Source of the DNA: an uncultured bacterium
Lineage (GTDB): Bacteria > Cyanobacteriota > Vampirovibrionia > Gastranaerophilales > Gastranaerophilaceae
Assembly: GCA_949282195.1 (NCBI GenBank)
Contig: CASDOW010000011.1
Coordinates: 1 to 64,000 of the forward strand
Length of the DNA stretch: 64,000 nt
Direction of reading: 5' to 3'
Below, one piece after another: positions 1 through 64,000 of this stretch. Each line of letters opens with the position of its first letter. Positions within the stretch are counted from its first letter, which is position 1. The translations under genes were made by a program, and so were the position numbers. The notes under the pieces are model-generated. The model ran no database searches and was not told where the DNA came from. It saw only the letters and a program-made list of their open reading frames with translations.

Positions 1-114
1 GTTAGCCAGACCTCAACGGTCTGCCTTCACGAGCTCACACACCATGGGGTCATTTCTAAAATCTAGCGCAGTCGCGCTACGATTTTAGTGCATTTCCATG
101 CCGAGTCTTACGCA
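1..114. other. Non-coding GC-richer segment with two small hairpins
   Basis: I find no convincing gene here. The stretch is visibly richer in G and C than its surroundings. It can form a short hairpin at about 8-22 (AGACC/GGTCT) and a longer one at 58-86 (AAAATC-TAGCGC pairing with GCGCTA-c-GATTTT). The ending CTTACGCAT also occurs in the duplicated element at 17553-17806, so it may belong to the same class of intergenic repeat. That link is inference from a short match. Confidence 0.3.
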
Positions 115-147
115 TAATAAAAGACACCCTTGTATTGGGTGTCTTTT
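115..147 (-). terminator. Intrinsic terminator after tRNA-Gly
   Basis: An 11-bp perfect stem (AAAAGACACCC/GGGTGTCTTTT) with a 7-nt loop. Read on the minus strand it ends in TTTTATTAT. It begins 2 nt after the encoded CCA end of the tRNA, so it most likely ends that transcript. Confidence 0.8.
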
Positions 148-148
148 A

Positions 149-223
149 TGGAGCGGGAGACGAGGCTCGAACTCGCGACATCTTCCTTGGCAAGGAAGCA
201 TTCTACCACTGAATTACTCCCGC
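149..223 (-). tRNA. tRNA-Gly (anticodon GCC)
   Basis: The minus strand reads GCGGGAG...CTCCCGC, a 7-bp acceptor stem, followed by discriminator U and an encoded CCA (149-151). The anticodon stem CTTCC/GGAAG encloses TTGCCAA, giving anticodon GCC, which reads GGC and GGT glycine codons. The T arm has GTTCGAG, close to the consensus GTTCRAN. The D arm (TTCAGTGGTAGAA) is normal. An intrinsic terminator follows directly. Confidence 0.96.
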
Positions 224-364
224 AAATTAGCTTTGCTTAATTATAATACACTATCAAAAAAAATAATCAAGTAGTTTTTTATGTTAAATTTTGTTAAATA
301 TAAAATTAAAAAATGAACTTTTTAATTTTAGCCTCGTTTTATAGTGTAGAAAGTGGGGCCATGT

Positions 365-628
365 ATGAAAAAAGTGTGTTTATCTTTAGCATTATTTTTA
401 GGCATTCCGTGTTTTGCGTATGCAACAAACACAACCAATGTTTATGTAACAAACAACAACTATAACCAAGGTTCATCAAATATCATGTGCACAGCTCGCC
501 AGGGCATTTGCACAAACGGATATTACATGGTGAGCACCGGAAGAATGCAATATGCGCCGACTCGATCTAAATTAAAAAATGAAAAACTTAAAGAAAGATT
601 AGCAGAAAATCAATATTCAATTTATTAA
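365..628 (+). CDS. Small exported protein of unknown function
   Basis: I do not recognise the family. The start chosen is ATG 365; an in-frame GTG at 353 is possible but would put charged and polar residues before the signal sequence. Residues 1-20 are a classical signal peptide (MKK, a hydrophobic core, cleavage after AYA). The mature part is about 67 residues. It is Asn/Tyr-rich at first (repeated TN and NNN), has two Cys about 9 residues apart that could form a disulfide outside the cytoplasm, and ends in a charged Lys/Glu helix. It is followed 25 bp later by another small exported protein, so the two are probably co-transcribed. The role is unknown. Confidence 0.7.
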   Translation: MKKVCLSLALFLGIPCFAYATNTTNVYVTNNNYNQGSSNIMCTARQGICTNGYYMVSTGRMQYAPTRSKLKNEKLKERLAENQYSIY

Positions 629-653
629 TTTAGACAACACGAGGATTTACAAG

Positions 654-932
654 ATGAAAAAAAATTTATTAATAACTTTACTTTTAACGTTTACACTATT
701 AGTAAATACAGCATATTCGCGTCCCTTAAAAGGCGAACCGCACAAAGGACCAAAGCCGCCAAGAGGACCAATGCACCATATGGCGCCGCCTATGCCTCCT
801 CATCATCATTATTATGGTCCAAGACACCGCTCATTTATTTATTATAATTCATATTGCCCGATTGGCTGCAATTGTATAAATTATTCAACAATTACACCAA
901 GAAGCAGTTTTGGTTTTGCAATCTCAATTTAA
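654..932 (+). CDS. Small exported Pro/His/Gly-rich protein
   Basis: Unrecognised 92-aa protein. Residues 1-22 form a signal peptide (MKKN, Leu/Thr-rich core, cleavage near AYS). The mature protein has a low-complexity section of about 40 residues rich in Pro, His, Gly and Met (PP, HHHYY and HHM clusters). A short Cys segment (CPIGCNC) follows. Clusters of His, Met and Cys in an exported protein suggest metal binding, which is inference. GAGG lies about 9 nt before the ATG. It forms a likely two-gene unit with the preceding small exported protein, and an intrinsic terminator follows. Confidence 0.7.
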   Translation: MKKNLLITLLLTFTLLVNTAYSRPLKGEPHKGPKPPRGPMHHMAPPMPPHHHYYGPRHRSFIYYNSYCPIGCNCINYSTITPRSSFGFAISI

Positions 933-966
933 TCTACTTATAGCACTTTTAATCATTCCGTATAGC

Positions 967-995
967 AAAGAGGTATTTAATACCTCTTTTATTTT
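967..995 (+). terminator. Intrinsic terminator of the small exported protein unit
   Basis: Stem AAAGAGGTAT/ATACCTCTTT with a 3-nt loop, followed by TATTTTCTTTT. It lies about 35 bp after the preceding stop codon and just before alaS. Confidence 0.75.
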
Positions 996-1025
996 CTTTT
1001 ATTTTTGTGATAACATCAAAGTATT

Positions 1026-3686
1026 ATGATGAAAACAGTAGACGAAATAAGAGAAGGTTTTTTAAGTTTTTTCGAAAAAAAACATAATTCAACAAGAGTT
1101 AAAAGTTCAAGTTTAATTCCTGATAACCCTACGTTATTACTTACAAGTGCCGGCATGGTCCAGTTTGTTCCGTATTATTTGGGTCTTGAAAAATGTCCTT
1201 ATGACCCTCCAAGAGCAACAACTTGCCAAAAATGTGCTCGAGCTGGCGGAAAAGATTCAGATATTGAAAATGTCGGAAGAACTCCAAGGCACCACACGTT
1301 CTTTGAAATGTTGGGTAATTTTGCTTGGGGTGATTATTATAAAAAAGAAGTTATTCCTTGGGCTTGGGAATTTGTCACAAGCAAGGAATATCTTGGGTTA
1401 GATAAAGACAGATTATGGGTAACAATATTTGAAACAGATGATGAAGCATATGAAATCTGGAAAAACTCAACAGATATTGACCCAAAAAGAATTATAAGAA
1501 AAGGCAAAAAAGATAATTTCTGGGGTCCACCCGGTCCGACAGGATCATGTGGTCCATGCAGCGAAATTCACTATGATCTTGGCGAACATTTAAAATGTAG
1601 CGATGATTGTTCAATTTCAACTTGCGAATGTGACAGATGGGTTGAAATTTGGAACATGGTATTCACCGAACTTTTCCAAGATGAAGAAGGAAACCAAACC
1701 CCGCTTGACAAGAAAAATGTAGATACAGGCATGGGTTTAGAACGTATTGCAATGGTTTGCCAAGGCGTTGAATCAACTTTTGAAACTGATGTTTTAAAAC
1801 ATATCTTAGAAAAAGTTTGCGCTATTTCAGGCAAAAAATACAAAGAAAATGAAAAAACAGATATTTCGCTTAGAATTATAACAGACCATGCACGTTGTGT
1901 ATCATTTATGATAGCCGATGGCATTATGCCTTCTAACGAAGGTCGCGGCTATGTTTTAAGAATGATTTTAAGAAGAGCATTGCGCCATGGGTATCTTTTA
2001 GGGCTTGAATTACCGTTTTTAGAACCTGTTATTGATGTTGTAATTGATAAATATTACGCTCAATACCCCGAGTTAAAAGAGAACGAAAACAAAATCAAAT
2101 CAACAATCCTAAAAGAAGAAGAGCGCTTTAAATTAACCCTTGACAAAGGATATCAATTAATTGAACAATTAATTGAAAAAGCTCTAAATTCGGATAATAA
2201 AATAATTTCAGGTGCTGACGCCTTTAAATTGTATGATACATACGGTTTTCCATATGAACTAACAAAAGAAATCGCGCAAGAAAAAGGCTTAAATATTGAC
2301 GAAAAAGGCTTCCAAGAAGCTATGCAGGAACAAAAAGACAGAGCCAGAGCATCGGCACAAAAAGTTGTTATTACAAATGATTTAAATTATCTAAATAACC
2401 CTGATACAGATTTCATTGGTTATGATAATTTTGAATCTGAAGCAACTATTTTATCCATTGTGGATGAAAACGGCAAAAACATAGATGAAGCCCAAGAGGG
2501 AATTTTTGATGTTATATTAGATAAAACTCCATTTTATGCTGAATGTGGCGGTCAAGTCGGCGATAGCGGGTTCTTCAATAAAGACAAGGAAAATATAGAA
2601 GTAATTAAAACCTTTAAAGTTCAAAATATTTTTGTTCACAGGGTGATAATTAAAGAAACTCCTCTTTTAAAAGGCGATAAAATACAAGCCAAGATTGATA
2701 TCTCAAGAAGAAAAGAAATCACAAAACACCACTCACTGGCTCATCTTTTACAAGCAGCTTTACAAAAGACACTGGGAAAAGAAGTTCATCAAGCAGGTTC
2801 TCAAGTTGAAGAAAACAAAACAAGATACGACTTCACTTTTGATAGAGCGCTAAACAAAGATGAAATTCAAAAAGTTCAAAAATTAATCAACTCTTGGATT
2901 AGTCAAGGACTAAAAAGAACAACAAAAGTTATGAGCTTAGATGAAGCCAATAAAACCGGCGCTATGGCTTTATTTGGCGAAAAATACGGCGACTATGTTA
3001 GAGTTGTAAGCTTTGATGATAGCGAAGGCATTTGCCAATCAAAAGAACTTTGCGCGGGTTGCCATGTTGATAATGCATCTGAACTCAGAATGGCAAAAAT
3101 CATCTCAGAATCAGCAAGTTCAGCCGGAGTAAGAAGAATTGAAATAATCTGTTCCGACGCCTGTTTTGAATTATTAAATTCAAAAGCCGATGAACTGGAT
3201 AAATTATCGCAAACAAACAAAGTACCATTCGATAAAATTCAAGAAAAAATTGATAAGTTGACTCAAGAAGTTAAAGATTTATCATCAAAACTTGGCGATT
3301 TTGAAACAAATAGAGCCAAAGAAAGCTTTAATACCTTCTTATCAAAAGCTCAAGAAATAAATGGCGCAAAAGTACTAATAACAAAAATTGAAGATTTTGC
3401 ACCGAATGCAATTAAATCAGGACTTGATTTAGTTTCGGCAAAACTGGGCGAAAGCGTTATTGTACTTTGTTCAATGAAAAAAGACGGAACAGTTTTTGTA
3501 ATTGCAAAAGTATCTGACTCTTTGGCCAAAAAAGTACAAGCAGGCAAAATTGTTTCAAAAATTACAAAGGCCCTAAATGGCAACGGTGGCGGCAAACCAC
3601 AACTTGCACAAGGTATGGGCAAAATTCAAGAAGGCATTAATGAAATCTTGCTTGAAGTACAAGATGAAATTAAAAATTCGCTGTAA
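1026..3686 (+). CDS. alaS: Alanine--tRNA ligase
   Basis: Charges tRNA-Ala with alanine and clears mischarged Ser- and Gly-tRNA-Ala. At 886 aa it is the normal full length. The class II catalytic core fills residues 1-250 (GRTPRHHTFFEM, GPPGPTGSCGPCSE). The anticodon-independent tRNA-binding region runs to about 450. The editing domain carries zinc-site motifs HHSLAH near 567 and CAGCH near 675. A predicted coiled coil spans about 720-765, and the C-Ala/DHHA1 domain ends with the glycine-rich GNGGGKPQLAQG. Starts at 1026 and 1029 are both ATG and cannot be told apart. It stands alone between two terminators. Confidence 0.98.
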   Translation: MMKTVDEIREGFLSFFEKKHNSTRVKSSSLIPDNPTLLLTSAGMVQFVPYYLGLEKCPYDPPRATTCQKCARAGGKDSDIENVGRTPRHHTFFEMLGNFAWGDYYKKEVIPWAWEFVTSKEYLGLDKDRLWVTIFETDDEAYEIWKNSTDIDPKRIIRKGKKDNFWGPPGPTGSCGPCSEIHYDLGEHLKCSDDCSISTCECDRWVEIWNMVFTELFQDEEGNQTPLDKKNVDTGMGLERIAMVCQGVESTFETDVLKHILEKVCAISGKKYKENEKTDISLRIITDHARCVSFMIADGIMPSNEGRGYVLRMILRRALRHGYLLGLELPFLEPVIDVVIDKYYAQYPELKENENKIKSTILKEEERFKLTLDKGYQLIEQLIEKALNSDNKIISGADAFKLYDTYGFPYELTKEIAQEKGLNIDEKGFQEAMQEQKDRARASAQKVVITNDLNYLNNPDTDFIGYDNFESEATILSIVDENGKNIDEAQEGIFDVILDKTPFYAECGGQVGDSGFFNKDKENIEVIKTFKVQNIFVHRVIIKETPLLKGDKIQAKIDISRRKEITKHHSLAHLLQAALQKTLGKEVHQAGSQVEENKTRYDFTFDRALNKDEIQKVQKLINSWISQGLKRTTKVMSLDEANKTGAMALFGEKYGDYVRVVSFDDSEGICQSKELCAGCHVDNASELRMAKIISESASSAGVRRIEIICSDACFELLNSKADELDKLSQTNKVPFDKIQEKIDKLTQEVKDLSSKLGDFETNRAKESFNTFLSKAQEINGAKVLITKIEDFAPNAIKSGLDLVSAKLGESVIVLCSMKKDGTVFVIAKVSDSLAKKVQAGKIVSKITKALNGNGGGKPQLAQGMGKIQEGINEILLEVQDEIKNSL

Positions 3687-3706
3687 TTATATTTCAAACT
3701 CAGACA

Positions 3707-3745
3707 AAATAAATGCTCAGACTAATCTGAGCATTTATTTTTAAA
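3707..3745 (+). terminator. Intrinsic terminator of alaS
   Basis: A 14-bp stem AAATAAATGCTCAG/CTGAGCATTTATTT with a 6-nt loop and a following T run, 20 bp after the alaS stop. Confidence 0.85.
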
Positions 3746-3754
3746 TACATAATA

Positions 3755-3789
3755 AAAAATATCCTCCTGATAAACAAGAGGATATTTTT
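3755..3789 (-). terminator. Intrinsic terminator of the ribosomal protein operon
   Basis: Stem AAAAATATCCTC/GAGGATATTTTT. Read on the minus strand it is followed by TTATTATG. It is 16 bp beyond the rpsI stop and therefore ends the long minus-strand infA-to-rpsI unit. Confidence 0.8.
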
Positions 3790-3805
3790 GAATATATATA
3801 ATTTC

Positions 3806-4207
3806 TTATCTTTTTGAGAATTGAAATCTTTTTCTTGCTCTTTTTCTACCGTATTTTTTACGTTCTTTAATACGAGCGTCACGAGTCAATAAACCTTCTT
3901 GTTTAAGAGTTGGTTTATATTCTTCGTTAATTTCAACCAATGCTCTTGAAATTGCTAATTGGATTGCATCAGCTTGAGCTGAAACACCACCACCAAGCGC
4001 TTTAACTCTTACATCAAATTTATCTTGATTTTCAGTCAAAACTAATGGTCTGTAAATTGTCATTTCAAGTGATGGTCTGTTTCCAAAATATCCTTTAAGA
4101 GTTTTGCCGTTAACAAAAATTCTGCCTTTGCCGGAAACTACTTTAGCAACTGCAATTGAGCATTTTCTTCTGCCGGTTTTTACGATTTCATTTTTATTAT
4201 CAGCCAT
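3806..4207 (-). CDS. rpsI: 30S ribosomal protein S9
   Basis: 133-aa S9/uS9 of the small ribosomal subunit head. The family pattern is clear: TGRRKCSIAVAKV near the N-terminus, then GGGVSAQADAIQ, and an Arg/Lys-rich tail ending in SKR, the tail that reaches the P-site tRNA anticodon. Its ATG overlaps the rplM stop by one base (TAATG), which suggests translational coupling. It is the last gene of the minus-strand ribosomal operon. Confidence 0.98.
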   Translation of the reverse strand: MADNKNEIVKTGRRKCSIAVAKVVSGKGRIFVNGKTLKGYFGNRPSLEMTIYRPLVLTENQDKFDVRVKALGGGVSAQADAIQLAISRALVEINEEYKPTLKQEGLLTRDARIKERKKYGRKRARKRFQFSKR

Positions 4208-4647
4208 TATTTATCTCCTTTTAGTGTATATACTTCAGGTTTTTGAGCAGCATGCGGGTGCTCTGAACCAGCGTATACTTTTAATTTTTGGAATTGTTCG
4301 TCACCAAGAGTGTTATGAGGAAGCATACCTTTAACTGCTTTTTCAATTGCGCGTTCAGGAGCTTTTTCCATCATAGCCTTGAAACTGATTTCCTTAAATC
4401 CACCAGGGAAACCTGAGTGACTTCTATACATTTTATCAGTTTCTTTTTTGCCAGATACTTGAATTTTGTCAGCATTTATAACAATAACAAAATCACCTGT
4501 ATCAACATTTGGTGTATATTGAGGTTTGTTTTTACCTCTTAAAATATCAGCAACTTCTACGGCTAATCTACCCAAAGTAGCACCGTCAGCATCAATAAGA
4601 TACCATTTACGAGTTACTTCCAGTGGCTTTGCACTAAATGTTTTCAT
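4207..4647 (-). CDS. rplM: 50S ribosomal protein L13
   Basis: 146-aa L13/uL13, an early-assembly protein of the large subunit. It has the normal length and family signatures ([15 protein letters not shown] near the start, [12 protein letters not shown], and HPHAAQKPE near the end). AAGGAAGG lies just before the ATG. It is 16 bp downstream of truA and overlaps rpsI by one base. The rplM-rpsI pair behind truA is the usual cyanobacterial arrangement. Confidence 0.98.
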
Positions 4648-4663
4648 TATTTTACCTTCCTTT

Positions 4664-5476
4664 TTAAGAATTTATTTTTTTAATATAATCATCTACATTA
4701 TCATAGCCGACATATTCAAGAGAAAGCGCTTCAGCTAAAGCAGTATTTGCAGCTTTCGTCCTATCTTTTGAATTAAGAATTTCCTTCATAACCACAGGGT
4801 TTAAATTGTTTCTTTCAATCAAAAGAAGTTGACCGACTATGGTTCGCACCATATTATAGAGAAATCTATTTCCTATAATGTCGATAAAGATAAATCTTTG
4901 CTTTTTTCTTTCAAATTTTTCTAATCTTTCAATCGCTTTTGCATAATAAATTATACAATCGTTATAAGGGTTATCACTTTTCGATTTAAAAGCTGAAAAA
5001 TCATGATGTCCAACTAAATATGATAAAGATTGATTTAATCTCTGAATATTTAATTCGCAATAAGGATAAAACAAACAGTTATTCAAAAAAACCGAAGCAA
5101 CATGGTCATTTTGAATAGAGTATCTGTAATGCTTATATTTTGCATCTTTTTGAGCATGAAAAGAATTACTCACTTCTTCAATCCCAAAAATTTTGACATC
5201 ATCAGGCAAAATACAATTTAATTTATATAAAAAATTATCAATATTTTCGATTTTTTCATCTAAATCAAAATGAGCAACTTGATATTTTGAGCTCACCTTT
5301 GCATCGGTTCTGCCTGAAAGAAAAATATTTACTTTATCATTTGTCAATGTACAAACTAACACATTAAGTGCTTTTTCGATTTCGCCTTGAACTGTTCGTT
5401 TGTCGGGCTGTTTCTGGCTGCCGAAAAAATCAGCTCCGCGAAATTCAAAATATATAATGTAGCGGATTTTTGACAT
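4664..5476 (-). CDS. truA: tRNA pseudouridine(38-40) synthase
   Basis: Makes pseudouridine at positions 38-40 of the tRNA anticodon arm. The 270-aa length is normal. Catalytic Asp58 sits in SGRTDAKVS; the usual family form is GRTDAGVH, so the residues after Asp are a little different here. QVAHFD and the C-terminal [12 protein letters not shown] signature are present. The start codon overlaps the rplQ stop by one base. Its place inside a ribosomal operon between rplQ and rplM matches the cyanobacterial order. Confidence 0.95.
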
Positions 5477-5904
5477 TAAACTAACTGAATTAATGCCATT
5501 TCTGCATTGTCACCACGTCTTGGGGTTAATCTTAAAATTCTTGTATAACCGCCGTTACGTGTAGCATATTTTTTACCGATAACAGAAAACAATTGTCTTA
5601 ATACAGATTGTTTTGGAAGTTTTTTGCCCTCAGGCATAACATCAAACAATTCACCTGTTTCAGTATCAATGAATTTTTCTGTTTCAATATCATAAATATC
5701 TTTTTTGGCTTCGCGTCTTGCAGCTAAATCACCTTTTTTTGCAAAAGTAATGATTGATTCTGCAAACGGTTTAAGAGCTTTAGCTCTGGCCATTGTAGTT
5801 GTAATTTCGCCTTTTAAAAACAGTTGAGAAGCTAAAGAACGCAATAAAGCTTTTCTTTGGTCAGCTGCTTTTGAAAGTTTATGAATTTTACGACCGTGTC
5901 TCAT
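5476..5904 (-). CDS. rplQ: 50S ribosomal protein L17 with an internal insertion
   Basis: L17/bL17 of the large subunit near the exit tunnel. The N-terminal signature MRHGRKIHKLSKAADQRKAL and the C-terminal GGYTRI...RRGDNAEMA are both intact. At 142 aa it is longer than the common form of roughly 115-120 aa. The extra residues are an acidic stretch around 72-100 (containing ETEKFIDTETGE) between the two halves of the domain. The gene overlaps truA by one base. I see no sign that the insertion breaks the protein. Confidence 0.97.
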   Translation of the reverse strand: MRHGRKIHKLSKAADQRKALLRSLASQLFLKGEITTTMARAKALKPFAESIITFAKKGDLAARREAKKDIYDIETEKFIDTETGELFDVMPEGKKLPKQSVLRQLFSVIGKKYATRNGGYTRILRLTPRRGDNAEMALIQLV

Positions 5905-5923
5905 TTTTATTTCCCTTACTTAA

Positions 5924-6901
5924 TTATATCAATTCCATATCATCTGCTTCTTCAGGGTTTGGTTGAAGGTCAAGACCCATTTGATGAAGTTTTTCAATAA
6001 CTTCGTCAGATGATTTTTTACCAAAGTTTTTAATGTTCAATAAATCATGTTCTGATTTTTTCAATAATTCGCTCATTGAATTAATTGAAGCTCTTTTTAA
6101 ACAATTGTAAGCTCTAACAGATAATTCTAAGTCTTCAATTGATAAAGTCGGAGCAGCTTCTTCAACTTCTTGAACGGTTTCTACAACTTCAGGTTTTACT
6201 TGAACAGGAGTTCCCGAAATGCCGGCAATTTGACTAAAATGTTCAATTAACAAGTTAGAAGCTTTTGATAAAGCTGCACCAACTTCAACTGAACCATTTG
6301 ACCAAATTTCAAGAGTTAATTTGTCAAAGTCTAATGATTCTCCAACACGAGCGGGTTCAACATTATAGCTAACTCTTTTAATCGGCATAAATACGGCATC
6401 AATCGGCAATAAATCGATTGGAAGTCCGTTTTTGTGTTCTTTTAAAACATCGGTTGTAACATAACCTTTGCCAACTTCAACAGTGATGTCAGCATGGATA
6501 GAACCGCCTTGAGATAGGGTACAAATTACACAATCAGGGTTAACAATTTTAACTCCTGCCGGTAACTCAATATCACCTGCAAGAACAGGTCCCGGTTTTG
6601 TTGCATCTAATCTTAGATGTTGAGGTTCAGAAGTTTCTGTCTTCACAACAACTGATTTTAAATTCAACATTATATCAATTACATCTTCAACAACCCCGGG
6701 AATTGAAGTATATTCGTGAGTAATACCTTCAATTCTAACAGATGTAACAGCGGCACCTTCAAGACTGGATAATAAAACTCTTCTTAAAGCGTTACCGATT
6801 GTAGCACCATAACCTCTTTCAAGCGGCTCAATAACGAATTTACCGTATTGAGAACCGTCAGACGAAGTTGTTGTATTAATGTTTTTAATTTTAAGTTCCA
6901 T
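5924..6901 (-). CDS. rpoA: DNA-directed RNA polymerase subunit alpha
   Basis: Scaffold subunit of RNA polymerase; 325 aa, normal length. The N-terminal dimerisation domain covers residues 1-230 (FVIEPLERGYGATIGNALRR is the hallmark). A Val/Glu-rich linker follows. The C-terminal domain at about 252-315 (LSVRAYNCLKR..., NFGKKSSDEV) binds UP elements and activators. The end is acidic (EEADDMELI). It lies between rpsD and rplQ, as usual. Confidence 0.98.
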   Translation of the reverse strand: MELKIKNINTTTSSDGSQYGKFVIEPLERGYGATIGNALRRVLLSSLEGAAVTSVRIEGITHEYTSIPGVVEDVIDIMLNLKSVVVKTETSEPQHLRLDATKPGPVLAGDIELPAGVKIVNPDCVICTLSQGGSIHADITVEVGKGYVTTDVLKEHKNGLPIDLLPIDAVFMPIKRVSYNVEPARVGESLDFDKLTLEIWSNGSVEVGAALSKASNLLIEHFSQIAGISGTPVQVKPEVVETVQEVEEAAPTLSIEDLELSVRAYNCLKRASINSMSELLKKSEHDLLNIKNFGKKSSDEVIEKLHQMGLDLQPNPEEADDMELI

Positions 6902-6919
6902 AATTTTATTCTCTCCCTA

Positions 6920-7522
6920 TTATTTAGAGTAATATTCAATAACGAGTTGTTCTTTAAAGTCAGGGTCTAATTCTTCTCTTTGAGGAATTCTGTCAAATGT
7001 AATTGATAATTCATTTCTGTCAACATTCAACCAAGCATAATTCAATGCAAGGTCAATTTGTTCCATTACATTTTTAACGAATTGTTTTGAATTTTCTCTA
7101 ACTGTAACAACGTCGCCTGCTTTCAATAAATAAGAAGGAATATCAACTTTTTTACCGTTTACAAGAACGTGTGCGTGATTAACAATTTGTCTTGCTTGTC
7201 TTCTTGTGATAGCAAAACCTGCTCTGTATAGAACATTGTCTAATCTTGATTCAAGAGTTTGTAACATGATTGTACCTGTTACGCCTGTTTTTCTTGAAGC
7301 AATTTCATAATATTTAGCAAATTGTTTTTCGCTAACTAAATATGTCATTCTGATTGTTTGTTTTGCTTTTAATTGCAAAGCATAATCAGAGCTTTTCTTT
7401 CTTGCAGCACCATGTTGACCAGATGCATGCTGTCTCATTGATGTTGTTAATTTACGATTAGATAAATCTTTAACACCATAGTTTCTGAATAATTTATTTG
7501 TAGGTCCTGTATATCTAGCCAT
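6920..7522 (-). CDS. rpsD: 30S ribosomal protein S4
   Basis: S4/uS4, a primary 16S rRNA-binding and assembly protein; 200 aa. The S4 RNA-binding domain is clear at about 88-150 (ESRLDNVLYRAGFA, ARQIVNHAHVLVNGKKV). The N-terminus lacks the four zinc-binding cysteines seen in some bacteria, so this is the cysteine-free form. The gene order rpsK-rpsD-rpoA is typical. S4 often autoregulates its operon, but I see no specific operator here. Confidence 0.98.
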   Translation of the reverse strand: MARYTGPTNKLFRNYGVKDLSNRKLTTSMRQHASGQHGAARKKSSDYALQLKAKQTIRMTYLVSEKQFAKYYEIASRKTGVTGTIMLQTLESRLDNVLYRAGFAITRRQARQIVNHAHVLVNGKKVDIPSYLLKAGDVVTVRENSKQFVKNVMEQIDLALNYAWLNVDRNELSITFDRIPQREELDPDFKEQLVIEYYSK

Positions 7523-7568
7523 TTTAGCTCCTATTAGTTACTTATTACTTAATTTCTATAATCGCAAA

Positions 7569-7955
7569 TTAAACTCTGCGTTTCTTTGGTGGACGACATC
7601 CGTTGTGAGGAATTGGAGTTACATCTTTAATTAATGTAATTTCAAGACCCGCACCTTGAATAGCTCTGATTGCAGTTTCTCTTCCTGAACCGGGGCCTTT
7701 AACATATACTTCAACTTTTTTCATGCCTTGATCAATTGATTTTTTAGCAACAATTTCAGCAGCGCTTTGAGCAGCAAACGGAGTACCTTTTCTGGCACCT
7801 TTAAAACCGCAACCGCCGGCAGAAGCCCAAGCAACAGCATTACCTTGAGTATCTGTTGAAGTAACTATTGTATTATTGAAGGTGGATTGAATATGAACTA
7901 CACCTTGCAATATATTTTTTCTTTCTTTCTTTTTAGTTTTTTGTGGTTTAGCCAT
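7569..7955 (-). CDS. rpsK: 30S ribosomal protein S11
   Basis: 128-aa S11/uS11 of the 30S platform. The N-terminus is Lys-rich, followed by [15 protein letters not shown], the [17 protein letters not shown] segment and the C-terminal [18 protein letters not shown] motif. TTAAAAGGAAATTAA on the minus strand supplies the ribosome binding site. A 46-bp gap separates it from rpsD, the widest spacing inside this operon apart from its ends. Confidence 0.98.
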
Positions 7956-7980
7956 TATTTAATTTCCTTTTAATTTTTAA

Positions 7981-8349
7981 CTATTTTTTCTTACCTGCGA
8001 TTGGTCCAGTTTTTTTGCCTCTGCGTGTTCTGGCGTTTGTTTTAGTTCTTTGACCACGTACGGGCAATTTTCTTCTGTGACGAATACCGCGATAAGAATT
8101 GATTTCGCTTAAACGTTTGATGTGTAGTGATTCTTCTCTTTTTAAATCACCTTCAATTGTATAATGAGCAATTTCATTTCTTAATTTTTTGATATCATCT
8201 TCGGTTAAATCGTCAGTTCTCAAATCTTGAGAAATATTACAAGCAGCTAAGATTTTAGCACTTCTTGTAGGTCCGATTCCGTAGATATAGGTTAAAGCTA
8301 TAACCATTCTTTTATTACGGGGTAAATCAACCCCAACCAGTCTTGCCAT
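7981..8349 (-). CDS. rpsM: 30S ribosomal protein S13
   Basis: 122-aa S13/uS13 of the 30S head, which touches the P-site tRNA and the central bridge to 50S. It begins [14 protein letters not shown], contains the helix-two-turns-helix [33 protein letters not shown], and ends in a basic tail. It follows rpmJ by 17 bp and precedes rpsK by 25 bp. Confidence 0.98.
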
Positions 8350-8366
8350 TTATTTTCTCCTATTTA

Positions 8367-8480
8367 TTAACCTTGTCTTTGTTTATGCTTTGGATGTTTA
8401 CAAACAACCGTAACTCTGCCGCGTCTTTTAATGATTTGACAGTCTTTGCATATTTTTTTTACTGATGCTCTTACTTTCAT
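8367..8480 (-). CDS. rpmJ: 50S ribosomal protein L36
   Basis: 37-aa L36/bL36, easily missed because of its size. The translation begins [20 protein letters not shown] and ends PKHKQRQG. It has the zinc ligands Cys11, Cys14, Cys27 and His32 in the normal spacing, so this is the zinc-binding C+ form. AAAGGATAAAAAAATG on the minus strand gives a good ribosome binding site. It sits between infA and rpsM as in most bacteria. Confidence 0.97.
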
Positions 8481-8495
8481 TTTTTTATCCTTTAT

Positions 8496-8711
8496 TTACT
8501 TTAATCTGTATGTAATTCGTCCTCTGCTTAGGTCGTAAGGTGTCATTTCAACTTTTACCTTATCACCGGGCAGTATTCTTATGAAATTTTTTCTTATTTT
8601 TCCTGAAATATGAGCCAAAATCTCATGTTTATTTTCAAGTTCTACTCTAAACATTGCATTTGGCAAAGATTCAAGAATTACGCCTTCTAATTCGATTACG
8701 TCTTTTGACAT
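8496..8711 (-). CDS. infA: Translation initiation factor IF-1
   Basis: 71-aa OB-fold factor that occupies the ribosomal A site during initiation. I use ATG 8711 because it gives the family N-terminus [10 protein letters not shown], the normal length, and AAGGA 6 nt upstream. An in-frame ATG 36 bp earlier (8747) would add 12 unusual residues. The [25 protein letters not shown] segment is diagnostic. It is the first gene of this operon in the window. The neighbours secY, adk and map often found upstream are not here, so the cluster is split at this point. Confidence 0.96.
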
Positions 8712-9036
8712 AGTATTCCTTATTAATTCTTTTGCATATTCAATCATACATGTTGAATTTTCCTTTGCAAGTAAAAAAGGGCAAAAAATAGCGAAAAAAT
8801 AACCAATTTAACCAAAATATTAAAATAATTTTTTTAAACATAGAACACATTATATAAAGATAATATGGCGTAATTAATGATACATAGAGTCTTTTAGGCA
8901 TATTTTTTCAGAAAAAAAATTAAATGATAAAAAACGTATATTTAAAAAAATAACTTTACATAAGTTATCTTAATCGAAGCGGGAATACAAAAAAATAGTA
9001 TTTTATTTATAATTTAATAAAGATACGGAGTAAAAA
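8712..9036. promoter_or_regulatory. Divergent intergenic region between infA and the prenyltransferase gene
   Basis: A 325-bp AT-rich stretch with no credible gene. On the minus strand a perfect TATAAT lies at 8849-8854, suited to the infA operon, though its -35 is weak (TTAATT at 17 bp). On the plus strand TATAAT at 9008-9013 precedes ACGGAG and the ATG at 9037. I do not see a known riboswitch or a protein-binding leader. The -10 boxes are seen; their use is inference. Confidence 0.4.
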
Positions 9037-10011
9037 ATGAAAAAATCAATAATAAACTTTATGCAACTGACAAGAGGCTATTCTCTAGCTATGACTCTTG
9101 CTTCTTGCGCAGTAATATTATCATACGCACATTACAGCGAAAATTTTAGTTGGATTAATTTTATCATTCTAACAATTGCACTTTGCGCTATACATTTGGG
9201 TGCAAATTTGTTTGATGATTATATTGACGTAAAAAACAAATTAAACCAAGGCATAGAATTAAAAAATATTAAATTTTGCTCTTTCACCCCAAAAGCAAGT
9301 CTGATAACAAATGGGGCATATTCATTTGATAATGTTAAAACGATATTAATAATATTGTTCTCAATCGGAATATTAACAGGCATATATTTTACTCTTATTG
9401 CCGGTTGGCAAATACTGATTTTTACGATGCTTGGCGGCATTTTAAGCCTGTTTTATCCGATTTCTTCAAGATATTATTTAGCCGAAATAATTATAGGCTT
9501 AATCTTTGGGCCGTTAATGATTATGGGCGGCTATTTTGCTCTATGCGGCGAATTTAATTCAAATTTACTTTTGCTTTCAATGGCAATATTTTTCTCAACA
9601 CTTGTTTTATTACATACACACAATATCATGGATTGGGAATTTGACATAAATGAAAACAAAAACACTCTTGCAATACTTTGTAAAACCAAAGAAAAGGCAA
9701 TTGAAATTCTTAAATACATGATAATTTTTGCATATTTGATTATTGTAATAGGCGTATTAAACCTGAATTTTAATCCTGATATGCTATATGTATTTTTAAC
9801 TTTACCAATTGCAACAAAGTTGCTAGAATCAATAAAAGATTATATAAATATAAAAGATATAAAATTTGAGCCTAAATGGTATTATGGTTTTTTTGAAAAT
9901 TGGAACGAAATAAAATCTCAAAAAATCGACTTTTTTATGTTCAGATTTTATCTTGCAAGAAATTTTGCACTGTTCTTTGCACTGTTTGCAAGTATAGGAG
10001 TTGTGTCGTAG
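9037..10011 (+). CDS. UbiA-family prenyltransferase (MenA-like)
   Basis: Integral membrane enzyme likely to attach a polyprenyl chain to an aromatic or quinone precursor. The 324-aa protein has about eight hydrophobic segments. It carries both Asp-rich motifs of the UbiA superfamily: the first, NLFDDYIDV, near residue 57, and the second, DWEFDINENKNTLAI, near 198. The layout is closest to MenA (1,4-dihydroxy-2-naphthoate prenyltransferase), but no other men genes are in the window, so the substrate is not settled. ACGGAG precedes the ATG by 6 nt. Confidence 0.8.
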   Translation: MKKSIINFMQLTRGYSLAMTLASCAVILSYAHYSENFSWINFIILTIALCAIHLGANLFDDYIDVKNKLNQGIELKNIKFCSFTPKASLITNGAYSFDNVKTILIILFSIGILTGIYFTLIAGWQILIFTMLGGILSLFYPISSRYYLAEIIIGLIFGPLMIMGGYFALCGEFNSNLLLLSMAIFFSTLVLLHTHNIMDWEFDINENKNTLAILCKTKEKAIEILKYMIIFAYLIIVIGVLNLNFNPDMLYVFLTLPIATKLLESIKDYINIKDIKFEPKWYYGFFENWNEIKSQKIDFFMFRFYLARNFALFFALFASIGVVS

Positions 10012-10028
10012 CTTAAATTAGGAAGAAT

Positions 10029-10583
10029 ATGAAAAAGATAATATTATTAATATTTTGCTTATATTTAGGAGGTGTAATAATGTCCAGCGCATTGGATAAA
10101 GTTGAAGAAAATATATTTAAATTAACAAGTGCCGAAATCACTAACAATCAAACACTGCCTCAAGCGCAAGTATACAAAGGATTTGGGTGTGACGGCGGTA
10201 ATGTATCTCCGCAGTTAAGCTGGACAAATGCACCAAAAAACACAAAAAGCTATGCAATAATTTGCCATGACCCCGATGCTCCTAAAGAAAACGGCTGGTA
10301 TCATTGGCTTGTTATTAACATCCCTGCCAATATAACATCCATAAAGCAAGGCGAAAAAATTAAAGGCGCGACTGAAACCGTAACAGATTTCAAAACAACA
10401 GGCTACGGCGGTGCCTGCCCGCCTGTTGGACATGGTATTCACCATTACAACTTTACAATCTACGCCTTAAACATTGAAAAATTAGATATTAAAGAAGATA
10501 CTGCTCCAAAAGAAGTAGAATCAATTATCATATCTCATTCCATAGCTAAATCAACAATATCTGCACTTTTTGAACGAAAATAA
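10029..10583 (+). CDS. YbhB/YbcL-like (PEBP family) protein with two possible starts
   Basis: Member of the phosphatidylethanolamine-binding/Raf-kinase-inhibitor-like family; the bacterial function is unclear. The ligand-pocket motifs are present: HDPDAP, then WYHWLVINIP, then GYGGACPP.GHGIHHY. The ATG at 10029 has AGGAAG upstream and adds a 21-residue hydrophobic leader that would export the protein. A second in-frame ATG at 10080 has a much stronger Shine-Dalgarno (AGGAGGTG, 5-nt spacing) and gives a cytoplasmic protein of the usual YbhB length. Both forms may be made. Its stop lies 2 bp from that of a convergent gene. Confidence 0.85.
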   Translation: MKKIILLIFCLYLGGVIMSSALDKVEENIFKLTSAEITNNQTLPQAQVYKGFGCDGGNVSPQLSWTNAPKNTKSYAIICHDPDAPKENGWYHWLVINIPANITSIKQGEKIKGATETVTDFKTTGYGGACPPVGHGIHHYNFTIYALNIEKLDIKEDTAPKEVESIIISHSIAKSTISALFERK

Positions 10584-10585
10584 AT

Positions 10586-10837
10586 CTAAGTCAAAAAGTA
10601 ATCACAAATTAATTTTTCTTTTTTCTTAAAAGCGAGAGCTTCTTTAATTCTTTGTTTTAAAGAAGGTTTGTAGCATAGTTTTTTATACCTGTCTACCAAA
10701 ATTGCCTTTCTTACAATAATTTTATTGTATTCTTTTGATTTTTCCTCATCAAAATCAATGTCAGGCGCAAGCTCTTTCAATCTTTTCTTGCAGTTAATAA
10801 TCTCGATTTCTAAAGATTTTTGTGTACTGTTTTTCAT
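10586..10837 (-). CDS. Hypothetical 83-aa basic protein
   Basis: No family recognised. It is a highly charged, Lys/Glu-rich, mostly helical protein with no signal peptide or membrane segment. A probable coiled coil covers residues 5-55, and a basic patch (KQRIKEALAFKKKEK) lies near the C-terminus. GAGAG sits 5 nt before the ATG, which supports real translation. It converges on the PEBP gene with only 2 bp between stops. Role unknown. Confidence 0.55.
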   Translation of the reverse strand: MKNSTQKSLEIEIINCKKRLKELAPDIDFDEEKSKEYNKIIVRKAILVDRYKKLCYKPSLKQRIKEALAFKKKEKLICDYFLT

Positions 10838-11043
10838 TGTTCTCTCAAAATTCTTTTTTATGGGGATAATCTATTTTTTATAAACACATTGAGCGTTTGT
10901 TTTTTTATAATACAACATTTAAAAAATTAAAACTCATCCATAATACGTAAAATCAAAAATAGCATTTAGATAGATGATATTAAAGAATTTTATTCAATTA
11001 AATACAGTATTTTTTGTATCTAAAAAAGAATTACAATACCTTT

Positions 11044-13281
11044 ATGAAAAAGAAAGTTTATGCTTATTTACACACCCACTGGGATATAGAATGGTACAGA
11101 GATAAAGAAGATTTTACCCTAAGACTTTTGGAAGTTTTTGATGTTGTTTTGGATGAATTAAAGAAAAATAATGCACCATTTTTCTATTTTGACGGACAAA
11201 CTGCTGCACTTCTGGACTATTTAAAATATAGACCGGAAAAACTGCAAGAAGTGCTTTATTTTATAAAGAACAATAAGTTGGCAATAGGCCCTTTTTATAT
11301 AAGCGCAGACAGTTATTTGATTAATTTTTGTGCAATGTTGAAAAATCTTGATTTGGGTTTAAAAATTTCAAAAGAATTTAACCAAAAAGAATTTATTGGC
11401 TATATGTCAGATATTTTCGGAGTTTCAAATTCAATCTTTGAAGCACTAAAATTAAAAAATATAGATAAAGCATTAATTTGGCGGGGTGTTAATCCCAAGA
11501 AAATAAAAAATAACTGTAATTTCATAAAAAATTCAATCAAAACAACTTGGCTTATTCAAGGATACTTTAACGATTTTTTTCATCAAAAAAATTCACTTGA
11601 AAACATCAAAAAATATCTGGATAAAATTGCAAAATATTCTGATAATACCTTACTTTTGCCTATTGGCGCAGACCATTTTGGCATACTAAAAGACGCAAAC
11701 AAAAAAATCAAAGAAATAAACTCTAAACTAAAAGATTACGAAATAATTTTATCTAATCCTTTTGAATATTTTAGCCAAGCAAAATATTCAAACACAACAA
11801 ATCAAACGGAATTTTTAGATAATTCAAATACATATATTCTTCAAGGGGTTTATAGCGCAAGAATTTATCAAAAAATAAAAAATCATAAAATTCAAAACAC
11901 CCTATCAAGGATAGTCGAGCCTCTTGATTACTATTTTAAATCAAAATACAAAAACTACATTGAAGAAATCTATAAAACTCTTTTATTAAACCATGCCCAT
12001 GACGGCATTTACGGCTGTTCTATTGACGAAGTACATAAAACAATCGATGCAAGACAAGAAAAATGCTTGCTTATGATAAATGCCCTATTAAAAAGACTTA
12101 TTGGGGATTTTAAAACAAAACACAATTTAATTAGCCCAAGTACAAATAAAATCGGCATATTCAACCTGTCAAATAATGACAACATAAAAACGGTTAAATT
12201 CAACTCGCCCTATCTTTTAAAAAACACGCAGCTTATAGAAACAAAAGAATGTTTTTGTGATGAACTTTTGTATGACATATATAAAATTCCCGTAACCGAA
12301 GATATTACAAAAATTTATACTCAAATAGCCGAAATATCACCCAATAAAAAATTTGAATACACTACGGTTAAAATTAAAAAACCAATCAAAAAAACAAAGT
12401 TAACCGCAACTTCAATTGAAAATGATTATATAAAACTCGAAATAAAAGATGAAAAAATTTATATTGTCGATAAAAAAACCTTAAAAAACTATTCTCTAAA
12501 TTTAAGCGACACAGAAGACGCCGGAGATAGTTATAACTACAGTCCAAAAGGACAAAGAAAGCTCATAAAACTAAATGAAAGTAAAATTTTAAATGACAAT
12601 ATTATAGAATCTACGCTTTTACTCAACTTTAAAGATATTAAAATATATGCTATTTTAAATAACTTTGCTAAATTTATAAAATTTAAAATTGAAATTAACA
12701 ACAAAACAAAAAACCACAAACTCCAGCTTGTGCTTAATTTAAACAATAACATCAAACAGACAATAAACGATGATGCTGTTGGAATAATCAAAAGAAAAAT
12801 AGATTATAACTATAATATACAAAATTTCATGCCTGCCTTAAGACCGTTTGAATTAAAAACAAACACTTATCCTATGCAAAATTTTGTATGCGCAAATAAT
12901 GCAATTGTGCTGACAAAAGGGCTAAATGAATATGAAATTTATCAAAACGAGCTCAGAATTTGTTTATTAAGGGCTTTTTCAACAATTTCAAACCCAAAAA
13001 ATAAAACAAGAGCTATTCCGGCAGGCCCTGACTTAAAAACTCCGGAAGGACAATGCATTAGAAACATAACTGAAGAAATAGCACTTTCTTTTGGAAATTA
13101 TAAAGAAGCATACAAATATTTAGATGAATTTGAAGAAAATTATACAATTATCTATGGACAAAACGATAAAGACCTTAATTTCAAGCTTGATGAAGTAAAA
13201 AAAGGTGAATTTATATACGGAATAAATGAGGGTAAAAAAATCATCTACAATTTAAAAAACAAAAATATATCTTTGATATAA
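11044..13281 (+). CDS. Glycoside hydrolase family 38 alpha-mannosidase
   Basis: Predicted to remove alpha-linked mannose from glycans or mannosyl-glycerate-type substrates. The 745-aa protein carries the GH38 landmarks: HTHWDIEWY at the N-terminus (zinc ligands His and Asp), GYMSDIFG near 125 (the family form is GYxPDxFG, where Asp is the nucleophile), LLNHAHDGIYGCSIDEVH near 310, and the C-terminal beta domains. No signal peptide, so it acts inside the cell. I use ATG 11044; the longer frame starts with a TTG at 11014 and adds 10 residues. No Shine-Dalgarno is seen, and TACAAT lies 6 nt before the ATG. Confidence 0.88.
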   Translation: MKKKVYAYLHTHWDIEWYRDKEDFTLRLLEVFDVVLDELKKNNAPFFYFDGQTAALLDYLKYRPEKLQEVLYFIKNNKLAIGPFYISADSYLINFCAMLKNLDLGLKISKEFNQKEFIGYMSDIFGVSNSIFEALKLKNIDKALIWRGVNPKKIKNNCNFIKNSIKTTWLIQGYFNDFFHQKNSLENIKKYLDKIAKYSDNTLLLPIGADHFGILKDANKKIKEINSKLKDYEIILSNPFEYFSQAKYSNTTNQTEFLDNSNTYILQGVYSARIYQKIKNHKIQNTLSRIVEPLDYYFKSKYKNYIEEIYKTLLLNHAHDGIYGCSIDEVHKTIDARQEKCLLMINALLKRLIGDFKTKHNLISPSTNKIGIFNLSNNDNIKTVKFNSPYLLKNTQLIETKECFCDELLYDIYKIPVTEDITKIYTQIAEISPNKKFEYTTVKIKKPIKKTKLTATSIENDYIKLEIKDEKIYIVDKKTLKNYSLNLSDTEDAGDSYNYSPKGQRKLIKLNESKILNDNIIESTLLLNFKDIKIYAILNNFAKFIKFKIEINNKTKNHKLQLVLNLNNNIKQTINDDAVGIIKRKIDYNYNIQNFMPALRPFELKTNTYPMQNFVCANNAIVLTKGLNEYEIYQNELRICLLRAFSTISNPKNKTRAIPAGPDLKTPEGQCIRNITEEIALSFGNYKEAYKYLDEFEENYTIIYGQNDKDLNFKLDEVKKGEFIYGINEGKKIIYNLKNKNISLI

Positions 13282-13352
13282 AAAAATTTTTTAGGGAATA
13301 AAAAAATAAGAGATTAGTTTATTTATGAAGGATTAAAGTGGAGATAAAAACT

Positions 13353-14189
13353 ATGAACAAAACCCAATGGGCGGTTGAAATCTTTGAAAAATACGGCATT
13401 AAAACAAGTGTCGACAATAATAATATGATTATTATTTCTCACTACAATCAACCAAAAGGAACAACATTTGAAGAACTGGGGATAAACGAAAATGAACTTA
13501 TAGAAAATGTAATTGCTTGTGACGGCAATTTTGACACAAGAAAATCAAAACTCACCACATTTCCTCTAATTGCTTGTAGAGAATTAAGACTGCACAAAGA
13601 AACAAAAATCACAGAAGCACCAAACCTTAAAGCTGTCGGATTGCTTTTGGTTAATTCTCATCTTAAAAAGCTGCCCAAGCTTAAAACCGCAGGCTCTATT
13701 TCAATCGAAGATTCTTTAATTAAATCTTTGCCAAAATTAAAAGAAGCAGGAATTATAATTGCACAAAATTCCGCCCTTAAAGAGCTTCCAAATCTTGAAA
13801 AAGTTACAAAATTATGCATAATTGATTGCCCCATTGAAGACTTAGGCAAACTGGAACAGGGCGAAGATATTTTTATTTGTTCAAGCGATGAAAATAATAA
13901 AATCAACATTTCAGCTTTGAATAACCTTGAAAATGTAGCAAAATTATTTATCGCAAATTCTAATATAAAATCTCTTCCAAAATTAAAAAAGGCCGAAAAA
14001 ATTGCGCTTTACAATTGCGAGATTAAAAGCATTAAAGCTTCAATAAAAGCTGAAGTTGAAATTGAAAACAAAATTTCAGATGAAGAATTGAGCAACAAAT
14101 TTGATACATTTACAGATTGGTATAACTCAGAATTATTAAATAAATCAATGGATTTACTGGGTAATATTGTAAACAAAATACAAAGCTAA
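13353..14189 (+). CDS. Leucine-rich-repeat-like protein
   Basis: 278 aa, no signal peptide. After about 75 residues of a mixed domain it holds seven or so repeats of 18-21 residues with the pattern [hydrophobic]xxxNSxLKxLPxLKxAG. These resemble bacterial leucine-rich repeats with a beta strand followed by a Leu-Pro turn. Such solenoids usually bind proteins; no enzyme motif is visible. I use ATG 13353, which has GGAG 9 nt upstream, rather than the GTG at 13338. A terminator follows. The biological partner is unknown. Confidence 0.7.
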   Translation: MNKTQWAVEIFEKYGIKTSVDNNNMIIISHYNQPKGTTFEELGINENELIENVIACDGNFDTRKSKLTTFPLIACRELRLHKETKITEAPNLKAVGLLLVNSHLKKLPKLKTAGSISIEDSLIKSLPKLKEAGIIIAQNSALKELPNLEKVTKLCIIDCPIEDLGKLEQGEDIFICSSDENNKINISALNNLENVAKLFIANSNIKSLPKLKKAEKIALYNCEIKSIKASIKAEVEIENKISDEELSNKFDTFTDWYNSELLNKSMDLLGNIVNKIQS

Positions 14190-14213
14190 GATTTTTAAAG
14201 TATAGAAAAGATT

Positions 14214-14238
14214 AATGCCGCAAAATGCGGCATTTTTT
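14214..14238 (+). terminator. Intrinsic terminator of the LRR-like gene
   Basis: A 9-bp stem AATGCCGCA/TGCGGCATT with an AAA loop followed by TTTTATTTTTT. Confidence 0.88.
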
Positions 14239-14342
14239 ATTTTTTATCAAAATATTAAGAAATATTAAAATCGTATATACTTTTGAAATACTCTTTTAAA
14301 AAAAGTTTTTATATATATGTAGATAATTTATATGGGTCGAAT

Positions 14343-14735
14343 ATGAATCAAGTTAACAAAGTACAAGTAAATAATGAAAACGAACTTCAATCAAATGAAC
14401 AAAACAGATTTGAAGTTTGTGAAGAAGTCGTTAGCGCACTTGTTAAACAAAAATTACCCGCCACATTCAACCCTGACACATTTATTACTAAAATTTCAAA
14501 TGCATATAATATATCTATTAAAGAAGCAAAAACTTGCTTAAAGCTTGCAATCAAACAACTTGAAGAACCGCAAGAAACAACTCAAAAACAAGAAGACACA
14601 AGATATGCTCAATGCGGATATTACTACACCAACAAAAGCGGCAATTCCCTATATCAACCTCAAAAACATAATGACGGTATGGATAGTTTATCTTCTTTAG
14701 GGGCATACAATAAATTAATGTTTGGAATAAAATAA
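14343..14735 (+). CDS. Hypothetical Asn/Gln-rich protein
   Basis: 130 aa from ATG 14343; a longer frame from 14283 adds 20 residues but contains no better start signal. No signal peptide. The N-terminus is Asn/Gln-rich. A helical section at about residues 25-75 has a helix-turn-helix-like rhythm (VVSALVKQKLPATF...AYNISIKEAKTCLKLAIKQL). The C-terminal 50 residues are polar with several Tyr. No family recognised. Its TAA is immediately followed by the stop of ispF on the other strand, with no base between them. Confidence 0.55.
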   Translation: MNQVNKVQVNNENELQSNEQNRFEVCEEVVSALVKQKLPATFNPDTFITKISNAYNISIKEAKTCLKLAIKQLEEPQETTQKQEDTRYAQCGYYYTNKSGNSLYQPQKHNDGMDSLSSLGAYNKLMFGIK

Positions 14736-15209
14736 TTAAACTCTTTCCACTAAAACAACAGCATTCGTGCTAATTGAAAGCCCTTCACCCATTGAATCCA
14801 TTTTTTCGTTCGTTTTTGCCTTTATTGAAACTTGATTTAATTCAAGATTTAAAACCCGAGCAATATTTTCTCTCATGTTATCTATATAAGGTGACAACTT
14901 AGGTTTTTGGCATATTATATTTGAATCAATGTTTATTATTCTATAACCTTCATTTAAAAGAAGTTTATTTGTTTCTTTTAACAATTCTAAACTATCTATG
15001 TTTTTATATTTTTCATCATTATCGGGAAAATGATAACCGATATCCCGCAGGGCAACGGAGCCTAAAATGGCATCAATTATACTATGAATTAAAACATCAG
15101 CGTCAGAATGACCCAATAAACCAAGCTCATAAGGAATTTCAACACCCCCTAAAATAAGCTTTCGATTTTGTGCTAATCGATGAATATCATACCCTAAACC
15201 TATTCGCAT
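14736..15209 (-). CDS. ispF: 2-C-methyl-D-erythritol 2,4-cyclodiphosphate synthase
   Basis: Fifth step of the MEP pathway: cyclises CDP-methylerythritol phosphate with release of CMP. 157 aa, full length. The zinc ligands Asp8, His10 (GYDIHRL) and His42 (DADVLIHSI) are present, as are HSDAD, DIGYHFPD and the C-terminal KTNEKMDSMGEG. It overlaps the upstream HAD gene by 10 bp, so the two are probably co-translated. The isoprenoid products feed undecaprenyl phosphate (uppS and uppP elsewhere in the window). Confidence 0.97.
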   Translation of the reverse strand: MRIGLGYDIHRLAQNRKLILGGVEIPYELGLLGHSDADVLIHSIIDAILGSVALRDIGYHFPDNDEKYKNIDSLELLKETNKLLLNEGYRIINIDSNIICQKPKLSPYIDNMRENIARVLNLELNQVSIKAKTNEKMDSMGEGLSISTNAVVLVERV

Positions 15210-16003
15210 AAAGCCAAACTTTCTATAATATCAACAAGTTCATTACTATTTACACTTTTACAATGATATTTTGAAGCGTTGTATAGCTCTTTGGAATTTT
15301 GCCCTACGCAAATTCCGACCCCCGCTTCTAAAATCATATCAACATCATTATCTTGATCGCCTGAAGCAATGACTTCATCATCATCTAAATTCCAATATTC
15401 CTTCAAAAACTTCAAGGCATTACCTTTTGAGGCATTTTTATTATTAATTTCAAGATAAATAGGTGAACTTTGAACAATTGTTAAAACACCTTTGTATTTT
15501 TCACTTAACTCTTGTTTTACTTCTTGCATGGTAATTTTATCTTCAATAACAGCCAAAATCTTTGCAAATCCATTCATTTCAACTTCATCAAAAGATTTAA
15601 CATAAGTATAAGTAGTACCCCTGCCTTCACAATATTGGCGCATTATTTCTTTATTATCATCTTCAACATACAAAATGTCGTTTGTATAAATATGAGTATG
15701 AATTTTCTTTTTTCTTAAATATTCAATTATTTCTTTACCTAATTCGTTTTCAATCAATGATTGCCATAAGATTTTGTCTTTTGTTCTGACTACTGCTCCT
15801 TGATAACAAACAACAGGATTTTTAATGTCAAACTTTTGAGCAACATAATTTGCACCCATAAACATTCTGCCTGTTGCTAAAACAAGCTTTGTATTGCTTT
15901 TATTTATTTTCTTTATTAATTCAGCCATTTCAGGGGTATATGAACTGTCATAATTCATCAAAGTGCCGTCAATGTCGCTTATCCAAAGTTTAAATTTTGT
16001 CAC
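15200..16003 (-). CDS. HAD-superfamily (Cof/YidA type) phosphatase
   Basis: Probable cytoplasmic phosphatase of sugar phosphates or other phosphorylated metabolites. Motif I is DIDGT (Asp10 nucleophile, Asp12), motif II is LATGR near 40, and motif III is the C-terminal SGDQDNDVDM. The insert between them has the IIB cap arrangement of the Cof family, and the 267-aa length fits. The true substrate cannot be read from sequence. It overlaps ispF by 10 bp. Confidence 0.88.
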   Translation of the reverse strand: MTKFKLWISDIDGTLMNYDSSYTPEMAELIKKINKSNTKLVLATGRMFMGANYVAQKFDIKNPVVCYQGAVVRTKDKILWQSLIENELGKEIIEYLRKKKIHTHIYTNDILYVEDDNKEIMRQYCEGRGTTYTYVKSFDEVEMNGFAKILAVIEDKITMQEVKQELSEKYKGVLTIVQSSPIYLEINNKNASKGNALKFLKEYWNLDDDEVIASGDQDNDVDMILEAGVGICVGQNSKELYNASKYHCKSVNSNELVDIIESLALCE

Positions 16004-16078
16004 AATATTACCTCAATAATTATTTTTATTATACAATAAAAATATTAATAGAATTTAAATAAGGAGCTTATAAGGTAA

Positions 16079-17452
16079 ATGGCTGAAAAAATTGAAAGAC
16101 AAAGACAAAAAGAACAAGACAAATTTGAAAGAAGAAAAAACTTTGACGCCGTAGAAGAAAATTTTACACCCGAACAAGCACATTTAGAAGCGTCAAGATG
16201 TTTAAATTGCAAAAATGCCAGATGTAAAACAGGCTGCCCTGTAAGCATTGACATTCCTTCATTTATCAAAGAGGTTAAAGAAAACAACATAGAAAAAGCA
16301 GGTGATATAATTCGTCAATCATCAATGTTGCCTTCTGTTTGCGGAAGGGTGTGCCCTCAAGAAAAACAATGCGAAGGAAAATGCATTTTAGGAATTAAAG
16401 GTCAACCCGTTGCAATTGGCGCTCTTGAGCGTTTTGTCGGTGATAATACATCAGCCAAAAAAGTCAATATCGTTCCAAACGGCAAAAAAGTTGCCATAGT
16501 AGGCTCCGGTTGTGCCGGCATGACAGCAGCAGCCGATCTTAGAAATGCAGGTTTTGAAGTTTCTGTTTTTGAAGCTCTACACGAACTTGGCGGAGTTTTA
16601 AGATACGGCATTCCGCCTTTCAGACTTCCAAGAAATGTTCTGGATAGAGAAATTAAAGCGCTTGAAGAAATTGGCGTAAAATTCTATAAAAATGTGGTTG
16701 TAGGTAAATCAATTACAATTAAACAGCTGCAAGAAGAAGGCTATAATGCCGTATTTATCTGTTCAGGCGCAGGTCTTCCCAAAATGATGCACATCCAAGG
16801 CGAAAACCTTAACAACGTATATTCGGCAAATGAATTTTTAACAAGAGTTAATTTAATGCACGCTCAAAGCCCTGATACACCAACACCTCTAAAAGTGGGT
16901 AAAACTACGGCTATTATAGGCGGTGGCAACGTTGCAATGGACGCTGCAAGAACAGCTGTTCGTATCGGATATGAAAAAGTTTATATTTTCTACAGAAGAA
17001 CAGAAAAAGAACTTCCTGCAAGACTTGAAGAAATTCGCCACGCTAAAGAAGAAGGAATTGAATTTAAATTCTTGCATGCCCCTGTTGAAATCATAGGCGA
17101 AGACGGCTGGGTTAAATCAATGAAATTTGAACTTATGGAACTTGGTGAACCTGATGCATCAGGCAGACAAAGACCGGTAGGAACAGGTAAATTTGTTGAA
17201 TACGACCTTGATAGCGTTATAGTTTCGTTAGGAACAGGTCCTAACCCAATTATTCAGCGTTCGGCAAATGATGAAAATATCGACCTTGAAACAGACAACA
17301 AAGGGTATATAATCATCAACGAAAAAGGCGAAACTTCCGTTCAAAATGTTTATGCCGGCGGCGACGTTGCACCATTAGGCCCGTCAACCGCAATTAACGC
17401 TATGGGAGCAGGAAAAAGAGCCGCAAAAGCAATTATCGAAGCTCTTTCATAA
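16079..17452 (+). CDS. GltD-like NADPH-dependent glutamate synthase small subunit/oxidoreductase
   Basis: 457-aa flavoprotein of the GltD/GltA (homotetrameric) type. Two Cys clusters near the N-terminus (CLNCKNARCKTGCP at about 41-55 and CGRVCPQEKQCEGKC near 90-104) bind 4Fe-4S centres. The first dinucleotide fold (VGSGCAGMTAA) binds FAD near 140; the second (IGGGNVAMDAA) binds NADPH near 280. The C-terminal AGGDV...GPSTAINAMGAGKRAA is typical. No large glutamate synthase subunit or NfnA partner lies next to it, so it could act as a stand-alone electron-transfer subunit. A terminator follows. Confidence 0.9.
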   Translation: MAEKIERQRQKEQDKFERRKNFDAVEENFTPEQAHLEASRCLNCKNARCKTGCPVSIDIPSFIKEVKENNIEKAGDIIRQSSMLPSVCGRVCPQEKQCEGKCILGIKGQPVAIGALERFVGDNTSAKKVNIVPNGKKVAIVGSGCAGMTAAADLRNAGFEVSVFEALHELGGVLRYGIPPFRLPRNVLDREIKALEEIGVKFYKNVVVGKSITIKQLQEEGYNAVFICSGAGLPKMMHIQGENLNNVYSANEFLTRVNLMHAQSPDTPTPLKVGKTTAIIGGGNVAMDAARTAVRIGYEKVYIFYRRTEKELPARLEEIRHAKEEGIEFKFLHAPVEIIGEDGWVKSMKFELMELGEPDASGRQRPVGTGKFVEYDLDSVIVSLGTGPNPIIQRSANDENIDLETDNKGYIIINEKGETSVQNVYAGGDVAPLGPSTAINAMGAGKRAAKAIIEALS

Positions 17453-17470
17453 ATTGAATTGTAAAATATT

Positions 17471-17498
17471 AAAAGCACCCTCAAATGAGGGTGTTTTT
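17471..17498 (+). terminator. Intrinsic terminator of the GltD-like gene
   Basis: A 12-bp stem (AAAAGCACCCTC/GAGGGTGTTTTT) with an AAAT loop, 18 bp past the stop codon. A small open frame crosses this hairpin and is not credible. Confidence 0.88.
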
Positions 17499-17528
17499 AA
17501 TATGCAAAAAAACAAGATTTTCAACTAT

Positions 17529-17549
17529 GTTTGGCTAAGGTCGCCAAAC
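17529..17549. other. Small hairpin upstream of the duplicated element
   Basis: GTTTGGC/GCCAAAC, a 7-bp stem with loop TAAGGTC. It immediately precedes the first copy of the direct repeat. It has no T tail and may be part of the same intergenic element. Confidence 0.4.
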
Positions 17550-17552
17550 AGC

Positions 17553-17651
17553 CTCAATTATCCTACGTCGCCTATCGATAGTTACAGCCTAAAAATGTCA
17601 ATGCTCAACGCATTACCATTTTTTACGGCTTACACTCTGGCTTACGCATTT
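17553..17651. repeat. GC-richer intergenic direct repeat, copy 1
   Basis: About 99 bp beginning CTCAATTATCCTACGTCGCC and ending GGCTTACGCATTT. It includes the palindrome CTATCGATAG, a small hairpin AATGC-tcaac-GCATT, and two copies of GGCTTAC. The composition differs from the AT-rich genes around it. No open frame makes sense across it. Confidence 0.85.
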
Positions 17652-17706
17652 TTGCTCCTGTGGGTATTTCGCAAGACTCACTAACGCTTTCGCTGTCGTT
17701 CGTTTG

Positions 17707-17806
17707 CTCAATTATCCTACGTCGCCTATCGATAGTTACAGCCTAAAAATGTCAATGCTCAACGCATTACCATTTTTTTACTGCTTACACTCCGGCTTAC
17801 GCATTT
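17707..17806. repeat. GC-richer intergenic direct repeat, copy 2
   Basis: Same sequence as the copy at 17553, offset by 154-155 bp. It is identical for roughly the first 70 bases, then differs by one extra T and two substitutions. Between the copies lie about 55 bp ending CGCTTTCGCTGTCGTTCGTTTG. The arrangement suggests a tandem duplication or partial deletion of a larger repeat. Confidence 0.85.
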
Positions 17807-17892
17807 AAAATTCATCTATTTGTGCCATGGAAAAAAAATAAAATAATGTCATAATAAAAAAGACTTAGGGAGTATTATTTAAGGTCAAGTAT

Positions 17893-18429
17893 ATGTTTAA
17901 TGCCAAAGAAACAGCTATCATCTGTATTGATATCCAAGAAAAACTTGTGAATATGTTAAAAAATTCTGCTGAAATTGCGCAAAATAGCACAAAATTAATG
18001 AAAGCAGCAGCAATACTTGAAATAGACACAATAATAACGGAACAATACCCAAAAGGCTTAGGTTCTACGATTGAAGAAATAAAAAATATCAAAAATTTTA
18101 AAACAATTGAAAAAACTTCTTTTTCAGCCCTGCAAACAGAAGAATTTAAAAATGAATTTGAAAAAATTAACGCAAAAAATGTCGTAATCTTCGGCATAGA
18201 AACACATATCTGCGTATATCAAACAGTTATAGACCTGCTTGAAAAAGGCTATAGCGTATATGTAATAAGTGATTGCTCATCATCAAGGGCAGATTTTAAC
18301 CACAAAACAGCGCTTGAGTTGATGAAACAAAAAGGTGCTAATATAACCACTCTTGAAATTGTATTGTTTGACTTCCTTAAAAGTTCAAAACACCCTAATT
18401 TCAAAGAAATTCAGGGACTGATAAAATAA
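17893..18429 (+). CDS. Isochorismatase-family cysteine hydrolase
   Basis: 178-aa cytoplasmic hydrolase of the isochorismatase-like fold. The catalytic triad is visible: Asp13 in IICIDIQ, a Lys near 74 in IEKTSFSAL, and Cys107 in GIETHICV. The TEQYPKGLGST and SDCSSSR segments are typical of the broad amidase/ISOC branch rather than true isochorismatase. The substrate is not predictable. AAGG precedes the ATG by about 8 nt. A hairpin follows the stop. Confidence 0.88.
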   Translation: MFNAKETAIICIDIQEKLVNMLKNSAEIAQNSTKLMKAAAILEIDTIITEQYPKGLGSTIEEIKNIKNFKTIEKTSFSALQTEEFKNEFEKINAKNVVIFGIETHICVYQTVIDLLEKGYSVYVISDCSSSRADFNHKTALELMKQKGANITTLEIVLFDFLKSSKHPNFKEIQGLIK

Positions 18430-18439
18430 ATGCTTTATT

Positions 18440-18466
18440 TTAATGCCTTGTTAATCAAGGCATTAA
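18440..18466 (+). terminator. Probable terminator of the isochorismatase-like gene
   Basis: An 11-bp stem TTAATGCCTTG/CAAGGCATTAA with loop TTAAT. The following CTATATTTT is a weak T tract, so termination may be partial. Confidence 0.6.
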
Positions 18467-18484
18467 CTATATTTTGAGATAATT

Positions 18485-18817
18485 ATGACAGAATCAATTA
18501 ATTTAAATACTAACGGTCTTTTAAACCTTCAAAACGACATTAGGATATCATCAAGCAATATTTTTAATGCGCAAGACGCCTATGAAACAAGCTTTGAAGA
18601 TGTATTATTAGATGAAGTTTCAAAAGAACAGCAAGAAACCGCAAAATCAAACAATGAAATAAAATTCGCTAATCTTGGTATGCCGACAGGCTTCAATTTA
18701 GATACATCTTTACTTGACGAAATGGAAAAAGGAGCGTTTGATAGCTCCAATTCTAATTCTTATCAACAAAAAATGTGTGAAAGTGCTTATTTAATTGCTG
18801 AAAATATAATTGACTAA
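18485..18817 (+). CDS. Hypothetical acidic protein
   Basis: 110 aa, no signal peptide or membrane segment. The first 30 residues are Asn/Ser-rich, followed by an acidic helical section (FEDVLLDEVSKEQQE) and an ordered-looking C-terminus with one Cys. I know no family. It ends 3 bp before the stop of the convergent ridA. Neighbouring orphan genes in this genome share a similar Asn-rich, signal-less N-terminus, but that is a weak resemblance. Confidence 0.5.
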   Translation: MTESINLNTNGLLNLQNDIRISSSNIFNAQDAYETSFEDVLLDEVSKEQQETAKSNNEIKFANLGMPTGFNLDTSLLDEMEKGAFDSSNSNSYQQKMCESAYLIAENIID

Positions 18818-18820
18818 TTT

Positions 18821-19198
18821 CTACAAGCCCTTGTGGGCAACTATTTCAACTTCAACCTTAGCTCCTTTTGGTAATTTTGCTTCAACGCAAGAACGAGCAG
18901 GCTTAGATGTAAAATATTGCGCATAAATTTCATTAAACTTTGAAAAATTATTCATATCATCCAAAAAACAAGTTGTTTTAATAACATCACTAAATGAATA
19001 CCCTGAAGCATCTAAAAGTGCTTTAATATTTTTCATAACTTGTTTGGTTTGTTCTTCAATTGTTCCGTTTATAAAAATATTATTTTGAGGGTCAATTGCA
19101 ATCATTCCCGAGCAATATAAAAAACCGTCCGCTTTTACTGCTTGAGAATAAGGTCCAACCGGCTCAGGTGCATTTTTTGTATATACAACTTCTTTCAT
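18821..19198 (-). CDS. ridA: RidA family enamine/imine deaminase
   Basis: 125-aa YjgF/YER057c/UK114 protein that hydrolyses reactive 2-aminoacrylate and related imines to keto acids and ammonia. The family signature is present (TKNAPEPVGPYSQAV at the start; SKPARSCVEAKLPKGAKVEVE with the conserved Arg near the end). It lies 10 bp downstream of ilvA. That pairing makes sense because threonine/serine dehydratase releases exactly these enamines. Confidence 0.95.
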   Translation of the reverse strand: MKEVVYTKNAPEPVGPYSQAVKADGFLYCSGMIAIDPQNNIFINGTIEEQTKQVMKNIKALLDASGYSFSDVIKTTCFLDDMNNFSKFNEIYAQYFTSKPARSCVEAKLPKGAKVEVEIVAHKGL

Positions 19199-19208
19199 TT
19201 TTTCTCCT

Positions 19209-20420
19209 TTATTGAACTGTAGATAAAATTCGATAGCCTTTTTGAATTAAAGCATCCTTAATTTGATTAAAATGATTAAAATCTCTTGTTTCCATTGAAA
19301 TTTTTAAATAGCAATCATTAATATCAGTGCCTTCCCCGCCTTGATTGTGGCGAACTCTAATTACATTTGCACCATACTGCGCAATAATTGTGCTAACTTC
19401 TTTTAATTGACCCGGTTTATCTAATAATTCTACTGTTATATTTGAAATTCTGCCTGTTTTTAATAATGCTCTGTTAATTACACGAGATAAAATATTAACA
19501 TCAATATTTCCGCCTGAAACAATTGCTACAACATTTTTATCTTTTAGGGGAATTTTGTCAAACATAATAGCTGCAACTGATAATGCTCCCGCACCTTCAG
19601 ATACCATTTTTTCTTTTTCCATTAGAGCCAAAACGGCACTTGCAATTTCATCTTCTTCAACCAATACAATGTCATCAACATATTGGTTACAAATTTCATA
19701 TGTTAATTCACCGGGAAGTTTAACCGCCGTACCGTCAGCAAAAGTATTCACTGTATGCAATTCTGTTCTGTTATGAGCCTTAAAAGATTCATACATAGAG
19801 CCCGCATTTTTAGCCTGAACTCCATAAACCTTGCAACTGGGCTTAATTTGTTTAATTGTTGCGGCAATTCCGGAAATCAAACCACCGCCCCCAATCGGAA
19901 CAACAATAGCATCTACTTCATCTAATTGTTCCAAAACTTCAAGGGCAATTGTACCTTGACCTGCAATAACATCTATATCATCAAAAGGATGAATAAATAC
20001 CCCATCGGTTTCTTTTTGAAATTTAACAGATTCATTATAAGCATCATCATAAACGCCGTCAATTAATGCAATATCAGCTCCATAAGCTCTTGTTGCCTCA
20101 ACTTTAGAAATCGGAGCAGTTGCAGGAATAAAAATTGTAGCCTTGATATTATTTTCCTTACTTGCTAATGCTACCCCTTGAGCATGGTTTCCGGCCGAAC
20201 ATGCAATTACGCCTTTTTGCTTTTGTTCATCAGATAATTTTGAAATTTTATAATAAGCTCCTCTCAATTTAAAAGAGCCTGTTAATTGAAGATTTTCGGA
20301 TTTCAAAAAAACTCTGTTGTTTTTTGATAAGAAATTTGAATGTACAAGGCTTGTTTTTCTTGCTATTTTCGATAAAACCTTTTTCGCTTCATACACTTTT
20401 TCTAAAGACAGTAAACTCAA
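19209..20420 (-). CDS. ilvA: Threonine ammonia-lyase with C-terminal ACT domain
   Basis: Pyridoxal-phosphate enzyme converting threonine to 2-oxobutanoate (and serine to pyruvate). Lys51 in SGSFKLRG holds the cofactor; the phosphate loop is the GGGGLISG segment near 175. A single ACT-like domain at about 325-403 (TVELLDKPGQLKEVS) replaces the double domain of E. coli IlvA, as in the TdcB-ACT form common in Firmicutes and archaea. Either a biosynthetic (isoleucine) or a catabolic role is possible. It is coupled to ridA downstream and follows the nucleoside phosphorylase by 12 bp. Confidence 0.92.
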   Translation of the reverse strand: MSLLSLEKVYEAKKVLSKIARKTSLVHSNFLSKNNRVFLKSENLQLTGSFKLRGAYYKISKLSDEQKQKGVIACSAGNHAQGVALASKENNIKATIFIPATAPISKVEATRAYGADIALIDGVYDDAYNESVKFQKETDGVFIHPFDDIDVIAGQGTIALEVLEQLDEVDAIVVPIGGGGLISGIAATIKQIKPSCKVYGVQAKNAGSMYESFKAHNRTELHTVNTFADGTAVKLPGELTYEICNQYVDDIVLVEEDEIASAVLALMEKEKMVSEGAGALSVAAIMFDKIPLKDKNVVAIVSGGNIDVNILSRVINRALLKTGRISNITVELLDKPGQLKEVSTIIAQYGANVIRVRHNQGGEGTDINDCYLKISMETRDFNHFNQIKDALIQKGYRILSTVQ

Positions 20421-20432
20421 TTTTAAACCTTT

Positions 20433-21734
20433 CTATTTATAGATTAATTTCGGCATTTCAACTTTTGATTGGGTGATAGTAAATGATTTTTTTGCAATAT
20501 TTATTGCGTCATTCAATTTTTCTTCATTTACTTCATCATAATACAATTTCATAATTGTTTCATCTTTTTTTACATAATCGCCGATTTTTTTATCTAAAAA
20601 TATTCCTGCTCCAAAATTTATCTTATCAGATTTTTTATCTCGACCCGCACCTAATAATTTAGCGCTATGCGCAACATCCAATGCATCCAGCCTTGAAATA
20701 TAGCCTTCTTCATCGGCTTTAATTTCATATATGTTTTTTCCAATCTTAAATAATGAATAATCGTTAATTACTTCGGGGTTTCCGCCCTGCGCTATAATAA
20801 TTTCTCTAAATTTATTAAGTGCAGTCTTATTTTCAATAACTTCATCTATCATTTTTTTAGCTTCATCATATGAATTTGCTTTTTTACAATTTAAAAGAGT
20901 CTTAATTACAAGTTCTTGTGTAATTTCATATAAATCAGGCGCATAAAAACCCTTTAAAAACTCAATCGCTTCAATAACTTCAAGACTATTTCCAACGCTC
21001 TTGCCTAAGGGTTGTTCCATTGAACTTATAACTACATCAATATTTCTTTTTAAAAGTTTTCCTGTTTTAATCATCAATTGAGCCAATTCAAAAGCCTCTT
21101 GAGGAGTTTTTAAAAATGCACCCGAACCATATTTAACATCTAAAACAATAGAAGTTGCACCTGAGGCAATTTTTTTAGACACAACAGAAGCGCAAATTAA
21201 AGATTTATTATCAACTGTTGCTGTTACGTCCCTAAGCGCATAAATCTTACCGTCTGCAGGAGTCAAATTAGGGCTTTGAGATGAAATTGCAACTTTAATT
21301 TTTTTAATTTGATTATAAAACTCTTCATTAGTCAGTTCGCATCTAAAATTTGGAATTGATTCAAGTTTATCAATAGTGCCGCCCGTAAAACCAAGACCTC
21401 TGCCTGATAATTTAGCGGTATAAACCCCAAGTTGAGCTAAAATCGGAATTAAAACAAGGGTAACCTTATCGCCAACACCGCCTGTTGAATGCTTATCCGC
21501 TATATCAGGGGAAATTGACGAAAAATCTAAAACATCACCGGAATTAACAAAGCTTTCTGTCATATATGCGGTTTCTTCATCATCTAAACCCCTAAAACAA
21601 ACTGCCATAAGCCAAGCAGCCATTTGATAATCTTCAATAGCCCCTTTTGTATAGTTTTCAACCAAAAAATTAATTTCTTCTTTAGTATGCGAATAACCGT
21701 CTTTTTTCTTTTGAATTAAATCAACTACTCTCAT
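20433..21734 (-). CDS. pdp: Pyrimidine-nucleoside (thymidine) phosphorylase
   Basis: Splits uridine, thymidine or deoxyuridine with phosphate to give base and (deoxy)ribose 1-phosphate. The 433-aa length is normal. The family signature KHSTGGVGDK near 83-92 and SGRGLGFTGGTIDKLESIP near 115 are intact, and the C-terminal barrel-sandwich domain is present. It sits 10 bp downstream of rlmH in a compact minus-strand run. The name deoA is also used; sequence alone does not settle the sugar preference. Confidence 0.92.
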   Translation of the reverse strand: MRVVDLIQKKKDGYSHTKEEINFLVENYTKGAIEDYQMAAWLMAVCFRGLDDEETAYMTESFVNSGDVLDFSSISPDIADKHSTGGVGDKVTLVLIPILAQLGVYTAKLSGRGLGFTGGTIDKLESIPNFRCELTNEEFYNQIKKIKVAISSQSPNLTPADGKIYALRDVTATVDNKSLICASVVSKKIASGATSIVLDVKYGSGAFLKTPQEAFELAQLMIKTGKLLKRNIDVVISSMEQPLGKSVGNSLEVIEAIEFLKGFYAPDLYEITQELVIKTLLNCKKANSYDEAKKMIDEVIENKTALNKFREIIIAQGGNPEVINDYSLFKIGKNIYEIKADEEGYISRLDALDVAHSAKLLGAGRDKKSDKINFGAGIFLDKKIGDYVKKDETIMKLYYDEVNEEKLNDAINIAKKSFTITQSKVEMPKLIYK

Positions 21735-21744
21735 TTTATTTTCC

Positions 21745-22161
21745 TTATTTATGATATGGTTCGCTATTTAAAATTTTATAAGCTCGATATATTTGCTCCA
21801 TTAGTATCAAAACCGCCTCTTGATGTAAAAAAGTTAATTTTGACATTGAAAATTTAAAATCTGATTTTTTCCTAACTTCCTTATCCAATCCATATGCCCC
21901 GCCAATCAGAAATAAAATCTCGTTATAGTATCCGTCTTTTTCAATATCATCAAGCTTTCGTGCAAATTCTTCGCTTGAAAGAGATTTTCCTTCAATCTCC
22001 ATTGTAATCAAGAAGGAATTTTGCTTATTTTTAATATAATCTAAAATGCTATTTACTTCAACAACCTCAACGCGTCCTAAAAGGCGCTTTTGATACTCAA
22101 AAACGCCTTCTTTATAAAAACTTTCCTTTAATTTTGCTTCAAGTATTACTTTTATTTTCAA
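21745..22161 (-). CDS. rlmH: 23S rRNA (pseudouridine(1915)-N(3))-methyltransferase
   Basis: SPOUT-class methyltransferase that modifies pseudouridine 1915 in helix 69 of 23S rRNA. 138 aa, a little shorter than the common 155-160. The knot motifs are complete: FLIGGAYGLDKEV near 83 and the C-terminal EAVLILMEQIYRAYKILNSEPYHK. The N-terminus MKIKVILEAKLKE fits a true start. Its ATG overlaps the symporter stop by 4 bp. Confidence 0.95.
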   Translation of the reverse strand: MKIKVILEAKLKESFYKEGVFEYQKRLLGRVEVVEVNSILDYIKNKQNSFLITMEIEGKSLSSEEFARKLDDIEKDGYYNEILFLIGGAYGLDKEVRKKSDFKFSMSKLTFLHQEAVLILMEQIYRAYKILNSEPYHK

Positions 22162-23498
22162 GCTTGAGCCTTTTCACCTTCCACGCCGCACAACAATTCA
22201 TAATTAAGCTCATTTTCATTATCTGCTATAATTGCTGCAACAATTGCGTCAGATGTAACATTGCATATTGTTCTTAACATATCGAAAAATCTTTCGATTG
22301 TAAATAACAATGAAAAACCTACAACTAATTGCTGAGGGGTTAAGCCAATACCATTTAAAATCAATGCTATTGTAATCATACCCGCCCCCGGAATACCGGC
22401 TGAAGTAGATGAAGCAACGATTGCCAAAGCGGCAATTTCAAAAATAAGCAAAGGAGATAAATCAATCCCGTACATTTGAGCTAAAAATATAACCGCAATA
22501 ACTTGAATAATCGCAGTACCGTCCATATTTAGGGTTGCACCAAGAGGAAGAACAAAAGAACAAACTTTATTTGAGATACCTCTTTTTTCACAACACGTAA
22601 TAGTTAAAGGTAAAGTTGCAGATGAAGAAGCAGTACCAAAAGCAACCATTATAGCTTCTGAAATTGCAGCATACAATCTGCCAACCGGAACTTTAGAAAA
22701 TACTTTAAGCATAATAGGATAAATGATAAAAAATTGAATAGCCAAAGCTAAACATATTGCAATCGCATATTTTGAAATTACGCCAAAAATCTCAACTCCA
22801 AAACTTGAAACGGCAGTAGCAGTTAAAGCAAAAATACCCGGAGCCGCAAGATACATAATCCAATCCGTTACTTTCATTGTCGCAGCAAATATGCTTTCAA
22901 AAAATGAAACCAAAGGACGAGAAATTTCGCCCGCTCTTGTAAGCGCAACTGCAAAAATTGAAACAAAAATAATAACAGGAATCATATTTCCACTTGCCAA
23001 AGCCTCAAATGGATTTTTTGGAATTAAATCCAAAAATATTTGCACCATATTTTCCTTTTGATATTGAATTGCTTCAGTCACACTACCTTGGACATTTTGA
23101 ATTATATCGGGATTAACCAAGCTTTGAGCATTTAACCCGGGCTGCATAACAATAGCAATAATTGCAGCTATTGAAACCGCTAAAACCGTTATTATTCCGT
23201 AATACAAAATCATTTTTGAGCCGAATTTGGCCAGCTGTTTTGAATCTCCTATATTAGAAACACCGATAATAATTGCACTGATAACCAATGGCAGTACTAC
23301 CATTTGAATAATATTGATAAATGCTTTTGCGATAAAACTTAATATTGAATATACTTGACCGTATGAATCTTTAGGGAAAAATAATCCTACCAAAACACCC
23401 AGTATAAGTCCGATAAATATATGTCCGTTTCTTTTTATACCGAGCAATAGTGCAATTATAACCTGCATATGTAAACCCATATATTGCTTTTTCTCCAT
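22158..23498 (-). CDS. Dicarboxylate/amino acid:cation symporter (DAACS family)
   Basis: Membrane transporter likely to import glutamate, aspartate or C4-dicarboxylates with Na+ or H+. The family landmarks are present: the SSSATLP serine-rich loop near 295, then LPLGATLNMDGTA near 320, and the late STSAGIPGAG loop. About eight hydrophobic segments plus two re-entrant loops. I use ATG 23498 (446 aa); an upstream TTG would add 15 polar residues, and later ATGs at 23480 and 23468 are also possible. The start is therefore uncertain. It overlaps rlmH by 4 bp. Confidence 0.9.
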   Translation of the reverse strand: MEKKQYMGLHMQVIIALLLGIKRNGHIFIGLILGVLVGLFFPKDSYGQVYSILSFIAKAFINIIQMVVLPLVISAIIIGVSNIGDSKQLAKFGSKMILYYGIITVLAVSIAAIIAIVMQPGLNAQSLVNPDIIQNVQGSVTEAIQYQKENMVQIFLDLIPKNPFEALASGNMIPVIIFVSIFAVALTRAGEISRPLVSFFESIFAATMKVTDWIMYLAAPGIFALTATAVSSFGVEIFGVISKYAIAICLALAIQFFIIYPIMLKVFSKVPVGRLYAAISEAIMVAFGTASSSATLPLTITCCEKRGISNKVCSFVLPLGATLNMDGTAIIQVIAVIFLAQMYGIDLSPLLIFEIAALAIVASSTSAGIPGAGMITIALILNGIGLTPQQLVVGFSLLFTIERFFDMLRTICNVTSDAIVAAIIADNENELNYELLCGVEGEKAQA

Positions 23499-23599
23499 AA
23501 TACTGTTTCGATTTATTCTACTACTTTTTGAAGATTTTTGCAAAAAAATTCAAACAATAGACTGATTTTAAAGACATATTAAAAAGTTAAAATCAATTT

Positions 23600-23785
23600 A
23601 TGGAAAAAGAAAATAATTCTAAACCTTATTTAGGAATTTTATTTGAATGTTGTAATGTATACGGAAGAATATACAAAAATAAAGACGGCACTTACTATCA
23701 AGGAATGTGCCCTAAATGTATGCGGCAAATTAAAATCAAGGTCGGAGAAAACGGTACAAACAACAGATTTTTTAGAGCTTACTAA
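23600..23785 (+). CDS. Small zinc-ribbon-like protein
   Basis: 61 aa. A CC pair at residues 17-18 and a CPKC motif at about 37-40 frame a short beta-rich section (VYGRIYKNKDGTYYQG), which looks like a single zinc ribbon, and the protein ends KVGENGTNNRFFRAY. I have seen similar CCNVYGRIYKN...GMCPKC proteins as conserved hypotheticals but cannot name a characterised member. No Shine-Dalgarno is evident. It lies divergent to the symporter gene. Confidence 0.7.
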   Translation: MEKENNSKPYLGILFECCNVYGRIYKNKDGTYYQGMCPKCMRQIKIKVGENGTNNRFFRAY

Positions 23786-23792
23786 AATAAAA

Positions 23793-23822
23793 TCCTCTTT
23801 TTGATAGTTATCAAAAAGAGGA
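23793..23822 (-). terminator. Intrinsic terminator of the EYQ-motif gene
   Basis: A perfect 14-bp inverted repeat TCCTCTTTTTGATA/TATCAAAAAGAGGA. On the minus strand it is followed by TTTTATTTTAG, so it mainly ends the minus-strand gene stopping at 23850. Confidence 0.8.
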
Positions 23823-23849
23823 AAATACAAAGGAATAATTTGATTTTTA

Positions 23850-24881
23850 TTAACCGTTATAAGTTTTGAATACCGAATCAATTGTATTTTTAATAACTTC
23901 AGATATTGATTCCATTTCGGTTGAAATCGCCTTTTGTTCAGTATCTAATTGATTTAATTTAAGTTCAAGACTCTTATCTTCGGTTTGAATTTTTTCAGTC
24001 TTTTTATTTATTTCTTCAACTTCTTTTTCATAAAGTGCTTTTTCATAATAGTATTGATTCATGGCATCGGTATAAGCAGCGTTATCTTCGGTTGTACCTG
24101 TTGAAATTGAATATGTACTATTCATAAGTTCAGGTGCATCAGCACAGTCAATTATTTGAATTGTTGACAATCTGCCGCTTGAATCTTGAGTTAGCGCAGC
24201 TTTTGCTTGTACAGTTTGAGATGTTTTTTGCGCTCCTTGATAATCAAAAGTATAATCGCCATAATATCTCATTTTACCGTCAACTTCTTCAAAAGCTGTT
24301 GAATTTAAATCATCTTCAGAGGTATAATATGCAGTTCCGTTTATCATATACATATAAAATGTGCCTTCGGTTAAGCCTTGAGATTGCATAATTGTAGATA
24401 AACCTTGATATTTTTCATAATCTGATGTGATTTTTGTAATATTAGAGTTATCTAAATCGTTTTCATCATAAGTATATGTATTTGTTCCGATTTGAAAATT
24501 AACATAATTGTAATTTCCTAAATCATCCTTTTTAACAGTTGCAACGCAGTCTTTAGCTTGATAAGTATAAGCTTTTGCAACATCTTGTTGATACGATAAA
24601 ACTACATCATAATAACCGTCATATTGGCTTCCGTCAGTTATTTTAGAAAAACTTTCAATTTGATAACCTTCGCTTGTTGAATCAAGAGTATAGGTTGTTT
24701 TAGTATAGTCGCTAACCGAGGGCGGAGTCGGCACATCTAAATTGTTATAGTCTTCATATAAGCCCATAACCTCATTGGATAATGCTGTTCTTGCCTGATT
24801 AATTTGTTGCCCTTGATACTCAATGTTGCTCTTCCTTGCGGTTAACCCAAGAAAACGAGCTTGACTTGCCGCTAATCCCAT
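23850..24881 (-). CDS. Coiled-coil protein with N-terminal SQxR...EYQxQxI motif
   Basis: 343 aa, unrecognised function. No signal peptide. Residues 1-40 are a helical segment: SQAR at 6-9, EYQGQQI at 21-27. The middle 200 residues are beta-rich, Tyr/Thr/Ser/Asp-rich and low in Cys, like a surface or filament domain. The last 70 residues are a Glu/Lys/Gln coiled coil. Helical ends around a variable beta-rich middle recall flagellin or hook-type proteins, but this is a resemblance only. The first 27 residues align without gaps with those of the protein at 38814-39137. GGAAAGGTG precedes the ATG; a terminator follows. Confidence 0.75.
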   Translation of the reverse strand: MGLAASQARFLGLTARKSNIEYQGQQINQARTALSNEVMGLYEDYNNLDVPTPPSVSDYTKTTYTLDSTSEGYQIESFSKITDGSQYDGYYDVVLSYQQDVAKAYTYQAKDCVATVKKDDLGNYNYVNFQIGTNTYTYDENDLDNSNITKITSDYEKYQGLSTIMQSQGLTEGTFYMYMINGTAYYTSEDDLNSTAFEEVDGKMRYYGDYTFDYQGAQKTSQTVQAKAALTQDSSGRLSTIQIIDCADAPELMNSTYSISTGTTEDNAAYTDAMNQYYYEKALYEKEVEEINKKTEKIQTEDKSLELKLNQLDTEQKAISTEMESISEVIKNTIDSVFKTYNG

Positions 24882-24993
24882 ATTGTCACCTTTCCTTCGT
24901 ATTTATATTTGTATTAACGACATTTAAAATATAATTCTTTAGGATTATTCTTTTTTTGTTTACATTTGTTAACATATAAATATAAAACCTTTG

Positions 24994-24999
24994 TATAAT
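24994..24999 (+). promoter_or_regulatory. Candidate -10 box of the nagA-like gene
   Basis: Perfect TATAAT preceded directly by TG, 41 bp before the TTG start at 25041. No good -35 hexamer is seen at 16-18 bp. Confidence 0.4.
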
Positions 25000-25040
25000 T
25001 AAGACTTATAAGACTTAATGATTTTTGGAGAAAAGTCAAA

Positions 25041-25937
25041 TTGGATAAACTAAAATTCATAGATAACCACACCCATGGCGCATTTGGCATCAATTTCAAC
25101 TATGGAAGCTATGATGAAATTAAGTCAGTCTTAAAAAAACTGTATAAATTTAATATCAAAGGTATTTGCCCCACTTTAGTCGGCGAAAGCACCGAAAATA
25201 TCCAAAAACAACTGGCTATATTTGAAAAAATCAAAAAAGAACAACTAAAAAACCTTGAAAACGAAACTTTTATCATAGGAGTACACCTTGAAGGAACGTT
25301 TTTGAGCAAAGAAAAATCAGGCATACAAGATATAAACGTTTTCAAAACTCCAACAATTTCTAATTTTAAAGAATTAGTAGGAAAGTATGAGAATATAATA
25401 AAAATAGTTACAATTGCGCCTGAAAACGACATTGATTTAATTAATTATCTAAACGAAAAAAACATCCTTACCCAAGCAGGTCATTCAATTTCTGAAACCC
25501 TAAAAAACTGCAAAGGAACAACCCATCATTTTAACGCAATGAACCCCATTCACCACAGGACTCCTTCGATTGCTCTTGAAGGACTTATAAGCGACAATAT
25601 ATATTGCGAAATTATAGCCGATTTAATCCACACAAATTTAGATATTTTAAAATTATTTTTTAAAACAAAACCAAAAGACAAAATTATTTTAATCAGCGAC
25701 AGTCTTCCTATTAGCCATTTTGACAAGGAAATTATTTTCTGCAACAAAAAAATATACCCGACAGGAAAAGATGAAAATAACACCTTGGCAGGCTCTATAA
25801 AAACTCTTGATGAAATATGTCATAATTTAATTAAAGAAAATATCTTAAAAAAAGAAGATATTGAAAAAATGGCTTTTGAAAATCAAATAAAATATCTTAA
25901 CCTGATTGATAGCGAGATTGATATTTTAAATAGCTAA
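25041..25937 (+). CDS. nagA: N-acetylglucosamine-6-phosphate deacetylase (short form)
   Basis: Amidohydrolase predicted to deacetylate GlcNAc-6-P. Active-site motifs are complete: DNHTHGAFG at the start, GVHLEGTFL near 88 (metal-ligand Glu), AGHS near 150, THHFNAMNP near 164, ADLIHTN near 195, and the catalytic Asp in LISDSLP near 217. The protein is 298 aa against about 380 for the usual enzyme. It lacks the N-terminal beta-sandwich half and starts at TTG right before the barrel; no upstream in-frame ATG exists. GGAG lies 10-11 nt before the TTG. Confidence 0.85.
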   Translation: MDKLKFIDNHTHGAFGINFNYGSYDEIKSVLKKLYKFNIKGICPTLVGESTENIQKQLAIFEKIKKEQLKNLENETFIIGVHLEGTFLSKEKSGIQDINVFKTPTISNFKELVGKYENIIKIVTIAPENDIDLINYLNEKNILTQAGHSISETLKNCKGTTHHFNAMNPIHHRTPSIALEGLISDNIYCEIIADLIHTNLDILKLFFKTKPKDKIILISDSLPISHFDKEIIFCNKKIYPTGKDENNTLAGSIKTLDEICHNLIKENILKKEDIEKMAFENQIKYLNLIDSEIDILNS

Positions 25938-25984
25938 AAATTATGTTAAACTATTTTTAAAAATAAGGAAATTTCGAGGAAAAA

Positions 25985-26473
25985 ATGAATAAAAAAATCA
26001 TATTATCAATATCTTTTGTCATTATGATGAGCTTAGGACTAACTCAATTTGCAACAAGCGCAACAACTCAACCGGCTAAAAAGCCTGCTGCACAAGCAAC
26101 AAATGTCATAAATACAACATCATTAAATATCGTAAATAATCCAAACAAATATTTAAATAAAACTGTTAAAATGCAAGCCACATTTGATAAGTTTTCTACT
26201 CTTGGTTTAGATTACAAAAAAGCACTACGCCCAAGCACAAAATATATAGGCATATTAATTCAAAGAGATGATGTAATGGACCATGATATCCCATTATCCG
26301 AAATGAAAATATTTCTAAAAAAAGAAATGGCAGAAAAACACATAGATCTTGAAACCGGAGATAAAATTGAAATTACGGGAAAAGTATTCTCAACAGCCCT
26401 AAACGATCCTTGGATGGATGTTGAAAATTTAACCGTAATTAAAAAAATAAAAAAAGAAGATAAAAAACAATAA
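25985..26473 (+). CDS. Exported protein with a probable OB-like domain
   Basis: 162 aa. Residues 1-26 are a signal peptide (MNKK, a Met/Ile/Leu core, cleavage near TSA). An Ala/Gln/Thr linker follows. The rest has the rhythm of a small beta barrel: NPNKYLNKTVKMQATF, KYIGILIQ, GDKIEITGKVF, DPWMDVENLTVI. This resembles OB-fold proteins of the bacterial periplasm (NirD/BOF or tRNA_anti-like), but no family is certain. TTCGAGGAAAAA precedes the ATG, and GH57 follows 27 bp later, so the two may be co-transcribed. Confidence 0.65.
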   Translation: MNKKIILSISFVIMMSLGLTQFATSATTQPAKKPAAQATNVINTTSLNIVNNPNKYLNKTVKMQATFDKFSTLGLDYKKALRPSTKYIGILIQRDDVMDHDIPLSEMKIFLKKEMAEKHIDLETGDKIEITGKVFSTALNDPWMDVENLTVIKKIKKEDKKQ

Positions 26474-26500
26474 TTTTTAAAAGTATTACAGGGTTGGAAG

Positions 26501-29023
26501 ATGAGCGAAGATAAAAAATACTTAACAATCCATGGGCATTTTTATCAACCACCGAGAGAAAATCCTTGGATAGAAGAAATTGAAATACAAGACAGTGCAG
26601 CACCAAATCACGACTGGAACGAAAAAATCACTTGGCAATGTTACAGCCCTAACGGTGCTTCAAGACTTGTAGACAGCAACAACTCCATTATTGAAATATC
26701 AAACAATTACCAATATATGAGTTTCAATTTTGGACCCACACTACTAAGCTGGCTTGAAAAATATGCCCCTAGCGCTTATCAAAGAATACTTGATGCCGAC
26801 AAAAATTCACTTGAACTTTACAACGGACATGGATGTGCATTAGCTCAAGTTTACAACCACATTATTATGCCTTTAGCTAATCAAAACGATAAAATTACAC
26901 AAGTTATCTGGGGGCTTAAAGACTTTCAAAAACGCTTCAACAGAAACGCAGAAGGTATTTGGCTGGCTGAAACTGCTGTTGATGCTCAAACTTTAGAAGT
27001 TTTAATTGATTGCGGAGTTAAGTTTACCATTTTATCACCTCATCAGGCTAAATGCATAAATAAAATCGGCGAGCACAACTGGCAAGATGTATCTTGGGGT
27101 ACAATTGACCCCTCACAAGCATACAGATATTTTGTTGAAGGAACAGACAAACAAAAATATATAGATTTATTTTTCTATGACGGTTCAATTTCTAAATCTG
27201 TTGCTTTTGATAATTTATTGCAAGACGGCAAAAAATTCTCATATCGCCTAAATGAAGGCTATGTTGAATCAAGAGGACACGCACAACTTGTAAATATAGC
27301 AACAGACGGAGAAAGCTACGGACACCATACAAAATTCGGAGATATGGCACTAGCTTATGTTTTAAGAGTTGGAGCTAAAAATCTTGGTTTTAAAATAACT
27401 AATTATGCCCAATTCCTTGAAATGTATCCGCCTGTTTATGAAGTGGATATTAAACCTGTTTCTGCTTGGAGCTGCGCCCATGGTGTCGGAAGATGGATGG
27501 ATGATTGCGGCTGTTCAACAGGCGCTCAACCGCACTGGAATCAAAAATGGAGAAAACCTTTAAGACAAGCGTTTGATTATTTAAGAGATGAATTAATCAA
27601 ACTATGTTCAATTCAAGGTACAAAATACTACAAAGATTTTTGGGAAGCCAGAAACAACTACATAGATGTAATTTTAGACAGATCAGAAGAAAATATAAAT
27701 AAATTCTTTGAAGAAAATGCAAAAAAACAATTAAATCTTCAAGATAAAGTTAAAGCAATAAAACTAATGGAAATACAGCGCTTTGCACAGTTAATGTACA
27801 CAAGCTGCGGATGGTTTTTTGCTGATATATCAGGAATTGAAACAACTCAAATTATGAAATACGCTCTAAGAGCAATGGAATTAGCAAGCGAATTCACTAA
27901 AACCAATTTCGAAAGAACTTTTCTTTCTATTTTACAAAAAGCAAAAAGTAATATTGTAGAATTCGGAAACGGCAGAGATATTTACAATCGCTGGGTTAAA
28001 ACAAGCTCAATCGGAATAGAAAAAATCGCGGCACAATATGCAATTGAAAGCTCTTTTAAAACAGATGAAGAAAATTTAAAAGACGACAAAAAAACACAAC
28101 AGCTATACTGCTACAAAATCAAAAAAACAAACCATAAAAGCTATAAAAGCCTTAATAATGTACTTTCTTTCGGAAAAGTTGAAATTACTTCAGATATCAC
28201 CTTAGAAAAAAGAGAGCTTACTTTTGCAATGATTCAAACCCAAAATTTTGAATTCTACTGTGCAATAAAAGAATTTACCTGTATGGATGATTTCAATACA
28301 GAAAGAAAAGAGATAGTAAAAGTCTTTGAAAAAGACACAATAGTTTCAACTCTTCAAGCTATTGAATTATATTACGGTTCAAGATTTTATTCACTAAAAG
28401 ATATACCAATGGACAGAAGAAAGACAATCCTTGAAAATCTTATAACCTTAAATCTTGACAAGGCAACTCAAACATATAAAGAATTATATGACAGTTTATT
28501 AACCCCGATAAGCTACTTAAACGACTTAGGTATGGATATTCCTGAAGGCTTTAGGGTTTGTGCTAAATATACACTTTTAGCAAATTTAGATAAAGAGTTA
28601 TCTCAATTAACAGACTATACAGACGAAGAAAAAATACAAAAATTAATGGGTATAAAACAACTTTGTGATAAATTCTCAATCAGATTGGACAACTCAAAAG
28701 CAAACGAGATTTTATCCAATAAGCTAAGAATACTCATTCATACTCTTAAAAATGAAACAAACATCAAAAACTCACAGGAGCTTTTGTATTTCTTTGAATT
28801 ACTGGAAAAACTTAAAATACAGGTTGAAATCTCAAACTCGCAAAATATATTCTATGAAATGTTTTGTATGCACTTTGAGGATTTGACAAATAAAATTAAA
28901 AACAACAACAAATCGCAAGATGAAAGAAAATTATTGTTAAATCTTCTTTCTATCGGACAACATTTAAATATAAATATGGATTTCTATAAATCAAAAGTTG
29001 ACCAAATAACAGGTAAAATCTAA
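26501..29023 (+). CDS. Glycoside hydrolase family 57 protein (DUF3536 type)
   Basis: 840-aa cytoplasmic glucan-active enzyme. GH57 motifs are visible: HGHFYQPPRENPW at the start (HxHxxQP), NGHGCALAQVYNHIIMP near 108, GIWLAETAVD near 152 (the Glu is the expected nucleophile), and TDGESYGHH near 267 (the Asp is the expected acid). The long C-terminal half has the DUF3536 helical pattern seen in many cyanobacterial and proteobacterial homologues. The substrate is most likely alpha-glucan (glycogen or maltodextrin); malQ is in the same window. GGTTGGAAG precedes the ATG. Its stop overlaps the convergent gene by 4 bp. Confidence 0.9.
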   Translation: MSEDKKYLTIHGHFYQPPRENPWIEEIEIQDSAAPNHDWNEKITWQCYSPNGASRLVDSNNSIIEISNNYQYMSFNFGPTLLSWLEKYAPSAYQRILDADKNSLELYNGHGCALAQVYNHIIMPLANQNDKITQVIWGLKDFQKRFNRNAEGIWLAETAVDAQTLEVLIDCGVKFTILSPHQAKCINKIGEHNWQDVSWGTIDPSQAYRYFVEGTDKQKYIDLFFYDGSISKSVAFDNLLQDGKKFSYRLNEGYVESRGHAQLVNIATDGESYGHHTKFGDMALAYVLRVGAKNLGFKITNYAQFLEMYPPVYEVDIKPVSAWSCAHGVGRWMDDCGCSTGAQPHWNQKWRKPLRQAFDYLRDELIKLCSIQGTKYYKDFWEARNNYIDVILDRSEENINKFFEENAKKQLNLQDKVKAIKLMEIQRFAQLMYTSCGWFFADISGIETTQIMKYALRAMELASEFTKTNFERTFLSILQKAKSNIVEFGNGRDIYNRWVKTSSIGIEKIAAQYAIESSFKTDEENLKDDKKTQQLYCYKIKKTNHKSYKSLNNVLSFGKVEITSDITLEKRELTFAMIQTQNFEFYCAIKEFTCMDDFNTERKEIVKVFEKDTIVSTLQAIELYYGSRFYSLKDIPMDRRKTILENLITLNLDKATQTYKELYDSLLTPISYLNDLGMDIPEGFRVCAKYTLLANLDKELSQLTDYTDEEKIQKLMGIKQLCDKFSIRLDNSKANEILSNKLRILIHTLKNETNIKNSQELLYFFELLEKLKIQVEISNSQNIFYEMFCMHFEDLTNKIKNNNKSQDERKLLLNLLSIGQHLNINMDFYKSKVDQITGKI

Positions 29024-29646
29024 GAAAACACTTCTCTTGCATACACAGGAATTGAATTAATTTCAAAAATCTTTCTTGTTTTTACATTGTTAACAAAATC
29101 CATAGCAAACATTGCACACAATATTGCTTCTAAATTTGAAGCAGGAAGCATATTATCGGGCATTTGAGAAAAACCGTATTTAATTTTTAAAGATAATTGC
29201 AAATTTTTACAATCAAGACTTGTTCTCGCCAAATAATGAGGACAAAGCCCGTAAGACAACCTTAGTTGATTAATATCACATCTAATTACTTTGATATTTT
29301 TATCTTGGATTTTTTTCAAAGTATCGACACATCTTTTTGAAATCCGATTTGTCCAATTGTCTTTATTAACCTTAAAATAATCGCCGAGCATTTTATAATT
29401 CTTTGAATGTATACGCCATTTACCTTCTAATAGTTTATTATCATAAGGAACACTAACACACACAATTGAATTTTTTAAATAAGGCGTATTTTCAAAAAAA
29501 TAATCAATATCCGAAGCAAAATAGAATTTATCCATTAAAACAATGGAAGAGTTTCTGTCTAAAACACAAATCGAACTATCGTAATTTGATGAATTAGATA
29601 ACGCCAACCCTATAAAAAAATTTTCTTTACTTGACAGACTTTGCAT
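29020..29646 (-). CDS. DUF429-like (RNase H-fold) protein
   Basis: 208 aa from ATG 29646. The opening FIGLALSNSS...ICVLD resembles the first beta hairpin of an RNase H/actin-like fold. The late segment ASNLEAILCAMFAMDF resembles the DALDAxxCAYTA end of DUF429 predicted nucleases. This assignment is tentative. I chose ATG 29646 because a strong promoter (TTGAAA-17 bp-TATACT) ends 7 nt before it, which would give a leaderless mRNA; a longer frame from a TTG at 29682 would run through that promoter. The stop overlaps that of the GH57 gene by 4 bp. Confidence 0.6.
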   Translation of the reverse strand: MQSLSSKENFFIGLALSNSSNYDSSICVLDRNSSIVLMDKFYFASDIDYFFENTPYLKNSIVCVSVPYDNKLLEGKWRIHSKNYKMLGDYFKVNKDNWTNRISKRCVDTLKKIQDKNIKVIRCDINQLRLSYGLCPHYLARTSLDCKNLQLSLKIKYGFSQMPDNMLPASNLEAILCAMFAMDFVNNVKTRKIFEINSIPVYAREVFS

Positions 29647-29653
29647 AATTAAG

Positions 29654-29682
29654 AGTATAATTAAATATAAAACATTTTTCAA
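29654..29682 (-). promoter_or_regulatory. Sigma-70-type promoter with no leader
   Basis: Minus strand TTGAAA (29682-29677), a 17-bp spacer, TATACT (29659-29654), then CTTAATT and ATG at 29646. The predicted transcription start falls on or beside the A of ATG, and there is no Shine-Dalgarno. Confidence 0.6.
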
Positions 29683-29692
29683 GGAAATAATT

Positions 29693-31438
29693 TTGAAAAT
29701 ACGAGTTTTTAGAGAAATTATAAACAGATTTTATAAAAATAAACGTTTTAATTTTCACATCCTTTTAATAACATCATTTATAGCAGGACTATTTGAACTT
29801 TTAGGACTGGTATTAATTTATCAGTTTGTATTATTTTTAACAAGCCCAAATACAGGCTCTTATGCAAAAATAATAATAAACTTCTCCAAAAACTGCTTTA
29901 ATATAACCGATTTTCCAAAATTAAGCCTTATGCTCGGCTTAACAATAGCTTCAGTATATATATTAAAAAATATTTTTATGTTTTTTTATACCATTTTTTA
30001 TAGCAGCGTTTTAAATGACTTAGCGCAATGCATGATAAGAAAAACAATAAACAATCTTATATATCAAGACTATTTAACTCTGAAATCCATTCCCGCAGAT
30101 GAAAAATTAAATATTTTATCCAAAATAGATATAACTGTATGGGAATATTGCCAAAGATACATTATTCTTATGACAAACATTGGCGTTATTATTATCTTAG
30201 TTTTAGCGCTATTTATTAAATTCACACAATGTGCAATAATAGCAGGAGTTTTTCTTGGGTTTTTGAGTTTTCTTGAATACAAATTTTTTAAATCAGAATC
30301 AAAAAAAATAAGCAAAAAATTCTTAAAATTCCACGATACAGCAAACGCAAGCCTATTGCCGATAATATATTCAATTACCGAAATAAAATTAAACAATAAA
30401 GAAGACTACTTTTCTAAAACTGTTACAAATATCAACAAACAATTTTCAAAATTATCCATAAGAAAACATTTTAATAGCGTGTTTCATATTTATTTTAATG
30501 AAGTTGCCATAATGCTAACTTTTGGACTAATATTGTTTATTTTATTTTACACGAATAATTTCAATAATCAGCTCATACTAAGCTCAATTTCAGCAATTTG
30601 CGTTATAGTTTTAAGATTAACCCCTTGTATAAACAGGGTACAAAGCTCCTTTTACCTTATTAATACAAATGAGTCTTTTGCAATAAAATTTCTTGAATAT
30701 GATGAAAAATTTAAAAAAATAGAATTTAAAAACACAAAAGAAAAACTGCCGCTCAATAATTCTATTGAGATAGTCAACGGAAAATTTTCATACCCGAATT
30801 CAAAAGAAATATTTGAAAATATAAACCTAAAAATCAATAAAGGAGATTTTGTGGGTATAATTGGCAAAAGCGGAACTTATAAAACAACATTAATTTTAAT
30901 ACTCTCGGGATTAATACAACTTAAAAACGGCGATTTTATTATTGATGACAAACCGACAAACGAAAACGACTTAGCAAAATGGAAAAATAACATATCAATT
31001 TTAAGCCAGAATTACAACCTTTTATTTCCTAAAGTAAAAGATAATTTCAAAAATAAAAATTATAATAAAGACCTTCTTAAAAAACTTGGAATTGATTCTC
31101 TTTTAGAAAAAGATGTTTCAGAATTATCAAACGGACAAAAACAAAGAATAGCCCTCGCAACAACCCTAAATGAAGATAGGGAAATTATCATTTTAGACGA
31201 AGCCACAAGCGCAATTGATGTACTGTCAGAAGAAAAAATAAACGAAATATTATTTAACCTTAAAGGCAAAAAAACAATTATTTCAATAGCTCACAGGCTT
31301 CAAATCCTAAAACACTGCAATAAAATCATCTACATGGACAACTCTAAAATTTTAGATACAGGAACATTTAGGGAACTTGAAGAAAAATATTCCGATTTTG
31401 AAAAAATAATTCAATTATCAAGCTTTAAATCAACCTAG
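29693..31438 (+). CDS. ABC transporter, fused permease and ATPase, with altered Walker A
   Basis: 581 aa exporter half-transporter. Six hydrophobic segments fill residues 1-320 and the ATPase follows. Walker B is IIILDEATSAID and the signature is ELSNGQKQR (usual LSGGQ). Walker A reads GIIGKSGTYKTT at about 388-399, where Tyr replaces the glycine just before the catalytic Lys397. It starts at TTG with AAGGA 8 nt upstream. No accessory export genes, peptide precursor or second half-transporter is nearby, so a homodimer exporting lipid, glycan or peptide is possible but open. It overlaps the convergent TPR gene by 9 bp. Confidence 0.88.
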   Translation: MKIRVFREIINRFYKNKRFNFHILLITSFIAGLFELLGLVLIYQFVLFLTSPNTGSYAKIIINFSKNCFNITDFPKLSLMLGLTIASVYILKNIFMFFYTIFYSSVLNDLAQCMIRKTINNLIYQDYLTLKSIPADEKLNILSKIDITVWEYCQRYIILMTNIGVIIILVLALFIKFTQCAIIAGVFLGFLSFLEYKFFKSESKKISKKFLKFHDTANASLLPIIYSITEIKLNNKEDYFSKTVTNINKQFSKLSIRKHFNSVFHIYFNEVAIMLTFGLILFILFYTNNFNNQLILSSISAICVIVLRLTPCINRVQSSFYLINTNESFAIKFLEYDEKFKKIEFKNTKEKLPLNNSIEIVNGKFSYPNSKEIFENINLKINKGDFVGIIGKSGTYKTTLILILSGLIQLKNGDFIIDDKPTNENDLAKWKNNISILSQNYNLLFPKVKDNFKNKNYNKDLLKKLGIDSLLEKDVSELSNGQKQRIALATTLNEDREIIILDEATSAIDVLSEEKINEILFNLKGKKTIISIAHRLQILKHCNKIIYMDNSKILDTGTFRELEEKYSDFEKIIQLSSFKST

Positions 31439-32041
31439 CTTATTGTATGCATCGATAATTTTCTGCGCTTGTTTTGTTTTTCCGAGCATTTTATAACATA
31501 AAGCTAGATTATAATAATAATCTTTATTCAAAGGTTCAAGTTCAATTGCCTTAATCAAATTCTTTTTAGCTTCTTTGTAATTTTTTAATTGAATTTGACA
31601 ACAAGCTAAGTTGTAATATGCGCTTGGGAATGTCTTGTTATGCTTTATGGCAAGCATAAAATTATTTATAGCCATAGCATATGATTTTTTCGCCGCAAAA
31701 ATACAACCTAAATTGTAATATGCTTTATAGTAATCATAATTTTTATCTAAAGCTTTATTTAAATTTTGAATAGCTAAATTATCTTTATTTTCTTCAAGAG
31801 CAATATTAGACAACAACAAAAACACTTCTTCATCCTTTTCATCTTTTGGGAGATTATCAAGAATTTTAAATGCTTCAGAATAATTTTGAGTAGCATACAA
31901 AGCAATTGCTTTTTCTTTTAAATCTTTGATTTTTTCTTCATCTGAAGCATAAACATTTTGAAGAAAAGAAGCAAAAACCAATAAAAATACAGCAAAAAAT
32001 TTTACTACGCGTTTTATATTGATGTAAGAAAAACTTGCCAC
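31430..32041 (-). CDS. Exported TPR protein
   Basis: 203 aa. A basic N-terminus and hydrophobic segment (residues 10-32, ending NVYAS) act as signal peptide or anchor. Four to five tetratricopeptide repeats follow, with clear matches such as AYYNLGCIFAAKKSYAMAINNFMLAIKHN and AYYNLACCQIQLKNYKEA when read 34 residues apart. Such proteins are usually scaffolds at the cell envelope. The partner is unknown. The last 9 bp overlap the ABC gene on the other strand. Confidence 0.8.
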   Translation of the reverse strand: MASFSYINIKRVVKFFAVFLLVFASFLQNVYASDEEKIKDLKEKAIALYATQNYSEAFKILDNLPKDEKDEEVFLLLSNIALEENKDNLAIQNLNKALDKNYDYYKAYYNLGCIFAAKKSYAMAINNFMLAIKHNKTFPSAYYNLACCQIQLKNYKEAKKNLIKAIELEPLNKDYYYNLALCYKMLGKTKQAQKIIDAYNKLG

Positions 32042-32139
32042 AAAAATCCTCTATGTGTTATATAATAAAATCATACACTAAAATGTATTATTTGTGTATA
32101 GTTTGAAAAATCCTGTATTTTTATTTTATTTTTATATAG

Positions 32140-32145
32140 TATAAT
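32140..32145 (+). promoter_or_regulatory. Candidate -10 box of the LCP gene
   Basis: Perfect TATAAT (context ATAGTATAATAACG) 30 bp before the ATG at 32176. The -35 region is not recognisable. Confidence 0.35.
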
Positions 32146-32175
32146 AACGTATGTAAATATGACAATGGTAATAAT

Positions 32176-33459
32176 ATGAATAGTAGCCTCGAAGAAAGAA
32201 CACAAATTTACAGAATTCCAATAAAACCGCAATACAAAAGAAGAAGACGCCCGAAGAAAAACAACAATTTTAATAAATTATTCTTACTTGTTATGTTAGT
32301 AATAATAGGCGCTTTTGCTTATGTAAATTGGCAAATTAATACTAACTTTGCCGCAAAAGAGAATAACGGCGGTATTTCTCCACTGGATTTAAACATCAAC
32401 TTCTCCCCAAGAAGACAAAATATATTACTTATGGGCGTTGATGTTGCATCGAACGAATCAAACCCTTTTAAAGGAAATCGTTCTGACACAATGCTTTTAA
32501 TAAGTATTGCTCCATATGGCAAAAATATTAACGTAATATCTATCCCGAGAGATTCTAAGGTGTATATCCCTGGAAAAAATAAAGCAGATAAAATTAACCA
32601 TGCTTTCGCCTTTGGCGGTGCAAAATTGGCGGTTAAAACAGTTGAAGAAAGCTTTGGTGTTAAAATCAATAATTATCTTGCAATATCAAATGCAGGCGTG
32701 ATTAAAATAATAGACACCTTAGGCGGTTTACCAATTTATATTGAAAAAAATATGAAATATGATGATTACAGCGCAAATCTTCATATTAATCTTAAACAAG
32801 GCGAACACATATTAACAGGCAAACAAACAGAAGGATATTTAAGATTTAGACACGATTCATTCGGCGACATCGGAAGAATACGCCGTCAGCAATGGTTCTT
32901 TAACGCACTTCTGGCAAGACTCAAAGACCCCACTGTTATAGTTAAATTGCCTGAGTTATTAAAAATTATGCCCGAATATATTCAAACAGATTTATCTGCT
33001 TATGATATGGCTAAATATCTTGGTATGGCTAAAAATATAGATACATCGACTATTCAAATTGCAACCATACCCGGAGCCCCTTCAACAAAAGGAATTATAA
33101 GCTATTGGATAATTGATCCGATTAAAACTCAAGATTTAATCAACAAAATGGTATACAGAAATAAAACTGAAATTGACCCCAAAGACATTTCTGTTGGAAT
33201 TTTATATGCAAATTCAAAAACAGATACTGCAAACCAATTAAAACAAGAACTTGAAGAAAAAGGAATGCAGGTAAAAATGCAAGAAACAAATTCAATAAAT
33301 AAAAACTATATTGCAATCCACAATCTTGACATAGCAGGCGAAACAATATCTGATTTGAAAAAAACAATTCCCGAAATTAAAGACAAACACACAATCTATG
33401 ACCCAATAGGAATAAATCGCACAGGAAAAGATTTAACCATTGTGATTTCTGATTTATAA
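32176..33459 (+). CDS. LytR-CpsA-Psr (LCP) family cell-wall ligase with LytR_C domain
   Basis: Predicted to transfer polyprenyl-phosphate-linked glycopolymers to peptidoglycan outside the membrane. 427 aa. An Arg/Lys-rich cytoplasmic tail (residues 1-35) and one membrane helix (36-53) precede the LCP domain: NILLMGVD, NRSDTMLLISI, ISIPRDSKV, KINHAFAFGG, and RHDSFGDIGRIRRQQ, with the conserved Asp and Arg residues that hold the lipid pyrophosphate. A LytR_C domain covers about 335-427 (VGILYANSKTDTANQLKQELEEKG). Undecaprenyl-phosphate genes uppS and uppP are elsewhere in the window. Confidence 0.93.
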   Translation: MNSSLEERTQIYRIPIKPQYKRRRRPKKNNNFNKLFLLVMLVIIGAFAYVNWQINTNFAAKENNGGISPLDLNINFSPRRQNILLMGVDVASNESNPFKGNRSDTMLLISIAPYGKNINVISIPRDSKVYIPGKNKADKINHAFAFGGAKLAVKTVEESFGVKINNYLAISNAGVIKIIDTLGGLPIYIEKNMKYDDYSANLHINLKQGEHILTGKQTEGYLRFRHDSFGDIGRIRRQQWFFNALLARLKDPTVIVKLPELLKIMPEYIQTDLSAYDMAKYLGMAKNIDTSTIQIATIPGAPSTKGIISYWIIDPIKTQDLINKMVYRNKTEIDPKDISVGILYANSKTDTANQLKQELEEKGMQVKMQETNSINKNYIAIHNLDIAGETISDLKKTIPEIKDKHTIYDPIGINRTGKDLTIVISDL

Positions 33460-33545
33460 AAATACATTGTTTATACTACGTTTTTTAAATTGAAACTGTT
33501 CTTACGGTTGATTTAATTAAATGAAGTATATAAGACAATTTATTT

Positions 33546-33743
33546 ATGAATTGTAATCAGAATGAAAAATATTTATTAAAATTTATCTCCATGAATAATG
33601 ATATATCTTCAAATAAAAACGATTTACTTGAAGAAATTTTTCATTTGGGCATAAAAATTCATTTCAATAACTATAATCCGGTTTATCAAATCATTGATGA
33701 ATTAAGTTTTTCCAATCGATATAATGATTTAATTAGGAAATAA
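33546..33743 (+). CDS. Hypothetical 65-aa protein
   Basis: No family known. It is Asn-rich and acidic in the middle, with a few aromatic residues and one Cys, and no signal or membrane segment. There is no Shine-Dalgarno, though GACAAT lies 6 nt before the ATG. The stop is 1 bp ahead of the next start, which suggests a real two-gene unit with the diguanylate cyclase. Confidence 0.45.
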   Translation: MNCNQNEKYLLKFISMNNDISSNKNDLLEEIFHLGIKIHFNNYNPVYQIIDELSFSNRYNDLIRK

Positions 33744-33744
33744 T

Positions 33745-35532
33745 ATGAAAGAAGAAAATAAAAAACGCCTTACCTATGTGCTGTATGCATTTATCATTTT
33801 TGCACTCTTCGGTTTTTTAATATGGCTTGGACACTTTTGCGCATTTCAAGATTTCATTACAAAAATCGAACAAAGCTCTTTTGATTTAAGACAAACCATT
33901 CTTTCAAAATACAAAAAACCGAATAAAGACATAGTTATCTTAAGCGTTGATGACGCTTCTTATGAATATATAATGGATAAATACGGCTCTTGGCCGATTT
34001 CAAGAAAAATATGGGCAGATACGATTAATTTTCTTGAACAAGCAAAACCTAAAAACATTATTATGGATTTGCTTTTTGTGAAAGCCAACTTAAATGATAT
34101 TGACTCAGACAATGCTTTAGTAAATTCAATTAAAAACAATGACAACATCTTTTTATCAATGAATTTCGATAATTACAATGATGAAATCAGAAAATCACCC
34201 ACAATTGATGATAAATTTAAATTAAAAATTAAAGAAGGCTACCTTGAAGACAATTCATATGTTACTTTTATTAACGCAAGGACGGTAATGCCGGAATTAA
34301 TGAATACAGCAAAAAATATAGGCATCATAAATGTTACAAGAGATAACGACGGAATAATCAGAAACGCAACTCCAATTTTTAAATACAAGGGCGATTATTA
34401 TCCAAATTTATCTCTTTTGGCAGCAATGGATTATTTAGATATTGATAGCGTTTCTATTATAGACGATGAAATTGTACTTGATGAAAAACATACAATACCT
34501 CTTGACATGAGCCAAAGAACAATTTTAAACTGGTATGGTAAAAGCGCAAGCTATAAACACATTCCTCTATGGGAAGTAATAAAAGCACAAAAAGAAAATA
34601 ATCTTGAATTTATTAATAAAAACTTTAAAAATAAAATTGTTTATGTAGGCACAACGGCAACAAGCCTTTCAGACATAAAAAGCGTGCCTGTTGAATCAAA
34701 TATGTCGGGTGTTGAATTACACGCAACGTTTTTTAATAACATCTTAGATAACAATTTCATTAAAAAATCATCTCTTAAAATTGATTTCTTAATCTCGATT
34801 TTGCTTTGCTTAAGCGTTGGATATTTAGTATTAAAAACTGAAAATGTGGCAAAAACATTTATGTTTTTATTTACCACGCTTATTTTATACAGCATTTTTG
34901 CACTTTTAATAATGCAATTTTTCAACATCTGGATAACAATTATCTTCCCGTTTATCACCACAATTACAACTTTTATTTTAATTTATTGCGAAAAATATCT
35001 TCTAAAATCAAAAGATTACGAACAAACATATAAACTTGCCGTAACGGACGGATTAACACAAATCTATAACCACAGATATTTCCAAGAACAAATGATTATT
35101 AATATCAACAATTTTAAAAGATACGGACAAGTTTTTTCTATTATTATACTGGATATTGACTTCTTTAAAAAATTCAATGACACATACGGACACCAATCAG
35201 GTGATTGCGTATTAAAACAAGTTGCTTCGATATTAAAGAAAAATTCAAGAACATCAGATATTGTTTGCAGATATGGCGGCGAAGAAATGACCATAATTTT
35301 AACAAATACAAACAAAAAAGACGCCGAAATTACAGCAAACAAAATCTGTCAAGCAATAAGAAATAACAAATTCACTCTTGCTAACGGAGAAAAAGTCAAA
35401 GTTACCGTTAGTGTAGGCGTTGCAACAGTAGGCGAAAACGGGCAAACACCACAAGAAATTATTGAATACTCAGATAAATGTCTATATAAAGCAAAAGAAA
35501 CAGGCAGAAATAAAGTAGTGGCTGAAATATAA
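33745..35532 (+). CDS. CHASE2-domain diguanylate cyclase
   Basis: 595-aa membrane sensor that should make cyclic di-GMP. One N-terminal membrane helix (12-32), an extracytoplasmic CHASE2 domain (about 33-335, with DIVILSVDDASYE and the KNIIMDLLF strand), three more membrane helices (345-415), and a C-terminal GGDEF domain. The active-site loop is RYGGEEM near 508-514, an active GGEEF-type variant. An inhibitory I-site RTSD lies five residues before it. The ligand sensed is unknown. AGGA precedes the ATG. It ends exactly where the convergent HTH gene ends. Confidence 0.93.
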   Translation: MKEENKKRLTYVLYAFIIFALFGFLIWLGHFCAFQDFITKIEQSSFDLRQTILSKYKKPNKDIVILSVDDASYEYIMDKYGSWPISRKIWADTINFLEQAKPKNIIMDLLFVKANLNDIDSDNALVNSIKNNDNIFLSMNFDNYNDEIRKSPTIDDKFKLKIKEGYLEDNSYVTFINARTVMPELMNTAKNIGIINVTRDNDGIIRNATPIFKYKGDYYPNLSLLAAMDYLDIDSVSIIDDEIVLDEKHTIPLDMSQRTILNWYGKSASYKHIPLWEVIKAQKENNLEFINKNFKNKIVYVGTTATSLSDIKSVPVESNMSGVELHATFFNNILDNNFIKKSSLKIDFLISILLCLSVGYLVLKTENVAKTFMFLFTTLILYSIFALLIMQFFNIWITIIFPFITTITTFILIYCEKYLLKSKDYEQTYKLAVTDGLTQIYNHRYFQEQMIININNFKRYGQVFSIIILDIDFFKKFNDTYGHQSGDCVLKQVASILKKNSRTSDIVCRYGGEEMTIILTNTNKKDAEITANKICQAIRNNKFTLANGEKVKVTVSVGVATVGENGQTPQEIIEYSDKCLYKAKETGRNKVVAEI

Positions 35533-35973
35533 TTAATCAATTAATTGAAAAGGACACTTTGTACATCTTGCCTTAGGTCTTAAAACTAAATTATCTTCAA
35601 GGTCGTATAATTTAGCAATTCTTGTTATTAATTTTTCTCCACACAAAGGACAATTAATAGAAAAATTAGGATTTGTAGAATTCATAAGAATTTTTTCTCT
35701 TATGTCGTCATTTTGAGCTTTTGTTGCAATAGAAAAATCGGTTTTCTTTTCGTATTTTTTTATTTCTTTATTATCAATTTTAAGCCCCTTGGCAAGTTTT
35801 TGCCTTACAGTTGTAGCTAAGAATAAATCCATTCCTTGCTCAATTGAATGTATTTCATCCGTAGATAATCCCGATTTTTCAGCCAATTCTTCCAATGAAA
35901 GCCCTAAGGACTCTCTTTTTTGTGCCACAAATTGACCAAGCGATATATTATTTTCAATATTTTTCTTATGCAT
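35533..35973 (-). CDS. XRE-type helix-turn-helix protein with C-terminal zinc ribbon
   Basis: 146 aa. Residues 12-60 are a Cro/CI-like helix-turn-helix (LGQFVAQKRESLGLSLEELAEKSGLS). A charged linker follows. The C-terminal 40 residues carry CPLCGEKL and, 25 residues later, CTKC, a four-Cys zinc ribbon. Probable transcription regulator, targets unknown. The ATG lies 8 bp inside the end of secF, so it is translated from the secDF transcript. Confidence 0.75.
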   Translation of the reverse strand: MHKKNIENNISLGQFVAQKRESLGLSLEELAEKSGLSTDEIHSIEQGMDLFLATTVRQKLAKGLKIDNKEIKKYEKKTDFSIATKAQNDDIREKILMNSTNPNFSINCPLCGEKLITRIAKLYDLEDNLVLRPKARCTKCPFQLID

Positions 35974-36943
35974 TTTGTTTTTTATTCATACATTCTTTAA
36001 CAATTACAAGAGTAGTTCCTGCAACAAATATTGATGAATATGTACCGATTGCAACACCAATAATAATTGCCAATACAAAATCTTTTATTGTTGAACCGCC
36101 GAAGAAATACAAAGCAAATAATGTAAATAAAGTTGTTGCTGAAGTATTTACACTTCTAGCTAATGTTTGGTTAATTGAGATATTAATAATTTCATTGCTT
36201 GATTTTTTCTTAGCTAAAAATCTCATATTTTCTCTTATTCTGTCAAAAACTACAATCGTATCATTAATAGAATAACCTATAACTGTTAATATTGCTGTAA
36301 TAAATAAACTATCAATTGTTGTATCAAAGAAAATACCTTTGATTGCAAAAACTCCAACCACAATAAGGGCGTCATGGATTAAAGCCAATAAAGCAATCCA
36401 GCCATATTCTGTATGAAACCTAAATGATATATACACAACCATTGCAACAAAAGCCAACAAAAGTGCAATCATAGTATTTTTAAGAAGCTCAGAACCCAAA
36501 GTAGGTCCAACCGAATTAACCTGTACCAATTGTGCTCCCTTGAAGTTCGATGTCAAAAGGCTGGTTGCCCTGTCAACGGTTTCTTGGCCTTTTTTATCAC
36601 CTAAAAATGTTGTTCTAATAGAAACAAGGTTTTTAGCTTCTGTATTATCGCCCGACATTTGAGTAGTTGCCTGAATAACAGGGTTTTTAATGCCTATTTT
36701 ACCTAAATCATTTCTCATTGTTGCAATATCATCAGTAGATAATTTTTTATCAATACTATATTGCAAAATGGTGCCAGCTGTGAAATCAATACCTAATTTC
36801 AAAGGGGCATGATTTGGTTGTGTAACCGTTAAAAATATAACGGCAATTATACAAGGAATTAACAATAAAGCGCTAAAACCAAGCCACACATATCTATATT
36901 TAACAATATCTAATTTTAATTTTTTCTTTTCAGTATTTATCAT
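35966..36943 (-). CDS. secF: Protein translocase subunit SecF
   Basis: Membrane partner of SecD that uses the proton or sodium gradient to help complete Sec export. 325 aa with six membrane segments and the first periplasmic loop. The conserved TM4 motif GYSINDTIVVFDRIREN is intact, as are the SVGPTLG and SVNTSATTL motifs. It lies 28 bp after secD and overlaps the HTH gene by 8 bp. Confidence 0.96.
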   Translation of the reverse strand: MINTEKKKLKLDIVKYRYVWLGFSALLLIPCIIAVIFLTVTQPNHAPLKLGIDFTAGTILQYSIDKKLSTDDIATMRNDLGKIGIKNPVIQATTQMSGDNTEAKNLVSIRTTFLGDKKGQETVDRATSLLTSNFKGAQLVQVNSVGPTLGSELLKNTMIALLLAFVAMVVYISFRFHTEYGWIALLALIHDALIVVGVFAIKGIFFDTTIDSLFITAILTVIGYSINDTIVVFDRIRENMRFLAKKKSSNEIINISINQTLARSVNTSATTLFTLFALYFFGGSTIKDFVLAIIIGVAIGTYSSIFVAGTTLVIVKECMNKKQNA

Positions 36944-36971
36944 TTATACATTCTCCTGATTGTTTCAATAA

Positions 36972-38288
36972 TTAATCCAAAACACCAAATTTAGCTTTTT
37001 CGCGTTTTGTTTCTTGTACAACATAAGCATTCTCAATATCCTCTTTCTTTAAACCAAATAATTGAGGATATTTTAATTCACTTGAACCGAATATCAAATG
37101 CATGAAGTTCTTGGTAACAGTGATTGCACTAAACATTGATAAACAAACACCGATTATCAAAGTTAGAGCAAAACCCTTAACCATTGAAGCTCCAAAATAA
37201 TACAATATCAAACAAGTCATAATTGTTGAAACGTTTGAATCAAAAATACTTGTAAATGCTCTGTCAAAACCGGAATTGATTGCAGTATACAAGCTTCTTC
37301 CCATTTTTAATTCTTCTTTAGTTCTTTCAAAAATTAAAATATTGGCATCTATCGCCATACCTATTGAAAGGATAAAACCGGCAATACCTGTTAAAGTTAA
37401 AGTTACGGGAATTATTTTGAATACTGCAAAGTTTAAAATACAGTATATTAACAATGCAAAACAAGAAATTAAGCCCGGTACTCTATAATATAAAATCATA
37501 AATAACATAACGGCACTTACGCCAACTATACCTGCCACTTTTGATTTATTTATACTATCAAGCCCTAAAGTAGGACCAACTGATTCTTCTTGGATAATTT
37601 CAGCACCGACAGGAAGCGCACCGGCATTCAATAAATCAACCATTTCTTTTGCTTCGGTATATTCAAAACCGCCTTCACCGCCTGTAATTTGAGCTCGACC
37701 ACCCGTAATTTGTTCATTTACCCTCGGAGCAGATTGCAATTTACCATTAAAGAAAATTGCCATTTGTTTTCCTGTTAATTCTTTTGTTAAATCAGAAAAC
37801 TTTTGAGCCCCTTGTGCATTAAACTCTAATTCAACCATCCACTCGCCTGTTGAAGGTGTAGAACCAACCAAAGATTTTTTCAAATCTTTACCTGTTAAAC
37901 CTGTTGATTCCCAACCAATTTCACCATTTACCCCCATAATCGGACGTTTAAATTCTAATTGGGCAGTTTGTCCGATAAATTCTTTTGCTTTAGATGTATC
38001 TGTTATATTTGGTATTTCAACTAATAGCCTTTTTAAACCAACTCTTTGTACAATAGTTTCACCAACACCCATGGCATTAACCCTGTTTTCAATTGCATAT
38101 TGCAAGCTATCCATGATTTCAGGGGTAATCTTAGGAACAGCGTCTGAAGTTTGAGCTTCAAGCATTAATCTTGATCCGCCCACTAAATCCAAGCCCAAGC
38201 TTGTCGGCTTTTTATAAATTACAAAAATTCCGGCTAATGTGATAGCCATAATAATCCAAAAAAGAATTAACTTGTTTCTCATTGACAA
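36972..38288 (-). CDS. secD: Protein translocase subunit SecD
   Basis: 438 aa, the short form lacking long insertions. After the first membrane helix (LGLDLVGGSRLMLEA) comes the periplasmic P1 domain, then SVGPTLG and the TM4 motif SIGMAIDANILIFERTKEE with the functional Asp. It is first in secD-secF-HTH. The upstream 212 bp have no gene; a divergent unit begins at 38540. Confidence 0.96.
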   Translation of the reverse strand: MSMRNKLILFWIIMAITLAGIFVIYKKPTSLGLDLVGGSRLMLEAQTSDAVPKITPEIMDSLQYAIENRVNAMGVGETIVQRVGLKRLLVEIPNITDTSKAKEFIGQTAQLEFKRPIMGVNGEIGWESTGLTGKDLKKSLVGSTPSTGEWMVELEFNAQGAQKFSDLTKELTGKQMAIFFNGKLQSAPRVNEQITGGRAQITGGEGGFEYTEAKEMVDLLNAGALPVGAEIIQEESVGPTLGLDSINKSKVAGIVGVSAVMLFMILYYRVPGLISCFALLIYCILNFAVFKIIPVTLTLTGIAGFILSIGMAIDANILIFERTKEELKMGRSLYTAINSGFDRAFTSIFDSNVSTIMTCLILYYFGASMVKGFALTLIIGVCLSMFSAITVTKNFMHLIFGSSELKYPQLFGLKKEDIENAYVVQETKREKAKFGVLD

Positions 38289-38435
38289 TCCTCAAATTTA
38301 TTATGTTTGAAAAAATTATAACAAAAAAACATATAAAAGTTAAATTATTACATAGGGCAATATTATTTTTAAACAAACAAAGATGTAAATATTTGTATCA
38401 TTTGCTAAAGTTTTCAAGTCAAACTGACGAAGTAA

Positions 38436-38441
38436 TATAAT
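38436..38441 (+). promoter_or_regulatory. Candidate -10 box upstream of the 38540-39137 gene pair
   Basis: Perfect TATAAT (context AGTAATATAATG) about 100 bp before the first likely start. The -35 is not clear. This lies in the 212-bp AT-rich gap between secD and the pair, in which I see nothing else. Confidence 0.35.
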
Positions 38442-38539
38442 GTAATATTTATTTACATAAAGTCAATTTTTATTTCGTTAATGTTTTTATTAAGATAAGG
38501 TTGCTTCTTAATAAAAACCAAAAAAGGAGAAACCTCAAA

Positions 38540-38809
38540 TTGCAACAATCAATTCAAGCAAATCTAAAAAGACTGTTGATATTCTTAAATTATTCAAAGA
38601 ATTATTTAAGAAGAAACAACCCAATAAAAATCTTGCAAAAAGAAGTTGTTGCAGGCTTAAAAGATGTACTTTCCATAAACAAAAAAAGGAAAATGATAAA
38701 ATACAAACTAAAATATCAAATGCATCAATTAAGCCAAATGGAAAAACTGATAGCTCAAAACAACGAGCACGTTTTTCTAAGAGGTAACAAATTCAACGAA
38801 ATGAGATAA
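38540..38809 (+). CDS. Hypothetical basic protein (reading frame uncertain)
   Basis: 89 aa from TTG 38540, which has AAAGGAG 10 nt upstream; the frame is also open from TTG 38501. Lys/Arg/Gln-rich and helical, no signal peptide, no known family. The frame runs to 4 bp before the start of the EYQ-motif gene at 38814, so the two look co-transcribed. A second frame on the same strand is open from about 38539 to 38784 and reads equally well in its first half (TVDILKLFKELFKKKQ). I cannot decide which is translated, or whether a frameshift joins them. Confidence 0.45.
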   Translation: MQQSIQANLKRLLIFLNYSKNYLRRNNPIKILQKEVVAGLKDVLSINKKRKMIKYKLKYQMHQLSQMEKLIAQNNEHVFLRGNKFNEMR

Positions 38810-38813
38810 GGCT

Positions 38814-39137
38814 ATGTCAATTTTACTGTCTCAAATGAGACTGGCACAAATTAATAGTTACAGGGCAGACTTGGAATATCAAATCCAATTAATCTCCTCT
38901 ACAAAACTTGATTTGTCTTCTCAAATCAATGAATTAGTGGGCTTGGGTTCTGATATGGACTCTGAAAGCCCTGAAATGAAAGCTTTAGAAAAGAAAAAAG
39001 AACGTTTATATCAGGCAGAAAAAGCCCTTGATATGCAGCTTCAAAGATTTCAAACTCAATTACAGATGATTGAAGCCGAAGAACAAACTGTTAAACAAAA
39101 CTTGCAAAGCTCAATTCAAAGAAGCTTTGCAGCATAA
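38814..39137 (+). CDS. Small coiled-coil protein with N-terminal SQxR...EYQxQxI motif
   Basis: 107 aa, function unknown. SQMR at 6-9 and EYQIQLI at 21-27 align without gaps with the same positions of the 343-aa protein at 23850-24881. After a short loop (ELVGLGSDMDSES) comes a long Lys/Glu/Gln coiled coil to the C-terminus. It thus looks like the two helical ends of the larger protein without the beta-rich middle. No signal peptide or membrane segment. AAGG is just before the ATG. It ends 4 bp before the convergent antiporter gene. Confidence 0.75.
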   Translation: MSILLSQMRLAQINSYRADLEYQIQLISSTKLDLSSQINELVGLGSDMDSESPEMKALEKKKERLYQAEKALDMQLQRFQTQLQMIEAEEQTVKQNLQSSIQRSFAA

Positions 39138-39141
39138 TAAG

Positions 39142-40437
39142 CTATAAAAAATAAACTGCAATTAACGCCGCTATTATTAGCGCCGTATTGTAGTGTATAA
39201 AAGTAGGGATACAAGTATCTTTTATATGATTATGCTGATTGTCGGCATTTAATCCAGCAGTAGGCCCCAGAGTTGTATCTGAAGCAGGAGAACCAGCATC
39301 CCCTAAAGCTGCCGCCGCACAAAACAAAACAACAGTTGCAGGAATTGAAAAACCTAACTTTGAGCACAAGGGAATAAATAAAACCGCTAAAATCGGTATT
39401 GTTCCAAAAGATGAACCTATGCCTATCGTAATTACTAAGCCAATTAAAAGCATAGATAAAGAAGCTAAAAGTTTTGAATGTTCAATATAAGGCAAAATAC
39501 TGTTTAATAAGGAATCTATACCGCCTGTTTCTTTTAAAACCAGAGCATAACCCGCACAAACAAGCATAACAAAAGCAATATAGCCCATTAATCCTACGCC
39601 TTCGTTCATTAAAAAATCCATTTTTTTATGAGAAACCGCCCTAAAGCCAAATATTACGCCCAGACCAATTAGAGCACCCAATGGCAAAGAACCGCTCACA
39701 AGCTGAACGACCAAGGTTACAACTGCCCCCAAAAGGATAATATAATGCTTTTTGTGAAGTTTGGTATCTTGATTTAAATCCATTTCAGACTCAATATCGG
39801 TGTATATTCTTGGTTTTCTGTATGTTATAAAAACAGCTATTAACAAACTAATAAACATTGCAAACCCCAAAATCCAGCTATAATGCCAAACTTGAGTTTT
39901 TGAAATTATCATTCCGTTTTGGGTCATATTATCTGCAATAAGCCCCTGAAATATCAAACCAAAACCGGCAGGAATTGCAATATAGGGAGCTTTTAAACCG
40001 AAAGCCAAGGCACAAGCAATCACCCTTCTATCCAATTTTAATTTATTCATCAAAGGCAATAATGGCGGAATTAATATTGGTATAAAAGCTATATGAACAG
40101 GAATTAAATTTTGCGACAACGTTGAAATTAAAACCAATATTGCTATTAACAAATATTTGTTGTTTTTAATAAATTTTGCTATTCGAATAGATAAAATTTG
40201 TGCTAAACCCGTATGAGTCATAGCTGCAGCCAATGTGCCCAATAAAATATAACTTAATGCTGTTTCAGAATTTTGTCCCATGCCTGAGATAAACAAGTCC
40301 ATTATCCTATCAATAGGCATATTTGCCAATAATCCCGCAACAATTGCGCTAATCATCAATGAAAACAAAACATTAACTTTTAGCACACATAAAAAACATA
40401 AAATTATTACGGATATTAATATAGGGTTTAATTCCAT
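39142..40437 (-). CDS. NhaC/YuiF-type Na+/H+ antiporter family transporter
   Basis: 431 aa with about eleven hydrophobic segments and no soluble domain. The sequence matches the Na_H_antiporter (NhaC-like) superfamily, especially the YuiF branch, with SQNLIPVHIAFIPILIPPLL, KAPYIAIPAGFG and the late GDAGSPASDTTLGPTAGLNAD loop. Some YuiF-like members transport amino acids instead of ions, so the substrate is open. It lies 2 bp after rdgB. Confidence 0.82.
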   Translation of the reverse strand: MELNPILISVIILCFLCVLKVNVLFSLMISAIVAGLLANMPIDRIMDLFISGMGQNSETALSYILLGTLAAAMTHTGLAQILSIRIAKFIKNNKYLLIAILVLISTLSQNLIPVHIAFIPILIPPLLPLMNKLKLDRRVIACALAFGLKAPYIAIPAGFGLIFQGLIADNMTQNGMIISKTQVWHYSWILGFAMFISLLIAVFITYRKPRIYTDIESEMDLNQDTKLHKKHYIILLGAVVTLVVQLVSGSLPLGALIGLGVIFGFRAVSHKKMDFLMNEGVGLMGYIAFVMLVCAGYALVLKETGGIDSLLNSILPYIEHSKLLASLSMLLIGLVITIGIGSSFGTIPILAVLFIPLCSKLGFSIPATVVLFCAAAALGDAGSPASDTTLGPTAGLNADNQHNHIKDTCIPTFIHYNTALIIAALIAVYFL

Positions 40438-40439
40438 AT

Positions 40440-41015
40440 CTATCTGTTATCTTTCAACCAATTTAATACACAATTTAGAGCTTTTGCCCTATGGGAAACT
40501 TTTGATTTTTCAATTTCAGATAATTCTGCCATGCCTTTATTTTCCGATTGAACAAAAAATATTGGGTCATAACCGAAACCGCCCTTGCCTTTTGGCTCAT
40601 GCATTATAGAACCGATACAAGTTTGTTCTGTTTGAAACAAAATCTGACCTTTTTTATCTACTACAACCATAGCGCAAACAAATTTAGCTTTTCTATTTTC
40701 TTTATCTTTCATATTGAAGAGCAATTTTTCAATTCTTTCTTTGGGGCTTGGAGCATACCTTGCACTATATATCCCTGGCGCCCCATTTAGCGCTTCAACA
40801 CATAACCCTGAATCATCAGCCAAAGTCAATTCAGTTTTAGCGTTTAAACTTGCGCATTTTGCCTTACAATATGCATTACCGATAAAATTATCGCTGTCTT
40901 CGACAGGGTCAAACTCTCCTTTAGGCAAAACAAATTCAACATCATAGCCGTTTGCAATTAAATTTATTTCATCAACCTTGTGTTTATTTGAAGTTGCAAG
41001 AGTAATTTGATACAT
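40440..41015 (-). CDS. rdgB: XTP/dITP diphosphatase
   Basis: Ham1/RdgB house-cleaning enzyme that removes ITP, dITP and XTP from the nucleotide pool. I use ATG 41015 because it gives the family start MYQITLATSNKHKVDE, has GGGGG 5 nt upstream and overlaps the uppS stop by one base; an ATG four codons earlier (41027) is less likely. 191 aa. The catalytic motifs LADDSGLCVEALNGAPGIYSAR and GKGGFGYDPIFF are complete, as is the final SHRAKAL. Confidence 0.96.
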   Translation of the reverse strand: MYQITLATSNKHKVDEINLIANGYDVEFVLPKGEFDPVEDSDNFIGNAYCKAKCASLNAKTELTLADDSGLCVEALNGAPGIYSARYAPSPKERIEKLLFNMKDKENRKAKFVCAMVVVDKKGQILFQTEQTCIGSIMHEPKGKGGFGYDPIFFVQSENKGMAELSEIEKSKVSHRAKALNCVLNWLKDNR

Positions 41016-41740
41016 TATTTCCCCCATCTTCTTTGTCTGTTGTTAAATTCTTCTATTGCAAGAGCTAATTTTTCTTTATCAAATTCAGGCCAATAAGTAT
41101 TTGTGATATATATTTCACTATATGCTATCTGCCATAATAAATAATTGCTTATTCTTTTTTCACCGGATGTTCTAATTAATAAATCAGGGTCAGGAATATT
41201 ATTCGTATAAAGATATTTCGATATGGTTTCTTCATTTACATCCTTGGCTTTAAGATTGTCATTCATCATTTTTTTAACGGCATTAACAATCTCATCTCTT
41301 GCGCCATAATTAATTGCAACCGTCAAAACAACCCCTGTATTATTTTTTGTTGTTTCAATAGAATCAGCTAAAATATTTTGAAGGTTTTGATTAAGCGCCT
41401 TCAAGTCACCGATGAAATTCATCTTAACATTATTTTCATTCAATTCTTTTAATTCATTTTTTAAAGTTGTCGCCAATAAATCCATTAAAAAATCAACTTC
41501 TTCTTTTTTTCTGTTCCAATTTTCGGTAGAAAAAGCATACAAAGTTAAATATTTAACCCCAAAATCATCACAAGCCCTTGTAACTTTTTTTAGGGCGTCT
41601 ACGCCTTTTTTATGTCCCATCATAGATGGTAAAAGATGTTCTTTTGCCCAGCGCCTGTTGCCGTCCATAATAATTGCGATATGTTTCAGATTAGTCTTTT
41701 TAACTATTTGTTTAATATTTTCTTCCAGCAATAATTCCAT
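41015..41740 (-). CDS. uppS: Isoprenyl transferase (undecaprenyl diphosphate synthase)
   Basis: cis-Prenyltransferase that builds the C55 carrier lipid for peptidoglycan and other wall glycans. 241 aa. IIMDGNRRWAKEH near 24 (catalytic Asp in MDGN), GHKKGVDAL, YAFSTENWNR and the C-terminal PDLLIRTSGEKRISNYLLWQIAYSE motif, read in parts, are all present. The N-terminal 18 residues are an extra Glu/Lys-rich helix. It is translationally coupled to rdgB by a one-base overlap. Confidence 0.96.
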   Translation of the reverse strand: MELLLEENIKQIVKKTNLKHIAIIMDGNRRWAKEHLLPSMMGHKKGVDALKKVTRACDDFGVKYLTLYAFSTENWNRKKEEVDFLMDLLATTLKNELKELNENNVKMNFIGDLKALNQNLQNILADSIETTKNNTGVVLTVAINYGARDEIVNAVKKMMNDNLKAKDVNEETISKYLYTNNIPDPDLLIRTSGEKRISNYLLWQIAYSEIYITNTYWPEFDKEKLALAIEEFNNRQRRWGK

Positions 41741-41768
41741 TTATTCTTCCTTATAAACCTTTATAATC

Positions 41769-41791
41769 TTATCTTAAAATTATCAAGATAA
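41769..41791. promoter_or_regulatory. Inverted repeat between uppS and the PadR gene
   Basis: TTATCTT-9 nt-AAGATAA, 7-bp arms. It lies 57 bp before the PadR-like start and 29 bp upstream of uppS. It could be an operator, but the sequence is so AT-rich that chance is a serious alternative. Confidence 0.25.
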
Positions 41792-41847
41792 AAGTATTTA
41801 TATATTTTTATTAAAATTTTTATCAAAAATTGTGCTAATATAAAAAT

Positions 41848-42339
41848 ATGATTGAAATAGCAATATTATACATTTTAAACAAATACGACGCCACAATATA
41901 CCGTATATCAAAGATTATTGAAGAAATTTTCTTTGCTTATATAAAATCAAGCACAGGCACAATTAACCCTGCACTAAAAAGGCTTGAAAAGCTCGGTTGC
42001 GTAACCTTTATTGATAAAATGTCAGATGGCGGTATGTTATCTAAAATTTACTCAATAACCCCTGAAGGAAAAAAACACTTAAATGAAATTCTAATTTCGT
42101 ATTGTCCCAAAAATCCTTATCACATTTTAAACGAGGTTAAAATTATGCTGTATTGCAGCGATGTTTTAAGCATAAACGAAACAATAGAATTTAAAGAAAA
42201 TTTAAAAAACATTCTTGAACTACATAAAATAAAACTCGAAAAAGGTCTTAATAATGAATATACTCCAATAAACGAAATGCAAAAAAAGACCGTTATGATT
42301 ACTCTTTTAGAAACAGAAAAACTGCTCGAATTATTATGA
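41848..42339 (+). CDS. PadR-family transcriptional regulator
   Basis: 163 aa. A winged helix-turn-helix fills residues 1-75 (AILYILNKYDATIYRISKIIE, GTINPALKRLEKLGCV, SKIYSITPEGKKHL). A helical C-terminal part mediates dimerisation in the family. No Shine-Dalgarno; an extended -10 (TGCTAATAT) ends 6 nt before the ATG. Its last 4 bp overlap the radical SAM gene, so the two are co-transcribed. Confidence 0.82.
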   Translation: MIEIAILYILNKYDATIYRISKIIEEIFFAYIKSSTGTINPALKRLEKLGCVTFIDKMSDGGMLSKIYSITPEGKKHLNEILISYCPKNPYHILNEVKIMLYCSDVLSINETIEFKENLKNILELHKIKLEKGLNNEYTPINEMQKKTVMITLLETEKLLELL

Positions 42340-43649
42340 ACAAAAAGCACAATATGATTGTTGAAAGTGTTATTGAAAACTCTATTGCCGATGAATTAGA
42401 AATTAAATCAGGCGATAAAATTTTATCAATCAACAATCAAACTCCAATAGATATAATAGATTACAGTTTTATAATAAACGACGAAGAAATAAATCTCTTA
42501 GTTGAACATAAAAACGGCGAATTAGAAGAATATGAAATTGAAAAAGATTTTGATGAAGATTTAGGAATTGTGTTCACCAGTGCCGTTTTTGACGGCATTA
42601 AAAGATGCTGCAATCATTGTATTTTTTGTTTTGTAGACCAACAACCGAAAGGCTTAAGGGAATCATTATATGTAAAAGACGACGACTGGAGATTATCTTA
42701 CATTCAAGGCACCTATGTTACTTTAACCAATTTATCGGAAGAAGATTTTGAAAGAATTGAAAAATACCATATATCCCCTCTTTTTATCTCAATTCACACA
42801 ACAAACCCCGATTTAAGAGTTAAGATGACAAGAAATCCAAATGCAAAAAAAATAATGGAACAATTAAAAAGATTTAAAAAAATCAAAACAAAAATCCATG
42901 CTCAAATCGTTCTTTGTCCTTCTATTAATGACGGTGAAGAATTAAAAAGAACTCTCAATGATTTAAAAAGCGTTAAATCAATAATTAAATCAATTGCAAT
43001 TGTACCTGTCGGAATTTCAAAATATCGAAAAGAAGAATTTAAAAGAGTAGACAAAAAAATAGCTCTTGAAACAATTAAAATCGTGGAAGATTTTAACAAT
43101 TCAATAAAAAAACAAATTGCAATGGTTTCAGATGAGTTTTTCTTAATGGCAGGCTTAGATGTACCTGAGAAAAAATATTACGGGGATTTTTTACAAATTG
43201 AAGACGGAGTAGGGTCAATAAGACTTTTAAAAGACAGCTTTAAAAAATGTCTTAAAAAAATGAAAAAACAAATTAAAACCCCGACAAAAATAACAATTGC
43301 GACAGCACAAAGCGCATATAAATTATTTTGCGAATTTAAAAAAGAAATTAACGTTAAAAATCTTGAATTTGAAGTTATTGAAATTAAAAATAAATTCTTT
43401 GGTGAAGATATAAACGTTGCAGGCTTGATTGTAGGTCAGGATATAATTGACACAATTAAAGATAAAAATATTCAGCATCTTATTTTGCCCTCTGTTATGC
43501 TCCAAAAAAACGGAGAAAGTTATAAAGAAATATTTTTAGACGGAAAAACTCTTGACGATATAAGACAGCTAAACAAAAATACAAAAATCCATATTTTAAA
43601 CAACTATTATGGTTTTGAAGAAATATTACAAATAATTAATAATTTATAA
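42336..43649 (+). CDS. DUF512 radical SAM protein with N-terminal PDZ-like domain
   Basis: 437 aa. Residues 1-75 resemble a PDZ domain (VIENSIADELEIKSGDKILSINNQ). The radical SAM cluster motif is CX3CX2C (CCNHCIFC) near 87-94, followed by FVDQQPKGLR and the TLTNLSEEDFERI segment. The C-terminal half is DUF512. This architecture is conserved in Cyanobacteria (the cyano_FeS_chp group) and in some Firmicutes; the reaction is not known. The start overlaps the PadR gene by 4 bp. Confidence 0.9.
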   Translation: MNKKHNMIVESVIENSIADELEIKSGDKILSINNQTPIDIIDYSFIINDEEINLLVEHKNGELEEYEIEKDFDEDLGIVFTSAVFDGIKRCCNHCIFCFVDQQPKGLRESLYVKDDDWRLSYIQGTYVTLTNLSEEDFERIEKYHISPLFISIHTTNPDLRVKMTRNPNAKKIMEQLKRFKKIKTKIHAQIVLCPSINDGEELKRTLNDLKSVKSIIKSIAIVPVGISKYRKEEFKRVDKKIALETIKIVEDFNNSIKKQIAMVSDEFFLMAGLDVPEKKYYGDFLQIEDGVGSIRLLKDSFKKCLKKMKKQIKTPTKITIATAQSAYKLFCEFKKEINVKNLEFEVIEIKNKFFGEDINVAGLIVGQDIIDTIKDKNIQHLILPSVMLQKNGESYKEIFLDGKTLDDIRQLNKNTKIHILNNYYGFEEILQIINNL

Positions 43650-43724
43650 TTCATAAAGCAATTTTTCTTGAAATATATACTTTATATTTACATAGAGAGT
43701 ACACAATATATCAGGAGAAAAATC

Positions 43725-43799
43725 ATGCAACTAATTAAATTTATCGAATCAGTTATTACAAAAGTAAACGAATACGATAGAAAATACCGTCTTGTTTAA
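43725..43799 (+). CDS. 24-residue small ORF with a strong ribosome binding site
   Basis: ATG 43725 to TAA 43799 encodes 24 residues, beginning MQLIKFIESV and ending RKYRLV. CAGGAG lies 8 nt upstream, one of the better Shine-Dalgarno sites in the window. The peptide would be an amphipathic helix with alternating charged residues. It lies in a 226-bp gap between the radical SAM gene and the 700-aa protein gene, with no terminator between. It could be a small protein, a leader peptide or chance. Confidence 0.4.
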   Translation: MQLIKFIESVITKVNEYDRKYRLV

Positions 43800-43859
43800 T
43801 ATATATTTACATTTTGACAATTTTTTACATTTAACGGTTTTAAAATAGTATAAAGATAG

Positions 43860-43865
43860 TATAAT
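43860..43865 (+). promoter_or_regulatory. Candidate -10 box of the 700-aa protein gene
   Basis: Perfect TATAAT 11 nt before the ATG at 43877, with no Shine-Dalgarno after it. TTGACA at 43814-43819 is too far away to pair with it but may pair with TAAAAT at 43841-43846 (21 bp, long). Confidence 0.35.
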
Positions 43866-43876
43866 GGATAATAACT

Positions 43877-45979
43877 ATGAGTAATGTTTCACTGCAAAAT
43901 AATGCCGCTATAACGCCACAGCAGCAAATAACACTTAAAAAACAGGCTAATCAACCTGAATTTTCTGCTGTTGATAAAGATAAAATCAAACAAGATGCAG
44001 TTGAGCTTGCTCAACAAGGACACCAAGCCATTAAAGAAAACTGGATTTTCTCTACACTGAGAAATGTTTTTCATATTGAAGATCCTAAAAAATTCTTAAC
44101 CTCATTAGGGCTTACCTTGGCAACAGTTGTAGGACTTGCCTATATCGGCAATAAATCCGTAAATAAAATGGCGGATTTAGGTCAAAAAGTTGACGATATT
44201 TTAGCCGGTAACAAACTATATCAAAATTTTAGCAAGTTTTTTAGCGGTGTAAAAGAAAAAACAGTTTCAACTCTTAAAAAATCCAAAACTCTGGAAGATA
44301 TTTTAAATACATTTAAAAACAGAAAAGCCACTCCAAAAGCAGATTTAACAAGAGGCTACGGCGGAGGTTTCGGCTCCATATTCTCGCTTACTCCTGTTGA
44401 CACTGCAAGAACATTATTAGGTAAAAACTCAAGCACCACATTTAGAGATCTTTTACAAGCATTTAAAAGCGAGGGCGAAGTTCAAAAATTCATAGAATTT
44501 GCAAAAAGTGATTCAAAAGCCGCACTTGAAGTATTAACTCAAACAGTAGGAGATAAAGGACAAGCTCAACAAATCTTTGACGGCGTCAATAAAGGCTTAG
44601 CTACAGTATCTAAGCTTGTTGGCAAAGATAAAGCTCCTGATTTCTTCTATAAACTTGCAAATTCATCAAACGGCATTGTAAGCAACAAAAAATTCTGTTT
44701 GGAATTAACAGACGCAATTTATCAAAATTTTGGACTTAAAAATAAAAAAGAACTTTTGGAATTCCTAAAAGTGCTTAAAAAGGGTGAAACCTATAAAGGG
44801 ATTGATTTATCTGAATTTACAGGAATTACAATGAATCAATCAAGCAATATATTTGATAAACTTGTCGGCAGTTGGTGGCCTGTTAATGCAATTGACAAAA
44901 TAGGCAAGGGAATATTCAAAAGCAAATGGAAAGAATTTGGCAAAGGTAATCTTGGTGATTCATTAATTAAATTCAACATTGTAAACAGTTCTTTAGCCGA
45001 TACAAAGATAGGTTCTCTAATTCAAAAGTCTATTCTTATTCCGACAGAATCAATTTCAAACTTTGTTAACGATAAATCAGGTTTAGGTGCATTTTTATGC
45101 GCAAGCATAATGAGCTTATATAACAACGTTCAAGACGCGCCAAAAGATAAAAAAGTCGCAACAATTGCAGATGATTATATTGGCACAATGGGCGCAATTG
45201 CAATTTCAACACCTATGGCTTTTGCGACCACTTATGGACTTGCAAGCTTAAAAAATCTTGAAGGCAAAACAATTACTTCAAAAGCTCTAAAAAATGTCGG
45301 CAAATTCTTCGGCATGGGTCTTGATAAAATAGCTAAAGACGGAACAATTATCAAAGGTACAAAAAATCCTATTATCAGACTTGCGGGCGGTGCTTTGAGG
45401 TTTGTATTAATTATGTTTGTATTCCAAGGTGCTTTCTCAAAACCAATCAGAGGCGCTATACATAAAGTCTTTGGAAAACCATATAATAAAGCAGAAGAAG
45501 AAGCAAAAGCACAATATCAGGCTCAAATAGAAGCTATAACTCAACAATTGGGAATGACACCTGAAGAATATGTTCAAAAAATTCATGATAACCCGCAAGT
45601 AATTGAAAGGCTTCAAAATGACCCCAAGTTAGCTGAAGCTGCAAAAAATAATCCAAAGATTTTAGCAGATTTGCTTAATGGAAAAGAAATTTCTTTCAAC
45701 TCTAACCCAATGGCTCATTCAGCCCAAAATCAAAGACCACAAATGAGCCCATATAACACTAATTTTATTAATAACAAAAGAAATACGCTAAACGCTCAAC
45801 AACCGACAGTCAACAATACAAATATAAATACGACTAAACCGATTGACACTGCAACATATATTCCATCCAGCGAATTTATTGCACCCGCCTCTCAATACAG
45901 CCAAGAGCAAATGGATAAAATAAGCAGGGCTATGCAAAATGCAGATAAAGCATTAAAAAATGCTGAAAAATATATTTAA
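43877..45979 (+). CDS. Large lineage-type protein with membrane segments, unknown function
   Basis: 700 aa; no family recognised. No signal peptide. Residues 1-65 are Gln/Ala-rich and polar. Hydrophobic segments occur at about 72-92 (SLGLTLATVVGLAYIG), near 393-415 (FLCASIMSLYNNV), 430-455 and 508-525 (LRFVLIMFVFQGAF). Between them lie Lys/Phe/Leu-rich helical stretches with a Gly-rich patch (GYGGGFG). The C-terminal 150 residues are a Gln/Asn/Pro-rich, low-complexity tail ending in a short helix. The layout suggests a membrane-bound scaffold with a disordered tail; which side the tail faces cannot be told. A terminator follows. Confidence 0.7.
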   Translation: MSNVSLQNNAAITPQQQITLKKQANQPEFSAVDKDKIKQDAVELAQQGHQAIKENWIFSTLRNVFHIEDPKKFLTSLGLTLATVVGLAYIGNKSVNKMADLGQKVDDILAGNKLYQNFSKFFSGVKEKTVSTLKKSKTLEDILNTFKNRKATPKADLTRGYGGGFGSIFSLTPVDTARTLLGKNSSTTFRDLLQAFKSEGEVQKFIEFAKSDSKAALEVLTQTVGDKGQAQQIFDGVNKGLATVSKLVGKDKAPDFFYKLANSSNGIVSNKKFCLELTDAIYQNFGLKNKKELLEFLKVLKKGETYKGIDLSEFTGITMNQSSNIFDKLVGSWWPVNAIDKIGKGIFKSKWKEFGKGNLGDSLIKFNIVNSSLADTKIGSLIQKSILIPTESISNFVNDKSGLGAFLCASIMSLYNNVQDAPKDKKVATIADDYIGTMGAIAISTPMAFATTYGLASLKNLEGKTITSKALKNVGKFFGMGLDKIAKDGTIIKGTKNPIIRLAGGALRFVLIMFVFQGAFSKPIRGAIHKVFGKPYNKAEEEAKAQYQAQIEAITQQLGMTPEEYVQKIHDNPQVIERLQNDPKLAEAAKNNPKILADLLNGKEISFNSNPMAHSAQNQRPQMSPYNTNFINNKRNTLNAQQPTVNNTNINTTKPIDTATYIPSSEFIAPASQYSQEQMDKISRAMQNADKALKNAEKYI

Positions 45980-45997
45980 CAAGATTAATCGCTTAAT

Positions 45998-46027
45998 AAA
46001 AAAAGACCTTTAAAAGGTCTTTTTTTA
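45998..46027. terminator. Bidirectional terminator between the 700-aa gene and the TolC-like gene
   Basis: AAAAAAGACCTTTAAAAGGTCTTTTTTT, an inverted repeat with A tract on one side and T tract on the other. It can end the plus-strand gene (stop 45979) and the minus-strand gene (stop 46032). Confidence 0.85.
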
Positions 46028-46031
46028 TTAT

Positions 46032-47384
46032 CTAAATTCTTGCACCCGTTGCTTTATACAAACCAATCTTATCAATGTAACAAGCCAGTTTTGAAGAAAC
46101 AACATTTTGTTCCATATATAAAAGAGCTTCTTTTTGCTGCAATAAATCCAATTTAGATATTACACCCGTGTTATATTTTGATTGACTTAATTTATAATCT
46201 TTATCTTGAATATTAAAAGCTATAATATTATTTTGTAGTTTTTCTTTATCTGATTTTAAATTGTATAAAGAATCATTAACTTCTTGAATAGAAGTTATAT
46301 TTGTTTTTTGGTATTGCGCTAAAAGCTGTTCATATTTATTTTTTTGCAATTTTAATTTAGCAACACGTGCAAAACCCGTAAATATTGGTAAATCAGCACT
46401 TGCTCCTAAAATTGAAAATGCATTTTTCCAATCCATTGCACCAAAAGACGAAGCAGCAACAAAAGTCAACATTCCTAAAATATTAATTGAAGGCAAAAAC
46501 TCTTTTTTTGCAACTCTTACATCAATTCCTGCTGATTCCAATTGTTTTTCTATTGATTTATAATCAGGGCGATTAACAATTACTTCTGATGAAATTTCTT
46601 TAGGTACAACAATTTGACCGTTTAAATCGTCATAAGAAATTCTCTTATATTCGCCGATATTATTAGGACTATCGCCGATTAAAACCGCCATTGCATTTAA
46701 TAAGTTTGTTCTGTTTTTCTTGTATTCAATTAAATCATTTTGGGCTAAAACGTAAGATTTTTCAGCCAAAATCAAATCAGAAGTAGAACTTATTCCTTCT
46801 TGGTTTGATATTTTCATTAAATCGTAAATTTGTTTTCTGTCATTTGTTAATTTTTCTTGAATTTCAATGACCTTATCAAGTTTTACTATATTATAGTATG
46901 TTGACCCAACCAAAGATATTATAGCAATATCAGAAGCTTGAGTTTGATAAACTGCGCCTTCTAAAAGTTTTTTAGAAGATTTTGTTTTATCCCAATTTTT
47001 GCCGAATATATCAAGCTCATATTGCGCCATTATAGGCAGGGCAATTGAACCTTGAGTGTTTGTTTGCTCCGGAAACTTGGTTAAAAAAGGAGCAGCCCCC
47101 AATGAAACCACAGGCAGCTGCCCAGCTCTCGTAGCCATAACATTTATATTCGCTTGTTCAATCTTTAAAGCGGCTGTTTTTATATCATAGTTATTATTTA
47201 TAGCGGTTGCTATATATTTTTCCAAATACGGGTCATTTTGTTTTTTCCACCAATCAAAATTAACGTAATCTAAAACAGTTTGTTTATTTTGTTCTTTTCT
47301 TTTTTCTAAAATTGCACTTGCAGGATTAACAACAAAAGCAAAATTAAAAAATATTAATAATGTTAATGCGACTAATTTCTTCAT
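46032..47384 (-). CDS. TolC-family outer membrane efflux protein
   Basis: 450 aa. Signal peptide at residues 1-24 (cleavage near ASA); no lipobox Cys follows. The long helical repeats of the OEP family are clear (AALKIEQANINVMATRAGQLP, the RPDYKSIEKQLESAGIDVRVAKKEFLPSI segment near 275, and the second-half copy). It would form the outer-membrane duct for the EmrAB-like pump encoded on the opposite strand. It implies a two-membrane envelope. Its promoter region contains a palindromic site shared with the marR gene. Confidence 0.9.
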   Translation of the reverse strand: MKKLVALTLLIFFNFAFVVNPASAILEKRKEQNKQTVLDYVNFDWWKKQNDPYLEKYIATAINNNYDIKTAALKIEQANINVMATRAGQLPVVSLGAAPFLTKFPEQTNTQGSIALPIMAQYELDIFGKNWDKTKSSKKLLEGAVYQTQASDIAIISLVGSTYYNIVKLDKVIEIQEKLTNDRKQIYDLMKISNQEGISSTSDLILAEKSYVLAQNDLIEYKKNRTNLLNAMAVLIGDSPNNIGEYKRISYDDLNGQIVVPKEISSEVIVNRPDYKSIEKQLESAGIDVRVAKKEFLPSINILGMLTFVAASSFGAMDWKNAFSILGASADLPIFTGFARVAKLKLQKNKYEQLLAQYQKTNITSIQEVNDSLYNLKSDKEKLQNNIIAFNIQDKDYKLSQSKYNTGVISKLDLLQQKEALLYMEQNVVSSKLACYIDKIGLYKATGARI

Positions 47385-47454
47385 ATTTCCTCTAATTAAA
47401 CGGTGTCTTATAATTTAATTATTGCATTTTTTATAATAGAATGGTAGCATATTA

Positions 47455-47472
47455 ATGTTGCAAATGCAACAT
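47455..47472. promoter_or_regulatory. Palindromic operator, probable MarR binding site
   Basis: ATGTTGCA-AA-TGCAACAT, a perfect 8-bp inverted repeat with a 2-nt centre. It lies 30 bp before the chosen marR start and 70 bp before the TolC-like gene on the other strand. TATAAT/ATTATA is nearby at 47432-47437. Position and symmetry fit autoregulation plus control of the divergent gene. The binding itself is inference. Confidence 0.65.
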
Positions 47473-47502
47473 GTATTTTATACAACATATAAAGAAAGAA
47501 TT

Positions 47503-47970
47503 ATGGACTACGAATATCTGACAAAATACGAGGATTCACTTTTTTATCAAATTCATGTAAGCGCTAAAATATTCCACATGCTTTTTGATCAATTCTTTAA
47601 AGAATTAAAAATCGGGCTAAGTGCAAATGAACATCTTGCGCTTAAAATAATTTCAGAAACAAAAGACTGCTGTCAAAGAGATTTAGCAAGAATTCTTTTA
47701 AAAGACCGCTCAAATACCGGAAAACTTGTCAACTTTTTAAAAGAACAAGGCTATATAGAAATTAAATTATCAACTAAAAACAATAGGCCCGTTAAAATTC
47801 TTACCATAACAAAAAAAGGTTCTAAAATAATCGATAAAATGTCTAAAATAACCGAACCAATCGTTAAAAAAATTCAAAGCGAAATTTCAAAAGAAGTTAT
47901 TGAAGAAACAAAAAAATCACTTCAAAATTTCATAAAAGTTGTAGAAAAAGCTGTAAAAACAAATATATAG
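47503..47970 (+). CDS. MarR-family transcriptional regulator
   Basis: 155 aa from ATG 47503. The longer frame (from TTG 47455) would read through the palindromic operator and is unlikely. A winged helix-turn-helix fills about 45-115 (GLSANEHLALKIISE, CCQRDLARILLKDRSNTGKLVNFLKEQGYIE, TITKKGSKII). Helices at both ends form the dimer interface. It heads an operon with the HlyD- and EmrB-like genes and is the likely local repressor, probably released by the drugs that the pump exports. Confidence 0.9.
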   Translation: MDYEYLTKYEDSLFYQIHVSAKIFHMLFDQFFKELKIGLSANEHLALKIISETKDCCQRDLARILLKDRSNTGKLVNFLKEQGYIEIKLSTKNNRPVKILTITKKGSKIIDKMSKITEPIVKKIQSEISKEVIEETKKSLQNFIKVVEKAVKTNI

Positions 47971-47979
47971 GAGAAAAAA

Positions 47980-48969
47980 ATGTCAAATGAGCATACAGTA
48001 GATGAAGAAAACAAAAAACAAAAAAGATTTAAAAAAAGAAAAATATTAGTACCAATAGCAATTATAGCAACAATTTTAACTTTTGCATATTTATTCTATG
48101 AAAGTCATTTTCAATCAACGGATGATGCCTATGTTGAAGCCGATATTATTCAGGTAACTCCAAAAGTATCAGGACATATCATAGAAAGCTATGTTAAAGA
48201 CAACATGGAAATTAAAAAAGGTGACTTAGTAGCTAAAATTGATGATGAAGTATATATTGAAAAATATAAACAAGCAAAAGCCGCATATCAAAAAGCGCTT
48301 TTAAATCAAAAAAATGCAAAAGCAAATCTAAGCGCAGTTAATTCAGAAATTCAATTAGCTAAAACAGACCTTGAAAGATATAAAACACTATATCAACAAG
48401 GTGCTGTATCAAAGCAAACACTAGATAAAGCACAAACTAATTACGATTCTGTTCTAGCTCGTCAAACAAAAGCAAAAGAAGATATCTTTGCTGACGGTCA
48501 AAATGTTGCTGACGCTGATTTAAAAACTCTTGAAGCAATCATGAAGCAAGCTGAACTTAACTTAAAATATACAAATGTTATTGCCCCGAATACAGGAACA
48601 ATAACAAACAGAAGAATTGAAAAAGGAAGCTATGTATCTGTCGGAGGTCCTTTATTTGCAATAGTGCCCGATGAGGTATGGATTGTAGCCAACTTTAAAG
48701 AAAATCAAGTGGGTCAAATGCGCCCCGGTCAACCTGTTACAATAAAAGTTGACGCTTATAAACATAAAAAATTCAAAGGACACGTCGATTCAATTCAAAG
48801 AGCATCAGGCGCTAAATCAAGCTTATTCCCGCCTGAAAATGCAGTTGGTTCATTTGTAAAAATTGTACAAAGAATACCCGTTAAGATAGTTTTTGATGAA
48901 CCTATAGATAAATCTCAATACAACATTGTCTCAGGAATGAGCGTAGTACCTAAAGTGAAAGTAAAATAG
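47980..48969 (+). CDS. EmrA-like membrane fusion (HlyD family) protein
   Basis: 329 aa. A Lys-rich cytoplasmic tail and one membrane helix (24-43) precede the periplasmic part. The typical STDDAYVEADIIQVTPKVSGHI opens the lipoyl half; a coiled-coil hairpin spans about 95-190; the second lipoyl half and barrel follow (VIAPNTGTITNRR, PGQPVTIKVDAY). It would bridge the MFS pump to the TolC-like protein. TAGGAG precedes the ATG by 6-7 nt. Gaps to both operon neighbours are about 10 bp. Confidence 0.93.
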   Translation: MSNEHTVDEENKKQKRFKKRKILVPIAIIATILTFAYLFYESHFQSTDDAYVEADIIQVTPKVSGHIIESYVKDNMEIKKGDLVAKIDDEVYIEKYKQAKAAYQKALLNQKNAKANLSAVNSEIQLAKTDLERYKTLYQQGAVSKQTLDKAQTNYDSVLARQTKAKEDIFADGQNVADADLKTLEAIMKQAELNLKYTNVIAPNTGTITNRRIEKGSYVSVGGPLFAIVPDEVWIVANFKENQVGQMRPGQPVTIKVDAYKHKKFKGHVDSIQRASGAKSSLFPPENAVGSFVKIVQRIPVKIVFDEPIDKSQYNIVSGMSVVPKVKVK

Positions 48970-48979
48970 AGGCACCAAA

Positions 48980-50536
48980 GTGGCACATACACAACAAGAA
49001 ACTTGGGAACCCAAAAATAACCCTTGGATAATATGCATACCCCTAATGGTAGCAGCATTTATGTTTGTTTTGGATGAAACCATAGCCAACGTTGCTCTTC
49101 CATATATGGCAGGAAGCTTCTCTGTTTCAAGACAAGAAAGCACTTGGATTTTAACAAGCTACTTGATTGCATCAGGGATTGTAATTCCTTCGGTTGACTT
49201 TTTCAGTAAATTAATCGGAAGAAAAAATTTCTTCATTTTAAGTATCATAATCTTTACTGTAGCTTCATTTCTTTGCGGAACATCGCGTTCACTGCCCGAA
49301 ATGGTAATAATGCGTATTTTGCAAGGTTTTGGCGGAGGTGCATTATTGCCCTTATCGCAAGCAATAATGCTTGAATTGTTTCCGGTTGAAAAGAGAGCTC
49401 AATCAATGGCATTATTTGGGCTTGTTGTTGTTATTGCTCCAATTATAGGACCTGTATTAGGCGGTTGGATAACAACAAACTGGTCTTGGCCTTTTATATA
49501 TTTTATCAACATACCCGTAGGCATAATGGCAGTAGGTTTAGCTAAAAAATTCATCGAAGATCCGCCTTATGCTAAAAAACAAGATAATGTAAAAATAGAC
49601 GGACTTGGTTTTTGTATGCTTATCGGCTGGCTGACCTGTATGCAAATTGTTTTAGATAAAGGTAATGATGCAGACTGGTTCGGCTCGACTTGGGTTTGTT
49701 GGTTAACTTTCTTTGCCGTTGTTTTTGCCGTTTGGTTCTTCTATATTCAATCAACAAAAAAAGATTCACTAATCGATTTAAGAGTTTTTAAAGACAGAAA
49801 TTTCTTTTTTGGAACTGTAATTCAAATAGTAATGCAAGGAGTTTTATTAGCATCTTTAGCAATTTTACCACAATTTTTACAAGGACTAATGGGCTATGAC
49901 GCCTATCTTTCAGGTCTTGCAATGATGCCAAGAGGCATTGGCGCCCTTTCAACGGTAATCTTCATCGGCACAATCGGAAGCAAAATAAACGGCAAGCTTC
50001 TGGTAATGATGGGGTTGGGCTTATTAAGCTTTTCAAGCTTTATGTTGTGTGAATTAAACTTAAATATAGCAACAGTAAATATTGCAATACCTAACTTTAT
50101 TATGGGTATCGGCATGTCTATGTGTATGATTCCAATTATTACACTATCGACAATGACTCTAAAAAATGAGCAAATGACAAACGCCTCAGGTGTGCAAAAT
50201 CTTTTAAAAAATATAGGTGGTGCAATTGGTACATCTATTGTAACAACGTTAATTTCAAGGAAAGCTCAGGCCCATCAGAGTTTCCTTGTTGATAATTTGA
50301 CCATGCTAAACGACAATTTTATTGAAAGATTACAATACTACCAAGCGGCATTTACTTCTATGTCTAACGATATCCATGCAAATTATATGGCACAAACAAT
50401 GTTATATAAACAAATGTTACAGCAGGCAAACATGGGTGCTTTCAGAGATACCTTTGAGGTATGCGCTATTGCCTGCTGTGTAATCATACCACTTGTACTA
50501 TTTGTAAAAGGAATCCCTAAAAAGAAAAGTTCATAG
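48980..50536 (+). CDS. EmrB-like MFS drug efflux permease (DHA2, 14 TM)
   Basis: 518-aa proton-coupled exporter. About 14 hydrophobic segments. Family motifs: LDETIANVALPYMAG in TM1, LIGRKNFFI (motif A), MRILQGFGGGALLP (motif B) and LGPxxGG in TM5 (APIIGPVLGGWI, motif C). It starts at GTG with GAGG about 8 nt before. With MarR, EmrA-like and TolC-like genes it completes a tripartite pump, probably for hydrophobic drugs, bile acids or fatty acids. A terminator follows. Confidence 0.93.
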   Translation: MAHTQQETWEPKNNPWIICIPLMVAAFMFVLDETIANVALPYMAGSFSVSRQESTWILTSYLIASGIVIPSVDFFSKLIGRKNFFILSIIIFTVASFLCGTSRSLPEMVIMRILQGFGGGALLPLSQAIMLELFPVEKRAQSMALFGLVVVIAPIIGPVLGGWITTNWSWPFIYFINIPVGIMAVGLAKKFIEDPPYAKKQDNVKIDGLGFCMLIGWLTCMQIVLDKGNDADWFGSTWVCWLTFFAVVFAVWFFYIQSTKKDSLIDLRVFKDRNFFFGTVIQIVMQGVLLASLAILPQFLQGLMGYDAYLSGLAMMPRGIGALSTVIFIGTIGSKINGKLLVMMGLGLLSFSSFMLCELNLNIATVNIAIPNFIMGIGMSMCMIPIITLSTMTLKNEQMTNASGVQNLLKNIGGAIGTSIVTTLISRKAQAHQSFLVDNLTMLNDNFIERLQYYQAAFTSMSNDIHANYMAQTMLYKQMLQQANMGAFRDTFEVCAIACCVIIPLVLFVKGIPKKKSS

Positions 50537-50560
50537 TTTTAATACCGAAATCTCGAAAGC

Positions 50561-50586
50561 AAAGGCTGCAAATTGCAGCCTTTTTA
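50561..50586 (+). terminator. Intrinsic terminator of the marR-emrAB-like operon
   Basis: AAAGGCTGCAATTTGCAGCC-type hairpin (stem AAAGGCTGCA/TGCAGCCTTT) with a T5 tail, 25 bp after the stop. Confidence 0.88.
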
Positions 50587-50621
50587 TTCTCTTTGTTGCC
50601 TATAAATTTTATAAGCCGTAT

Positions 50622-51509
50622 TTACTTTTTAACTTTTTTCAATTTTGTTTTTTGAAATATCATAATATATTCATGCTCAAATATATTAAATCCGCCTGAT
50701 AACGCTCTATAACGCCACAAATTTGCGGTTTTGCCTTTTGCTTTTTCGTTACCCGTGATGTTTTTAACAATAACTGCTTTAGTTACAAACCCTAATTCTT
50801 CCATGCGCCTTTGACATTCAAAACCTAATGAAATATATCTGCTGTTTGCATACTTATCGCCGATAATTAAAGCAGCAAAACGATTTTGCTCCAATAAATC
50901 ATAGCCGTTTTTTGCAACTTTTTTAAATAAATCATAAAATTCTTCTGTTGTTGCACAGTTAGATAAATCTTCTTTTTTATCGGAAAATTTAATTATATCA
51001 TCATAAGGAGGATGCAAAATTAATAATTGTGCCTCTTTTTTTCCCATAATATCAAGACGCGCTTTTATTTTTTCTTTTGTTTCAGCGCTTGCGCTGTCAC
51101 CTTGAATTATATTTACATCTACAACAAGCTCTTTTGGTGTAAATTTTTCTGAAACATAATCCACCATTTCTTGTTTTAATTCAACCCCGATACAACGTCT
51201 TTCAAGATTTTTAGCTTCAATACCGGTTGTGCCCGAACCAAAAAACAAATCAAGAACAATATCGCCTTTTTTTGTATATCTTTCAAGAAGCTGGGTTGCA
51301 ATTTGAGGAATATAATTACCGTGGTAATCATAACTGTGCCCGTTTTTCTTTTCGCGCGCAGAAAATTCCCACCAAGTACCTGTTTTTATATTTTCATATA
51401 ATTTCCAATTATTTAAATCAATATCATTATAAGGCTTTGTTTTTGGCGCTTTAACCACTTCGAGCTTGGCTGTCTTTTGCTTCTTAGCGCTTTTTGAACT
51501 GATAGGCAT
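50622..51509 (-). CDS. Orphan site-specific DNA methyltransferase
   Basis: 295 aa from ATG 51509, which has GGGGAAG 9 nt upstream; the longer frame adds a hydrophobic stretch that is unlikely to be translated. The SAM-binding motif I is LDLFFGSGTTGIEA near 90, and RRCIGVEL follows. The catalytic motif IV reads LHPPYDDI near 171, with His in the first position of the usual (D/N/S)PPY. This variant occurs in a known subgroup of N4-cytosine/N6-adenine methylases. No restriction enzyme is adjacent, so it may be a solitary regulatory methylase. Confidence 0.85.
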   Translation of the reverse strand: MPISSKSAKKQKTAKLEVVKAPKTKPYNDIDLNNWKLYENIKTGTWWEFSAREKKNGHSYDYHGNYIPQIATQLLERYTKKGDIVLDLFFGSGTTGIEAKNLERRCIGVELKQEMVDYVSEKFTPKELVVDVNIIQGDSASAETKEKIKARLDIMGKKEAQLLILHPPYDDIIKFSDKKEDLSNCATTEEFYDLFKKVAKNGYDLLEQNRFAALIIGDKYANSRYISLGFECQRRMEELGFVTKAVIVKNITGNEKAKGKTANLWRYRALSGGFNIFEHEYIMIFQKTKLKKVKK

Positions 51510-51634
51510 AATTAAAATCTTCCCCAATTGTAATGATAAAAGTATAAATAAATAAGCCATAAATAAAATCAACCTAATATATTAAAAATTTTTAAGTTCT
51601 CGCAATTTTTTTTATTTAGTGGTTTTATCTTTGT

Positions 51635-53227
51635 ATGTTAAATGTTAATTCTATAAATTTTAATAAATTTGCTGCTTCAACTAAACCCAAAATTCAAAAC
51701 AATAATAAATTGAGCATTTACTACTATAATGATACTCACGGCAATTCTGACCAAATGGCAGGTATAGTTGAAAGCGCTAAAGATTTCAAAGCAAGAAACA
51801 AAGACACGGCACATTTTGTATTATCTTCCGGCGACAACGTCTCAGGAGCAGATACAAAGAAAAACAGCTTTATTTTTGACTTAATGCAAAATATAATGCA
51901 AGTTGGCGTTTCCGCTGTCGGAAACCATGAACTGGATGCAGGCGCCCATGGGTTTAAAGAAGCAATAAAAGGTAAAAACATTCCTTTTGTTGTTACAAAT
52001 GCCGAATTTGAAGATGATAGCCCAATGCGACATCTTACAACAAAATCAATAATAAAAGAACAAAATGGAGTAAAATACGGATTTATCGGTGCAATGCCCA
52101 TTGATTTTGAAAAATGCACCAAAGAAAAAGCCCAAGAAGGCATTGAAGTAATGGACTTTGACGATACCATTGAAGCACTTCAAGATGAAATTAACAAGTT
52201 AAGACAACAAGGGGTTAATAGGATTATCCTTTTATCTCATACAGGTAATGAAGTTGAAAAACAGCTGGCTAAAAATCTTGACGGTGTTGATATTATAATG
52301 GGCGGACACAGCCACACAGTTGTTGAAGGATTAAAACAAGGTGAAAATCTTTTAACCTCAAAATCAAACGAACCCGTTATTGTAACTCAAGCAGGGGAAA
52401 ACGGAAAATACTACGGACTTTTAGACGTTGAATTTGATGATAACGGAGTTATCAAAAAAGCAAACAATGTACTTGTTCAAAGCCCACAAAGTGAAAAAAG
52501 CCCCGTAATAGAATATATAAAAGAACAAAACTTAGGCAAAAGCCCGCTTGTAGGTAAAATTTCAAAAACGGTTGTTATGCCTAAAAATAGAAGAGTAGAG
52601 CCAAACGCTTGGACAAATCTGGTGGCAGATTCAATGAGAGCTGAGCTTGATTGCGATATTGCTCTTATCAATTCCGCTAATATAAGAAAAATGCCAAAAG
52701 TAGGCAATTTAACCCAAAGAGATATTTCAGAAACTGCTCCTATGAAAAACAAGCTTCTCAAAACAAAAGTTACGCAAAAACAAATTGTAGAAGCGATAAG
52801 AACAGCTGCAAAAGAATCAATGACCTCTGATGGCGGAGAACCGGGGCTTTTGCAAGTTAGCGGTTTAACTTATAAAATAAACGATAAAGGCGATTTATTG
52901 GAAATGAATTTTGTGGACAAAAACGGCACCAAAATCCTCATTGACATCAACAATCCGTCTGACTCTATAACATATACCGCTGCTTATGATGATTTTGTCG
53001 CAAGAGAAGACGGTGAATATCCGTTAATGAAACCAAGGTTTGAAGTACAACACTTTGATTTCGATAAAGACGATACCGCAATCAGGTATATCTCTAAACT
53101 TCAAAATAAAGATAATTTAGAACTTATTGATGATAAAAGACTTGAAATATTGAAAACATCACAACCGCAGCTATTAAGCAGTAGTAACCAAAAGTTCTTA
53201 AACTTAACCGTCCCAAAAGCTTCATAA
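51635..53227 (+). CDS. Bifunctional metallophosphatase/5'-nucleotidase
   Basis: 530 aa of the UshA/YfkN type, hydrolysing nucleotides or related phosphoesters. The N-terminal metallophosphatase domain has YYNDTHGN, SSGDNVSGA, VGNHELDAG and GGHSHT; the C-terminal 5'-nucleotidase domain spans about 300-500. Unlike most of the family it has no signal peptide: it begins with an Asn/Ser-rich stretch (MLNVNSINFNKFAAS), so it is either cytoplasmic or exported some other way. The last 104 bp overlap uppP on the opposite strand. Confidence 0.88.
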   Translation: MLNVNSINFNKFAASTKPKIQNNNKLSIYYYNDTHGNSDQMAGIVESAKDFKARNKDTAHFVLSSGDNVSGADTKKNSFIFDLMQNIMQVGVSAVGNHELDAGAHGFKEAIKGKNIPFVVTNAEFEDDSPMRHLTTKSIIKEQNGVKYGFIGAMPIDFEKCTKEKAQEGIEVMDFDDTIEALQDEINKLRQQGVNRIILLSHTGNEVEKQLAKNLDGVDIIMGGHSHTVVEGLKQGENLLTSKSNEPVIVTQAGENGKYYGLLDVEFDDNGVIKKANNVLVQSPQSEKSPVIEYIKEQNLGKSPLVGKISKTVVMPKNRRVEPNAWTNLVADSMRAELDCDIALINSANIRKMPKVGNLTQRDISETAPMKNKLLKTKVTQKQIVEAIRTAAKESMTSDGGEPGLLQVSGLTYKINDKGDLLEMNFVDKNGTKILIDINNPSDSITYTAAYDDFVAREDGEYPLMKPRFEVQHFDFDKDDTAIRYISKLQNKDNLELIDDKRLEILKTSQPQLLSSSNQKFLNLTVPKAS

Positions 53228-53966
53228 AATATTTAATACATAAATAACCCACAACAAATGAAGCCAACGAACCAAGGAAAATTGCTTTTAGATTAAAAGT
53301 TAAAATTTGACTGAAATCGAGCTCAATTAAAGGATATATTAAAGAAGCTAAAAATATTACAGGTATGCTCATTAAAAATGAAAATCTTGCAGCTTGAACT
53401 CTGTCCATTCCTTGAAAAAGAGCCGTACTTATCGTTAAACCGCTTCTTGAAAATCCCGGAAAAACCGCAAGTCCTTGAGCTATTGCAATAAAAATTGATT
53501 TTTTTAAGGTAATTTTCTCGCTTCCTCTGTACATTTTTTCGCTTGTCAACAGGATAACTCCTGTTATAAACAATAAAACACAAATTAGTTGAGGTTTTGC
53601 AATAATAAACTCAACTTTATCTTTTAAAGCTAAACCTATAATTCCCGTTATAACGGTGGATAGGGCAATATAATTAAATATTTTAAAGTTTTCATCTTGG
53701 TAGTTTTTTTCTTTCAATGATTTAAAAAACGAAGAAAATATATTTTTTAAATCATTGAAAAAATATATTACAACCGCAAACAATGTTGCTAAATGTACCA
53801 TTATATCAAAAAATATTTCTTCTTGGCTTACAACTCCTTCAATAGCGGTTTTTGTAATTAATCCGTATAATTCGTTTGAAAAAACAATATGAGCCGAGCT
53901 TGAAATCGGTAAAAATTCGCTCAACCCTTGGATTGAACCTGTTATAATTGCTTGTAGTGTATGCAT
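53124..53966 (-). CDS. uppP: Undecaprenyl-diphosphatase (BacA type)
   Basis: 280-aa membrane phosphatase that recycles undecaprenyl pyrophosphate to the monophosphate carrier. Family motifs are present: GSIQGLSEFLPISSSAHIV at the N-terminus (the Glu is catalytic) and FPGFSRSGLTIS near 170. Seven to eight hydrophobic segments. The C-terminal end overlaps the 5'-nucleotidase gene antiparallel by 104 bp. It starts 1 bp after queD. Confidence 0.95.
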   Translation of the reverse strand: MHTLQAIITGSIQGLSEFLPISSSAHIVFSNELYGLITKTAIEGVVSQEEIFFDIMVHLATLFAVVIYFFNDLKNIFSSFFKSLKEKNYQDENFKIFNYIALSTVITGIIGLALKDKVEFIIAKPQLICVLLFITGVILLTSEKMYRGSEKITLKKSIFIAIAQGLAVFPGFSRSGLTISTALFQGMDRVQAARFSFLMSIPVIFLASLIYPLIELDFSQILTFNLKAIFLGSLASFVVGYLCIKYFMKLLGRLSLRTFGYYCLIAAVVMFSIFQVFYHQ

Positions 53967-53967
53967 T

Positions 53968-54333
53968 TTAATCCTCTATCTCAAAATAACTTGCTCTTGA
54001 AGTCGATGTCTCCCATACGTTTACCCTGTAAACTTGGGGAATTTTTTCTTGAGCTTTTTTATATATAAACTTTGCTATGAATTCAGAGCTTGGACTCTCG
54101 TTTTTAAATTCAGGCAACTCGTTTAAATCCTTATGGTCAAGGTAGTCCATAATTTCATTTACGATTTTTTTAAGAGTTTTAAAATCAACTAAAATATTTG
54201 ATTTATCAAGCTCGCATCCTCTTGCAACAACTTCAACTTTCCAGTTGTGGCCGTGCATGTTTTCACATTTACCTTTGTAATTAAGCAAATGATGTGCTGA
54301 TGAAAAATTTGTTTCGACTCTTACTTCAAACAT
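53968..54333 (-). CDS. queD: 6-carboxy-5,6,7,8-tetrahydropterin synthase
   Basis: Converts dihydroneopterin triphosphate to 6-carboxytetrahydropterin in queuosine/7-deazaguanine synthesis. 121 aa. The zinc histidines (FSSAHHL and MHGHNW) and the catalytic Cys in GKCENMHGH are present, plus DHKDLNE and the conserved Glu near the C-terminus (VNVWETSTS). The other queuosine genes are not in this window. It is followed after 1 bp by uppP. Confidence 0.95.
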   Translation of the reverse strand: MFEVRVETNFSSAHHLLNYKGKCENMHGHNWKVEVVARGCELDKSNILVDFKTLKKIVNEIMDYLDHKDLNELPEFKNESPSSEFIAKFIYKKAQEKIPQVYRVNVWETSTSRASYFEIED

Positions 54334-54394
54334 AAAATAATTTTAACATAAAATTTAAAAGGTCAAATAAATTTGTTTATGGTAAAATTGTCCT

Positions 54395-54784
54395 ATGAGT
54401 CATGCTTTTAAACAAAAAGTATTTTACGCAGACACTGATTCTTACGGTGTTGTTTGGCATGGAAGCTATCTTAGATGGCTTGAAATGGGTCGAGTGTTGT
54501 TGTGCGAACAATCAGGATATAAATTATCCGAGCTTGAAAAACATGATATCGTATTACCTGTAGCTGAAATGAACATTAAATATAAGCAATCAGCTAAATT
54601 GGATGATGAAATTATTATCAACACGGAAATCACCCAAAGAGGTAAATTTTACTTAATTTTTCATCAAACAATTATTGATGAAAAAAGAGAAAAGACGTAT
54701 ATTGAGGCAACCTTCAAGGTTGTTGCGATACACAAAGATGGAAACCTATATAGGAGTTTGCCCGAGCAAATACAAAAAATGTAA
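54395..54784 (+). CDS. YbgC/FadM-type acyl-CoA thioesterase
   Basis: 129-aa hotdog-fold hydrolase of the 4HBT family. The active-site signature DTDSYGVVWHGSYLRWLEMGR near 12-33 is complete (first Asp catalytic). The rest of the single domain is normal (DIVLPVAEMNIKYKQSAKLDDEI). It probably cleaves acyl-CoA thioesters in the cytoplasm; the chain length is unknown. No Shine-Dalgarno; TAAAAT lies 6 nt before the ATG. A terminator follows. Confidence 0.9.
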   Translation: MSHAFKQKVFYADTDSYGVVWHGSYLRWLEMGRVLLCEQSGYKLSELEKHDIVLPVAEMNIKYKQSAKLDDEIIINTEITQRGKFYLIFHQTIIDEKREKTYIEATFKVVAIHKDGNLYRSLPEQIQKM

Positions 54785-54790
54785 CTCGGT

Positions 54791-54826
54791 AAATAACTGC
54801 CAATTATGGCAGTTATTTTATTTTTT
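54791..54826 (+). terminator. Intrinsic terminator of the thioesterase gene
   Basis: A 12-bp stem AAATAACTGCCA/TGGCAGTTATTT with an ATTA loop, followed by TATTTTTT. The tail overlaps the last codons of umuC on the other strand. Confidence 0.88.
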
Positions 54827-56017
54827 GGATTTTTCTTTTTCCTTTTTTGCGCCAAGAGTAACAATTCCCCTGCCGTATTTTTCTTCCAATTTATCCCAAG
54901 ACTTTGACAACTCTTGTTTTTTTAAATTGTCATCTCCATCAAAAAGAGAAATTTGCTGAGTTTTAGCAGCCGTCAATTTCATAGCGCAAAAACCGACAGA
55001 ACGATATATTATTCCTTTTTGATAAAGCTTATCTAAAATCTCTTTTGAATGATTGATAAGCTCAAACTCTGTATTGGTTGGAGAAATCAAATTAATTTTC
55101 ATATCAAAAACCTGAAAATCTTTTGTCCTTAACATTACTAAAATACACCCTGTTACCAGATTTTCATTTCTCAATTTTTTACAAACCTTATGAATATGAT
55201 TATTAAGTTGTTCTTGAATATAATTTTTATCTGTTTGAAATTCCTTAAAACTCTCACTCCTCGAAACTGATTTAGGAGCAGACGAAACCCCTTGAACAGG
55301 ATTTATGATGTTTCCCAAAAGCTCTTGTTTTAAATCAAGCCCGATTTTACCCAAATTCTTTTTAATCCAAACATCTTCTTGACTAACAAAATCCCATGCA
55401 CTTTGAATTAAATGTTTTTTTAAAAGAGCAGTCGTATTTTTCCCTACCCCCCAAACTTCAGAAATCAAGGTTGATTTCAATTCTTCTTGAATTTGTCTGT
55501 ATCCGATTTTATAAGTTTTTTTATCTATTTTTATTTTTTGAAGAGCCTTTGCTTTATCATTTGCAAGTTTAGCTAACACCTTAGAATAAGAAAGCCCGAC
55601 AGAAACATCAATTCCGATTTCGTTTTTAATGTCTTTAACAATTTTTTCAACCAATTCTTCATAAGAGCAATTAAAAGTTTTTCTTAATCCTGTTAAATCT
55701 AAAAATGCTTCATCTATAGAATAAATCTCAACATCAGGAGTAAAATCATAGAGTTTATCCATAACTCTTTTAGATATTTCACAATAAAAAGGTAAATTTC
55801 CCGATAAAAAAATAACTTTTTTAAACTGATTTTTAACAATAAAATATGGCGCACCCATTTCAACGCCCATTCTTTTTGCTTCATTAGACCTTGAAACAAC
55901 ACAACCGTCATTATTTGATAAAACACAAACAGGCTTATCGATAAGCTCAGGTTTTAAAAGCCTTTCGCAAGAAACAAAAAAATTATTACAATCAACAAGT
56001 GCTATAACTCTTTTCAT
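54818..56017 (-). CDS. umuC: Y-family DNA polymerase (UmuC-like)
   Basis: 399-aa translesion polymerase. Catalytic residues are seen in IALVDCNNFFVSCER (Asp9) and YSIDEAFLDLTG near 100 (Asp and Glu). VSVGLSYSKVLAKLAND and the little-finger domain at 240-350 fit UmuC rather than DinB. The Lys-rich tail is extra. It is translated with the LexA/UmuD-like gene (4-bp overlap) and is probably induced by DNA damage. Confidence 0.93.
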   Translation of the reverse strand: MKRVIALVDCNNFFVSCERLLKPELIDKPVCVLSNNDGCVVSRSNEAKRMGVEMGAPYFIVKNQFKKVIFLSGNLPFYCEISKRVMDKLYDFTPDVEIYSIDEAFLDLTGLRKTFNCSYEELVEKIVKDIKNEIGIDVSVGLSYSKVLAKLANDKAKALQKIKIDKKTYKIGYRQIQEELKSTLISEVWGVGKNTTALLKKHLIQSAWDFVSQEDVWIKKNLGKIGLDLKQELLGNIINPVQGVSSAPKSVSRSESFKEFQTDKNYIQEQLNNHIHKVCKKLRNENLVTGCILVMLRTKDFQVFDMKINLISPTNTEFELINHSKEILDKLYQKGIIYRSVGFCAMKLTAAKTQQISLFDGDDNLKKQELSKSWDKLEEKYGRGIVTLGAKKEKEKSKK

Positions 56018-56598
56018 TTTATTTTCCTTGTTATTCCAAGCGCAACTCCAAAAATAACCAGACTTTCTTTTGGTCTGATAATAGGATAAGAAGAATTTTC
56101 CGGTTTTAAATAATAGCCCTTATCATCTTTTTTATATGTTTTTAAAGTAAATTCATTATCAACAACAGCTAAAACTATGTCATCAATCATAGCTTCAGAA
56201 GTTTTTTTGATTATTACATAATCACCGTCTAAAATCCCTACCTCGCACATTGAATCTCCTGAAACCCTAAAAACAAAGGTAGAAGGCGAATTAATATTTA
56301 AAATTTCATCAAGAGAAATTCTTTTTTCGATTTTATCCTCTAAAACAGCTGCAAAACCCGCTTTAACAGAAGTTGTAGCAAGATAAGCACCAAACTGATT
56401 TTTATTTATATAAAGCTTATTATCAATCTCTTCAATCAGATTTTCCTCTTTTAAAATTTCAATATACTGTTTAATTGAATTTTTAGATTTATATCCAAGC
56501 TCATTTTTTAATTTTTCATAGCTGGATAAAGCTCTTTGCTGATACCCTTCTTTCAGTTTTTCAAAAAAATCTTTTTGTTTTTGTGTTAATTTTTTCAT
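56014..56598 (-). CDS. lexA: LexA-like SOS repressor/UmuD-type S24 peptidase
   Basis: 194 aa. Residues 1-65 form a winged helix DNA-binding domain of LexA type (KQYIEILKEENLIEEIDNKLYI). The autocleavage site is Ala80-Gly81. The catalytic dyad is Ser116 (SGDSMCEVGI) and Lys153 (EFTLKTYK). Because it has a DNA-binding domain and is fused in an operon with umuC, it may serve as both local repressor and UmuD partner. A palindrome (GTAC-N4-GTAC) lies 8-27 bp upstream of the ATG. Whether it is the main chromosomal LexA is not known. Confidence 0.88.
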   Translation of the reverse strand: MKKLTQKQKDFFEKLKEGYQQRALSSYEKLKNELGYKSKNSIKQYIEILKEENLIEEIDNKLYINKNQFGAYLATTSVKAGFAAVLEDKIEKRISLDEILNINSPSTFVFRVSGDSMCEVGILDGDYVIIKKTSEAMIDDIVLAVVDNEFTLKTYKKDDKGYYLKPENSSYPIIRPKESLVIFGVALGITRKIK

Positions 56599-56605
56599 GA
56601 TTTTA

Positions 56606-56625
56606 TTATGTACGAATGTACATAA
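56606..56625. promoter_or_regulatory. SOS box of the lexA-umuC operon
   Basis: TTATGTAC-GAAT-GTACATAA, a perfect 8-bp inverted repeat around a 4-nt centre. The GTAC-N4-GTAC core is what has been described for cyanobacterial LexA and differs from E. coli (CTG-N10-CAG) and the GAAC-N4-GTTC type of Gram-positives. It is directly upstream of lexA, so autoregulation is the natural reading. Confidence 0.75.
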
Positions 56626-56672
56626 TTTTTCAAGTAACTAAAAAGTCTATTTATATAACCCAAAACTTGAAA

Positions 56673-56788
56673 ATAAAAAAAACGGCTAATTTGTGAACAA
56701 ATTAAGCCGTGATGGATAGAATTAGTATTACGGAGTTTATAGAGGAGTTTACATGCTATTTAATGACCCTGAAAAAAATAATTTGCTA
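56673..56788 (-). ncRNA. Candidate small RNA with two anti-Shine-Dalgarno motifs
   Basis: On the minus strand there is a candidate promoter (TTGTAA, 18 bp, TAAAAT at about 56815-56786; also TTGACA at 56808-56803). It is followed by an AU-rich body containing AAACUCCUC and AAACUCCGU at about 56723-56748, and a canonical terminator (arms ACGGCUUAAUUUGU/ACAAAUUAGCCGU, then seven U). The unit lies between the terminator of the aminotransferase gene and lexA. A single-stranded CUCCU ahead of a terminator hairpin is a known design for mRNA-silencing sRNAs; the cyanobacterial Yfr1 has ACUCCUCACAC. Exact ends are estimated. Confidence 0.42.
56682..56710 (-). terminator. Strong minus-strand terminator with no annotated gene upstream
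   Basis: Stem of 13 bp with one bulge (ACGGCTAATTTGT on the plus strand pairing with ACAAATT-A-AGCCGT). On the minus strand seven T follow. No protein gene on the minus strand lies between it and the previous terminator at 56837, which is the main reason to suspect an RNA gene. Confidence 0.75.
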
Positions 56789-56827
56789 ATATTTTATTTA
56801 TTTGTCAATTTTATTTACAAAAGTTAA
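56753..56827 (+). CDS. Possible 24-residue hydrophobic peptide ORF (doubtful)
   Basis: ATG 56753 to TAA 56827; the first residues are MLFNDPEKNN and the rest is hydrophobic (LLIFYLFVNFIYK). GAGGAG lies 6 nt upstream. A small hydrophobic peptide divergent to lexA would recall SOS-induced toxins such as TisB, but the same bases are better explained as the complement of the candidate small RNA. I consider it the weaker reading. Confidence 0.22.
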   Translation: MLFNDPEKNNLLIFYLFVNFIYKS

Positions 56828-56836
56828 TAAAAAAAT

Positions 56837-56861
56837 AAAACCCTTGTAATACAAGGGTTTT
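56837..56861 (-). terminator. Intrinsic terminator of the aminotransferase gene
   Basis: A perfect 11-bp stem AAAACCCTTGT/ACAAGGGTTTT with a 3-nt loop. On the minus strand it ends in TTTTATTTTTTT. Confidence 0.88.
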
Positions 56862-56880
56862 ACTCTATAAATCTTCAATC

Positions 56881-58062
56881 TTATATTTCTTTTAAGGCTT
56901 CAGCCAATCTCTTAATTCCTTCTTCGATTGTTTCACTGTCTGCATTTGTATAATTCAACCGCAAAGTATTAACATTGTGTTCATTAACATAAAAAGGATC
57001 GCCCGGAACAAAAGCAACATTCTTTTTAATTGCTTTATTAAATAAATCAACCGAAGATTTGCCTTCTTCTAAAGTAACCCAGCTAAACATTCCGCCTTTT
57101 GGAACAGTGTATTTAATGTTTTTTGGAAAATATTTTTCCATAGCACCAACCATAGCTTCAGCTTGGCTTTTATATAGTTTTTTAATTTTTTCAATATGTT
57201 TATCAAGGTCATTGTTATATAAATAATCAGAGATTAAATATTGACCAAAAATATTAGAATGTAAATCAGAAGCTTGCTTTGCCGTTTCAAGCATATTAAT
57301 TATCTCTTTATTTGCAATAATATAACCAAGACGCATGCCCGGAGTTACAATTTTTGAAAAAGAACCAAGATAAATATTCTTTTGTGTTTGATTTAGCCCG
57401 ATATAAGGAATTCTCTCGCCGTCTTCAAACCTTAATTCGCCATAAGGGTCATCTTGAATTAAAATCATATCTTCATCTTTAATCGTTTCGAAAACTTCTT
57501 TTCTGTTTTGCGCGCTATATGTCAGACCTGTCGGATTTTGAAAATTAGGAATCAAATAAGCTAATTTTGGCTTATGAGTTTTTAGGGTTTTTTTCAATTC
57601 ATCAATATCTAAGCCGTCATCGTTTAATTTTGTTTGGACAAAATCCGCACTATACAAACAAAAAGCTTGCAATAAACCAAGATAAGACGGTTTTTCAACC
57701 ATTACTTTATCATTTTCATTTATGAATACTTTTCCGATTAAATCAAGAGCTTGCTGAGAACCTGTTGTAATAATAACGTTATCAATACTTATTTCCATAT
57801 TCCAGATTTTTTTATATCTGTCTACAATATATTGACGCAAACTGTCCAGACCTAAAGTAGTTGAATATTGATAAATCTTTGCCCCAAATCTTTCAGCTAT
57901 TCTGTTCATAGAAATTTTAAGTTCTTCCTGAGGAAAAGATATAGGATTGGGTAAACCGCCTGCAAAGGAAATAATTTCAGGCTTTTGAGTTACTTTTAAA
58001 ATTTCTCTTATAAAAGAAGAAGGTGTGTTTTTAATTCTTTTTGAAAAAAATTCTTCAAACAT
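56881..58062 (-). CDS. PLP-dependent class I/II aminotransferase (2-aminoadipate/aromatic type)
   Basis: 393-aa fold-type I aminotransferase. SFAGGLPNPISFP at the start, TTGSQQALDLIGKVF near 95, PNFQNPTGLTYS near 180, DDPYGELRF near 210, and the cofactor Lys in SFSKIVTPGMRLGYI near 240 are typical of the LysN/MocR-like aminotransferase group, which acts on 2-aminoadipate, Leu or aromatic amino acids. The substrate is not settled by sequence. AGGAGAG lies 5 nt before the ATG on the minus strand. Confidence 0.9.
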   Translation of the reverse strand: MFEEFFSKRIKNTPSSFIREILKVTQKPEIISFAGGLPNPISFPQEELKISMNRIAERFGAKIYQYSTTLGLDSLRQYIVDRYKKIWNMEISIDNVIITTGSQQALDLIGKVFINENDKVMVEKPSYLGLLQAFCLYSADFVQTKLNDDGLDIDELKKTLKTHKPKLAYLIPNFQNPTGLTYSAQNRKEVFETIKDEDMILIQDDPYGELRFEDGERIPYIGLNQTQKNIYLGSFSKIVTPGMRLGYIIANKEIINMLETAKQASDLHSNIFGQYLISDYLYNNDLDKHIEKIKKLYKSQAEAMVGAMEKYFPKNIKYTVPKGGMFSWVTLEEGKSSVDLFNKAIKKNVAFVPGDPFYVNEHNVNTLRLNYTNADSETIEEGIKRLAEALKEI

Positions 58063-58189
58063 ATATCTCTCCTAAGTTAATACTTCAGCAAATAAATTCT
58101 ACTACAAAAAGCCGTTATTGTTAAATATTGCCAACAAAAATTAAAGTGATAATATTTTTTTATCGGTCATACTAATTGAAAGCATTAAT

Positions 58190-59596
58190 ATGTTTAGCGA
58201 AGAAACACACAGATTAAAATGGATTATTTTTATTGTTAGCGCAATAGGCGGCTTTTTGGCTATGATGGATTCAAATACCGTCAATGTTGCACTCTATGAA
58301 ATTGCACAAAATTTCAATATCGACATAAGCCATGCTCAATGGGCAGTTACCGCTTATATTTTAATTTTGTCAACTTTTTTGGCCTTGTTTGGCAAATTAA
58401 ACGACCTTATTTCAAGAAAAAATTTATACGCCTTAGGATATTTAATTTTTGCCATTGGTGCATTTCTTAACACAATTTCTTTTAATCTTATCTCGCTGAT
58501 TTTGGCTCGTATAATTCAGGCAACAGGCGCAAGCATACTATTATCAAATAATTACGCCATTATTTCATCCATTTTCAAAGGAAACGAAAGAGCAAAGGCT
58601 CTTGGATTTTCAACAGCTCTAATGGCATTAGCAGGCATGTCGGGTCCTATGTTTGGCGGCTTTTTAATGCATTATGTTACTTGGAGAGCAATATTCATCC
58701 CAAGCATAATCATAGGATTAGTCGGTGCTTATTTTTCTAAAAAATATATCCCTGAAATTGTTCATAAGTCTGAATTTAAATTTGACTATTTAGGCATGGT
58801 GTTACAATTAATTGCTATTTTATCAATGCTTTTAGTTATATCAAAGGGTCATGATTGGGGATACACAAGCCAAAGAATAATAATTTTAAGTATAATATTT
58901 GTTATTTTTTCAATTCTTTTCTACTTTCAAGAAAAAAGAATACCTTATCCTGTTATTAATTTTGAACTTTTTAAATCAAAAGTATTTACATATGGAAACT
59001 TTGCTCTTTTAATTGCATATTTTTCATTATTTACAAATGCGCTTCTATTTCCCTTTTATACTCAAGAAGTGCTAAAAGTAAGTCCTTTAATGACAGCTGT
59101 TTTAATTTTACCTTTTTCGTTTATGTTTATGCTATTGGCACTGTTAAACGGCAAATTGACAAAAAAATTGCACAGCTCAATTCTTATGACAACAGGAACA
59201 ATATTAATCATAATCGGCTATATCTTCTTTACAACCATAACCGATAAATTAACATACTGGAATATAATCATAGCTCAAGCCCTAATTGGAGCAGGTTCAG
59301 GATGTTATCAACCAAGCGTCAACGCCCTTATAGTTTCAGTTGCCCCCATGGGCAAAATGGGTATAGCTTCAGGCATTTTAGCAATGTTTAGAAACGTCGG
59401 TATGCTTTTAGGTATAACAATTTCAGTCAGTATTTTTGATTTTGTTAAAAATAATGCACTTAAAAACGGTTTTGATTTAACTTGTGCCTTCATAAAAGGT
59501 TATCACGCTGCAATCTACTGGGCAATAGCCTTTGGAGTAATTTGTGCGATACTTTCTTATATGTCACATAAAGCTTACAAACACGAAAAAAAATAA
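58190..59596 (+). CDS. MFS drug transporter (DHA2 family)
   Basis: 468 aa with 14 hydrophobic segments. Motifs: MDSNTVNVALYEIAQ in TM1, FGKLNDLISRKN (motif A), ARIIQATGASILLSN (motif B) and the motif C region SGPMFGGFLM. It has no membrane-fusion partner next to it, unlike the EmrB-like gene. It is likely a proton-driven exporter of small hydrophobic compounds, or less probably of a metabolite. No Shine-Dalgarno is apparent. It is divergent to the aminotransferase gene with a 127-bp gap in which I see no clear regulatory site. Confidence 0.88.
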   Translation: MFSEETHRLKWIIFIVSAIGGFLAMMDSNTVNVALYEIAQNFNIDISHAQWAVTAYILILSTFLALFGKLNDLISRKNLYALGYLIFAIGAFLNTISFNLISLILARIIQATGASILLSNNYAIISSIFKGNERAKALGFSTALMALAGMSGPMFGGFLMHYVTWRAIFIPSIIIGLVGAYFSKKYIPEIVHKSEFKFDYLGMVLQLIAILSMLLVISKGHDWGYTSQRIIILSIIFVIFSILFYFQEKRIPYPVINFELFKSKVFTYGNFALLIAYFSLFTNALLFPFYTQEVLKVSPLMTAVLILPFSFMFMLLALLNGKLTKKLHSSILMTTGTILIIIGYIFFTTITDKLTYWNIIIAQALIGAGSGCYQPSVNALIVSVAPMGKMGIASGILAMFRNVGMLLGITISVSIFDFVKNNALKNGFDLTCAFIKGYHAAIYWAIAFGVICAILSYMSHKAYKHEKK

Positions 59597-59684
59597 ATTT
59601 ATTTTAAGTTTTAGTACATATTTCTGATGTTATTTGCATTATTTATTTGATGATAGTAAAATTTAAATATAGATTAGTAGTACG

Positions 59685-60359
59685 TTGGTAGCAAAGTTGC
59701 AAGCTAAATTAAAAGATTATATCGATATAATACAAAAAGTTGCAAGGGTAGAATATAAAAGAATACCTTCTCACATGCTTGATTGCGAAGAACTTGTTTC
59801 TATTGGAATTATCGCCTTGCAAGCTCTATTTAAAGATAAAACCGAAGAACAGATGACTCATTATAATTCATCTTACATTGCAACCGCCGTTCGCTGGGCA
59901 ATAAGAAATGAATTAAGAAACAGATATAAGTGGTATACTCTGAAACACAAAAAAGAAGACGGTGAAATAACAGATGATGAATATAGCGATAATCAATCCG
60001 CTCTTGATGTATCACCCACAAAAGTCAGAGAAGCGGTTTATGAAACAATTCTTTCAATTGATTCAATCATGGCTTCAAGCTCAGACAACGATTCACCTTT
60101 TGATTTTATAAAAGATACATCAGCTACGCCTGACGAAAAAGCAGAAATAACAGAACTCAGCAAACTAATTAAAGAGGCAATCGCAAAGCTGCCGCAAAAA
60201 GACAGAACAATTGTTGAATATAGATTTTACAGAAACATGCAAGTAAAACAAATTGCTCAAATGGTTGGTTTATCAAGTTCTCGAATTACCAGAATAGTAC
60301 AGGCATCTTTAAACCAAGTAAGAGAATACCTGAACAAACGGGGTTTAACAAGTTATTAA
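59685..60359 (+). CDS. RNA polymerase sigma-70-family factor
   Basis: 224 aa. Region 2 covers about 20-85 (MLDCEELVSIGIIALQAL, SSYIATAVRWAIRNELRNRYKW). A linker with region 3-like helices follows. Region 4 is at about 155-218 (LPQKDRTIVEYRFYRNMQVKQIAQMVGLSSSRITRIV). The layout is that of an alternative factor of the FliA/SigF/SigB branch; no flagellar genes are in the window and no anti-sigma gene is next to it. The start is TTG 59685; TTG 59697 is also possible, and neither has a clear Shine-Dalgarno. malQ follows after 32 bp. Confidence 0.85.
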   Translation: MVAKLQAKLKDYIDIIQKVARVEYKRIPSHMLDCEELVSIGIIALQALFKDKTEEQMTHYNSSYIATAVRWAIRNELRNRYKWYTLKHKKEDGEITDDEYSDNQSALDVSPTKVREAVYETILSIDSIMASSSDNDSPFDFIKDTSATPDEKAEITELSKLIKEAIAKLPQKDRTIVEYRFYRNMQVKQIAQMVGLSSSRITRIVQASLNQVREYLNKRGLTSY

Positions 60360-60391
60360 TTAATATATTACAGACATAGGAGAGGAATTAA

Positions 60392-62308
60392 ATGTTGTTA
60401 GAAAAAAGTAAATTATTTTCGGAAGAATACAAAAAAACAATAGAAAAAGCACTTTTAGCACTAGGCAAAAAAAATCTTGCCTTGATTTTACAAGGTGTTA
60501 GCTTTCCTTCTAAAAATGACGAAAACACAGGCTTTGGAACATATAACTCAGAAGGTGCAAAAGAACTTTTTAAATTTTCTGAAGGAATTTTTTCTGCAAT
60601 ACAATTAGGACCCTGCGGCAAAACCAAATTAAGCGATTCTTCTCCATACACAGGCACCGTATTTTCAAAAAATCCGCTTTTTATCAATTTAAAAGAATTA
60701 ACAACTTCAAAATGGGATAAAATTTTATCAACTAAAACCCTTGAAAAAATTATCGAAATGAATCCAAATAAAAACTCAAATAGAGCAGCTTATGTTTATG
60801 CTATTGAAAATTTAGAACTTGCTTCTAATGAATTTTATAAAAACTTTAAAAAACATGCTTCTAAAGAATTAAAAAAAGAATTTGAAAATTTCAAAAAAGA
60901 AAATTCTTTCTGGCTTGATAAAGACGCTCTATATGAAGCATTAACTTTGGAAAACAATTCAGATTATTGGCCTCAATGGAAAAGCGAACTAGATAGGACG
61001 CTTTTTGGTTCAGCTGATAAAAAACAAGCCGAAAAAAGAATTAAAGAAATTGAGAAAAAATACCAAGATACAATTGAAAAATACAAACTTGAACAATTTA
61101 TTGTTCAAAAGCAAACCGATGAAACTCTTGAATATACTAAAAAATTAGGTTTAAAATTAATTGCAGACAGACAAGTAGCATTCTCTGACAGAGATAACTG
61201 GGCATATCAATCACTATTTTTAGATGGCTGGTGTTTAGGTTGTCCTCCTGATTATTTCTCCGAAGACGGTCAAGCTTGGGGCTTTTCTGTTGTTGATCCT
61301 GAAAAACTTTTCAATAAAGACGGTTCCTTGGGTCCTGCCGGTGAATTGCTTAAAAAATTATACACAAAAATGTTTAAAGAAAACCCCGGCGGCGTTAGAA
61401 TTGACCATACAGTCGGTTTAATTGACCCATGGGTATATAAAAAAGGGTGCTTACCGAAAGTTGAAGAAGGTGCAGGAAGATTATACTCTTCTCCGACACA
61501 CCCTGAATTAAAAAAATATTCAATTGCAAAAGAAGAAAACATCAACAAAACACCAATCGAAGGAAAATTTGCAACTCCTGATGATGAAAAATGGCTTGAT
61601 AATCTTTCTGATGAACAAGTTACACTATATGGCAGAATGATTGAAAAAATAGTTATAGCATCAGCCAAAGAAGCGGGGCTTAATAAAGACGCCATTATAG
61701 CCGAAGACCTTGGAACGCTTACATATCCTGTTACAAGAGTAATGGAAAAATATGGTCTTCAAGGTATGAGATTGGTTCAATTTGTTGTACCATATGAAGA
61801 AAATCACCCATACAGATGTAAAAATATAACCGCAAACTCTTGGGCAATGGTAGGAACCCATGACAATGAACCAATCAGAATGTGGGCTTCTAAACTTATC
61901 AATAGCGAAGATGCAAACCCATATATTAAAAACTTAATTGAAGATTTATGTTCAGAATTTGGAAACAAAGATGAAGTATGGCATAAAATGTATACAGATG
62001 ACAAATACTTTAGCTTTATGAAAATAGTTGAATGTTTTGCTTCAAAAGCTGAAAATATTCAAATTTTCTTCACCGACTTCTTTGGAATTAATGAAGTATA
62101 TAATACACCCGGAACATCAGGGGATCCAAACTGGACATTAAGATTACCTAATAATTTTGTTGATTTTTACAAAGAAAAACTACAATCAAACGAGGCACTA
62201 AATCTGCCGTTAGTTATGATTTACGCAATGAAAGCAAGAGGCTGGGATTTCTATAAAAATCATCAAGACCTTCTTGAAGAACTGGAACAGCTGGTAAATG
62301 AAAAATAA
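60392..62308 (+). CDS. malQ: 4-alpha-glucanotransferase (amylomaltase, GH77)
   Basis: 638-aa enzyme that transfers maltodextrin segments between glucans. The catalytic residues are seen: GGVRIDHTVGLID (Asp nucleophile, near 335), IIAEDLGTLTYPV (Glu acid/base, near 435), and GTHDNEPIRMW (Asp, near 488). LIADRQVAFSDRDNW near 255 is also typical. It is longer than the usual 500-aa form, with an inserted helical region at about 120-230. TAGGAGAGGAATTAA precedes the ATG. It works with the GH57 enzyme in glycogen turnover. It overlaps the next gene by 11 bp. Confidence 0.95.
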   Translation: MLLEKSKLFSEEYKKTIEKALLALGKKNLALILQGVSFPSKNDENTGFGTYNSEGAKELFKFSEGIFSAIQLGPCGKTKLSDSSPYTGTVFSKNPLFINLKELTTSKWDKILSTKTLEKIIEMNPNKNSNRAAYVYAIENLELASNEFYKNFKKHASKELKKEFENFKKENSFWLDKDALYEALTLENNSDYWPQWKSELDRTLFGSADKKQAEKRIKEIEKKYQDTIEKYKLEQFIVQKQTDETLEYTKKLGLKLIADRQVAFSDRDNWAYQSLFLDGWCLGCPPDYFSEDGQAWGFSVVDPEKLFNKDGSLGPAGELLKKLYTKMFKENPGGVRIDHTVGLIDPWVYKKGCLPKVEEGAGRLYSSPTHPELKKYSIAKEENINKTPIEGKFATPDDEKWLDNLSDEQVTLYGRMIEKIVIASAKEAGLNKDAIIAEDLGTLTYPVTRVMEKYGLQGMRLVQFVVPYEENHPYRCKNITANSWAMVGTHDNEPIRMWASKLINSEDANPYIKNLIEDLCSEFGNKDEVWHKMYTDDKYFSFMKIVECFASKAENIQIFFTDFFGINEVYNTPGTSGDPNWTLRLPNNFVDFYKEKLQSNEALNLPLVMIYAMKARGWDFYKNHQDLLEELEQLVNEK

Positions 62309-63464
62309 ATATTTAAAACTATTATTAATATTATGTCTTATTATTGCAGGAACGATAGGCACTTATGCCTTTTCGTTTCGCAATATGACGCTTGATTTAG
62401 TTCAAATTTCAGATACCCATATTTCTTCAGACCGACAAGATACGGCCTATAAGGCTCTAGGCTCATCAGGAGAACTTTTAAAAGATGCAATTGAGCAAAT
62501 AAACGACATAAAAGGTCTTGATTTTGTGTTGTTTACAGGTGACTTGGTAGACAGTGCAACGGAAGAAAACTATCATAAATTTTATAAACTTTTAACAAAA
62601 TTAAAATATCCGTCATTAAATTGCTTCGGAAATCATGATTTCCATGGCGATATGACTAAAGAAGAAGTATTAGAAACAGTTAAAAACTATAACCCAAACT
62701 ACACTTTTTCTGACAGCTACTATGCTTTTAGTCCTAAAACCGATTATAGAATTATTATTCTCGATGCAACTATGGAAGATAGTGCCAATGGCACCTTGCC
62801 ACAAGAGCAATTGCAATTTTTAGACAATGAACTCAATCAAAATCAAGATAAAATTGTAGTCATAGCACTTCATCACCCTTCGGTTGAGCCGTTTGTTGCA
62901 AGCGAACACTCACTGTTAAATGCAAAAGAATTTAACGAAATCCTGTTAAAATACAAAAACCCGATTATCGTTTTATCAGGACACTACCACGCTACAAGAC
63001 TGCATCATTGGGGAAATCTTGTATTTGTTTCAACTCCTGCTTTAGTTACTTATCCTATGGCATTTCGACATATTAAAATCGTCAACTTTAAAGACAGAGT
63101 TGAATATAAATTTGAATTTATACCAACAAGATTAGATGAAGTTAAAGAACAAAACAGGCAAACGGTTATATCTTATTCAACCTTATCAGGTAATATCTAT
63201 GACAGAGATTTAACCTTCACCTATCACAAAAAACGCCCTAAATCAGCAAGATACAAAAGAAATAAAATCAAAAATGCAACAAAACAAACAACGACATCTA
63301 AAAGAGAGATAAAAAAACTATCTCAGCCCAAGGATATTAAATCTAAAAAACAGCCAAAAGAGAAAAAAAGAAAAGAAAAGAAAGGTTTAATTTCTTCAAA
63401 AAGAAAAATAATACAGACCAAGAACTGCCGCAAACACAACAGGAGCAGGAAATATAAAAGGTAG
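62298..63464 (+). CDS. Metallophosphoesterase with basic C-terminal tail (probable frameshift)
   Basis: 388 aa. A hydrophobic segment at residues 6-24 is a signal anchor. The calcineurin-like domain has QISDTHISSD, FTGDLVDSA, CFGNHDFHGD, ALHHPSVEPF and LSGHYHAT, as in Icc/CpdA cyclic-nucleotide or phospholipid phosphoesterases. The last 75 residues are Lys/Arg-rich and end in a run with rare AGG and CGC codons. A -1 shift within 63347-63386 gives a more ordinary tail ending QEQEI at 63457. It overlaps malQ by 11 bp and is followed 4 bp later by an MBL-fold gene. Confidence 0.85.
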   Translation: MKNKYLKLLLILCLIIAGTIGTYAFSFRNMTLDLVQISDTHISSDRQDTAYKALGSSGELLKDAIEQINDIKGLDFVLFTGDLVDSATEENYHKFYKLLTKLKYPSLNCFGNHDFHGDMTKEEVLETVKNYNPNYTFSDSYYAFSPKTDYRIIILDATMEDSANGTLPQEQLQFLDNELNQNQDKIVVIALHHPSVEPFVASEHSLLNAKEFNEILLKYKNPIIVLSGHYHATRLHHWGNLVFVSTPALVTYPMAFRHIKIVNFKDRVEYKFEFIPTRLDEVKEQNRQTVISYSTLSGNIYDRDLTFTYHKKRPKSARYKRNKIKNATKQTTTSKREIKKLSQPKDIKSKKQPKEKKRKEKKGLISSKRKIIQTKNCRKHNRSRKYKR

Positions 63465-63467
63465 AAA

Positions 63468-64000
63468 ATGGAAAAAATTGCCACACAAGAAGATAAATTC
63501 ATAGTTAAATTCAAAGGGACAAGAGGGTCATATCCTGTCCCTAAAAGCAACTTTTTAAAATTTGGCGGCAATACTGCTTCTGTTGAATTAAAATGTGGAA
63601 ATCAAACAGTAATTTTAGATGCAGGTACAGGAATAATTGATATTGGACAAGATGAAATAATAAAATCTCAAACTCCCCATAAAGCCACAATACTAATCTC
63701 ACATCTTCACCAAGACCACATCCAAGGTCTGCCGTTTTATAAACCTTTATATATTCCTTCAACAACAATAAACCTTTTCGGTTCTGCGCCAAACAATGAA
63801 AATCTTAAAGAAACTCTTAAAACTATTCTTTTTGATAAAGTTTTTCCTCTTGGTTTGGATGAAATCAAAAGCAATTTTAATATAGAAAACTTTTCAGATG
63901 AAATTGTTATTACAATAAATCAAAACGGAGATATTAAACTATACAATTCAAAAGATGCAGATATCCCGCAAAATAAAAAAGATATAATAATATCAGCCTA
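63468..64000 (+). CDS. MBL-fold metallo-hydrolase (partial, runs off the window)
   Basis: ATG 63468 with AAAAGG 6-7 nt upstream; 177 codons are visible and no stop occurs before 64000. The N-terminus FKGTRGSYPVPKSNFLKFGGNT, then LDAGTGIID and SHLHQDHIQGLPFYKP, gives the metal site HxHxDH of the metallo-beta-lactamase fold. The GTRGSxPVP opening is typical of a group of phosphodiesterase-like MBL proteins, often linked to cyclic-nucleotide signalling. Function is not settled and the C-terminus is not seen. It is likely in an operon with the metallophosphoesterase. Confidence 0.9.
   Translation, partial: MEKIATQEDKFIVKFKGTRGSYPVPKSNFLKFGGNTASVELKCGNQTVILDAGTGIIDIGQDEIIKSQTPHKATILISHLHQDHIQGLPFYKPLYIPSTTINLFGSAPNNENLKETLKTILFDKVFPLGLDEIKSNFNIENFSDEIVITINQNGDIKLYNSKDADIPQNKKDIIISA

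Follow-up and report, generated by a model that had tools for sequence, protein, structure and literature searches.

A small RNA gene with a conserved 36-nt single strand in Candidatus Gastranaerophilales and its predicted flagellar target sites

The tetranucleotide CUCC is a classical complement of the ribosome-binding site, and sRNAs of Firmicutes and other bacteria such as RsaE/RoxS and LhrC carry C-rich anti-Shine-Dalgarno loops. In enterobacteria, the sRNAs McaS, OmrA/B and ArcZ affect motility through the mRNA of the master regulator flhDC. Cyanobacteria possess the short sRNAs Yfr1 (RF01116) and Yfr10, which have been proposed to pair with mRNAs (PMC2190773, PMC6778093). The defining features of Yfr1 are an unpaired and ultraconserved ACUCCUCACAC and the two stem-loops that flank it (PMC2190773). 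Our searches of the literature retrieved no account of a regulatory sRNA from Gastranaerophilales, the uncultured, non-photosynthetic gut sister group of photosynthetic cyanobacteria. Here, we analyzed an sRNA gene of this order located in a 64,000-nt stretch of DNA (hereafter, the window).

Gene structure and comparison with known sRNAs

The sRNA and its surroundings comprise the following features:

56752-56675, minus strand: sRNA gene of 78 nt, transcript GUAAACUCC...GCCGUUUUUUUU, with a putative 5' end
56714-56749, minus strand: ultraconserved single-stranded block of 36 nt, AACUCCUCUAUAAACUCCGUAAUACUAAUUCUAUCC
56742-56749, minus strand: first anti-Shine-Dalgarno motif, AACUCCUC
56732-56737, minus strand: second anti-Shine-Dalgarno motif, AACUCC, 12 nt from the first
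56714-56723, minus strand: second invariant block, AAUUCUAUCC, the exact complement of GGAUAGAAUU, which is found at the ribosome-binding sites of flgB and fliJ
56710-56675, minus strand: intrinsic terminator (hairpin stem 56710-56682, U-run 56681-56675), whose stem varies with compensatory changes
56763-56758, minus strand: conserved -10-like box TTAAAT
56788-56783, minus strand: conserved TAGCAA box, an atypical -35 or an activator site
56804-56827, minus strand: upstream repeats TTAAC / TTTGTAAA / TTGAC, found in most loci, a possible regulator site
56014-56598, minus strand: lexA, a downstream neighbour by local arrangement, outside the sRNA unit

Like Yfr1 and Yfr10, this sRNA is short, presents an ultraconserved exposed strand with ACUCCUC, ends with an intrinsic terminator, is conserved at the scale of an order or phylum and is proposed to pair with mRNAs. 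However, its conserved strand spans 36 nt relative to 11 nt in Yfr1, it contains two copies of AACUCC as well as the second block AAUUCUAUCC, and it is found in other hosts. Repeated motifs complementary to ribosome-binding sites and a putative block of translation are also features of RsaE/RoxS and LhrC, but the sequences are unrelated (no Rfam match) and the seed is a free 5' strand here, whereas it lies in hairpin loops in those sRNAs. Finally, motility is predicted to be under post-transcriptional sRNA control as it is with McaS, OmrA/B and ArcZ, although these act on the mRNA of the master regulator and the sites predicted here are located on structural genes (flgB, fliJ, fliF and others).

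The initial annotation of this DNA proposed a Yfr1-like or novel sRNA, and the second of these terms is the one that holds. The exposure of ACUCCUC before the terminator and the assignment of the hosts to the same phylum are both compatible with a diverged homologue of cyanobacterial Yfr1, a hypothesis that we nevertheless consider very improbable. Indeed, the covariance model RF01116, at its gathering score, did not match the genomes G000, G032, G040 and G041, whereas it matched the positive controls (the cyanobacterium G390 and Synechococcus elongatus), and a permissive scan of the locus yielded no match at an E-value of 5 or better. Searches of Rfam at gathering and permissive thresholds returned nothing relevant. 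The motif ACUCCUCACAC is absent from the sRNA, which presents ACUCCUCUAUAAACUCC instead, and the two flanking stem-loops of Yfr1 are absent as well, since the predicted fold contains the terminator stem alone and no 5' hairpin. The resemblance to Yfr1 is thus that of the exposed ACUCCUC and falls short of membership in its family. By its sequence, the sRNA represents a new family of an already known kind.

The conservation of the locus makes it near certain that it constitutes a free-standing sRNA gene, organized as a conserved promoter, an unstructured body of 42 nt, a terminator hairpin and a U-run. As initially annotated, the minus strand presents a strong hairpin followed by seven U and no protein gene: the nearest proteins are encoded by lexA and by an aminotransferase gene (56881-58062), which possesses a separate terminator at 56866-56832. 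The terminator is the sole predicted fold of the 78-nt transcript (−12.4 kcal/mol; z = −5.2 relative to shuffled sequences, of which 0/200 were equally stable), and the first 42 nt remain single-stranded. The stretch of 136 nt originally delimited reached a z-score of just −1.54, because it includes the promoter. Hairpin and U-run were found in all 56 non-identical relatives (median −11.9), relative to five at a control position. The promoter boxes are conserved and their spacing is nearly constant across loci. They had initially been placed 100-130 bp upstream, but the -10 box is in fact nearer (56763-56758). We placed the 5' end of the transcript near G56752, because this position lies about 6 nt past the -10 box and conservation starts there. 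In the window (56783-56827) and in all relatives, the -35 element is atypical (TAGCAA/CGCAA/TAACAA), and upstream repeats of the TTAAC/TGTAAA/TTGAC type spaced by about 10-11 bp resemble a site for a response regulator of the OmpR/PhoB type.

Conservation and distribution of the sRNA

We searched 58 relatives at the nucleotide level and found the sRNA in nearly all species of the window's genus and in other families. Their alignment delimits a sharply bounded unit surrounded by flanking DNA that cannot be aligned. The 35-mer core AACTCCTCTATAAACTCCGTAATACTAATTCTATC was found without mismatch in about 60 of the 286 sampled genomes of the order, from two families (f1 and f7), with three mismatches in two more; the backwards pattern was never found. 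The sRNA is present in one copy per genome, except in bins with overlapping or duplicated contigs, and many genera of the window's family present no detectable copy. We scanned 84,980 species genomes (GTDB) and obtained 98 stretches, nearly all of them titled Gastranaerophilales or unnamed MAGs, from which the window's genome would belong to Candidatus Gastranaerophilales. One MAG titled uncultured Clostridia bacterium (L141; CAMEWS010000011.1) carries the sRNA, and this title is likely mislabelled because the adjacent gene is common to Gastranaerophilales loci. A mobile or viral origin of the sRNA was rejected, as the pattern was found in none of the viral contigs searched. We also discarded the weak covariance matches obtained in genera without the core (L094-L100 and L102; E-values of 0.02 to 1), which appeared on inspection to be due to chance; the cyanobacterial match (L102) is unlike the sRNA and is not the Yfr1 of that genome. 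No partner RNA of the type of Yfr2 was detected: no stretch complementary to the sRNA over more than 13 nt was found elsewhere, and the reversed control gave the same result. Metagenome contigs often end inside the sRNA with overlaps of about 77 nt (G013 C83/C50, G015 C118/C80, G019 C12, G009 C53/C111, G178 C47/C48 and G232 C18/C52). These ends probably represent assembly breaks at an identical k-mer common to co-occurring species, the sRNA behaving as an inter-species repeat in metagenome assemblies.

The alignment of 39 sequences contains two invariant blocks, AACUCCUCUAUAAACUCCGUA and AAUUCUAUCC, with no more variation in the CUCC half than in the AAUUCUAUCC block. In more distant families, variation is confined to the linker between the blocks (GTAATACTAATTC, GTAATTTAAATTC and GTAACGCAAATTC), and the linker is shortened in the genus g36. 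The terminator stem differs among genera and four of its five consensus pairs were altered on both sides. From these alignments, selection on the 36-nt core is extreme, whereas the stem drifts through compensatory substitutions. The two CUCC motifs originally described are located within AAACUCCUC (56750-56742) and AAACUCCGU (56738-56730) of the minus strand. Their exposure was supported, both being unpaired in the predicted fold, but they make up just part of the conserved unit, which is the 36-nt block.

The same bases had also been read as a 24-aa ORF behind GAGGAG on the plus strand. This ORF is present in the window and in near relatives, yet its start codon is kept in just 37 of 90 loci and its length ranges from 5 to 24 aa, and we rejected a short coding gene on these counts. 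Moreover, conservation is the same at all codon positions and stops at the ends of the RNA. Compensatory changes were observed in the stem and codon-level conservation was not, which is the outcome expected from an RNA, and we attribute next to no probability to the coding alternative.

The search for a conserved unit in related genomes, which had been suggested initially, recovered it mostly away from lexA and in unrelated contexts. Across 96 distinct loci, the neighbours form many groups that differ between genera: a MenA-like prenyltransferase, a SpoIID-like protein with MurJ, RmuC, electron-transfer flavoproteins, lexA-umuC and others (gene names were judged by eye from the sequences). The genes lexA-umuC adjoin the sRNA in 13 of these loci, downstream on the same strand in five and divergently upstream in eight, and this adjacency is limited to some species of one genus. 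The palindrome TGTAC-N4-GTACA occurs once in the window, at 56609, in the promoter of lexA itself; this sequence (TGTACGAATGTACA, 56609-56622), just upstream of the gene, is a candidate LexA operator for autoregulation. We found no LexA box at the sRNA promoter and no conserved linkage to lexA. Because the lexA neighbourhood is local, there is no ground for a role in the SOS response, and the link to stress drawn from lexA-umuC is not sustained.

Predicted flagellar target sites

We searched for targets in 1.63 Mb (78%) of the window's genome, which includes 1615 gene starts. Complementarity of at least 9 nt to the second block and linker was found at 19 of these starts, and six of the 19 belong to the 20 flagellar genes (P = 4 × 10−8). 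None of 1000 shuffled sequences reached six and the reversed sequence gave zero; the CUCC half presented no flagellar enrichment among the same 1615 starts. The matches extend over 13 nt for fliF, 13 nt for fliJ, 11 nt for flgB and 9 nt for each of flgC, flgG and the lytic transglycosylase gene. The 20 flagellar genes form three clusters and their families were confirmed by Pfam, except for flgB, which was assigned from its position and appearance.

The flagellar link was first noticed post hoc and was then tested in congeneric genomes outside the original search by comparing motif coordinates with those of flgB and fliJ. The exact complement of AAUUCUAUCC, GGATAGAATT, precedes the gene start by 0-12 nt at flgB in 16 of 21 congeneric genomes and at fliJ in 12 of 20, relative to a chance expectation of about 5 × 10−5 per gene. 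These cases come from related species and are not independent, yet most of them share just 61 to 77% identity in flgB. At fliJ, the motif is kept while its spacing ranges between 2 and 5 nt. The fliF leader GAATTAGTA, complementary to the linker and block, is kept in most congeners. In G016, the sole congener without a detected copy of the sRNA, the flgB site is missing and the fliJ motif is displaced to 19 nt before the start. We also observed that GGATAGAATT is far more common than its reversed control, but codon use may explain this excess and we gave it no weight. An 89-aa LuxR-type HTH protein (L279, 8877-9146, minus strand) presents GGATAGAATTATG at its start; this candidate regulator target has the strongest predicted duplex among the candidates compared (−23.6 kcal/mol).

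Within the genus, the conserved seed thus matches, in complement, the conserved start regions of the flgB and fliJ mRNAs, but no such relation was found between families. The sites are absent from flgB and flgC of the genera g36 and g37 and were not seen in fliF of g6, though these carry the same sRNA. Ranking 386 orthologue pairs between two families revealed no common targets above shuffled sRNAs. The presence of flagellar FliF and that of the sRNA do not match cleanly in either direction, and this comparison is phylogenetically confounded. Species without flagellar-type FliF (G010, G027 and the genera g3, g41 and g45) carry an unchanged sRNA, and flagella therefore cannot be its sole or original task. 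Because of the sites unseen in g36, g37 and g6, the carriers without FliF and the lack of cross-family targets, support for the predicted flagellar regulon is strongest in one genus, and the sRNA would have at least one older set of targets. Some match to YscJ/FliF was found in 283 of 286 genomes of the order, including genera without flagellar-type FliF. A second FliF-like gene with FliG-like and FlhA-like neighbours (G000 C6, 27936-33436) is present in almost every genome of the order, and this cluster may be an export apparatus of flagellar origin that persists in the absence of flagella.

Proposed mechanism and its alternatives

We consider it likely that this is a trans-acting sRNA that blocks ribosome-binding sites by base-pairing, and that its regulon in the window's genus is flagellar. 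The free-standing gene, with its conserved promoter and Rho-independent terminator, would yield such a transcript, and the 36-nt core would pair with ribosome-binding sites and block the initiation of translation. In the window's genus, AAUUCUAUCC would pair with GGAUAGAAUU, which overlaps the Shine-Dalgarno sequence and touches or nearly touches the start codon of flgB and fliJ. In the window's species, the same block may also pair at flgC, flgG and the basal-body lytic transglycosylase gene through 9-nt matches. The adjoining UACUAAUUC may pair with GAAUUAGUA in the leader of fliF. As a result, flagellar rod, MS-ring and export proteins would be repressed when the promoter is switched on; we infer both this direction and the conditions of the effect. 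The CUCC motifs presumably act on other mRNAs or add to the strength of the pairing.

It is possible, although unlikely, that the main targets are other mRNAs recognized by the tandem CUCC. The complementarity to flagellar genes would then be secondary, or the motif would have been maintained for a different purpose, for example as a ribosome-binding site specific to flagellar genes. The unchanged sRNA of carriers without flagella, the lack of conservation of the flagellar sites in g36 and g37 and the equal invariance of the CUCC half are all in line with this possibility. However, no targets of the CUCC half exceeded the controls, and it is otherwise hard to explain why an invariant 10-nt block is the exact complement of a conserved 10-nt motif of flgB and fliJ. 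This complementarity to the start regions of functionally related genes, together with the match of CUCC to the ribosome-binding site, also argues against the 36-nt strand being the site of an RNA-binding protein that the RNA would titrate without any mRNA pairing. A single strand this long and almost without variation, with its repeated half sites (two identical AACUCC 12 nt apart), could reflect protein binding, but we regard this alternative as improbable. Pairing with mRNAs is likely, and a flagellar role in the window's genus is the best-supported mechanism among those considered from the sequences.

These results suggest that the sRNA probably tunes the production of flagella. A broader scenario, to which we give an even chance, involves two pairing modules: an older tandem anti-Shine-Dalgarno module and AAUUCUAUCC, which would have been recruited in one genus for a flagellar regulon over many structural genes at once, the sRNA itself staying constant while the ribosome-binding sites of its targets adapted to it. 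Even among sRNAs, it is unusual for a single strand of 36 nt to remain the same across families, and the predicted flagellar sites constitute a direct and cheap functional test in a lineage without genetics. This sRNA may thereby offer a case for the evolution of targets around a fixed sRNA.
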